Assembly (NCBI GenBank): GCA_011523785.1
Contig: WTFW01000077.1
Coordinates: 1-38,600, forward strand
Length of the DNA: 38,600 bases
Source of the DNA: Chloroflexota bacterium
GTDB lineage: Bacteria > Chloroflexota > UBA11872
Reading direction: 5' to 3'
The notes beneath the pieces are model-generated. The model made no database searches. It was not told where the DNA came from and worked only from the letters and a program-made list of their open reading frames with translations. Positions 1-38,600 of the stretch are shown here, piece by piece; positions within the stretch are counted from its first letter, which is position 1; each line of letters opens with the position of its first letter. Both the position numbers and the translations under genes were made by a program.

Positions 1-140
1 AGCGGGTCAGGTCGTCGCGCAATTGGTCGATTTGCTCGGCGTCGACGCCGCGGCACGAATCGAGGTCGCCCTCGACCTGCTCCTGCGCCGCGGCGTCGAC
101 GCCGAGCAAATCGACCAATTGCGCGACGACCTGACCCGCT
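1..140. repeat. Perfect 54-bp inverted repeat at the window edge
   Basis: Bases 1-54 are the exact reverse complement of bases 87-140, with a 32-base spacer (55-86). No mismatch was found when the arms were compared base by base. The left arm starts at base 1, so the repeat may continue beyond the window. A perfect palindrome this long at a sequence end is a typical fold-back or assembly artefact, but a genuine cruciform-forming site cannot be excluded. The right arm leads into the downstream reading frame, so it is probably the authentic copy. Confidence 0.85.
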
Positions 141-265
141 TCCCAACCCACGTCCCCGGCGACTCCGAATCGCTGGTGGAACTGCCGCTCAGCGCTGAGC
201 TCGGCGGCGCCGACATGGAACGCCTGGCCTCTGCCCTGGTCCAGTTCGGACTCTCGCTCGCTTGA
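2..265 (+). CDS. Unknown protein, C-terminal fragment (5' end lies in the inverted repeat)
   Basis: A frame stays open from base 2 to a TGA at 263-265. The first ATG-like start is GTG/TTG inside the inverted repeat (about base 23). The reliable part, read from the right arm onward, contains RGVDAEQIDQLRDDL and ends in ERLASALVQFGLSLA. It looks helical and acidic, with no motif I recognise. The stop overlaps the TTG start of the following MFS gene (TTGA), which suggests translational coupling and supports a real gene ending here. The N-terminal portion may be artefactual. It could be the C-terminus of a regulator or an efflux partner, but nothing in the sequence decides this. Confidence 0.4.
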   Translation, partial: AGQVVAQLVDLLGVDAAARIEVALDLLLRRGVDAEQIDQLRDDLTRFPTHVPGDSESLVELPLSAELGGADMERLASALVQFGLSLA

Positions 266-1695
266 CCACTGCGGACCTCGACGACAACCCACAGCCGGCG
301 GTGGCCACCCGCTGGGCCACCATGGCCGTCGTCGCCAGCGGCGTCTTCATGGCCACGCTGGACGCCAGCATCGTAAACGTCTCCCTCCCCACCTTGGTCC
401 GCGAACTCGACGCCCCCTTCGACCGCGTCCAGTGGGTCACCTTGGCCTACGTCATCGCCATCACCAGCCTGCTCCTGCCCGCCGGCCGTCTGGCCCAGAT
501 GCGCGGCGCCAAGCGGCTCTACCTGTTCGGGTTCCTGATCTTCACCATCGGCTCCCTCCTCTGCGGCCTGGCCCCCAACGTCGGACTCCTCATCGCCTTC
601 CGCGTTGTCCAGGGCATCGGCGGCTCCATCGCCCAGGCCCTCGGCCCGGCCCTGGTGGTCTCCGCCTTCCCGCCCAGCGAACGCGGCAAAGCCATCGGCT
701 TCATCCTCTCGGCCGTATCCATCGGCCTCGTCAGCGGTCCCGTGGTGGGCGGCCTGATTCTGGGATCCCTGGGCTGGCCGTTCATCTTCCTGATAAACGT
801 TCCGATTGGCGTGGCGGCAATATCCCTGGGCGCTCGAATCCTGCCCGAGGGCGCACAGGGCACCGGCGGCCGCTTCGACCTGCGCGGAGCCGCATTTCTC
901 ACGATCGGCCTCACCCTGCTGGTCGTCGGCCTGAACCGCATCCAGACCCTGGGCCTCAGCTCACCCATCGTCATCCTGCTGGTCGCAACGGGCATTGCCC
1001 TGCTGCTCGCCTTTGGCTGGTGGCAAACCCGCACGCGCTGGCCCACCATCCAGCCGGCCATGTTCCGCGTGCCCGACTTCACCGCCTCGATGTTGGCCGG
1101 CTACCTCGCGTTCGCCGGCGCCGCCACCCAGATCCTGCTGCTGCCGTTCTACCTCCAGCGCGTCCTGGAGCTCCCGGTGCAGCAGGTCGGCCTCCTCATG
1201 GTCACGGTCCCGGCCCTCATGGGACTCCTCGGCACCCCCGCCGGAATACTGGCCGATCGCACGAGCTCGCGAACCGTCGGCGCCCTCGGCATCGGCCTCG
1301 TCGCCGTAGGCCTCGCGCTGCTGACCACGCTGTCGGCCGACACCTCACCCTGGGCCGTAGTCCCCCGCCTTGCCGTCATCGGCATCGGCATGGCCATGTT
1401 CAACAGCGGCAACGCCAGCATGCTTATGGGCTCCGCCGCCGCCGAGCATCGCAACCAGGCCAGCGCCGTCCTGGCGCTGGCCCGCAACATGGCCCAGGCC
1501 ACCGGCCAGGCCCTCTGGGGCACTATCTGGGCCTCGATCGTGGTGCTGCAACTTGGCGTTCCCGGCCCGGACGCCGCCGCCGGCCCCGACACAGTCAGCG
1601 CCTTCCGAATCGTCTTCGGCGCCGCCGGCGCCGTCGTGCTCCTGGGAGTCGTCGTAACTGTCGCGCCGCTGCTGGCTTCGAGACCTGAGCGCTAA
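262..1695 (+). CDS. MFS drug-efflux transporter, DHA2 (EmrB/QacA) family
   Basis: The 477-residue hydrophobic protein is predicted to sit in the inner membrane and export drugs or amphiphiles by proton antiport. TM1 carries the DHA2-type segment ATLDASIVNVSLPTL. A motif-A-like loop GRLAQMRGAKRL follows TM2, RVVQGIGGS lies in TM4, and the antiporter motif C appears in TM5 as GLVSGPVVGG. Length and hydrophobic spacing fit a 14-helix transporter. The start taken here is TTG at 262, overlapping the preceding stop. An ATG at 322 (residue 21), just before the first helix, is an alternative. The substrate cannot be told from sequence. The gene converges with the unknown gene downstream, their stop codons overlapping by four bases. 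Confidence 0.85.
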   Translation: MTTADLDDNPQPAVATRWATMAVVASGVFMATLDASIVNVSLPTLVRELDAPFDRVQWVTLAYVIAITSLLLPAGRLAQMRGAKRLYLFGFLIFTIGSLLCGLAPNVGLLIAFRVVQGIGGSIAQALGPALVVSAFPPSERGKAIGFILSAVSIGLVSGPVVGGLILGSLGWPFIFLINVPIGVAAISLGARILPEGAQGTGGRFDLRGAAFLTIGLTLLVVGLNRIQTLGLSSPIVILLVATGIALLLAFGWWQTRTRWPTIQPAMFRVPDFTASMLAGYLAFAGAATQILLLPFYLQRVLELPVQQVGLLMVTVPALMGLLGTPAGILADRTSSRTVGALGIGLVAVGLALLTTLSADTSPWAVVPRLAVIGIGMAMFNSGNASMLMGSAAAEHRNQASAVLALARNMAQATGQALWGTIWASIVVLQLGVPGPDAAAGPDTVSAFRIVFGAAGAVVLLGVVVTVAPLLASRPER

Positions 1696-2483
1696 AAATG
1701 TCGGCGCAAGTCGACAATCGGTACGTCAGCCGAAGCCTCTGGCATCTCCTGTGGCGCCGCACCGGGACGCAGCGGGTCCGGCGACTCGTCGGATCCAACG
1801 CCGCGCAGACGCTGGAGCAGCGCGATGCCCTTCCGCGTATCGCTTGCAATCCGCGCCGGAACCTGCGTCCGCAGCCGCAACCGAAAGCACCAGTACGTAA
1901 AGTCCTTCCAGTCAGCCCAGCGCACCCGACCCTCGTCCTTCAGTCCGCGCCCGGCCCGATAGGCCGCCAGCAGTTCGTCAAGCGTCGTGCCGTAGACCAC
2001 CTGGTACACATCCACAGCCCCCCGATCCAGCGGATGGCCCTTCCCCACCTCCAGTTCAACCGCATGCACCACGGCTTCCTCGACATCGACTCCATAGAAG
2101 TAGTTCAAGTGAGCATTGAAACGGGCCGTTCCCAAGGCGCCGGCGAACGCATCGCCGGAAACATGAACCGGCGGCCGCCCATGAAACCGAAGCTCGTTCC
2201 GCTCCGCCCTCGGCACTGCGTCCCGCCGGGTACTGGCGATGCGGTCGATGAGGAGCACCAGGTCCAACGCCTCGCGAGCGACGAGGTAGGTGAGACGACG
2301 CCCATGGTGGACTTCATCCGCCAGTCGCCATTGACCGCATGCCCGCAGCGCCGCCAGAAACCAATGGGTTCCGGCCTCGAGCTCCGCCTCGAAACGGCGC
2401 AGCGGATCGGCCGCCGCTTCGAGCGCTTCGTCCGGCGCGACAATGATCGGCTCCAGCGGTTGGTCCGACAGCGGGTAATCCGT
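1692..2483 (-). CDS. Unknown conserved-looking protein with problematic 5' end
   Basis: On the minus strand the frame is open from a TGA at 2484-2486 down to TAG at 1692-1694. The first ordinary start codon is only a TTG at 2267, giving 191 residues. The roughly 70 codons upstream of it also read as a plausible protein (for example THWFLAALRACGQWRLADEVHH). The translation is rich in aromatics in its second half (WADWKDFTYWCFRLRLR), not in low-complexity Arg/Pro as expected of a shadow frame. An ATG at 2487-2485 is out of frame by one base and would give MTDYPLSDQ if one A were dropped, so a frameshift or sequencing error at the start is likely. I do not recognise the family. An overlapping plus-strand ORF (1698-2570) is Arg/Pro-rich and probably spurious. 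Confidence 0.6.
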   Translation of the reverse strand, partial: TDYPLSDQPLEPIIVAPDEALEAAADPLRRFEAELEAGTHWFLAALRACGQWRLADEVHHGRRLTYLVAREALDLVLLIDRIASTRRDAVPRAERNELRFHGRPPVHVSGDAFAGALGTARFNAHLNYFYGVDVEEAVVHAVELEVGKGHPLDRGAVDVYQVVYGTTLDELLAAYRAGRGLKDEGRVRWADWKDFTYWCFRLRLRTQVPARIASDTRKGIALLQRLRGVGSDESPDPLRPGAAPQEMPEASADVPIVDLRRHF

Positions 2484-2547
2484 TCATGCCTGCACCCCGG
2501 CGTACCATGCATTGTGCTCTTCCGCCGCGATCGGCATCGAATCACGC

Positions 2548-2970
2548 ATGCGCTACCGGATCCACTGTGACGGCGCCAGCCGGGGCAACCCAGGCGAAGC
2601 CGCGGCAGGCGTCGTGATCTACGACGCCATTGGGACCATCGCCGGGCGAATCGCGGTGCGCCTGGGTGTGATGACGAACAACCAGGCGGAATACCACGCG
2701 GTGCTGGCCGGCATGCGACTGGTTGAGCAACTTCGGCCAAGCGCCATCGAGTTTCGGCTCGACAGCGAGTTGGCGGTCCAGCAGCTGTCTGGGGCCTGGA
2801 AGATCAAGAACACCAGGCTGCGCGACCTCGCGGCCCGCGTGCACGCAGCCGCTCCGGCGGGCGTGCCCGTGAGCTACGTGCACCTCGGGCGGTCCGAAAA
2901 CTCGCTCGCTGACCGGCTGGCGAACTGGGCCCTCGACCGCACCTCCCCGGACACCGCGAACGGGTTCTAG
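2548..2970 (+). CDS. RNase HI-like protein
   Basis: The 140-residue protein has the RNase H fold and is expected to cleave the RNA strand of RNA-DNA hybrids in the cytoplasm. The opening motif IHCDGASRGNPG carries the first catalytic Asp (residue 8). NNQAEYHAVLAGM supplies the Glu and RLDSELAVQQLSG the second Asp. NSLADRLANWALD near the C-terminus supplies the last Asp, completing a DEDD set. The ATG at 2548 is preferred because it precedes the first strand directly. A GTG at 2512 would add twelve residues of no evident function. The compact form resembles the Actinobacteria/Chloroflexi-type RNase HI proteins more than E. coli RnhA. It stands alone between a minus-strand gene and the mraZ promoter region. 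Confidence 0.88.
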   Translation: MRYRIHCDGASRGNPGEAAAGVVIYDAIGTIAGRIAVRLGVMTNNQAEYHAVLAGMRLVEQLRPSAIEFRLDSELAVQQLSGAWKIKNTRLRDLAARVHAAAPAGVPVSYVHLGRSENSLADRLANWALDRTSPDTANGF

Positions 2971-3014
2971 ACACCGCTCACGCCGGACCATCGAGCCGCC
3001 GCCGAAAAATCCCC

Positions 3015-3127
3015 GTGGGGATCGGTGGTTTGTTGTTGACACGCGGTGGGGAATATGCTTCACTATTACGGCCAAATGACCACAGATGTGGTGATTGGTG
3101 GGTTGTTGTGGGGAACAAAGGGGTAGG
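3015..3127 (+). promoter_or_regulatory. Two 10-bp-phased MraZ-type operator arrays with promoter
   Basis: The proximal array has GTGG-type repeats starting at 3088 (GTGGTGATTG), 3098 (GTGGGTTGTT), 3108 (GTGGGGAACA) and a degenerate unit at 3118 (AAGGGGTAGG), exactly 10 bp apart, just before mraZ. This matches the MraZ-binding repeat architecture known from other bacteria, three or more TGGG-like boxes with one helical turn spacing. A second, distal array begins at 3015 (GTGGGGATCG) and 3025 (GTGGTTTGTT), with a weak unit at 3035 and a shifted GGTGGGG at 3045. It spans a candidate -35 TTGACA at 3036-3041. No convincing -10 at ideal spacing was found. MraZ autorepression of the dcw block is inferred. 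Confidence 0.75.
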
Positions 3128-3147
3128 CTTCGGCCGAAATACGGGGC

Positions 3148-3594
3148 ATGGCCAGCTTCAAGGGGACCTATGTCCACCAGTTGGACGCCAAGGCGCGCCT
3201 TGCGTTTCCCAGTCGGCTTCGCGCCCAGATTCCGGAGGGGGGCACATTGACCGTCAGCGCCGAGAATTGTCTGACGTTCTATCCATCCGCCCTGTGGATC
3301 GACGTGGAGCACGAGTTGGGCAGGCTGGATCCCCTGAATCCCGACGCTCGCGATACCAAACGACAAATCTTCGGATCCGCCGAGGATGTGAAATTCGACA
3401 AACAAGGTCGGATTCCGATTCCCATCCACCTACGCGACCACGCGGGACTGACCAAGGAAGTGGTCGTCATGGGCGTGGGTGACGTGATTGAACTATGGGA
3501 CGCAACGGCCTGGCAGAAGCGCCACGTCCGCATCGCCGCCGATGCGTCCGACATCATGCGGCGCGCCCGCGGAGGCGTACCGCTCTCTCCTTAG
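3148..3594 (+). CDS. mraZ: Transcriptional regulator MraZ
   Basis: The 148-residue protein carries two SpoVT/AbrB-like swapped-hairpin domains, each with the DxxxR signature: DAKARL near residue 14 and DKQGRI near residue 93. MraZ forms a ring oligomer that binds phased TGGG repeats upstream of its own gene and typically represses the division and cell-wall cluster. Such phased repeats are present immediately upstream (3088-3127), supporting the assignment. The first motif has Ala where Gly is usual (DxKGR). It is the first gene of the dcw block. A strong hairpin separates it from rsmH, so its expression may be partly uncoupled from the rest. Confidence 0.96.
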   Translation: MASFKGTYVHQLDAKARLAFPSRLRAQIPEGGTLTVSAENCLTFYPSALWIDVEHELGRLDPLNPDARDTKRQIFGSAEDVKFDKQGRIPIPIHLRDHAGLTKEVVVMGVGDVIELWDATAWQKRHVRIAADASDIMRRARGGVPLSP

Positions 3595-3601
3595 GGTGTT
3601 C

Positions 3602-3637
3602 TGTGTGGGGCGCGGCGCCTCCCCCGCGCCCCACACA
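3602..3637 (+). terminator. Stable 14-bp hairpin between mraZ and rsmH (attenuator candidate)
   Basis: Bases 3602-3615 pair perfectly with 3624-3637 around an 8-base loop (3616-3623). The stem is nearly all G-C. It lies between the mraZ stop (3594) and the rsmH ATG (3649). No T-tract follows, so it is not a textbook intrinsic terminator. It could attenuate readthrough, stop RNA decay or mask the rsmH ribosome-binding site. No obvious Shine-Dalgarno is visible in the twelve bases between the stem and the ATG. Confidence 0.6.
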
Positions 3638-3648
3638 CACCGAATCCC

Positions 3649-4521
3649 ATGACCACCGGGCCCAGTCGGCACGAGCCTGTGCTTGTGGAAGCCGTGGTCG
3701 AGGCGCTGCGGCCATGCCTGGACGGGCTTGTCGTGGATGGGACAGCCGGACTCGGCGGTCACACGCAAGCCCTGCTAGACGCCGGGGCCGCGCGAGTGAT
3801 TGCGATCGACCTCGACCCGGACGCCGTGCGCTGGCTGGCCAGGCGTTTTCAGGGCGATTCTCGAGTCCAGCCCGTACATGCCAGCTATGCGGACCTGCCG
3901 GGACTACTTGGGGCCAAACGCCCAGCGGGTGTCCTCCTGGACCTTGGGGTGTCATCGCGCCAGCTGGAGACAGCGGATCGTGGTTTTTCGTTTCGACTGG
4001 AGGGTCCGCTGGACATGCGGTTTGACTCAACGTCCGGCGCGCCGGCCGCGCGGTTGGTGAATCGTCTTCCCGAAGCTGACTTGGCTGCGCTACTTCGCAA
4101 ATATGGCGAGGAGCGCCGCGCGCGCGCGGTCGCACGTCGGATTGTGGCAAGACGCCCGCTCGAATCCACGACTGAGCTCGCCCGGGTCGTGGCAGGGGCA
4201 TTTCCCCGGCGACAACGCCTTCACCCCGCCACACGGACGTTTCAAGCCCTACGTATTGCAACGAATGAAGAACTGGAGGTTTTGCGCGAAGGGCTGGCCA
4301 AAGCACACCGCGCATTGCGTGAGCACGGCCGGCTTGCGGTGATCGCCTTCCACAGCCTGGAGGATCGGGTTGTAAAGCAGACGTTTCGCACGTGGGCGCG
4401 CAATGGTGACGGAGAGGTTTTGACTCGACGCCCTGTCCGACCCGGCCGATCGGAATCTCGGCGAAACCCGCGTGCACGGAGTGCTCGGCTCCGCGTCCTT
4501 GCCAAGGCGAAGGGCGACTGA
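3649..4521 (+). CDS. rsmH: 16S rRNA (cytosine-1402-N4)-methyltransferase RsmH
   Basis: The 290-residue protein methylates N4 of C1402 in 16S rRNA using S-adenosylmethionine, tuning decoding at the ribosomal P site. The SAM-binding core is VDGTAGLGGHTQ (about residues 29-40), followed by IAIDLDPDAV. The family motifs LDLGVSSRQL, DRGFSF and LDMRFD come next. The C-terminal half has TRTFQALRIATNEEL and VIAFHSLEDRVVK. Length is slightly shorter than E. coli RsmH (313) but all signature blocks are present. It follows mraZ as in most dcw clusters. Its TGA stop overlaps the ATG of the ftsL-like gene by one base. Confidence 0.96.
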   Translation: MTTGPSRHEPVLVEAVVEALRPCLDGLVVDGTAGLGGHTQALLDAGAARVIAIDLDPDAVRWLARRFQGDSRVQPVHASYADLPGLLGAKRPAGVLLDLGVSSRQLETADRGFSFRLEGPLDMRFDSTSGAPAARLVNRLPEADLAALLRKYGEERRARAVARRIVARRPLESTTELARVVAGAFPRRQRLHPATRTFQALRIATNEELEVLREGLAKAHRALREHGRLAVIAFHSLEDRVVKQTFRTWARNGDGEVLTRRPVRPGRSESRRNPRARSARLRVLAKAKGD

Positions 4522-4985
4522 TGGCCCTTCGGCAAGAGCCATTGCTTCGCGACACGGCCTGGGTCGTGCGGGCCAGCCGGTGGCTGCCAACTGCCATCCC
4601 GCTATCACGACTCGTTCTGGTGATCATTGTCGCGGCGTTTGTGCTCGCCATGGTGTGGGTTCAACAAACCCAGACATTGGTGCGCCTGGGCGGCGAGATC
4701 CAGCGACTGGAGCGTCGGCTCGAATCGGTCGTCCTAGAACGGCAGCAAGTCCTTGCGGAATTGGCCGTTCATAACGACCTCTCGCGGGTGCAGCGCATTG
4801 CGTACACCGAACTTGAGATGCGGGAGCCGCGCAGACCTGTCTTCGCCCGAGCACAGCCGCTTCCCCCGGGTGTTTCGTTTGATTTGCCGCTATGGGCCGC
4901 GCCAACGCAGCCGCTCGCGGAGTACCCGTGGTGGGAAGCTCTGACTCGAGAGATCAGTGCGCGAATCTCACGGCTCGCAGAATAG
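4521..4985 (+). CDS. ftsL: FtsL/FtsB-like division membrane protein
   Basis: The 154-residue bitopic protein has a short cytoplasmic N-terminus, one transmembrane helix (about residues 30-50, LVLVIIVAAFVLAMVWV) and an external coiled coil (QRLERRLESVVLERQQVLAELA), then the YTELEMREPRRPVF segment typical of FtsL/FtsB-like septum proteins. A proline-rich tail without known motif follows. FtsL-type proteins bridge FtsQ and the FtsWI synthase in the divisome. FtsL and FtsB are hard to tell apart at this similarity. The position between rsmH and ftsI favours FtsL. The 3' end overlaps ftsI by 29 bases. Confidence 0.82.
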   Translation: MALRQEPLLRDTAWVVRASRWLPTAIPLSRLVLVIIVAAFVLAMVWVQQTQTLVRLGGEIQRLERRLESVVLERQQVLAELAVHNDLSRVQRIAYTELEMREPRRPVFARAQPLPPGVSFDLPLWAAPTQPLAEYPWWEALTREISARISRLAE

Positions 4986-6750
4986 GCCCCGGGCGCCCGA
5001 CGACCGGGGCGAACCGCCAGACCCATCGCGGCGGCTAGTGGTCATGCTCGCCGGTGCCGTGGCCTCAGCCGGCGTTCTGGGGTGGCGCCTGTTCGACTGG
5101 CATGTGCAGCAGTCCGCCGAACTTTCGGCCCGCGGCGCCAGCTCACTACTCACACGCAGTGAGATCACCCCTCGACGCGGCAGCATTCTTGACCGCGACG
5201 ATGATGTCTTAGCCATAAGTCGAGGCGCGGTGCGGGTGGTTGCGGACCCACTGACGATTCACGAATCGTCCGATCCCTTCGAGGTTGCCGACCGTTTGAG
5301 CGGCATTCTGAATTTGGATCCGGCTAGCGTGGCTGAACGCCTGGGCAACCCAAACCTGCGGTACTCGGAAATCGCACGAGGCCTTGTCGATGAGCCGGCA
5401 AGGGCGATTGCGGAGGGAATCCAGGACGGGCAGTTGCCTGGTGTACGCCTGGATCCTGATCGCGTTCGCGTCTATCCCAATCAGGAACTTGCGGCACATG
5501 TTCTGGGATTCGTCGGTGAGGGCGCCGAACGCCCGGGTGACATTGTGGGTCAGGCCGGAGTCGAAGCCTGGTACAACGACATATTGGGCGGGCAATCCGG
5601 ACTCGTGAGTTCGGACATCGACCGCCTCGGCCGCCGAATCCCAATCGGCCGGTATGCGCTTCAGCCTCCGCGGCACGGAGGGCATGTGTCACTCTCGATC
5701 GATCGCACGATTCAGCACATTGCCGAGCAGGAACTAGAAGCGGCAATTGAACAGTTCGGTGCAACTGCTGGCACCATTCTCATCACCAATCCTCGAACAG
5801 GCGAAGTGTTGGGCCTCGCCAACCGCCCGACTTACGATCCGGGCCGCGTCCACACTTATCGCGAGTTCGGCCCCGAGTTCGCGAATCGCGCGTGCAACCT
5901 CATCTATGAGCCGGGGAGCACGTTCAAGCTGATAACGATGGCCACTGGACTCGACGTCGGAGCAATACGACCCGAGACCACACACAACCTACCCGGAACC
6001 GTTGACTACTTCGGTCAGGAGTTTAAGAACTGGGACGAGCGAACGTACCCAGAGCAGACGATGGTCAGCGTGCTGCAGCACTCCAGCAACACTGGGACTA
6101 TCTTCGTGGCCGACACCGTCGGTGCCAACACGTTCTACGAGTACATCACGCGATTCGGCTTTGGCGCACGAACCGGGGTCGATATGGCAGGCGAAGTGCC
6201 TGGCATTGTCCGGCGGCGTGGAGATCAGGGCTGGTTTCTGCCGGACTTAGCCTCCAATTCGTTTGGCCAGGGAATATCCGTCACGCCGCTGCAGCTGGCA
6301 ACCGCCGTCGGCGCCATCGCGAACGACGGTGTGATGATGCGGCCCCACGTCGCCCGATCGGTGACGCACGCCGACGGAAGCCGAGAGACGATCGAGTCGG
6401 AACCGATACGTCGCGTCGTTTCGCGGGAAACAGCCCAGACTCTGATCAAGATGATGGAGGCTGCAGAGTCGGGCGTGCTGGAAAACCTCGCCCGCGTGCC
6501 AGGCTACCGAACCGCAGGCAAGACTGGTACGTCCGAGATCGCATCGAGTGGCCGATTTCTGGAGGACACGTCGATTGCGTCGTATATCGGCTTTGGGCCT
6601 TTAGAGCTCCCACAGGTACTGACGCTCGTAGTCATCGAGCGACCGCAAGCCGCCTTTTTTGGCGCATATGTAGCGTCTCCCACGTTCGCGAGAGTGATGA
6701 GTCGGGTATTCGCACACCTTCGTGTGCCTCCGCGCATAACTCAGTCGTGA
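4957..6750 (+). CDS. ftsI: Class B penicillin-binding protein, FtsI/PBP2-type
   Basis: The 597-residue septal transpeptidase is anchored by one N-terminal helix (about residues 28-48) and crosslinks peptidoglycan in the periplasmic or external space. After the helix comes the PBP dimerisation domain, opening with TPRRGSILDRDDDVLA. The transpeptidase domain has all three active-site motifs: STFK with nucleophile Ser321, SSN at 376-378 and KTGTS from Lys522. No PASTA repeats follow, unlike Firmicute or actinobacterial SpoVD/PBP2x-type relatives. The GTG start at 4957 lies inside the ftsL-like gene. An ATG at 5044 is possible but would remove the cytoplasmic tail. The TGA overlaps the GTG start of ftsW by four bases. 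Confidence 0.95.
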   Translation: MRESHGSQNRPRAPDDRGEPPDPSRRLVVMLAGAVASAGVLGWRLFDWHVQQSAELSARGASSLLTRSEITPRRGSILDRDDDVLAISRGAVRVVADPLTIHESSDPFEVADRLSGILNLDPASVAERLGNPNLRYSEIARGLVDEPARAIAEGIQDGQLPGVRLDPDRVRVYPNQELAAHVLGFVGEGAERPGDIVGQAGVEAWYNDILGGQSGLVSSDIDRLGRRIPIGRYALQPPRHGGHVSLSIDRTIQHIAEQELEAAIEQFGATAGTILITNPRTGEVLGLANRPTYDPGRVHTYREFGPEFANRACNLIYEPGSTFKLITMATGLDVGAIRPETTHNLPGTVDYFGQEFKNWDERTYPEQTMVSVLQHSSNTGTIFVADTVGANTFYEYITRFGFGARTGVDMAGEVPGIVRRRGDQGWFLPDLASNSFGQGISVTPLQLATAVGAIANDGVMMRPHVARSVTHADGSRETIESEPIRRVVSRETAQTLIKMMEAAESGVLENLARVPGYRTAGKTGTSEIASSGRFLEDTSIASYIGFGPLELPQVLTLVVIERPQAAFFGAYVASPTFARVMSRVFAHLRVPPRITQS

Positions 6751-7889
6751 GCGCGCGCGCAGGTCAGTGGATTGGCGGACGGCTACCCAGTTGGCCTGCG
6801 CGAGATCCCTATCTGCTGCTTTTGACATTCATCCTGCCACTCGGGGGCGTTGTCCTGGTGGCGAGTGCGCGGGTGCCAGTCGTGCTGGCCGGAGACTCAG
6901 TCTTTGAACGTGTCTCGGTTCAGCAGATGGTTCTGGCTGGTGTCGGCGTTGTGCTGGCACTGGGACTGAGCGCGGTCAATTACCGCAGGTACGTCAGAAT
7001 CGCGCCGTTTGGCTTGGCTGGCGCGTTGATTGCCCTGGTGGGCGTGCTCTTCGTTGAAGACGCGACAAGTCTCTTCGCAGCACGACGCTGGTTTCGCGTG
7101 GGGGGGCTCACGTTGCAGCCCAGCGAGTTTGCGAAAGTAGCCATGGTAGTGATGTTGGCCGCGCTCGCACAGCACTATGGCGGCCGAATCCGCGAGATTC
7201 GCGTCTCCATTCTCGTTATGGGCGGGGTCGTTGCCGTCGTCGTGCTCCCGATTGTCCTGGAGCCGGACTTGGGCGCTGCGATCACCATCGCATTCGTTGG
7301 CTTTGCAATGATCTTTGCAGCGGGCGCCCGCCTTTGGCACCTGCTCTTGGGCTTTGCGTCGCTGGTACCCGTGGCGCTGATCTCCATCTCGCAGAACGCC
7401 TATCAGCGCGAACGCCTTTTCACGTTTCTCAGCGGCGATCCAGACGTAGCGCGCACTGGATACCAAGCCGCCCAAGCACAGATCGCTATGGGGTCAGGCG
7501 GCATTACGGGTCGCGGGCTTGGTCTGGGCACACAGAAGTTTCGGCTGCCGATTCCGGACTCTGATGCTGTATTCGCAGTTCTGGGCGAGGAGTTTGGTTT
7601 TGTGGGCACCGGGCTGGTCCTGGTGCTGTTTCTGGCGCTGTTTGTGCGTGGGATTCAGATTGCGGCGGCAACCGATGACGTATTCGGCCGCCTCTTGGCC
7701 ATTGGCATCGTGACGCAACTCTGCTTCCAAGCGTTCGTCAATATGGCTGTTGTGACCGGACTGACGCCAGTGACGGGAATCACGCTTCCTTTCATTAGCC
7801 GTGGCGGCTCATCTCTGCTCGCATCCATGATCCTGATGGGCATCTTGATGAACGTCGCTCGACAGTCCGACCTGGGACGAAGCGAATGA
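6747..7889 (+). CDS. ftsW: SEDS-family septal glycosyltransferase FtsW
   Basis: The 380-residue polytopic protein, with about ten hydrophobic helices, is the peptidoglycan polymerase partner of the preceding class B PBP. SEDS signatures include AARRWFRVGGLTLQPSEFAK (about residues 111-130), VLEPDLGAA around residue 170 and the C-terminal NMAVVTGLTPVTGITLPFIS block. The GTG start overlaps the ftsI stop and the 3' end overlaps murG (ATGA), so FtsI and FtsW are likely co-translated at matched levels. RodA is the alternative name by homology. The position next to ftsI and murG favours FtsW. Confidence 0.95.
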   Translation: MSARAGQWIGGRLPSWPARDPYLLLLTFILPLGGVVLVASARVPVVLAGDSVFERVSVQQMVLAGVGVVLALGLSAVNYRRYVRIAPFGLAGALIALVGVLFVEDATSLFAARRWFRVGGLTLQPSEFAKVAMVVMLAALAQHYGGRIREIRVSILVMGGVVAVVVLPIVLEPDLGAAITIAFVGFAMIFAAGARLWHLLLGFASLVPVALISISQNAYQRERLFTFLSGDPDVARTGYQAAQAQIAMGSGGITGRGLGLGTQKFRLPIPDSDAVFAVLGEEFGFVGTGLVLVLFLALFVRGIQIAAATDDVFGRLLAIGIVTQLCFQAFVNMAVVTGLTPVTGITLPFISRGGSSLLASMILMGILMNVARQSDLGRSE

Positions 7890-9004
7890 GGCTGGTGCTC
7901 GTTGGCGGCGGTACGGCAGGCCACATATTCCCCACGATTGCTGTGGCCGAGCAAGCCGCCAAGATTGCAGGTTCGACAGCCAGTCTCACCGCGGTATGCG
8001 GGTCCAGAGACTTGGATCGGATGCTCTATCGTGATGTCGAGCTTGAAGTTCTTCCGCTATCCGCCCGCGGCTTAGTGGGCGTGGACTGGTGGCGGTTGCC
8101 CTGGCGCGCCTGGCTCCTCGTTCAGTCGTTGTGCTTGATCTGGCGCGACTTCAGTCAACGACGGCCAGCTGCGGTCATCGCGAGCGGCGGCTACGTCAGC
8201 GTGCCGGTGCTACTGGTGAGTTGGGTGCAACGCATTCCGTCGGTGATCTTCTCAGGCGACGCAGCGCTGGGTTGGGCTACACGAGTCATGGCGCCGCTGA
8301 CGTCAGTGGCCACCGTCGCGTTTGACGAAGCATGCACCCAGATTCGGCGCGTGCCGGTGGAGCGAACCGGATACCCGGTACGTGCATCGTTTGTCGCACC
8401 CGATGCAGCCAGCGGGCGTGCAGAGCTCGGAATCTCACGTGGTGAGCCGCTCATCGTCGTCATGGGCGGCAGTCAGGGCGCCCACGTCATCAATACCGCG
8501 CTTCGTGCGGACTTGTCGCGTTTGCTCGCCAAGGGTCATGTGGTGCACGTCAGCGGGCAGCGTGACTACCGGTCGCTAAGGGCCGATCGCGAACGCCTCC
8601 CTGCATCGCTGCGACAGCGATATCACCTGCACGCTTTCATTGACCGTGGGTTTGCGGACCTGCTGGCCGCAGCCGATGTTGTTGTCAGCCGCGCTGGTGC
8701 CACGTCAGTAGCTGAACTTAGCGCAGTAGGGACGGCCGCCGTGCTGATTCCCGGCACATTTGGCGCAGGGCATCAGATTGCAACCGCTCAGGCTATGGCC
8801 GCAGCTGGTGCGGCCGTAGTGCTTTCCGAGGCAGAACTGTCATCCGGCGGTCTACTTCGCACGCTGCTTGACCTGCTGGGCGATCCAGAACGCCTACGCT
8901 CGCTAGGCGCCGCTTCTCTGTCGCGGGGCCAGCCAGACGCCGCCGCTCGCATTGCAGGAATTGGCCTGCGGCTTGCAGGCCATCCAGCAACAGCCGATCC
9001 ATGA
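7886..9004 (+). CDS. murG: UDP-GlcNAc:undecaprenyl-PP-MurNAc-pentapeptide GlcNAc transferase MurG
   Basis: The 372-residue family GT28 peripheral membrane enzyme converts lipid I to lipid II on the cytoplasmic face. The N-terminal acceptor domain opens with the glycine-rich loop LVGGGTAGHIFPTIA and contains ASGGYVSVPVLL. The C-terminal UDP-GlcNAc domain has MGGSQGAHVINTAL, VSRAGATSVAEL and GAGHQIATAQAM, where the usual DHQxxNA is replaced by GHQIATA. Family length is normal. It overlaps both neighbours by four bases. Its substrate supplier MraY is not encoded in this window. Confidence 0.95.
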   Translation: MRLVLVGGGTAGHIFPTIAVAEQAAKIAGSTASLTAVCGSRDLDRMLYRDVELEVLPLSARGLVGVDWWRLPWRAWLLVQSLCLIWRDFSQRRPAAVIASGGYVSVPVLLVSWVQRIPSVIFSGDAALGWATRVMAPLTSVATVAFDEACTQIRRVPVERTGYPVRASFVAPDAASGRAELGISRGEPLIVVMGGSQGAHVINTALRADLSRLLAKGHVVHVSGQRDYRSLRADRERLPASLRQRYHLHAFIDRGFADLLAAADVVVSRAGATSVAELSAVGTAAVLIPGTFGAGHQIATAQAMAAAGAAVVLSEAELSSGGLLRTLLDLLGDPERLRSLGAASLSRGQPDAAARIAGIGLRLAGHPATADP

Positions 9005-10389
9005 CACATCTGCAGGTCACGGACCCCCTAGTGCGCCGCGTCCACATCGTGGGCATCGGAGGCAAAGGAATGAGTGCCATCGGCGCGGCACTACTAGACA
9101 TTGGCAAGACATTGAGCGGTAGCGATCTCGAACGATCGCCGCAGACAGAACGACTCCGCCGCCGCGGCGCTCGCATCAACATCGGGCATTGCGCGGACTA
9201 TATCGCCGACACCGACATGGTTATTCATTCGTCGGCCATTCCACCAACGAATCCTGAACTGGCTGCAGCACGCGCCGCCGGCACACCGATCGGGACCCGA
9301 GCGGAAGCCGTGGCCGCGCTATTCAATGATCGGCTCGGAATCGCCGTCGCTGGCACGCACGGCAAGACCACCACTGCCGCGCTCACGGCGACCGTCCTGC
9401 GCGGCGCCGGCCTTGCGCCCTCGTTCCTCATTGGCGCTGACATTGCGTCATTGGGCGGAGTCAACGGGAGAATCGACGCCGGAGCTTGGATGGTTCTGGA
9501 GGCCGATGAGTTTGACGGCGCCTTTCTCTCTTACCAGCCCCGGGTGGCAATACTCACGCATCTTGAACCAGATCACCTGGACTACTTTGGCAGCGTCGAC
9601 CGGATGGTTGCCGCGTTTGAGACTTTCGTGGATCAGCTGCCGAAGGACGCAACACTTGTCGCCCGGCGGGATGTGGCACTGCTTCGCCGAGTGGCCGAAC
9701 GCCACTCAAGAGAAGTGACCTGGTTCGGTCCCGGCGGCGACTGGTGCATCGAGCACTATCGGCCCGGTATCCCTGGCCCGACGCTCGACATTTCAGGACC
9801 TCGTGGTCCGTTGGTGCTAAACCTGCCAATGCCCGGATGGCACAACGCTCTCAATGCGCTGGCCGCCTTGGCCGCGGCGTCGCTGGCGGGTGTCGATTCA
9901 ACAGAAGCTGCCAGGTCAATTGAGTCCTTCCAGGGCACCGAGCGCCGCTTGCAGCTTCGTGCCAAGGCGCGGGGCATCCGCGTCCTTGAAGACTACGCCC
10001 ATCACCCAACCGCAGTGCGCGCAAGCCTGCAGGCGGTACGCGAGCTGAAGCCCCGGAGTGTGATTGCGATCTATCAGCCGCTGCTCCAGTCCAGGACACG
10101 GGACCTTTTTGACGACTTCCTGTGCGCGTTTCGGGATGCTGACGAAGTGCTTCTGGCGGACATTCACTCACCGCCGGGACGCGAGGACCCTATTGATATC
10201 TGTTCCGCAGACCTGGCGGAGGCGCTGATTCATCCCAACGCGGAGGCGCTGTCAAGCCTTGATGCCATTGCCGATCGCGTGCTGAGCGAGGCCATGGACG
10301 GCGATCTGATCCTAGTCATGGGCCCCGAAGCCATTACACCACTGGCCGACCGCCTAGCCGCAGAAGTCTCACAGGTCCCGACCAGATGA
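9001..10389 (+). CDS. murC: UDP-N-acetylmuramate--L-alanine ligase MurC
   Basis: The 462-residue cytoplasmic ATP-dependent Mur ligase adds the first stem-peptide residue (L-Ala) to UDP-MurNAc. The Rossmann-like N-terminal domain begins VHIVGIGGKGMSAIG. The ATP P-loop is GTHGKTTT (about residues 119-126). EADEFDGAF and LTHLEPDHLDYFG belong to the central domain. EDYAHHPTAVRASL and IYQPLLQSRT mark the C-terminal domain. MurC normally has QPHxYTRT at the last block, so PLLQSRT is a mild deviation. It precedes murB as in many dcw clusters and overlaps both neighbours by ATGA. Confidence 0.95.
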   Translation: MTHLQVTDPLVRRVHIVGIGGKGMSAIGAALLDIGKTLSGSDLERSPQTERLRRRGARINIGHCADYIADTDMVIHSSAIPPTNPELAAARAAGTPIGTRAEAVAALFNDRLGIAVAGTHGKTTTAALTATVLRGAGLAPSFLIGADIASLGGVNGRIDAGAWMVLEADEFDGAFLSYQPRVAILTHLEPDHLDYFGSVDRMVAAFETFVDQLPKDATLVARRDVALLRRVAERHSREVTWFGPGGDWCIEHYRPGIPGPTLDISGPRGPLVLNLPMPGWHNALNALAALAAASLAGVDSTEAARSIESFQGTERRLQLRAKARGIRVLEDYAHHPTAVRASLQAVRELKPRSVIAIYQPLLQSRTRDLFDDFLCAFRDADEVLLADIHSPPGREDPIDICSADLAEALIHPNAEALSSLDAIADRVLSEAMDGDLILVMGPEAITPLADRLAAEVSQVPTR

Positions 10390-11309
10390 CCAGCGAGGCG
10401 AGATTCCCGTCAGGGCTTCGGGTTCGGACACAGGAACCGATGGCTCGTCACACGTCGTTCGGCGTGGGGGGGGCCGCGGACTACTGGGTGGAAACCCGGA
10501 CCTTGGATTCGCTTCGGCTGGCACTCGAGTCCGCTGATCGTATGAACATCCCGCGAACGATCATGGGGCACGGAACCAACACACTGGTGGCCGACGCCGG
10601 TGTCGAAGGACTGGTGATCAACAACCGGTGCATGGACTTTGAGCCAAGCAGCGCTGCCGGGCTTATACGCGTGGCATCGGGTCACAGCATGGCACGTCTG
10701 GCAGGACGCTGTGCACGTCTTGGATTGGGAGGCCTTTCGTTCGCTATTGGAGTTCCTGGAACGGTCGGCGGCGCGGTATTTGGAAACGCTGGCGCGTTCG
10801 GATCAGATGTCGCCTCTGTACTCGAGTCAGCTCTCGTCTGGCGGCCAGGCCAGGAAAGAGAATCGGCTGCCTGCGAGTTTGGGTTCGCATACCGCCATAG
10901 CAACCTACAGGGGGAAGACACGAATCCAGTTGTGCTGGCCGCATCGTTCCGCGTTCAAAGGTCCGACCCAGGCGCACTTCGCACGGACTTGCTAAGGCTG
11001 GCCCGGCAGCGACGGGCCACCCAACCGCAAGGGCAAAACGCGGGGTCGTTCTTTATGAATCCGGACGGCGACTATGCAGGGCGACTGATTGAAACAACGG
11101 GCCTGAAGGGCAAGGCTCTTGGCGGCGCGTTCGTTTCGCCGATCCATGCAAACTTTATCTCCGCCCGACCAGGCGGAACAGCTCGCGACGTATTGGACCT
11201 GGCCATTGCAGTACGAGCACGCGTGGCCGAAGCAACCGGTATCTGGCTCACACCCGAAGTCCGGCTGTTGGGCCGCTGGAATAGCCGCGCCCAGGCGCTG
11301 TATTCATGA
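10386..11309 (+). CDS. murB: UDP-N-acetylenolpyruvoylglucosamine reductase MurB
   Basis: The 307-residue FAD-dependent enzyme reduces UDP-GlcNAc-enolpyruvate to UDP-MurNAc with NADPH. N-terminal HTSFGVGGAADYWVE and GHGTNTLVAD belong to the FAD-binding fold. IGVPGTVGGAVFGNAGAFG is the signature flavin loop. FAYRHSNLQ and NAGSFFMNP provide the type II features, with the catalytic Ser in GSFF. AGRLIETTGLKGKALGGAFVS lies before the C-terminus. The family more often has GSNLLV and GSxFKNP, so Thr and Met variants here are lineage quirks. It catalyses the step before MurC, its overlapping upstream neighbour. Confidence 0.95.
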   Translation: MTSEARFPSGLRVRTQEPMARHTSFGVGGAADYWVETRTLDSLRLALESADRMNIPRTIMGHGTNTLVADAGVEGLVINNRCMDFEPSSAAGLIRVASGHSMARLAGRCARLGLGGLSFAIGVPGTVGGAVFGNAGAFGSDVASVLESALVWRPGQERESAACEFGFAYRHSNLQGEDTNPVVLAASFRVQRSDPGALRTDLLRLARQRRATQPQGQNAGSFFMNPDGDYAGRLIETTGLKGKALGGAFVSPIHANFISARPGGTARDVLDLAIAVRARVAEATGIWLTPEVRLLGRWNSRAQALYS

Positions 11310-12076
11310 CCGAGGTACGCGCCAGCTTGTTTACAAAAGTGATGTCGCTCGCAATCGCGGCACTCACGGCAGGTCTACTGATTTGGCTTCTCAATTCGCC
11401 GGTGTTCAACGTGCGAGATGTTGTCGTTCACCGGGCCGACTCATCGCCGCCGCCGGCGGTGAATCCGGCAGCTATCGAAGCGGCCGCGCGTCCGCTCGTG
11501 GGAATAAGCGTGTTTCGGATTGACACGGCAGCGCTGCAGCAGAAGATTCGGAACCTACCAGGGGTCGCGGACGCGCTGGTGCACGTGAGGGTTGATGGAC
11601 GGGCCACGGTGACGGTTGCCTACGAAGCGCCGGTCGCGAACTGGATTGTCAGAGGCCAGAGCTACCTGGTGAACGCCTCCGGTGAAGTTCTCGCCGAACA
11701 GTTCGAGCCTGAAATCCCGCTCACAATTGAAGACGCATCGCCCAACGGGCTGGAGTCAGGCGCACTGGTCAACGTGGGAGCGTTGTACGCCGCTCACCAA
11801 CTACAGAGCAACTTGCCCCTGCTTCGAGTGATTCCCAGCCGAATCCGCTATTCGGCTGGGAGATTAATCGTGGTCGACCACGCGGGTCGAGAGTTGGACT
11901 TTGGCGACACAGCACACCTGGACGCAAAGCTCATGGCGTTACATGCCGTGCTGGAGCAGGCGAATCGCTTAGGAGAGCGAATCGCCAGCGTGGACCTTCG
12001 GCCTATCGAACGGCCAACATATCGGACTGTGGATGCCCCGCCGCTGGCAAAGTCGCGGGAGCTGCAAGATCCGTGA
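11306..12076 (+). CDS. ftsQ: Cell division protein FtsQ/DivIB
   Basis: The 256-residue bitopic protein has one transmembrane helix at about residues 11-29 (AIAALTAGLLIWLL). A POTRA-like domain follows, beginning NSPVFNVRDVVVHRAD, with VFRIDTAALQQKIRNLPGV and a beta domain after it (YEAPVANWIVRGQSYLVNASGEVL). It links the early divisome to the FtsL/B and FtsWI complex outside the membrane. It is the fourth of a run of genes joined by ATGA overlaps. Sequence conservation in this family is low, so the call depends on the domain order and on position between murB and ftsA. Confidence 0.88.
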   Translation: MTEVRASLFTKVMSLAIAALTAGLLIWLLNSPVFNVRDVVVHRADSSPPPAVNPAAIEAAARPLVGISVFRIDTAALQQKIRNLPGVADALVHVRVDGRATVTVAYEAPVANWIVRGQSYLVNASGEVLAEQFEPEIPLTIEDASPNGLESGALVNVGALYAAHQLQSNLPLLRVIPSRIRYSAGRLIVVDHAGRELDFGDTAHLDAKLMALHAVLEQANRLGERIASVDLRPIERPTYRTVDAPPLAKSRELQDP

Positions 12077-12131
12077 GCGTTTTATGTAAACTGTCGCTTC
12101 TGCCACAAGAAGCACTGGCGAAGGTTTGGAA

Positions 12132-13379
12132 ATGAGCCGCAGCCCTACTTTCGTGGGTCTTGATGTGGGGACTACCAAGACCTGCGCGGTGATCGGGCAA
12201 GAGTATCGCGGTGCCCAATTCCACATTCTCGGCGTGGGTACCGCTCCGTCTTACGGGCTGAAAGGCGGCCAGGTAGTCGACGTGGTGCTTACTGTGAAGG
12301 CTATCGATGAGGCGATCTATCGGGCCGAGAAGGCCGCAAGGGTGCGAGCCTCACAAGTCATAACCGGTATTGCGGGCGGCCATTTGCAGTCGCACAGTCA
12401 GCGGGGCGAAGTTCACCTTCCACCCAACGAGCGTGAAGTTCGCGAGCGGCACGTCGGGGCCGTGGTTCGCGGCGCAACGTTGCTGAGCCTGTCCGAAGAC
12501 CGCGAGGTCGTGGCCGTCATTCCCAAGACCTTTGCCACCGACCATCTGACCGACGTCCTGGATCCGCGAGGCCTGACCGCACGCCGACTGTCAGTTGAAG
12601 CCCACGTGATCACCGGCGCTACGAACGCAATGTCGAACCTAGAGCACTGCGTGGATCAGGCAGGCCTGTCAACGCGGGGCCGCGTGCTGCAGCCACTTGC
12701 CTCGGCGCGTGCCTGCCTGACGCCGGAGCAGCGGCGCGAGGGCGTAGTACTGATTGACATTGGCGGCGGAACAACCGATGTCGCGCTATTTGTAGATGAT
12801 GCCTGCTGGCACATTGCCGTAGTCCCGATCGGAGGCGCGCTGGTCACGGCCGACATTGCAAGGGGTCTACGGCTGCCGACCAAGGTCGCGGAGGCCCTGA
12901 AAGTTGAGCACGGTAGCGTCGCGCTCCCGCCTGACGACCACGAAGCGACTGTCGCCGTGCCTGGATTTGACCACGGCGCGCCGGTGGCGGTGCGGCGCCG
13001 CGACCTGTCAGAGGTTGTCACGGCGCGAATGGAGGAGTTGCTGCATCTGGTGCTGCACGAGATCGGGCGCAGCGGCTACTACGAAATGCTCCCCGCTGGC
13101 GCGGTGCTCACCGGCGGCGGTTCGCGCCTGGCCGGACTTCGCAACTTCGCCAGCGACGTCCTAGATATGCCAGTGACCATGGGACAGCCTCCCGCGCTTT
13201 GGGGTCTTGGAGAAAACCTTCGGGCGCCCGAGTTCAGCACCGGAATCGGCCTCGTGCTAACAGCAGCCGCCGCCGAGGAAGCGGACGGCTGGGTTTCCGG
13301 GGCGAGCCGCCGGAATCAGGGTGTACTGGATCGGCTCGGTGGATGGATGCGATCCGTGGTCTCGCCCTCGGCCCGCTGA
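12132..13379 (+). CDS. ftsA: Cell division actin-like protein FtsA
   Basis: The 415-residue ASKHA ATPase tethers FtsZ to the membrane. Phosphate-1 motif VGLDVGTTKTCAVIG opens the protein. Phosphate-2 is VLIDIGGGTTDVALF (near residue 210) and the adenosine motif is AVLTGGGSRLAGLR. The C-terminus has the amphipathic membrane-targeting helix (GVLDRLGGWMRSVVSP). The ATG at 12132 is preferred over an in-frame TTG two codons earlier. A 55-base gap with a small hairpin (12096-12113, 6-bp stem) separates it from ftsQ, unlike the overlaps upstream, so a separate promoter is possible here. Confidence 0.95.
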   Translation: MSRSPTFVGLDVGTTKTCAVIGQEYRGAQFHILGVGTAPSYGLKGGQVVDVVLTVKAIDEAIYRAEKAARVRASQVITGIAGGHLQSHSQRGEVHLPPNEREVRERHVGAVVRGATLLSLSEDREVVAVIPKTFATDHLTDVLDPRGLTARRLSVEAHVITGATNAMSNLEHCVDQAGLSTRGRVLQPLASARACLTPEQRREGVVLIDIGGGTTDVALFVDDACWHIAVVPIGGALVTADIARGLRLPTKVAEALKVEHGSVALPPDDHEATVAVPGFDHGAPVAVRRRDLSEVVTARMEELLHLVLHEIGRSGYYEMLPAGAVLTGGGSRLAGLRNFASDVLDMPVTMGQPPALWGLGENLRAPEFSTGIGLVLTAAAAEEADGWVSGASRRNQGVLDRLGGWMRSVVSPSAR

Positions 13380-13489
13380 AATGCGCTCTCAGATGATTAA
13401 GTTCCGGCATAATGGCGTTACTGTTGTGGCGTTGCACCGTGAGCGGTCTGGCCGTCCAGTGTTGGCGCGCCTGGGAAGGGTGAGTGGAC

Positions 13490-14677
13490 ATGGCCGAGAG
13501 TGAAGGCCGCGGTGGAAGTCGAATCACGCGGCTGACGGGTCCCGATGGTGAGCCGCGTACGGCGGCGACAGGGCGCGAGTCGCGTCATCCTCTGGGCGGT
13601 GACTCACTAGCCGAACTAAAAGTCGTCGGAATTGGCGGCGGCGGAAGCAACGCCGTAGACCGGATGATTGAAGAACATGTGCAGGGCGTTGAGTTCATTG
13701 CGATCAACACTGATGCGCAGGCGCTCGTTCGCTCCAGTGCGCCAACACGAATCCGTGTCGGCGACAAGGCCACGCGAGGCCTCGGCTCCGGAGGCCAGCC
13801 TTCACTGGGCCAGAAGGCGGCCGAAGAATCTCTGGATGAGATTCGCGAAGCTGTGGAAGGCGCCGACATGGTGTTCATCGCCGCCGGCATGGGTGGCGGG
13901 ACCGGTACGGGTGGCGCGCCAGTGGTGGCCGACGTGGCGCGTGAAACGGGCGCACTAACGGTAGGCATTGTCACCCGGCCCTTTGACTTTGAGGGCAGTA
14001 CCAGGGCCCGCTACGCCGAAGAAGGAATCCGGAATCTGCACGAGCGCGTGGACACCCTCGTGATGATTCCAAATCAGCAGTTGCTTGCTGTCGCCGACCC
14101 GAAAATGTCGGTGACTGAGGCCTTTGCGCTGGCCGATGACGTGCTGCGACAGGGTATCCAGGGCGTTTCCGACCTCATCACCCAGCCTGGGCTGATCAAC
14201 CTTGACTTCAACGACGTGCGCGCGGTAATGACCGAATCGGGCACGGCCTTGATGGCCATCGGCGAGGCTCAGGGTGAAGACCGAGCCACCGATGCCATTC
14301 ACCAGGCCCTCAACAGCCCGCTGCTCAATGTGTCGGTGGATGGCGCTCGGGGTGTGCTGCTCAACTTTACCGGCGGCCCCGACATGACGCTCCACGAGGT
14401 GAATGAAGCTGCCGACATCGTAGCCAAGGCTGCGGAGCCGAATGCCAATATCATCTTTGGAACGGTCATCGACGAGGCTATGGAAGGTCGCCTGCAGGTA
14501 ACCGTTATCGCGACCGGGTTTCAGACCGGCACGGCGGAGGCACGTCCGACTCGCCGGCGCAGTTCTCGGATGTCGAGCAGCCCGGTGGTCCGGGAGCTTG
14601 ATTTCTCGAGCCGCTCGCGTGAGTCGAGCGAAGTGGAGATTCCGGCCTTTCTGCGTCGCCGCTCGGAAGGTCGCTGA
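13490..14677 (+). CDS. ftsZ: Cell division GTPase FtsZ
   Basis: The 395-residue tubulin homologue forms the Z-ring. The nucleotide-binding core opens with KVVGIGGGGSNAVDRM. The tubulin signature GGGTGTG is at about residues 135-141. The T7 catalytic loop reads LINLDFNDVRAVM. A short Arg/Ser-rich linker leads to the C-terminal peptide EIPAFLRRR that binds FtsA and other partners. An unusually long N-terminal extension of about 40 residues (Gly/Arg/Ser-rich) precedes the core. The ATG at 13490 sits about ten bases after a GGGAAGGG ribosome-binding site. A GTG two codons upstream would be too close to it. A 110-base gap to ftsA may hold its own promoter. Confidence 0.97.
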   Translation: MAESEGRGGSRITRLTGPDGEPRTAATGRESRHPLGGDSLAELKVVGIGGGGSNAVDRMIEEHVQGVEFIAINTDAQALVRSSAPTRIRVGDKATRGLGSGGQPSLGQKAAEESLDEIREAVEGADMVFIAAGMGGGTGTGGAPVVADVARETGALTVGIVTRPFDFEGSTRARYAEEGIRNLHERVDTLVMIPNQQLLAVADPKMSVTEAFALADDVLRQGIQGVSDLITQPGLINLDFNDVRAVMTESGTALMAIGEAQGEDRATDAIHQALNSPLLNVSVDGARGVLLNFTGGPDMTLHEVNEAADIVAKAAEPNANIIFGTVIDEAMEGRLQVTVIATGFQTGTAEARPTRRRSSRMSSSPVVRELDFSSRSRESSEVEIPAFLRRRSEGR

Positions 14678-14696
14678 CCCGCTAGCTGAGCAGCGC

Positions 14697-15407
14697 ATGA
14701 CGCAGGCCGATGCCGCCGCAGGGATTGCCGCGCGGGTTGCGACGGTCCGCACACGAGTTGCTGCGGTGTGCCACGAGGCCAGCCGTTCGCCAGACTCTGT
14801 AACGCTGGTGGCCGTGTGCAAAACCTTTGACGCGGAGACTGTGCGGCACGGCTTGGCAGCGGGGCTGACGGAACTGGGCGAAAATCGGGTTCAAGAAGCT
14901 CAGGCCAAGATCCCCCAAGTCGGCGGAGGACGCTGGCATCTCGTCGGCCACCTGCAACGCAACAAGGCGCGCGTTGCAACTCAACTATTCTCGCTGATCC
15001 ACTCGGTGGATTCGGTGCGCCTGGCGCGCCGTCTCGAGGCTGTGCGAGCAGACCGTCCGTGCAACGTGTTGATCCAGGTCAATCTCACCGACGCGCAGAC
15101 GCAAGGCGGCATTGAGCCTTCAGGCCTGTCGGAGCTGGCGTCGGTCATTGACCGCGAGACCGGCCTGACATTGCGCGGGCTGATGACAATAGGTCCAATG
15201 GGCAGTGACGTGACGGCCAGCCGCGCCTGCTTTCGCCGGCTGCGTGAACTGCGCGACTCTCTGCGAGGCAGGCTTCCCAACCAGCCGATATCTGAACTTT
15301 CTATGGGTATGACGGATGACCTCGACGCGGCGCTGATGGAAGGCGCCACAATCGTGCGCGTCGGACGCGCTATCTTTGGCACGCGCTCCCCGGATCCAGG
15401 TTCCTGA
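14697..15407 (+). CDS. yggS: YggS-family pyridoxal-phosphate homeostasis protein
   Basis: The 236-residue PLP-binding protein of the alanine-racemase-fold type III family (YggS/PLPBP) buffers free PLP rather than acting as a known enzyme. VTLVAVCKTF carries the PLP-binding Lys (usually VSKT; Cys here replaces Ser). ELGENRVQEAQAK, WHLVGHLQRNKAR and IHSVDSVRLA are family blocks. LSMGMTDDLDAALMEGATIVRVGRAIFG is the C-terminal phosphate-binding region, where SMGMSxD is usual. The ATG at 14697 begins the homologous part. Longer frames run into ftsZ. Position right after ftsZ is typical of Gram-positive and Chloroflexota-like division clusters. Confidence 0.93.
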   Translation: MTQADAAAGIAARVATVRTRVAAVCHEASRSPDSVTLVAVCKTFDAETVRHGLAAGLTELGENRVQEAQAKIPQVGGGRWHLVGHLQRNKARVATQLFSLIHSVDSVRLARRLEAVRADRPCNVLIQVNLTDAQTQGGIEPSGLSELASVIDRETGLTLRGLMTIGPMGSDVTASRACFRRLRELRDSLRGRLPNQPISELSMGMTDDLDAALMEGATIVRVGRAIFGTRSPDPGS

Positions 15408-15413
15408 CACAAC

Positions 15414-15674
15414 GTGCTTCCAGCACTCGTCCAACTTCTCGACTGGCTGGTGACGATCATCGTCTTCGCCATCATCGGTCGTGCCATCCTTTCCTGGTTC
15501 GTCCGCGATCCGTCCCACCCGATTCTGCGGCTGCTAATTGACGTTACGGAGCCGATTCTGGGCCCCATCCGCCGTGCGCTACCGCAATCCTGGATGATTG
15601 ACCTTTCGCCGCTTATCGCGATTCTGGTCATTCAGGTGCTCTGGAGCCTTGTGCGTTCGCTCGCGCTCGGGTAA
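15414..15674 (+). CDS. yggT: YggT-family membrane protein
   Basis: The 86-residue protein has two hydrophobic helices, LLDWLVTIIVFAIIGRAILSW near the start and a C-terminal one (IDLSPLIAILVIQVLWSLV), with the YggT signature VTEPILGPIRRALP between them. YggT proteins associate with the division locus and with osmotic shock responses in some bacteria; the precise role is not settled. It starts at GTG 15414, six bases after the yggS stop. A sepF gene, often found between yggS and yggT, is absent. Confidence 0.9.
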   Translation: MLPALVQLLDWLVTIIVFAIIGRAILSWFVRDPSHPILRLLIDVTEPILGPIRRALPQSWMIDLSPLIAILVIQVLWSLVRSLALG

Positions 15675-15697
15675 GCGATCGATGACAGAGCCGCCAC

Positions 15698-15982
15698 ATG
15701 CCTGCCACTACTCGACTCCGCGTCCGAGGCACGACGCGCTCACGTTCCACCGACCTGCAGCGACGAGCTGACGGCTCGCTTGCTGCTCGAGTCTCCGCGC
15801 CGCCAACCGACGGTAGCGCCAACCGCGCACTGATTGGTCTCTTGGCGGAGATCCTGGACCTGCCGCGGCGAGAATTCAGCATCGAAGGCGGCAAGCACGC
15901 TCGCTACAAGCGAATCGCCGTAACCACCGATAATCCAGTCGTCCCGCAGGCGGCCGTCAATCGCCTGGAGGCCTCCCGATGA
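15698..15982 (+). CDS. yggU: DUF167/YggU-family protein
   Basis: The 94-residue soluble protein has the DUF167 core: RADGSLAARVSAPPTDGSANRAL, then LLAEILDLPRREFSIEGGKHARYKRIAV. These match the family pattern of APPxxGxAN followed by GxxxRxK. The molecular role of the family is unknown. It commonly lies after yggT near ftsZ. The N-terminus is Arg/Thr-rich where the family usually has PxAxxxxI. The stop overlaps the hisS ATG by four bases. Confidence 0.85.
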   Translation: MPATTRLRVRGTTRSRSTDLQRRADGSLAARVSAPPTDGSANRALIGLLAEILDLPRREFSIEGGKHARYKRIAVTTDNPVVPQAAVNRLEASR

Positions 15983-17247
15983 TCCAGCGTCCGAGGGGAA
16001 CCGCTGACCGCTTGCCCGCTGTGGCGGCCACCTGGCGATTGGTGACCGACACCTTTCAGCGCCAGTGCGAACTGCGCGGCTTCGCGCCCATCAGCACGCC
16101 AACGATTGAGCGAAGCGAGCTGTTTACTCGTACGACCGGCGATGCAACGGACCTGGCGCAGAAGGAGATGTATAGCTTCGAGGACCGCGGTGGCGACTCA
16201 CTGACCCTGCGGTCCGAAGGCACGGCCCCGGTCGTTCGCGCGTACGTTCAGAATGGCCTGCACAACCTGTCGCAGCCCGTGAAGCTGTACTACATCACCT
16301 CGATATTTCGTTACGACCGCCCGCAGGCCGGACGCTATCGGGAACACCACCAGATCGGCGCCGAAGCGCTGGGGGACCCCAGTCCGGCCGTGGACGCGGA
16401 GATCATCGACTTGCTCTGGTCCACCTACCGGGCCCTGGGGATCGACGACCTGCGGCTTGAGTTGAATTCGCTGGGAGATCCGGACACTCGACCCGCATAC
16501 CGGCAGGCGCTCGTGGACTACTTCACGCCCCTGGCCGACCGCTTGGACTCCGAAAGCCGCGAACGGCTGACATCCAACCCGCTGCGGATTCTCGATTCCA
16601 AGAATCCGGCGGTCGCCGAGCTTTGCGAAGACGCGCCGCGGTCACTGGACTTTCTTGGCGAATCCGCGCGTGCCCACTTTGACGCGCTCCAGGCGCTGCT
16701 GGAGTCGCTCGAGATCCCCTTTGCGATCAACCATCGCCTGGTACGCGGCCTGGACTACTACAACCGCACGGTCTTCGAGTTCGTCCCACCCGACGCTGGT
16801 TCGCAGAGTACGGTTGGCGGAGGCGGACGCTACGACTACCTGGCTGAGTTGATAGGAGCGCATCACGTGCCTGGCGTAGGTTTTGGCAGCGGCATCGAAC
16901 GCGTGCTGCTCAACCTGGAACGCTGCGGTACAACCGCTCGAGATCCTCGAACCGCTGACGCCTATGTCGCGCCGCTGGCCGAAGCTGCGGTTGCGGACGC
17001 GATGCGCCTGTCTCACCGGCTTCGGAGGGCGGGCGTTGCCGTCGAGTGCGGCTTCCGAGGGGCCAGCCCGCGCTCCCACCTGCGCCGCGCCAGCCGTTCG
17101 CAAGCCCGCGTGGCAGTTCTGATCGGAGCGCGGGAGCTCGAACGCGGCGTCGTGGCGCTGAAGCCGCTCAACGGCGCCGCCCAGGTCGAGGTTCGCCAGG
17201 CTGACGCCGTGAGTCGCATTCAGGCTGTGTTGGCGGGCGAGTCATGA
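15979..17247 (+). CDS. hisS: Histidyl-tRNA synthetase
   Basis: The 422-residue class II aminoacyl-tRNA synthetase charges tRNA-His. Motif 1 region includes FAPISTPTIERSELF. Motif 2 is TLRSEGTAPVVRAYV followed by FRYDRPQAGRYREHHQIGAE. The histidine-specific signature LVRGLDYYNRTVFEF lies near residues 254-268. Motif 3 contains GVGFGSGIERVLLNL. The C-terminal anticodon-binding domain (about 330-422) is present, which distinguishes it from the HisZ paralogue that lacks it. It is immediately followed by hisH with an ATGA overlap, so charging and histidine biosynthesis appear to be co-transcribed. Confidence 0.94.
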   Translation: MIQRPRGTADRLPAVAATWRLVTDTFQRQCELRGFAPISTPTIERSELFTRTTGDATDLAQKEMYSFEDRGGDSLTLRSEGTAPVVRAYVQNGLHNLSQPVKLYYITSIFRYDRPQAGRYREHHQIGAEALGDPSPAVDAEIIDLLWSTYRALGIDDLRLELNSLGDPDTRPAYRQALVDYFTPLADRLDSESRERLTSNPLRILDSKNPAVAELCEDAPRSLDFLGESARAHFDALQALLESLEIPFAINHRLVRGLDYYNRTVFEFVPPDAGSQSTVGGGGRYDYLAELIGAHHVPGVGFGSGIERVLLNLERCGTTARDPRTADAYVAPLAEAAVADAMRLSHRLRRAGVAVECGFRGASPRSHLRRASRSQARVAVLIGARELERGVVALKPLNGAAQVEVRQADAVSRIQAVLAGES

Positions 17248-17873
17248 TCGCCGTCGTCGACTACGGGGCCGGCAATATCCACAGCGTGGCCCGGGCGCTC
17301 AAACGCGTTGGCGCACGGTTCGACGTAACGGCCGATCCAACCGCCGTGACCGCAGCCGATGCTGTCATCCTGCCCGGCGTGGGCGCCGCCGCGGACACGA
17401 TGCGCGGGCTGCGCAATGCAGGCGTGGACGATCCGGTTGTCGCGGCCATAGAGCGCGGCATCCCCTACCTGGGGATCTGCATGGGACTCCAGGTCCTCTT
17501 TGATCGCAGCGAAGAGGACGACGAGACACCATGCCTCGGCGTGCTTCCGGGCGATGTCGTTCGCTTTCCCGCGGGCTTGGAAGTCCCGCACATGGGTTGG
17601 AATCAGGTGCGGCAGCGTGAGGACTCGCCCCTCTTCGCGGGTGTGCCGCAGGACGCCAACTTCTATTTCGTGCACTCCTACTTTGCCCAGCCCTTGGAGG
17701 CAGCCCGCGTTTCCGGAACCACCGACTACGGTCTGGAATTCACGAGCGTCGTACGTCGCGACAATCTCTACGCGACCCAGTTTCATCCCGAAAAGAGCGG
17801 TCTTGTGGGACTACGGATCTACGCAAACTTCATTCGTGTGGCCGGCCAGACACCGGCGCCTGAGTTCGACTGA
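17244..17873 (+). CDS. hisH: Imidazole glycerol phosphate synthase, glutaminase subunit HisH
   Basis: The 209-residue class I glutamine amidotransferase releases ammonia from glutamine and passes it to HisF. The nucleophile is Cys79 in LGICMGLQVLF. His181 and Glu183 in QFHPEKSG complete the triad. The N-terminus AVVDYGAGNIHSV and the oxyanion region PGVGAA are typical. Its partner hisF lies two genes downstream, with hisA between, a common hisH-hisA-hisF order. The upstream overlap with hisS couples it to that gene. Confidence 0.96.
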   Translation: MIAVVDYGAGNIHSVARALKRVGARFDVTADPTAVTAADAVILPGVGAAADTMRGLRNAGVDDPVVAAIERGIPYLGICMGLQVLFDRSEEDDETPCLGVLPGDVVRFPAGLEVPHMGWNQVRQREDSPLFAGVPQDANFYFVHSYFAQPLEAARVSGTTDYGLEFTSVVRRDNLYATQFHPEKSGLVGLRIYANFIRVAGQTPAPEFD

Positions 17874-17876
17874 CGT

Positions 17877-18602
17877 ATGGACATCTACGCCGCCATTGAT
17901 ATACGCGGGGGCAAGTGCGTCAACCTCGTCCAGGGCGACTTTGCCCGCGAAACGATGTTCTACGAGGATCCTCGCGAGGCCGCTCGCTATTTCCTTGAGA
18001 GCGGGACTGACTGGATCCACCTTGTAGACCTGGATGGCGCACGCAGCGCCCAGCGCACGCACGCCTCACTTGCGAGCGAGATTATTCGCCTCGCGGGACC
18101 CGTTCCGGTGCAGGTCGGCGGCGGCATCCGAGACCTACAGGCGGTTCGCGAAGTTCTTGACGCCGGCGCGGCCCGCGTGGTCATTGGCACCGCCGCCGTG
18201 CGCGACCCCGACCTCGTACCTGCGGCTGTCCAGGCATTTCCCGGTCGCATCGCCGTTGGCGTGGATGCGCGCAATGGCCAAGTCGCAATCGAAGCGTGGG
18301 CTGAAGATAGTTCGATTACCACAATGGAATTGGCCGCGACCGCGGCCGACGCGGGCGCGGCGGCGCTCGTATTCACCGATGTGAACCGCGACGGCATGCT
18401 CGGCAAGCCAAACTTTGAAGGAACAGCTGAGTTGGTGCGACGCCACGGGCACCAGCTTGACGTCATTGCCTCAGGCGGCGTGCACAGCAAAGACGACGTG
18501 GCGGAGCTTGCGGAACTGGGAGCTTCCGGGGTCATCATTGGCCGTGCGCTGTACACAGGCGACGTCACCCTGGCCGACGCGCGTCGCGCAGCCCGGAGCT
18601 AG
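17877..18602 (+). CDS. hisA: ProFAR isomerase HisA
   Basis: The 241-residue TIM-barrel enzyme is the phosphoribosylformimino-5-aminoimidazole carboxamide ribotide isomerase of histidine biosynthesis. The two-fold barrel has the catalytic Asp in YAAIDIRGGKCVNL and a second in VFTDVNRDGMLGKPNF. Phosphate-binding loops are VQVGGGIRDLQ and IASGGVHSKDD. PriA, the dual HisA/TrpF enzyme of Actinobacteria, has the same fold. Nothing here tests dual activity, and HisA is the simpler call. It starts three bases after the hisH stop. Confidence 0.94.
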   Translation: MDIYAAIDIRGGKCVNLVQGDFARETMFYEDPREAARYFLESGTDWIHLVDLDGARSAQRTHASLASEIIRLAGPVPVQVGGGIRDLQAVREVLDAGAARVVIGTAAVRDPDLVPAAVQAFPGRIAVGVDARNGQVAIEAWAEDSSITTMELAATAADAGAAALVFTDVNRDGMLGKPNFEGTAELVRRHGHQLDVIASGGVHSKDDVAELAELGASGVIIGRALYTGDVTLADARRAARS

Positions 18603-18605
18603 CCG

Positions 18606-19385
18606 ATGCTCACGCGTCGCGTAATCCCGTGTTTGGACGTGAAGAACGGGCGCAACGTGCGCGGCGTACGTTTCTCGGCCGACATTGATGCGGGCGATCC
18701 GGTTGAGCTGGCGGCCCGCTACGACCGCGAAGGCGCGGACGAGCTTGTCTTCTACGACATCACCGCGTCGGCCGAGGGCCGCAACATCATGGTGGACCTC
18801 GTCGAGCGTGTGGCCTCACAGGTCTTTATTCCGCTCTCGGTCGGCGGCGGCGTCCGAACGATTGACGACATGTACCTGATGCTGCGCAGCGGCGCCGAGA
18901 AAGTCTCCGTCAACAGCGCCGCTCATCAGGACCCCGACCTGATTCGGGCCTGCGCCGATCGCTTCGGCTCGCAATGCGTCGTGCTCTCAATTGACGCCCT
19001 GCGCGACCCGGGCAGCAATCCGCCGAAATGGACGATCTACCTCAACGGCGGGCGCGTGCGTACCAATCTCGACGCCGTCGAAACCGCGCAGCGCGGACAG
19101 GAGCTCGGCGCCGGCGAGATCGTGCTCAACAGCATTGACGCGGACGGCACCCGCGAGGGCTATGACGTCGAATTCCTGCGCGCCGTCACCAATGCCGTGT
19201 CGATTCCGGTGATCGCCTCAGGCGGAGCCGGATCCCTCGACCATTTGCGGGACGCGATCACGTTGGGGAACGCGCACGCCGTGCTGGCGGCCTCGATCTT
19301 TCACTTCGGAGTCTATAGCGTGCAGGAAGCGAAGGAATTCATGGCGGCTGCCGGCATCCCCATGCGGTTAGACCCATACGGATAG
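18606..19385 (+). CDS. hisF: Imidazole glycerol phosphate synthase, cyclase subunit HisF
   Basis: The 259-residue TIM barrel uses ammonia from HisH to convert PRFAR to imidazole glycerol phosphate and AICAR. The catalytic acid is in [13 protein letters not shown] near the N-terminus. The general base lies in [14 protein letters not shown]. Phosphate-binding loops are SVGGGVRTI and IASGGAGSL. Full family length. It is the last gene of the plus-strand block that begins at mraZ. The remaining his genes are not in the window. Confidence 0.97.
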
Positions 19386-19488
19386 ATCACCGGACATCAG
19401 GCGACGTCGAGCACGGATGGCCATTCTGACTTGATCGACCCGGGCTAATGCGGACGTCCCTTGCGGCGATAGACGAGCCGTCAGGACC

Positions 19489-19506
19489 GGGCCGAAAGCA
19501 CGGCCC
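19489..19506. terminator. Weak hairpin between convergent genes
   Basis: GGGCCG (19489-19494) and CGGCCC (19501-19506) form a perfect 6-bp stem around a 6-base loop. It lies between hisF and the convergent small gene at 19531-19641. No T-run follows on either strand. It is placed where a bidirectional terminator would be useful, but the structure alone is weak evidence. The rest of 19386-19530 shows nothing recognisable. Confidence 0.25.
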
Positions 19507-19530
19507 CGACGCCAGACGCCGCCGTTTGCG

Positions 19531-19641
19531 CTATTCGTCCTCGGCCGAGCCGCGAATCAGGCTGTAGATCCAGTAGAGGAGTCCGATGATGAGACCTCCG
19601 AACGAGACCCCGATTACGAGATAAAAAACAACGGTCTGCAT
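19531..19641 (-). CDS. Small single-pass membrane protein (36 residues)
   Basis: The short ORF starts with ATG at 19641-19639, nine bases after a clear TGGAGG Shine-Dalgarno (plus-strand bases 19651-19656). That fixes the start, although the frame is open further upstream. The protein is MQTVVFYLV followed by a Gly/Ile-rich helix (IGVSFGGLIIGLLYWIYSLI) and a charged RGSAEDE tail, a typical single-span small membrane protein. The family is unknown. It lies about 220 bases downstream of the minus-strand sugar transporter gene and could be its accessory subunit or an independent gene. Confidence 0.6.
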   Translation of the reverse strand: MQTVVFYLVIGVSFGGLIIGLLYWIYSLIRGSAEDE

Positions 19642-19861
19642 TCCGGACTGCCTCCAGTTGGGCCCGTAGGCGAATGGGCTGTGCTGGCTCGGACGTATTG
19701 GCCCTGCCCTGAAGCCAGACGGGGCCGCGCCGCCGATTATGCCTAACATCGCGAGTTCGCGCATACCGGCAAGCGCCGACTGCGACACCGGGATTACGGA
19801 CTGCTGGTTCTTCGCCTCCTGCGGAAGCTATCCCGTCAGGGGCCTGCCGCGTGCTAAGGGC

Positions 19862-21151
19862 TCATGCCCCTGGAGCTAGCACCCGAGAATGCGGCGCCGC
19901 ATGCACATGCGCGCGCACCTTGCCCAGCACGACCACGCTCAGAAGAAAGTAGAGCCCCATCAGGGCGAACACCGCGCGAAATCCATAGCCCGGCGCAAGC
20001 TGGTTCACGACGTCCAGCGCGATTCCCGCCGAGAGCGTTGCCAGGGCGTCCCCGCCTGCCGTAGCCACGTTCGTCAAGCCCATGTATAGCCCTGCCGCGC
20101 GCGCATCGGGAACCAGGTCGATCGCCGCGGCCCAGTCCGCGGCCGTGAACAGTCCAAGACCCACGCCCAGGAGCGTGGCAAAGGCAACGACCTGGACGAA
20201 GTCTTGCGCGAATACCAGCAGCACGGCCGAGCCCAGCCCTAGGCACGACCCTGCGGCCACCAGCCGCAATCGGCCGAATCGGTCAGACGCCCAGCCGGCC
20301 GGAATGCTCGTCAGGATCGCCAGGACTAACACCGTGCCCAGAACGATGGTGGTTTTGCCTTCAGGGCTATCGTCGCCGAGACCCTGGCGGAAAAAGAGCT
20401 GGAGGAAGTTATCCATCGACTGCAAGCCCATGAAGAAAAGAAGTCGCGAGCCCATCAGCCACACAAACGCCTGCTTGCCCCGCAGCTCGCGAATGCGGCG
20501 CCGCACTTCGTTCCAGATGGGTCCGAACGATTCAGGTGGCGGCGGCGCTTCCCGGACGAAGACCCACGTCATCGCGGACATGGCCACCAGGACGATGGCG
20601 ATCGTCAGCAGGGCCAGAAACAATTGACCCTCGGCTATGAACTGCCCGGCCACGGCAGCGCCGAGAATCGTGCCGATGAGATTGGCGATGCCAAAGAACC
20701 CCGAGGCTCGTCCCCGGGCGTGCGACGGAACCTGGTCCGGAATTACGCCCTGGTACGGCCCATGAGCAATGTTCCCGCCGACCTGTACGCCGACGACGGC
20801 AAGGAACAGCAGCCAGTAAAACGGCGACAGCCCGATAACGACCAGGAACGGAACGACCACCAGCACGCCGGCCAGCATGAATGGGCGACGGCGCCCGATG
20901 CGGAATCTGGCCCGGTCACTCACCGCCCCCGCCAACGGTTGCACCACGATCGCGATGGCAAGACCTACGAAAACGACCGCACCAATGGCGGTGCCCTGCA
21001 GGTCCGATCCGACCATGTCCGGTATCACGGCGGGGAGGACCTGGATATTGATAGCCCCCCACATGAAGGAGAGGCCGACCCAGAACAGGCTGATGCGCGT
21101 GAAGAACCAGCCTGAGGGTCGCGATTCAGCGACCTGCACATCCACGTTCAT
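19862..21151 (-). CDS. MFS sugar transporter, GPH/SUT-like
   Basis: The 429-residue protein has twelve predicted helices. Its loop 2-3 motif SDRARFRIGRRRPFMLAG matches the GRRRPF motif of the SUT/SLC45 and GPH-type sugar:cation symporters. GPYQGVIPDQVP and RGRASGFFGIANLIGT in the following helices agree with that group, as does SIPAGWASDRFGRLR in the second half. It probably imports a disaccharide or glycoside with protons. It is transcribed divergently from a Gfo/Idh/MocA oxidoreductase with a 222-base intergenic region that should hold both promoters. With the nearby isomerase this suggests a small sugar catabolic locus. The substrate is undetermined. Confidence 0.8.
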   Translation of the reverse strand: MNVDVQVAESRPSGWFFTRISLFWVGLSFMWGAINIQVLPAVIPDMVGSDLQGTAIGAVVFVGLAIAIVVQPLAGAVSDRARFRIGRRRPFMLAGVLVVVPFLVVIGLSPFYWLLFLAVVGVQVGGNIAHGPYQGVIPDQVPSHARGRASGFFGIANLIGTILGAAVAGQFIAEGQLFLALLTIAIVLVAMSAMTWVFVREAPPPPESFGPIWNEVRRRIRELRGKQAFVWLMGSRLLFFMGLQSMDNFLQLFFRQGLGDDSPEGKTTIVLGTVLVLAILTSIPAGWASDRFGRLRLVAAGSCLGLGSAVLLVFAQDFVQVVAFATLLGVGLGLFTAADWAAAIDLVPDARAAGLYMGLTNVATAGGDALATLSAGIALDVVNQLAPGYGFRAVFALMGLYFLLSVVVLGKVRAHVHAAPHSRVLAPGA

Positions 21152-21373
21152 GGCATCGCAGCCCGAGGTGCGTCTCGTTGCGCTGTCAGGCCGCCTCTGC
21201 CTCCTGGCGAGACCATTCGCAGTCCTTTGCGCGGCCGACAGGAAAGGCTAGCGGAGCGACTTCCTTTAGGCCAACCAGACGGCGCCTCGAAGCCCCGCCG
21301 CCCGCTCAGCCGCAGCGCACGATCATGGCCGGCCTCAGATAGACTTCGCTCACTGTCGCTCCAGAGACCGCCT

Positions 21374-22483
21374 GTGCCATCCAATCCCGTAACCTTCCTC
21401 GTCCTCGGAACCGGCCGCATGGCTCACCGGCACGCGGCCGCTCTGGCAAAGATCCGCTCCCAGCCTGAAGTCGTTGACGGAGATCCAGTTCCGGTACGCC
21501 TTGGCGTCTACGGCCGTACGCCCCAGCGACTGCGCGAGATCTTTCACGCCTACAACGCGGACTTTTCGAGCGATCATCTGGAAGGCTCGATAGCCCGGTT
21601 TGACGTGGACGTGGTGGACAACTGCTTAGTGAATCGGCTGCACTTTGACCCGCTGATGCAGGCCATTGGCGAGGGCAAGCATGTGTTCACCGACAAGCCG
21701 CTCGGCGCCACGCTGGACGAGTCCGAAGAGCTTCTTGCGGCCGCCGCGGCCGCTGGCGTGCGCCACGGCATCATCCAGAACATGCGGTTCCAGGGCGGAC
21801 CGCAGGCAGCCAAGGCAATTCTGGAGTCGGGCGGTATTGGCGACGTGTTTCATGCGCGGGTGGTGTTCGGCTACTACGTTCCCCCGCTGGTCAGTAATCG
21901 TCCGCCCTGGTTCTTCAAGCGTGAGGAGTCGGCTGGCGGCGTGGTGCACGACATGATGGCCCACTTCTACGACCTGCTTGGCTGGCTGGTTGGCCCCATA
22001 ACCAGCACGCACTGCCTGACCTTCGAGGGCATCACCCATCGCGAGGACCCGGAATCAGGGCCGTTCCACAGCGACGTAGAAGACTCCTGCGCCGTCAACC
22101 TGCGGTTCGAGAATGGTGCGATAGGCCAGGTCTTTTCGAGTTGGGTTCGCCGCCGCCATGAAGACGTGCCGACCATCGAGATCGACTGCAGCCGTGGCGG
22201 TCTGCTCGTAACGGCCAACCGCTGCTGGGTGCAGCACGGCGACGGTCCGCTGTTCTCCTACGACCCCGCCGCCGAACAGGGAGACCCGCTGGACGGTTGG
22301 GACACGGTCCCGACGACCGCCGTCGACCCGTTTGAAGTCCAGCTACGCGCCTTCGTGCGCAGCGTGGCCACCGGCGCCGACTACTCTCCGGATTGGAACG
22401 AGGCGCTCCGTACCCACCGCTGGGTCGAGGCGGCGTACGAGTCGGCCGAAAGTGGGCGTGAGGTCTCAATCCAGCCGGACTAG
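21374..22483 (+). CDS. Gfo/Idh/MocA-family oxidoreductase
   Basis: The 369-residue NAD(P)-dependent sugar or polyol dehydrogenase is cytoplasmic. The Rossmann domain opens VTFLVLGTGRMAHRHAAAL. TDKPLGATLDESEELL corresponds to the conserved EKP motif (Asp replaces Glu). AGGVVHDMMAHFYDLLGWLVG carries the substrate-binding GGxxxDxxxH pattern of the C-terminal alpha/beta domain. GTG at 21374 is the likely start because the fold begins six codons later. The longer frame from 21227 would add a low-complexity Arg/Ser leader. It points away from the sugar transporter, consistent with oxidation of an imported sugar. Confidence 0.85.
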   Translation: MPSNPVTFLVLGTGRMAHRHAAALAKIRSQPEVVDGDPVPVRLGVYGRTPQRLREIFHAYNADFSSDHLEGSIARFDVDVVDNCLVNRLHFDPLMQAIGEGKHVFTDKPLGATLDESEELLAAAAAAGVRHGIIQNMRFQGGPQAAKAILESGGIGDVFHARVVFGYYVPPLVSNRPPWFFKREESAGGVVHDMMAHFYDLLGWLVGPITSTHCLTFEGITHREDPESGPFHSDVEDSCAVNLRFENGAIGQVFSSWVRRRHEDVPTIEIDCSRGGLLVTANRCWVQHGDGPLFSYDPAAEQGDPLDGWDTVPTTAVDPFEVQLRAFVRSVATGADYSPDWNEALRTHRWVEAAYESAESGREVSIQPD

Positions 22484-22488
22484 GCGGG

Positions 22489-22938
22489 TCAACTGCTGTT
22501 CCCGGCCGGCTTCCTGGTCACTTCAATCACGTCGCCTGGCAGCACAACGCCGCCGCGCGTAACGACGGCCAGCATGCCCCGGCGGCCTTTGATCGCACTT
22601 TGGAGGCCCGGCCGAAGCGCGTCCATTTTGTAGCAGGGCGCGCACGGATGCGAGATCAGCACCTCGGCGTCGACACCAAATCGGAGCCTGTCGCCTTCGA
22701 CCAGGTCGGCCACACCGAGACCTCGGGTCGCGATGTTCTCGCGAATGTCGCCGGCCCGCAGCCCGAACTCGTCCAGCGTCTCAACGTCCATTACCAGGAC
22801 TTGATTTCGCTTCTCCGGTCGAGCGTGGCGATCGCCTTCGATCCCCAGCCCCTCAATCAGGTTAAGACTGGACATTTCCTCGTTGCGCCCCGGTCGCGGT
22901 GAAACCCGAACCCAGGCCACGTGAGGCGGCAGGCTCAC
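22489..22938 (-). CDS. MOSC-domain protein
   Basis: The 149-residue protein shows the MOSC pattern: EGLGIEGDRHA near residue 31, RENIATRGLGVADLVEGDRL in the middle and a conserved Cys-containing HPCAPCYKMD toward the C-terminus. MOSC proteins handle sulfur bound to molybdenum cofactor or act in molybdenum-dependent detoxification. This is a stand-alone domain of the YiiM/YuaD size class without the beta-barrel partner, so its substrate is unknown. Its GTG start overlaps the TAG stop of the upstream isomerase gene by one base (TAGTG), implying coupling. It converges with the oxidoreductase gene, five bases apart. Confidence 0.82.
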   Translation of the reverse strand: MSLPPHVAWVRVSPRPGRNEEMSSLNLIEGLGIEGDRHARPEKRNQVLVMDVETLDEFGLRAGDIRENIATRGLGVADLVEGDRLRFGVDAEVLISHPCAPCYKMDALRPGLQSAIKGRRGMLAVVTRGGVVLPGDVIEVTRKPAGNSS

Positions 22939-23765
22939 TAGGGGCTGAGAATCCGCATGAGGGCGCCGTGTGCCTCACTCCACAGTTCGGCGCGGTCGCG
23001 TCCCCGGCCTGCCTCCGTGCCTGAGAGATGCGGCTCGATCGAGAGATATGCAACGGCCTCAGGATCGGCCGCACGCAACACTTCGGCCAATTGACCGTCA
23101 CCCTCGCCCGCGGGCGCCCAGTCGGCAATGCCGGTGTCGTAGTCCTTCACGTGGATCATCCGGGTCGCCGCGCCAAGCACAGGCCATGCCTCGTCAAACG
23201 GGGACACGCCGGCTCGCACGAAGTTACCCGGATCGAAGCACATGCTGATAGGTGCCCCCCCGAGCGCCAGAAACTCGGAGCAGGCGACGGGAGTGTCATC
23301 GTACAGATCGTGCTCGTTTTCGAGACTCAACGCGAGGCTTGGATCTAGCGAGACCAGGTGTTCGGCAAGCCGCTGAAACTTGCCCAGCGCCTTCGGGCGA
23401 TCGGCTGGGAGTGGATCCCCCTGCACCGGCTGAAATCCAAAAACTCGAATGAAGTCCGCATCCAGGGCATGAGCCGCGCGGACCGCGCCCTCGAGTTGCT
23501 GAATCTGAACCTGCATATCGGAATCCAGGGGCGCCTTTCCTACCGGCGACCCGATCTGGGAGCAAGCCATCCCGTGGTCGTCCAGCATGCGGCGCATAAC
23601 TCGCAGGTCGGAATCGGGCATTTCAACGATGTTCTTGGTGATGCCGCCGGGCAGTTGAACGCGCCGTGGCTCCAGCGCGTCGACGCCGAGGTCTGACATG
23701 ACGCCCAACTGAACCGACAGTTCGTCGGAGATCTCGTCGCCGAATCCGGATAATCTGAAACCCAT
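22938..23765 (-). CDS. Sugar phosphate isomerase/epimerase-like TIM-barrel protein
   Basis: The 275-residue protein of the AP-endonuclease-2/xylose isomerase-like fold uses a divalent metal to isomerise or epimerise sugars or their derivatives. Likely metal ligands are Glu in SLENEHDLYDD, Asp in MCFDPGNF, His in MIHVKDYD and Glu in LSIEPHLSG, in the usual order for the family. The N-terminus FRLSGFGDEISDELS is typical of inosose/hydroxypyruvate isomerase-like members. Together with the neighbouring Gfo/Idh oxidoreductase it suggests inositol- or sugar-acid-type catabolism, but the specific substrate is inferred only. Confidence 0.8.
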   Translation of the reverse strand: MGFRLSGFGDEISDELSVQLGVMSDLGVDALEPRRVQLPGGITKNIVEMPDSDLRVMRRMLDDHGMACSQIGSPVGKAPLDSDMQVQIQQLEGAVRAAHALDADFIRVFGFQPVQGDPLPADRPKALGKFQRLAEHLVSLDPSLALSLENEHDLYDDTPVACSEFLALGGAPISMCFDPGNFVRAGVSPFDEAWPVLGAATRMIHVKDYDTGIADWAPAGEGDGQLAEVLRAADPEAVAYLSIEPHLSGTEAGRGRDRAELWSEAHGALMRILSP

Positions 23766-23780
23766 GAGCGCATTGTGGCA

Positions 23781-23817
23781 TCGAAACGGCGGCGCTGCGA
23801 CGCGGGTCGCCGTTCGA
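23781..23817. promoter_or_regulatory. Imperfect inverted repeat between divergent genes (operator candidate)
   Basis: TCGAAACGGCG (23781-23791) and CGCCGTTCGA (23808-23817) form an inverted repeat with one extra A in the left arm. It occupies the 62-base space between the divergent isomerase and amidotransferase genes. Such symmetry is compatible with a shared operator or cruciform. No promoter elements are clear. Confidence 0.25.
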
Positions 23818-23827
23818 AAGACCTGAG

Positions 23828-24574
23828 ATGCCGGCCATCGTCGGCGTCACGTGTGGTGATGCATTCCTAGAGCGCTCGGCCGAAGGCGTGCCGAATCGGC
23901 CCCATGCCGCGCTAAAGCAGGACTACCTGGATGCAGTCGCGCGCGCCGGCGCTATCCCGCTCGTCGTCTCGCCGGAAGCCACGCCGGCAACTGACCTGGT
24001 GGTGTCGCGCATCGACGGACTCATGCTGGTAGGCGGCCTGGACGTGGATCCCGCCAACTACGGGGAAGCGGTGCTGAACGATACTGTCGACCCAAGCCCG
24101 CAGCGCGATGCGCTGGAATTGGCCCTGCTCCAGAGCGCGCTCAGTCGCCGCGTGCCGATATTGGCCATCTGCCGGGGCCACCAGCTACTCAACGTTGCGC
24201 GCGGCGGAACGCTCTGGCAGGACCTTCCAACCCAGCGACCCGACGGCCTGGGCCACAGCCAACGCGGAGACCCGCACTCCGCCGGTCACGTAGTCCAGAT
24301 AGCGGGAGGGTCGCTGCTGCACCGAATCGTCGGATCCGAGCGCCTGGACACCAACTCGTTCCACCACCAGGCCGTGCGCAGGCTTGGGCAGAATCTGCGA
24401 CCGACGGCAAGGACTTCCGACGGCTTGGTCGAAGCCCTCGAGGATCCAACCCATCGTTTTGTGCTGGGCGTGCAGTGGCACCCCGAAGAAATGCTGAACC
24501 ACCCGCAACACCGGGCACTCTTCGCCGCGTTTGTGCAGGCAGTCGAGGAACAGGCGGGCGGGGAGACTCGTTGA
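23828..24574 (+). CDS. PuuD-like class I glutamine amidotransferase (peptidase C26)
   Basis: The 248-residue cytoplasmic hydrolase resembles gamma-glutamyl-gamma-aminobutyrate hydrolases. The nucleophile is Cys115 in ILAICRGHQLLN. His218 and Glu220 in VQWHPEEML complete the triad. GLMLVGGLDVDPANYGE and NSFHHQAVRRLG are family blocks. It probably cleaves a gamma-glutamyl amide bond, but polyamine genes are absent around it, so the physiological substrate is open. It is transcribed divergently from the isomerase and ends 22 bases before the tRNA gene. Confidence 0.85.
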   Translation: MPAIVGVTCGDAFLERSAEGVPNRPHAALKQDYLDAVARAGAIPLVVSPEATPATDLVVSRIDGLMLVGGLDVDPANYGEAVLNDTVDPSPQRDALELALLQSALSRRVPILAICRGHQLLNVARGGTLWQDLPTQRPDGLGHSQRGDPHSAGHVVQIAGGSLLHRIVGSERLDTNSFHHQAVRRLGQNLRPTARTSDGLVEALEDPTHRFVLGVQWHPEEMLNHPQHRALFAAFVQAVEEQAGGETR

Positions 24575-24596
24575 CTCCCGTTTACAATAGGCGCGG

Positions 24597-24681
24597 GCCG
24601 AGGTGGCGGAATTTGGTAGACGCGCTAGCTTGAGGGGCTAGTGGCCTTCGGGCTGTGCGGGTTCGAGTCCCGCCCTCGGCA
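24597..24681 (+). tRNA. tRNA-Leu (anticodon GAG)
   Basis: The acceptor stem GCCGAGG (24597-24603) pairs with CCTCGGC (24674-24680), followed by the discriminator A. Anticodon stem CTAGC/GCTAG encloses the loop TTGAGGG, giving anticodon GAG for CTC/CTT leucine codons. A long variable arm (TGGCCTTCGGGCTGT region) and T-loop GTTCGAGTCC are class II features expected for Leu. CCA is not fully encoded (ACCC follows). A TACAAT -10-like element lies at 24583-24588. The gene sits directly upstream of the polyketide locus. Confidence 0.95.
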
Positions 24682-24800
24682 CCCGATCAGCCCTACGTCG
24701 CGCCACTCGCCGAGATGCGGTCATCGAGATGCTCCTTGGCCTGACCCGCCTATCTGGAGATGCGGCGGCGACGGGCCTCAATTGCCTGCGCCGGCGTCCA

Positions 24801-24831
24801 TTAACGGTCTGGGCCGCTCGGACAATATGAT
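24801..24831 (+). promoter_or_regulatory. Candidate promoter of the polyketide operon
   Basis: TTAACG (24801-24806) and TATGAT (24826-24831) resemble sigma70-type -35 and -10 hexamers, separated by 19 bases. The -10 has one mismatch to TATAAT; the spacing is longer than ideal. Transcription would start about 110 bases before the PKS ATG and include the leader ORF at 24922. It stands out because the surrounding sequence is GC-rich. The rest of 24682-24921 shows no gene or other element. Confidence 0.35.
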
Positions 24832-24921
24832 GAAGTTACGTGCATTGATCCGTGGGTAGACACTGAGCGCGAAGTGAACCGACGCCAAAGCCACGCGCTA
24901 CCAGTGAGGAGACGTGCGGCA

Positions 24922-24951
24922 ATGGGCTCCAGACTCGGGAGTAGAGCATGA
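24922..24951 (+). CDS. Nine-codon leader peptide overlapping the PKS start
   Basis: An ATG at 24922 follows GAGGAG (24906-24911) at ten-base spacing, the best Shine-Dalgarno in this region. The frame encodes MGSRLGSRA and ends in TGA at 24949-24951. The stop overlaps the PKS ATG at 24948-24950 in the ATGA configuration used throughout this genome for coupling. The PKS also has its own GGGAG at 24937-24941. A coupled leader is inferred; the ORF is too short for composition or conservation to test here. Confidence 0.4.
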   Translation: MGSRLGSRA

Positions 24952-27900
24952 CCGAGCGAGCCAGGAACGCTGCGTTGACTGCTGAGGACCCCGTTCCAAC
25001 AGCCAATCGGAGCCAGCCGCCTCCTCAAACTGTGGAGCCCATCGCAATCGTCGGCATGGCCTGCCGGTTCCCCGGGGCGTCAAGCGTGGCTGAATTCTGG
25101 CGACTCTTGGAGTCCGGCGAGAACGCAGTTAGCGAGGGAGACCCGGGCTCCGGCGTTGGACGGATGGGCGAACTCTTCCCGGACGATCGAATCCGAAGCG
25201 AGGCCTGCAGATTCGGGGCCTTTGTCGAGGACCTGGACCAATTCGACGCGGAGTTCTTCCGCATTTCTCCGGTCGAGGCGCAGCTGTTGGATCCGCAGCA
25301 GCGCATGATGCTGGAGACGACCTGGCTGGCGCTTGAAGACGCGGGGATCAACCCCGATCGGCTCAAGGGCAGTCGAACCGGCGTCTACACCGGGATCAGC
25401 AACGACGAGTATCGAATGCTGGTCGTGGACTCGGTTAGGCCGACCGAGGCCGCAGGTTGCCTCTACGCCCTCAGCGGCACCAACCTGAATGGCACGAGCG
25501 GCCGGGTCTCATTCGTCCTTGGTCTCATGGGTCCGGCCAAGGCGGTCGACGCCGCCTGTGCATCGTCCCTCGTATCAGTGCACGACGCCGTGTCGGACCT
25601 CCAATACGGGAAGGCCGACCTTGCCATTGCGGCCGGCGTTCAGGCGATCCTCAACGGACGCATCTACGAGCTCCGGGCAGATTCGATGATGTTGTCCCCG
25701 GACGGGCAGTGCAAAGCCTTTGACGCGTCCGCTAACGGCTACGTCCGCGGCGAAGGCTGCGGGGTCGTCGTTCTCAAGCGGCTGAGCGAGGCCGAAGCCG
25801 ACGGCGACCGGATCTGGGCAGTCATCCGCGGCTCGGCGGTGAACCACGGCGGGGCGAGCACGGGTCTAACCGTTCCGCATACGCCCGCGCTGGAACAGGT
25901 CATTGAGTCAGCGCTTACTCAAGCCGGCGTCGCAGCCTCGGACGTCGACTACCTGGAAGCGCACGGAACCGGAACGGCGGTCGGTGATCCCATCGAAATC
26001 GATGCCGTGGCGAACGTCTACGGCCGCGAACGTGCGGCCGACCATCCGCTTCTGATCGGTTCCGTGAAGACCAACATCGGACATCTCGAGTCCGCCGCAG
26101 GCGTCGCCGGGCTCATGAAGGCAGCTCTTGTTGTCAATCGCGGTGTGATCCCGAAGCACCTGCACTTCCACAATCCCAACCCGGCGCTCGACTGGGATCG
26201 CCTCCCAATCCGGATCACCTCGGAAATGTCGGACTGGCCGGACGGCTATCGAAGGCCGCGGCTGGCCGGCGTGAACTCCTTTGGCATTTCCGGGACGAAC
26301 GCCCACATCCTGGTTGAGGAGTACCCCGGGCTGAACGGCGCGCCCGACCAAGAGTCGCCGATTGCGGGCGTCCCGCAGACGGTGGCCATATCGATGCCCA
26401 GTCAAGCGCGGCCCGAGGAGCCTCCCGGTCAGCGACGGGATCGCTTCCTGCCACTTTCGGGCAAGTCCGATAAAGCTCTCCGCGCACTTGCGCAGCGCTA
26501 CCTGACGTGGCTCGACGAACGGTCCGCGACACTCGTAACCGAGGGAGACGCGTCGGGTCCGCTTCTGTCGGACATGTCCTGGACCGCCGGCGTGGGAAGG
26601 AGTCACTTCGACCATCGGTCCGGCGTAGTGTTCAGCGACGCCGGGTCGTTGCGAGAGCGGCTTCGATCCGTGGCCGAGGCCGAGGCAGTCGAACAGCTTC
26701 AGACGGTGACCAGGGTGGCCTTCGCATACACCGGACAGGGCAGCCAGTGGGTTGGCATGGGCAAAACCCTGTACGAGACCGAGCCCGTCGTGCGGGCCGT
26801 GCTGGACCGCTGCGAGGACGAATTCCGCAAAGAGCGCGGGGCCTCGCTGCTGGACGTGATGTTCGGTAGCCCCGGGACCACGGGCGAACTGGGCGACACC
26901 GCCTGGGAGCAACCCGCCCTCTATGCGCTGGAGTGCGCCCTCACTGCCCTTTGGTCCAGCGTGGGGATCGAACCCGACGTCGTCATGGGACACAGCGTCG
27001 GCGAGCTGGCTGCGGCACAGGCGGCGGGCGTCTTCAGCCTCGAAGACGGGATGCGGTTCGCAGCAGCTCGAGGCGCCCTGCTCTCGGCAACGCCACACGG
27101 CGCCATGGCCGCGGTCTTCGCGCCTCCGGCACTCGTCGCGTCAGCGGTTGCGGAGACAAACACGGCATCCGATGGCGTCGGTTTGAGCGTTTCGGCCGAC
27201 AACGGCGCCCACCAGGTGGTGAGCGGCACGGCTGCGGACATCGAGACCATCTCGAAGCGTTTTGAAGCAGAGGGCATCCGGATTCGACGGCTGAATACAA
27301 CCCGTGCATTTCATAGCGCCCTTGTCGAACCAGCCCTCGTCACGCTGGAAGCTTCCCTTCGCGGTGTGGCATTTGAGCCGCCCGCCGTGCCCCTCGTCAG
27401 TAATTTGACCGGCCAGAAGGTGGAGCCTGGCACCACGCTTGATGGCTCCTATTGGCGGCGCCACGCTCGACAGCCTGTGGCGTTCGCGGGTGGCGTCAGA
27501 ACGCTGGCGGACCTGGGCGTTGACCTGGTAATCGAGATTGGTCCGCACGCGGTGCTTGGGCCCATGACTACGCTGGCCTGGCCCGATCCAGCGTCTGGGC
27601 GGGACACGCCCGAGGCCCCAGGCGTGCTCGCCAGCCTGCGGCAACCGCCACGCGATGCGTCGACTCCGGAAGCCGAGAGCAGCTTCGTTGACGCCGTCGC
27701 GGAAGCCTATGAGCTGGGGTTGGAAGTTTCATTCGAAGGACTCTTTGCTGGCGAGACTCGTCGTCGGATCTCGCTTCCGAGCTATCCATTCCAACGCCGC
27801 CGCCACTGGCTCGAGCCGTCCAGGCACCGGGGGCCAACCGCCGGTCACCCCTTGCTGGGCGTCCGCCACGAGTCCGCTCGCGGAGAAGTTACGTTCGAAA

Positions 27901-30900
27901 CGGAAGTGATCCCGTCGGATCCCGAGTGGCTGAACGACCATCGAGTGTTCAATCGCCTCGTGGCTCCCGGCGCCCTCTACGCGGCCATGGCGGCCGCGGC
28001 CTCGCAGGCCGAAGGCAGCGGCGCGCTGGTCGTGGAAGACATGCAACTGCACAGCGCCATGGTCTTTTCCGACCAGGGTTCTCAGGATGAACCAGGCGAT
28101 GAAGGCCGCAGGATGCAGGTCGTGCTCGACCCTGCCGAGCAAGCGTCGTCGCGTGGCGTCCAGATCTACAGCCAGGGCAGCGACGAAGAGTGGACGCTGC
28201 ACGTGGAGGCTCGCGTGCCAGCAGTTGCCCCGTTGCCCGAAGGCGGCGATCGAGTTGATCTCGAAGAGCTGAAGGGCCGCCTTTCGCCCGCCGATGTGCC
28301 TGCCTACTACCAGGCCAAGACAAGCACCGGGATAGACTTGGGTCCGTTCTTCCGCACTCTGGGGAACGCTTGGTCCGGTCCGGGCGAGGCCCTGGCTGAA
28401 GTCCGCCTGCCCGATTCCGTTGGCCGTAACGACCTGGACGTTCACCCACTCGTGCTCGACGGCTGCTTCCAGGTCGTGGGCCTGGCTCGCAACATGTCCG
28501 GCGCTCCCGGCGAGGCAACCTACCTGCCGTTTGGCTGGGAGCGGCTGTGGCTGACGCGACGTCTGCCAGATCGAGTCGTCTGCCACGTAGTCATGGATGA
28601 GGCCTCGCAGGAGTCAGAGTCACCTGAGCCACCGGAAGTCCTGAGCGGCGAACTCCGCATCTACGATCCCAACGGCGTGTTCCTCGGTGGCCTGACCGGA
28701 TACACGGTCAAGCGGGCCACCCGGGCGGCGCTCCTGTCGGCGGTCGAGGGCATTGACGACCTGCTATATGAAGTGGCGTGGCGCGAATGCGAACTGCCGT
28801 CCGGGATCGAGTCAGCGGACTTTTTCCCAGGTCCTACCGAAATAGCCGCCAGGTCGCAGCTATTCACCGGCTATCTGACCGACGCGGGAGTCGATCCTCA
28901 GGGCCGAAACGCGCTGCTGGCCGACCTGGAGCGGTGGTCGCGCTCACGCGCGCTGGCCACGTTGGAGGATCTTGGGTGGCAGCGGATCGTCGGCGAAACC
29001 GTGGATCCCGAAGCCCTGCGGTCACAGCTCAACGTTCTTCCAGAGCACCGACGCGTCTTCCGCCGCATGTTCGAAATGCTCGCCAGGTCAGGCGTGGTGG
29101 AGGAGACGGATAGCGGCTTCACGGTGATCGTGGGACCGGACGATCCGCTGCCGGACCGCATGCCGGGCGATCTCGAAGAGTTTGCCGACCGGATGCTGGA
29201 CCTCTACCCGGATGGCCAGACCGAGATCGGATTGTTCCGTCGGTCTGGCCGGGCGCTGGCCGAGGTCCTCCGTGGCCAGGCCGATCCGCTGACGCTGCTA
29301 TTCAGCAGCGGCGAACCAACGGCGGCCGATCTTTACTTGAAGGCCCCCGTTGCCCGCGCCGCCAACCGAATGCTGGCCGACGCGGTCCAGCCCCTCGTCG
29401 CCGCCTTGCCCGACGATCGACGACTTCGAGTGATTGAAGTCGGGGCCGGTACGGGGTCCGCAACCGCATCCGTGCTTCCCGAGCTTCCAGATGGTCGATT
29501 CAACTACACCTACACCGACATTTCGGCGGGCTTCTTCGCCGAGGCCGAGGGGCGCTTCGGCGATGGCGACGGATGCATTGAGTACCGTCCGCTGGACATC
29601 GAACGGGATCCTATCGCCCAGGGCTTCGACCGCCACGGCTACGACCTACTCATTGCCTCCAACGTGCTTCACGCCACGCGCTACCTGGAGGAGACACTTG
29701 GGCATTGCCGAGATCTACTTGCGCCGTCCGGGCAACTGATCGCGCTCGAGAACCTCAGCGGCGTCGGCTGGATGGACCTGACATTCGGCCAGCTGGACGG
29801 CTGGTGGCGATTCGCCGACGACTACCGCCCGCACCACGCCCTGGCCGGTCCCCCGGTCTGGCGGCAGGCGCTCGGCGATTCGGGTTTTGAGGAAGTTGAA
29901 GTCCTCGGAGTCGACGAGTCTGACTCGACCCAGACCCTGGACAAAGGCGTCATCGTGGCGCGGGGACCGGCGCAGGTCGCGGAGCCTGCGGGCGTCTGGG
30001 TGCTTACAGCCGACAGATGTGGCGTGGCGGAGGAACTCGCAGCGGAGTTGACCGCGCGCAATCAGACGGTGGTGTTGGCAAACGCCGAATCGTCGGCCGC
30101 CGGCAAGCCTGCGACAGAAAGCCCCGCGATTCTTCGACCCGCGCTGGACACCGAGAGTCGCGACTCGTGGCAATCGCTGATCGAGGCACTGCCTCGGGAT
30201 ATCCCCTTCAACGGGGTCGTACACCTACAAGCTCTTGACGGCCACGGCCCTCAGGCAACCACCGTGGAAATAGGAGCGGACGTTCGCCACGCCGGCGCCA
30301 GCGCCCTGGCCCTGGTGCAGGGCGTGGCCGACGCTGACGTCCTTCCCGCCAACGGCCTTTGGTTCGTAACCAGTGGAGCGCAGATTCTGGAGCGGGAGCG
30401 CATCGGAGAGATCTCCGGCGCCGTCCTTTGGGGACTGGGCAAGGTCGTCGCCCTTGAGGCCCCCCAGCTGCAGCCGCGAATGATCGACCTGGAACCCAAT
30501 GCTCCACCCCTGCTGGCTGACCTCGTGAACGAGCTGATGTATCCCGACCAGGAAAACCACATTGCCTACCGCTCAGGGCGCCGCCTTGGAGCACGCTTGG
30601 TACGGCCTGAGGCCGCGGCCCGGCGGCTAACGCTGCCGGACGACTCATCGTGGGTCCTCGCACCGGACCGCAGCGGCATCTTCGACCAGCCGGAGATCAA
30701 GCAACTTCCTGGACGCACCCTTGAGTCGAAGGAAGTTCGCATCTCCGTCCAGGCAGCCGGCCTCAACTTCTGGGACGTGTTCCGATCGCTCGGGTTCATC
30801 GAGGAGGGCGATCTCGGCCGCGAAATGTGCGGCCACGTCGTCGATGTCGGCTCAGATGTCTCCTCCGTCACCGTAGGCGAACGCGTGGTTGGACTTGGCT

Positions 30901-33900
30901 TTGGAGCCTTCGGCCGGGAAATGGTCACCCGCGAGGAATTGGTGGCGCCGGCTCCCGCGGGGCTGTCGGTCTCGGATTTGGCCACGATTCCGAGCGCGTT
31001 CGTCTCGGCGGCCCTCTCCTACGCGTACTCAGGGCTGGAAGCCGGCGAGCGAGTACTGATTCACGCTGGCGCCGGCGGGGTCGGTCTGGCGGCCATTCAG
31101 TTGGCTCAAGCGGCAGGGGCGGAGGTGTATGCCACGGCCAGCGCTCCCAAGCAGGCACTTCTGCGCTCGCTCGGCGTCGAGCACGTATTCGATAGCCGCC
31201 AAACCAGCTTTGGCCAGGAAATCCTCGAAGCCACCGGCGGCAAAGGTGTACACGTGGTGCTGAACAGCCTGACCAGCGAGGGCTTCATCGAGGCCAGCCT
31301 GTCGTGCCTGGCCCATGGTGGACGATTCGTCGAACTGGCAAGGCGCGACATCCTGACCGAGGACGAGATGGCAGCCGTGCGTCCGGATGTCGCCTACGAC
31401 ATTCTGGAACTGGACGTCCTGAAAAAAACCGATCCGGCCTGGGTCGGCGAGGTCCTGCGCGAGGTGATGGCCCAGCTCTCGGCCGGAGTCCTCAAGCCCA
31501 TAATCCATAGTCGATGGCCCCTGGCCGAGGCCGGAGCCGCCTTGGACTTCATGCGGTCGGCTCGGCACGTGGGCAAGATCGTGTTGACGGCGCCGCCAAT
31601 TGTGAGCGGACGCCTTCGGCAGGATCGCACCTACCTGGTGACCGGCGGACTCGGCGGCATCGGATGTGCTGTGGCCGGCTGGCTGGCTGATCACGGCGCC
31701 GGCGCCATCGTGCTGAACGGCCGACGCGACCCGGATACTGAGGCTCAGGCATCCATTGATGCGTTGCGCCGGCGCGGAGTCCGGGTTGAAGTTGAGCTCG
31801 CGGATGCCACCGACTCCGCGGCGATCGATCGGATGTTGGAGCGAATCGACGCGACGCTGCCACCGCTCGGTGGCGTCATCCACAGCGTCGGCGTGCTATC
31901 GGACGCCGCGCTCACCAATCAGACCTGGGCAAGCTTCGAGCAGGTGCTCTGGCCCAAGATCCTGGGGGCATGGCACCTGCACCGTGCGACGCAGAACCGC
32001 GACCTGGATCTCTTCATCCTCTTTTCCAGCCGCGTCGGCGTCATGGGCAATCCCGGCCAGGCCAACCACGCCGCCGCCAATGCCTTTCTCGATCAGCTTG
32101 CCGGGCACCGGCGTGCCCTAGGACTCCCAGGCCAGGCCATTGCCTGGGGCGCCTGGTCGGAGATCGGTGAAGCCGCCGAACAGCGGGAGCGAATCGAGCG
32201 GCGCCGGGCGGCACTCGGGGGCCGCTGGTTCACCCCACAGCAAGGCATCAGGGCCCTTGAACGGCTGGTGCGCCAGGACGCCACGGCGTCCGTCGTAATG
32301 TCCATGGACTGGTCGGTCTTCGAAGAAGCCGTCGAAGAACGTCCGGCCTTCCTCGAAGATCTGCTGTCGTCCGCCGCCGACGACGGCACCGATGCCGCGG
32401 CCGCGTCCGAAGACCTGCTGACCCGGTTGCGGAGCGCACCTGCGGCCGAGCACCAGGAGGTGCTGGCGTCCTTTCTACAGCAGGAGGTGCAGGCCGTCCT
32501 GCGTCTATCCACGGCACCGGCGCCCACGGTCGGATTCTTCGATCTCGGGATGGACTCATTGATGGCGGTTGAGCTTCGCAATCGCCTCAACCGTGCGTTC
32601 GCCGGCGAGTACACCGCGTCCAACACGATGGTCTTCGACTATCCGGACATCGAGACCCTTGCCGAACACCTGGTCGGCGAACTCGGCCAGGCGGAGGAGT
32701 CCCCGGCGCTGCCAGCGGTGGTCGCCCCGGAGCCCCAAGCCCAGGCCGCACAGGCGGACGACGGCATTGCAATAATCGGCATGGGCTGTCGCTTCCCGGG
32801 TGCGGATGACCCGTTGGCCTTCTGGCGACAGCTGGAAGCTGGCGTCGACTCGGTCAGGGAGGGACGCCAGGAAACAGGGACCTGGTATCGAGCCTTTGGC
32901 GACCCTGCGAGCGAAGACCCCATCTTCCGGCGCGGCGCCTTTCTCGACGACATCGAGCAATTCGACTCGAGGTTTTTCCGAATCGCGCCGATTGAAGCGC
33001 GACTGATGGATCCACGCCAGCGCTTGCTGCTGGAAACGACCTGGCACGCCCTTGAGGATGCCGGCATTGATCCCGACGGGCTGCGGGGAAGCAAAACAGG
33101 TGTCTACATCGGCGTTGGCGGCAACGAGTACAGAGACTTGATCCTCGCCAGCGGTGAAGAGGACAGTTTCGTCGGCACCGCCGGCAGCATGACCGTTGGG
33201 CGCGTGTCCTATGTGCTCGGCCTGGAGGGACCGGCCATGCCGCTGGACATGGTGTGCGCGTCGTCGCTGGTCGCAGTACACCAGGCCATCGCGGGTTTGC
33301 AACGGGGCGAAGCCGATATGGCACTGGTTGGCGGGGTCAATGTTCCTTTGTCCCGTGGAATCACGCGCTTCCTGGACGATCTCGGCATGTTGTCGGAGAG
33401 TGGCTGTTCCCGAACCTTCGACGCCTCGGCCGACGGCTTTGTGCGCGGCGACGGCTGCGGCATGGTCGTGCTGAAGCGCCTGCGCGACGCGGAAGCGGAC
33501 GGTGACCGGATCTGGGCTGTGCTTCGCGGCTCCGCCATCAATCAGAACGGCGCGAGCGCCGGCCTCACCGTGCCAAATGGGCCGGCCCAGGAGCAGGTGC
33601 TCAGAGACGCGCTGTCGAGGGCCCGTATCGATCCGGCCGACGTTGACTATCTTGAAGCCCACAGCGCCGGCTCGGCTCTCGGCGATCCAATCGAAGTCCA
33701 GGCTGCGGCGTCCGTCTACGGCCAGGGCCGTGACCCCGACCGGCCGCTGCTCATCGGCTCGGTGAAAGCCAACATCGGCCACCTGGAGTGGGCGGCCGGT
33801 ATCGCCAGTCTGATCAAGACCGTGCTGGCCATGCACCAGCGGATGATTCCCAGGCAGCTGCACTACAGCACCCCGAGCCCACAGCTCGACTGGGATCAGC

Positions 33901-35291
33901 TGCCCGTACGGGTGGCATCGAGCGACACGCCGTGGCCGACCGCTCCTGACCGGCCACCCGTAGCGGCCGTGAGTGCATTCGGTATGTCCGGAACGAATGC
34001 GAACGTCGTGGTTCAGGGCTACGACTCTCAGGAGGATTCGGCGGTTCGACAGGGTGATCTACGCGTTCCGGCCGGCACGTCCCGTCGGGTCGAGGTGTCG
34101 ATGCCAGAAGTCGTTGCCCGGATTCCCCAGCCAACATCACAACTTAGCGAGCGCGAGACGCGACTGTTGCCCTTGTCCGCGAAATCAGACGTCGCGCTGC
34201 GCCAACTTGCAAGGCGCTATCTGTCGTGGCTCGACGGTCAGCCTGCGGGCACCGTGGCTCACGCCGACCTCGCGGACTTGGCATGGACGGCGAGCGTGGG
34301 GCGCAGCCACTTTGACTTCCGGGCGGGCCTGGCCTTTGGCGACACCGACTCCATGCGCGAAGGGCTGCGCAAGCTGGCTCAGTCCACGGTGGAACCCGTA
34401 CCTCAGTCGCCCCCCAGAGTGGCCTTCGTGTATTCCGGACATGGCAGCCAGTGGCTTGGTATGGGCGAAGATGTCTACCGGACCGAGCCCGTGGCACGGG
34501 CGGTACTTGATCACTGCGACGCGGTCCTGCGCGATGAGCGCGGCGCTTCCTTGCTGGACATCATGTTTGGTCGGGAAACCGCCGCCAGCAGCCTGGACGA
34601 CCCGAGCTGGGCTCAGCCGGCAGTCTATGCGCTCGAGTGCGCGCTGACAGCGCTATGGGCAAGCATTGGAATCCGCCCAACGGCGGTCGCTGGCGAGGGT
34701 GTGGGCGAGGTCGCCGCTGCCCAGGCGGCAGGAGTCATCAGCCTGGAAGACGGCCTCCGCTTTGCGTCGGCCCGAGGCGCGCTATTGGCGGCGCTTCCTG
34801 GTGCGGGACTCGCCCTGGAAGGCAGCCTTGAAGCCGCCCTGCGCGATGTTGCGATCGTCTCACCCACGCTGAACTTGGTCAGCAGCGTGACCGGACGTGT
34901 CGTTGCATCGGATCAGGCGCTTGATGCCACCTACTGGCATCGGCAGATTCGCGAGCCGGTTGACTTCGCGCGCTGCGTTCAGACGCTCGCCGCCCTCGCC
35001 AGCGCGGTCGTCGTGGAGATTGGTCCGGATGTCGCGCTCAAACCGCTGGTGATCGAGTGCTGGCCTGACACATCCACAGCCGCCGAGCCGGTCCGCGCTC
35101 CCGTCGCGATATCGTCGCTGCGCAGGCCTTCCCCGAACGATGCATCGCCTGAGCTCGGATTCGTCGACGCCATTGTGGCCGCCTATCAGGCGGGACTCAC
35201 GCCCAGGTTCTCCAGCCTCTTCGCTGGCGAAGCGAGACGACGGGTCGCACTGCCCATGTACCCCTTCCAGCGCCGGCACCACTGGGTCTAG
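24948..35291 (+). CDS. Type I PKS, KS-AT-DH-cMT-(psiKR)-ER-KR-ACP-KS-AT0
   Basis: The uninterrupted 3447-residue multi-enzyme is predicted to make a reduced methyl-branched acyl chain. Approximate domains: KS1 29-460 (Cys204, His339, His379); AT1 589-880 (Ser683 in GHSVGE, His789 in RAFHS, malonyl-type); DH 965-1250 (His998, Asp1171; HxxxN replaces HxxxG); C-methyltransferase 1330-1700 (SAM loop EVGAGTG 1497-1503); a structural KR-like stretch near 1680-1850; ER 1895-2215 (GAGGVG 2041-2046); KR 2225-2410 (TGGLGGIG from 2232; the catalytic Tyr position is His2374 in [11 protein letters not shown]); ACP 2495-2580 (Ser2537 in GMDSLM); KS2 2604-3030 (Cys2770, His2905, His2945); a decayed AT2 3155-3440. 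There is no loading module, docking domain or thioesterase. It has one full reducing module, so it is probably iterative. Discrete ACP, PPTase and hydrolase genes follow. Architecture and C-methylation recall the mono-modular sponge-symbiont SupA-type PKSs; this comparison is from memory. Confidence 0.95.
32756..35288 (+). other. Second KS with degenerate AT (AT0) at the PKS C-terminus
   Basis: This part of the PKS gene repeats the first KS-linker-AT segment, down to the linker motif ([20 protein letters not shown] against [20 protein letters not shown]). KS2 keeps the Cys-His-His triad but has DMVCASSL and EAHSAGS in place of the usual DTACSSSL and EAHGTGT. In AT2 the GHSVGE motif reads GEGVGE, so the nucleophile Ser is Gly3251. 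The block from GALLAALP to [10 protein letters not shown] lacks about 67 residues present in AT1, including the RAFHS histidine. AT2 therefore cannot load an extender and is probably only structural. Confidence 0.9.
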
Positions 35292-35607
35292 GCCTCGAAG
35301 CACCAGGCGCATTGGGCTCATCATGCGCACCCCGGGAATCCGTACTGCCGGCATAGGGCATCGTCGTCGCCGAGACTTTGTCCTGCCACGGCCGCAGACC
35401 CGGCCGGGTAACTCGCTTCACGGGCCGCACCGGCTTCTGCCCGCCACCTCCTCAACTTGATGCTATTGGGACGTGCCAGGAGGCGTCGCGGCCTCGATAC
35501 GAGCGCTGCAGTCCACAGCGCTTGTTTTCTCGCAAACGACTACGCGCCCCGCTGCTACACTTGCCGATTCTCCGGCCCTACGGCCCCTGCAGGATGGAAT
35601 TGCCCTC
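35292..35607 (+). other. 316-base gap between PKS and ACP genes
   Basis: No convincing gene is seen. The frame in phase with the PKS continues past its TAG for about 43 codons, starting A-S-K-H-Q, where module 1 continues E-P-S-R-H. This hints at a remnant of the linker that once led to a DH domain. Other short frames here are Arg/Pro-rich. No strong promoter or terminator was found, so the ACP gene is probably read from the PKS transcript. Confidence 0.4.
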
Positions 35608-35853
35608 ATGGCCTCGACTGAAGACCGCCTCAGAACTCTCGTCGCCGAAAACCTTGAAGTGGACGGTCAGCCCGTGAACGTGCCGGCCGACTTGAACGTC
35701 AGCCTCACCGACGCCGGCGTTCCCTCCATGGACTTTGTTGCGTTTGCGAAGGTGATCGTACGGGAGTTCGACGTCCCGCTGACCCCGGACGAGTGCGCGG
35801 ACTTCAGCACCTTGAAGGACTTGGCCGCGTACATCGACTCGCAAGCCGCCTAG
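35608..35853 (+). CDS. Discrete acyl carrier protein with atypical motif
   Basis: The 81-residue acidic, helical protein has carrier-protein size and pattern. The phosphopantetheine site is Ser40 in DAGVPSMDFVAF, where the usual G-x-D-S-L reads G-V-P-S-M-D, with Pro in place of the conserved Asp. Helix II (DFVAFAKVIVREFDVPL) and the C-terminal helix (FSTLKDLAAYIDSQ) fit the fold. The ATG at 35608 begins the homologous part. A longer frame from 35473 adds a low-complexity leader. Lying between a PKS that ends in KS-AT0 without ACP and a PPTase, it most likely serves KS2 as partner carrier. Confidence 0.85.
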   Translation: MASTEDRLRTLVAENLEVDGQPVNVPADLNVSLTDAGVPSMDFVAFAKVIVREFDVPLTPDECADFSTLKDLAAYIDSQAA

Positions 35854-35864
35854 CCGCACAATCT

Positions 35865-35887
35865 AGCGAGAGCCTCCGACTCTCGCT
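35865..35887 (+). terminator. 8-bp hairpin between ACP and PPTase genes
   Basis: AGCGAGAG (35865-35872) pairs perfectly with CTCTCGCT (35880-35887) around a 7-base loop, twelve bases after the ACP stop. No T-run follows, so full termination is unlikely. A processing or RNA-stabilising hairpin that keeps ACP transcript levels above those of the PPTase is a reasonable alternative. Confidence 0.4.
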
Positions 35888-35922
35888 CGTGTCGGGCTAG
35901 CAAGGGAGCGCGCGCCAACACC

Positions 35923-36654
35923 ATGTGCTCCTCCGCCGTCGGGCGCTGGTGGCGGCCGTTCGGCATAGTCGGCGAGGCTACGGTTTTTCATGTTGACCTT
36001 GCGCCCCATGCCGCGCATGAGGCCAGAGCCTCGGAGTGGCTGAACGCCGAGGAACGGGTACGTTCGGATCGCTATCTGCATGCCGGATCGCGACGCCGGT
36101 TTACCCTGTGCCGCGCGGCTCTGCGAGCCGTCCTCTGCAGTCGGCTCGCGTGTAGCGGCCAGCAGCTCACGTTCGGCACGTCCAGCTATGGCAAACCGTT
36201 TGCCCGAGTCGATGAGATGCCGAATCGAATCAGTTTCAACGTCAGCCACGGCGGCAGCCACGGGTTGATCGCCGTCGCCCCGCACGGGCGCCTCGGCGTG
36301 GACATTGAGGAACGCAGCACGCGCGACGACCTCAGCAGTCTCACGGATGCCGTGTTGGGCCCGAGCGAAGAACGCGAATTCGCGTTGCTTCGCGGCTATC
36401 GAAGAACCCATTTCTTCTTCCGCATGTGGACGCTGAAGGAAGCCCTCATTAAGGCGCTCGGTGTAGGCTTTTCGCAGGATCCGGCGAAGTTCGAAGTGCC
36501 ATTGGCAGTTCGTCGAGGCGCCAAAACTGGAATGCATAGGTTTCCCAACCTTCCACAGACCGAGTGGCGCGTCGACGACCTGGGAACCGGTGACTTCGCG
36601 GCCGCCGTCGCAATTGAAGCGAGCCCGCGGCGCAGCCAGATGTCGAGTGAGTAG
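35923..36654 (+). CDS. Sfp-type 4'-phosphopantetheinyl transferase
   Basis: The 243-residue enzyme transfers phosphopantetheine from CoA to a carrier-protein Ser. The core has SYGKPFA, then FNVSHGGSHGLIAV. The Mg-binding motif is GVDIEER (Asp127, Glu129). WTLKEALIKALGVG carries the W-x-x-K-E-A signature (Trp169, Lys172, Glu173). Two-domain pseudo-dimeric length identifies the Sfp/broad-specificity class rather than the short AcpS class. It lies 69 bases after the ACP gene and is expected to activate both the discrete ACP and the ACP inside the PKS. The ATG at 35923 has an AAGGGAG upstream at a rather long distance. Confidence 0.95.
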   Translation: MCSSAVGRWWRPFGIVGEATVFHVDLAPHAAHEARASEWLNAEERVRSDRYLHAGSRRRFTLCRAALRAVLCSRLACSGQQLTFGTSSYGKPFARVDEMPNRISFNVSHGGSHGLIAVAPHGRLGVDIEERSTRDDLSSLTDAVLGPSEEREFALLRGYRRTHFFFRMWTLKEALIKALGVGFSQDPAKFEVPLAVRRGAKTGMHRFPNLPQTEWRVDDLGTGDFAAAVAIEASPRRSQMSSE

Positions 36655-36762
36655 ACGCGAACTAGACTCTCCGCGCCCATCATTGACGTTTCGTGGACCA
36701 GTCGTCATGCATTCGCGCACTTACGCTCGTTCACAGGTCTCCGGCCGAAAGAAGTCCAGGCT

Positions 36763-37674
36763 GTGACCACGAACTCGCAGCCCTTGTGGGAAATCCCCGA
36801 GCCCCTTGCAATCCGCCAGGTAAACGTCGACGACGACACCGCCGTGATCCTGCGGCGCCACGGCAATCCATCGGGCCCGCGCCTTGTCCTCAGCCACGGG
36901 AATGGCCTCGCGATCGACCTTTACTACCCGTTTTGGTCACTTCTGGCCGACGACTTCGACCTCGTCGTTTACGACCTCCGGAATCACGGCTGGAATGCCC
37001 TCAGTCCGCTCGAAGATCACAATGTTCCCACCCTCGTCCGCGACCATGACCGGATCCTCGAGGCAATTGACACGCATTTCGGGGACAAGCCTAAGACCGG
37101 CGTCTTTCATTCGGTGTCGGCGTTGACAACGCTGCTCTCGCCGGCGAAAGGTAGTGGTCTTTCAGCGCTTGTCCTGTTTGATCCTCCGCTGTGCAGACCC
37201 GGCGCCAGCTATGAGGAATTCGATGCCGCCGCCATGCGAACCGCAGCTATGACCAGGCGGCGCACCGAGCTGTTTCAGTCGGTCGACCAGTTCGCTGACC
37301 TCCTGAGCTTCGTGCCGACCTTTTACCGTTCGGTTCCCGGCACCTTCGATCTTGCCGCCCGCACGACGCTTCGAGAGCGCAAACAGCGGGACGGCTACGA
37401 ACTGCGCTGTCCGCGCGATTACGAAGCGCAGATCGTTGACTACGCCAGCGCCTTTGCCGTGCTCGTGGACTTCGACGCTTTTCGCTGCCCGATCAAGGTT
37501 GTTGGAGCCGATCCGACCTTGCCCTACTCATACCTGCCAACCTTCGATCTGAGCCACGTACTCACGGTGGACTATGACTTTCTTCCGGAGACCACCCACT
37601 TCCTGCAGCTCGAACAGCCTGAAGCCTGCGCCGAATCGGTGCGTGAGTTCCTTGACCAGCTTGGCTCTGACTGA
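36763..37674 (+). CDS. Alpha/beta hydrolase, candidate chain-release enzyme
   Basis: The 303-residue cytoplasmic protein has the alpha/beta-hydrolase fold. LVLSHGNGLAIDLYYPFW contains the oxyanion HGN loop and VYDLRNHGWNA follows strand 4. The nucleophile elbow reads GVFHSVSALT, so Ser117 is present but the GxSxG flanking glycines are Phe-His and Ser. His279 in PETTHFLQLEQPEAC is the likely catalytic base. The acid is probably Asp in the VVGADPTLP loop. It starts at GTG 36763, 108 bases after the PPTase stop, and is the last gene of the locus on this strand. As the PKS has no thioesterase, a release or editing role is inferred. An esterase for an unrelated substrate is the alternative. Confidence 0.78.
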   Translation: MTTNSQPLWEIPEPLAIRQVNVDDDTAVILRRHGNPSGPRLVLSHGNGLAIDLYYPFWSLLADDFDLVVYDLRNHGWNALSPLEDHNVPTLVRDHDRILEAIDTHFGDKPKTGVFHSVSALTTLLSPAKGSGLSALVLFDPPLCRPGASYEEFDAAAMRTAAMTRRRTELFQSVDQFADLLSFVPTFYRSVPGTFDLAARTTLRERKQRDGYELRCPRDYEAQIVDYASAFAVLVDFDAFRCPIKVVGADPTLPYSYLPTFDLSHVLTVDYDFLPETTHFLQLEQPEACAESVREFLDQLGSD

Positions 37675-37688
37675 CCCTCGCGCGCGAA

Positions 37689-38600
37689 TTACGGCAAGGC
37701 GTCGACCCTGACGGTAACGATGTCCAGGCCGTGATACTTCTGGTGTCGCACCGACGACGCGAAGTGTCGTAGCAGCCGGAACGATATCTCTTCTGCATCT
37801 GGCAGTTCATTTTGCTCGGCCAGGTATGCGAGCCGATCTGCCAGGTTCTCTTCGTCCGAAGTCGCCACAAACTCCAGCTCGACTGACCTGCCCTCCGGGC
37901 TCGCGCTAAGCACCAGGCGCGATGCTGGAGTCGTAGTCTCGTCGCCTGCTGGTTGGAGCAAGCTCGACACGGTCTCCTCGCCCGCCGAGCGCAGGCGTTC
38001 GGTCGAGGCGTCATCCCACTTCATCGATGTGGCAACGGCGTACAGGAAGGAGTCGATTCGCGGAAGGTCCGAGGTATCCAGTCGCGCTTCCAGTCGTTGA
38101 CGCTTGGGCTTCGTGAAATTGAGAAACACGGTGAGACCAATTGCGGTGGCAGCGCCGGCGGTGATTCCGTTGCCGAGCAGCAGACTCCATGGAGGACCCA
38201 CGATTCCGCCGAACACGTCGTTCTGATCGAAGCCGACGCCCATTGCAAAGCCGAGTCCGACAATGAGGGCTGTCTGAGCGTCCATGCCACCCCGCGTAAC
38301 CGTGCGAAGTCCCTCAACGAATAGCATCCCGGTTGCCAGCAGCAAGAATGCCCCCATCACCGGTTTGGGAATCGTGAGCAGCAAGCCCGCAAGCTTCGGA
38401 AATACGGCCAGCAGGATCAGAATCGCCCCCATGGCGTATCCGACACGACGCGCCGCTACGCCGGTAAGCGAGATAAGCGACACGCTGGACGACGAATAGG
38501 CGGTTGTTGGCGGCGTTCCGGCCAGTCCCGAGAGCAGCATGCCCAGACCACCCGCGTACAACGTCCCCTGGATGAGCCGAAAGTCGGTGGCCCGGGCCTG
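37689..38600 (-). CDS. NCS2-type nucleobase permease, C-terminal part, with fused soluble domain
   Basis: The minus-strand frame is open to the window end, giving the last 303 residues. The membrane part has TPPTTAYSSSSVSLISLTGV, close to the NCS2 TPxTTxxxxN-like signature, plus helices around LAVFPKLAGLLLTIPKPVMGAFLLL and GVGFDQNDVFGG, typical of uracil/xanthine permease homologues. After the last helix (ending near FLNFTKP) about 140 extra soluble residues follow (RLDTSDLPRIDSFLYAVATSM to the end). NCS2 proteins usually end soon after the last helix. The tail loosely resembles a GHKL/RsbW-like layout (LRSAGEETVSSLL, EISFRLLRHFASSV), which is a guess. The N-terminus lies outside the window. 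It converges with the hydrolase gene, fourteen bases apart. Confidence 0.75.
   Translation of the reverse strand, partial: QARATDFRLIQGTLYAGGLGMLLSGLAGTPPTTAYSSSSVSLISLTGVAARRVGYAMGAILILLAVFPKLAGLLLTIPKPVMGAFLLLATGMLFVEGLRTVTRGGMDAQTALIVGLGFAMGVGFDQNDVFGGIVGPPWSLLLGNGITAGAATAIGLTVFLNFTKPKRQRLEARLDTSDLPRIDSFLYAVATSMKWDDASTERLRSAGEETVSSLLQPAGDETTTPASRLVLSASPEGRSVELEFVATSDEENLADRLAYLAEQNELPDAEEISFRLLRHFASSVRHQKYHGLDIVTVRVDALP

Follow-up and report, generated by a model that had tools for sequence, protein, structure and literature searches.

The stand-alone acyl carrier protein (ACP) gene at positions 35608-35853 (forward strand, 81 aa) of the 38,600-nucleotide Chloroflexota contig stretch analyzed here (the window) has the site GVPSMD around its attachment serine, Ser40, and lies between the genes for a type I polyketide synthase (PKS) and a phosphopantetheinyl transferase (PPTase). 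It raises the question of what a second carrier does beside a PKS that has its own ACP domain, and whether the PPTase is adapted to the proline that precedes the serine. As far as its sequence tells, the 81-aa protein is a real acyl carrier. The PF00550 (PP-binding) profile matches it with 40.7 bits against a gathering cut-off of 20.8. In an alignment of 47 stand-alone ACPs (the window protein and 46 of 62 family members, with near-copies and gappy sequences left out), the attachment serine is invariant (47/47), and 46 of the 47 proteins match PF00550 at E<=0.01. Both the GVPSMD site and the PPTase gene 69 bases downstream, first pointed out from the bare sequence, are borne out by the translation and the open reading frames. 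Proline stands in the window where DSL-type sites have Asp, directly before the attachment serine. An artefact of frame or start was ruled out as the origin of this site, since the M-A-S-T type start and the frame are common to most relatives.

The predicted structure of the ACP (mean pLDDT 83.6) contains the usual set of helices. Ser40 is the first residue of helix II in this model, so that Pro39 would sit just before the helix. Asp, Ser, Thr and Asn are good helix caps, and Pro fits a helix start without capping. Helix-capping ability may possibly explain why the family tolerates Asp, Ser, Thr or Asn before Ser40. A fold search with the model returned generic carrier proteins at E-values of 0.0057 or above. 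A scan of positions 35200-37750 found neither a promoter nor a terminator (shuffle means 0.4 and 2.0).

The sequence-only reading took GxDSL as the expected carrier site, which proved too strict for this phylum, where many carriers have a residue other than Asp before the serine. Among 30 carriers from other Chloroflexota genomes, this residue is Asp in 15, His in 13 and Asn in two, with no Pro or Ser; these are the best-scoring carriers with loci given, and the sample is hence rich in long NRPS and PKS proteins. A further comparison is provided by Dictyobacter vulcani, a Chloroflexota species. In the available portion of PMC12391972, DSL accounts for only 6.3% of its 79 carriers, DSI (44.3%) and HSL (34.1%) dominate, and one PPTase was identified in the genome. 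The prevalence of DSI and HSL in D. vulcani, together with His and Asn in the phylum census, indicates that Asp is not obligatory for carriers. Asp-Ser-Leu is thus not required there beside a sole identified PPTase; however, the motifs named in that portion of PMC12391972 include neither Pro nor Ser before the attachment serine, unlike those of the ACP family considered here. Residues other than Asp are thus common at this position, but Pro or Ser is unusual. According to the same text, Thr after the attachment serine can block Sfp, a warning that would concern loci L073 and L075.

The stand-alone ACP is present in 26 of 101 genomes (its own included, E<=1e-6), and this recurrence is not due to chance. 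Altogether there are 27 copies, 16 with GVPSMD and 11 with GVSS(M/L)(D/E); 23 of them were aligned, as the remaining four end earlier than the query. Scanning of genome contigs gave 65 loci, of which 62 were assigned to the family after L121-L123 (ADSLD sites, 31-34% identity) had been dropped as looking like ordinary AcpP. The 62-locus set and the relatives from the 101 genomes come largely from the same MAGs and are not independent. The residue before the serine in the 62 members is Ser in 38, Pro in 22, Asn in one, Thr in one and Asp in none, in a scan where one of three search stretches, with P or S before SM, favors Pro and Ser members and the other two leave this residue untouched. The Ser count includes L120 (GVSSVES), which was missed by the motif reader and counted by eye, with a looser reader in agreement.

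The embedded ACP domain of the PKS (32472-32672, forward strand) has the site GMDSLM in the window and in all 43 readable loci. Given the complete absence of Asp from the stand-alone proteins, the trait is therefore a loss of Asp across their whole family, and the proline in the window is one version of this Asp-free habit. The proposal that the two ACPs could be told apart thus holds for their sites, which differ consistently, and the motif split between the two carriers is family-wide. Through the loss of Asp, the stand-alone ACP differs both from the embedded domain and from the AcpP of the same genome (ADSLD); the meaning of this separation is something we infer.

Codons for Pro and Ser before the attachment serine (CCN and TCN) are one transition apart. 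In a tree built from 43 PKS fragments (ER-KR-ACP, 10 of 40 inner branches unresolved), at least six changes between Pro and non-Pro are required, a count that separate exchange of ACP and PKS would lower. We propose that the choice between Pro and Ser is close to neutral.

The PPTase gene (35923-36654, forward strand) encodes 243 aa, near the approximately 240 expected of the Sfp type, with the G-(V/I)-D-x-E and WxxKEA motifs intact as GVDIEE and WTLKEALIKA. These catalytic motifs are kept across an alignment of 27 (the window protein and 26 of 42 references, without near-copies and gappy sequences). The best solved match of its profile is Sfp of B. subtilis (PDB 1qr0, 4mrt), which differs in that the local enzyme is encoded within the locus. 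HetI is the best NCBIfam model, far under its cut-off (104 of 370 bits). Three carriers were found in the window genome, namely AcpP (contig C2), the embedded ACP domain and the stand-alone ACP, and two PPTases, the local Sfp-like one and AcpS; the genome is 91% complete, so that a further PPTase could be missing. With only these two found, the embedded GMDSLM domain is presumably a further substrate of the local PPTase, and the simplest reading is a single general enzyme of the Sfp type that serves both carriers. By analogy, this agrees with the embedded ACP of the swf cluster, which, according to the accessible text of PMC3908369, was converted to the holo form by the PPTase Svp and remained apo in E. 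coli lacking this enzyme.

The suggestion that the PPTase is adapted to the proline, which would make this residue a lock-and-key feature of the stand-alone ACP, draws on the adjoining genes and on the frequency of a PPTase homologue in locus DNA, found at 19 of the 22 Pro-type loci compared with 23 of the 38 loci of Ser type, a mild excess in which near-identical Chloroflexota copies weigh. However, the Ser-type ACPs are accompanied by the same PPTase family, and two Pro-type loci (L111 and L112) have no PPTase within 10 kb on either side, with PF01648 proteins elsewhere in their genomes. The repeated changes between Pro and non-Pro, and the need of the embedded domain for a PPTase in a genome that shows only the local one and AcpS, also speak against a tuned enzyme. 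Adaptation to the proline is thus unsupported and very unlikely, and the odd proline, taken alone, does not point to a special activating enzyme. Altogether, 19 of the 62 loci have no PPTase in the locus DNA; a genome-wide search that covered 10 of these found a PF01648 protein elsewhere in all ten genomes.

The PKS (24948-35291, forward strand, 3447 aa) has the domain order KS-AT-DH-MT-ER-KR-ACP-KS-AT0. Its second, terminal ketosynthase (KS2; 32757-33977, forward strand) has the Cys and both His, and the terminal AT-like domain, AT0 (34350-35288, forward strand), reads GEGVGE in place of GHSxGE, the boundaries of both domains being approximate. By eye, nothing in AT0 corresponds to the AFHS stretch of the first AT. 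The Cys and both His of KS2 are retained in each of the 42 loci in which this domain was placed; in one of these, L118, the last His is readable only from the other KS. The active-site serine of AT0 is absent from each of the 37 loci readable among 43; its position is occupied by Gly (31), Asp (3), Asn (2) or Lys (1), with one or two of these aligning poorly. The KS motif table gives KS2 in its KS1 column for rows with a truncated KS1, and AT1 in its AT0 column for some rows; the AT0 count was hence taken from a separate reading. AT0 is kept in the PKS despite this loss throughout the readable loci. Such retention without the serine suggests a structural or docking role.

The PKS and PPTase belong to a recurrent gene set that comprises PKS, ACP, PPTase, an alpha/beta hydrolase and an opposed permease. 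In 23 of the 26 relative loci, the PKS, or the contig's part of it, immediately precedes the ACP in the same orientation; the hydrolase occurs in 24 of these loci and the PPTase, downstream, in 23. The locus DNA of the 62 family members contains the hydrolase in 55, PKS domains in 46, the PPTase in 43 and the permease in 35 cases; for the 46 loci that extend 9 kb or more upstream and 3 kb or more downstream, the numbers are 43 for the hydrolase, 38 for the PKS and 32 for the PPTase. No hydrolase was seen in seven of the 62 loci, of which three are at contig ends. The order of the genes varies: a convergent PKS, with the hydrolase beyond the permease, is found in several loci of Gemmatimonadota and Latescibacterota.

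PKS test domains are lacking in the DNA of 16 of the 62 loci. Twelve of the corresponding genomes were searched for the PKS MT-ER region, and 11 have it elsewhere (the whole search covered 14 genomes and gave a hit in 13; for two of these genomes the locus itself already contained the PKS); no PKS was found by this search in the genome of L074. The other four loci carry an AT0 piece at the locus edge (L079, L084 and L089) or a KS-like piece (L115). Occurrence mainly outside PKS loci, named in the sequence-only reading as the outcome that would speak against its proposal, is thus not what the family displays. The counts of PKS, hydrolase and PPTase, together with the PKSs found elsewhere in the genome, indicate that the ACP travels with the system and most often with the hydrolase.

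Some genomes carry more than one copy of the ACP. L089, from an Acidobacteria MAG, seemingly has two tandem stand-alone ACPs of this family, at 0 and +536 relative to the ACP, before the hydrolase. Genome G019 has two copies (L055 on contig C2 and L049 on C10), one divergent from the PKS and the other with the hydrolase only, and SAR202 bin90 has one copy with the PKS and the other with the PPTase and hydrolase (L082, L093). At the other end, the stand-alone ACP is absent from two of 12 same-genus genomes (G002 and G003), which suggests that the system is an accessory one in this genus. Only one carrier protein was found in G002, a single-contig genome.

The hydrolase (36763-37674, forward strand) has the conserved H-S of FHSVSA and a late H in TTHFLQ, and is a possible thioesterase. 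Ser117 and His279 are invariant among 37 aligned proteins (the window protein and 36 of 54 references, near-copies and gappy ones being left out). A fold search with its model, which has low confidence at 256-278, placed curacin thioesterase at ranks 2-4 and 6, and the fold match is generic, with TM about 0.6 and similar scores for esterases, dehalogenases and lactonases. The gene adjoining the set encodes the C-terminal part of a xanthine/uracil-type permease (Xan_ur_permease family; 37689-38600, reverse strand), which runs off the window end and is convergent with the other genes.

By analogy, the cluster is probably of the known sup type. The sup cluster (SupA, sponge symbiont ubiquitous PKS) was reportedly described by Fieseler et al. 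in 2007. Sup is a small type I PKS, widespread in sponges and proposed to make mid-chain or methyl-branched fatty acids, in the portions of PMC4245539 and PMC9864124 at hand. SupE is listed as a permease in Table 1 of PMC3908369, and a permease closes the gene set here, a likeness of description, not of sequence. The five genes here would fit the sup letters A to E. In the available parts of these papers, Poribacteria are given as the source of Sup PKSs by PMC4210886 and PMC12795557, an assignment doubted in PMC4245539. The swf cluster, like apparently the set studied here, has a sponge-symbiont type I PKS; however, SwfA (KS-AT-DH-ER-KR-ACP, about 2350 aa, HATGT), as described in the accessible text of PMC3908369, is without the methyltransferase and KS-AT0 that are both present in our PKS. 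Membership in swf was ruled out by these two features and by DPQQR/HGTGT in KS1 versus DPQ(I/V)R/HATGT. No reductase-sulphotransferase or radical SAM gene of the swf kind occurs among the named window neighbors. An Asp-free stand-alone ACP in such clusters is not described among the literature matches listed, closed papers aside, and the sup paper may well already describe the gene.

The titles of the family MAGs name Chloroflexota, Gemmatimonadota, Latescibacterota, Dadabacteria, Acidobacteria, Spirochaetaceae, Alpha- and Gammaproteobacteria, Acidimicrobiia and one unplaced bacterium, eight phyla in all. Mapping of eight phylum labels on the 43-row PKS tree requires 10 changes, the least possible number being 7, compared with a mean of 14.7 for shuffled labels, with more than 10 changes in every one of 200 shuffles; the labels thus mostly follow phylum. 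All five groups listed on the tree require more than one change, and the mixed branches may reflect transfer, paralogues or misbinned contigs. The MAG prefixes RHO, COS, IRC and APA fit the sponge hosts of a demosponge MAG study, according to the available portion of PMC8163846. The carrier bacteria are apparently sponge-associated, by a link from prefix to host that we infer for these four batches.

What, then, would the stand-alone ACP do? Gene neighborhood cannot reveal which enzyme uses it, and a dedicated link is in part contradicted by the L074 genome, where the search found no PKS, and by the 19 loci whose DNA contains no PPTase. The seven loci in which no hydrolase was seen and the 16 in which the PKS does not adjoin the ACP also count against the reading that follows. 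We hold with about even confidence that it acts in trans as the second carrier of a two-carrier, probably sup-type, methyl-branching lipid or polyketide synthase. The first module (KS-AT-DH-MT-ER-KR-ACP) would work, probably iteratively, on its own embedded ACP, and the terminal KS-AT0, with its intact KS site and no AT serine, would then take the chain. As there is no ACP in cis after KS-AT0, the separate ACP would be its natural partner. KS2 would use the stand-alone ACP, as acceptor or as carrier of an extender, either to add one last unit or to move the chain off the synthase, and the nearby hydrolase would release it, presumably from the stand-alone ACP. The single Sfp-type PPTase would phosphopantetheinylate and so activate both carriers.

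A different arrangement, in which the ACP supplies the PKS with a starter or extender unit and KS-AT0 serves chiefly as a platform for docking, would account for the retention of AT0 without its serine in all readable loci, as expected of a docking surface. It seems rather unlikely, since the KS2 active site is fully kept and no adenylation or ligase gene occurs among the named window neighbors. Far more improbable is that the protein is a vestigial or general fatty-acid carrier beside the PKS by chance, even though most of its solved sequence relatives, matched at weak E-values, bear the name acyl carrier protein: the same genome has a separate AcpP, the association of the ACP with the PKS set extends over MAGs from several phyla, and its attachment serine is invariant.

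If the stand-alone ACP is indeed the second carrier in trans, the two carriers could form a relay, a tentative extension that we consider possible but short of probable. An Asp-type carrier inside the megasynthase would be used for extension and an Asp-free one only for KS-AT0 and the hydrolase, so that carrier identity would sort the finished chain, in a manner common to the apparently sponge-living MAGs of eight phyla. The spread over eight phyla bears on which organisms carry sup-type PKSs. In the accessible portions of the sources, these PKSs dominate sponge KS amplicon surveys (PMC4245539), and their product is only proposed (PMC4245539, PMC9864124). If the PKS needs a second carrier and an Sfp-type PPTase, this would be a concrete reason why the PKS, expressed by itself, could fail, and the small ACP, examined by mass spectrometry, would offer a direct handle on the product of the synthase.
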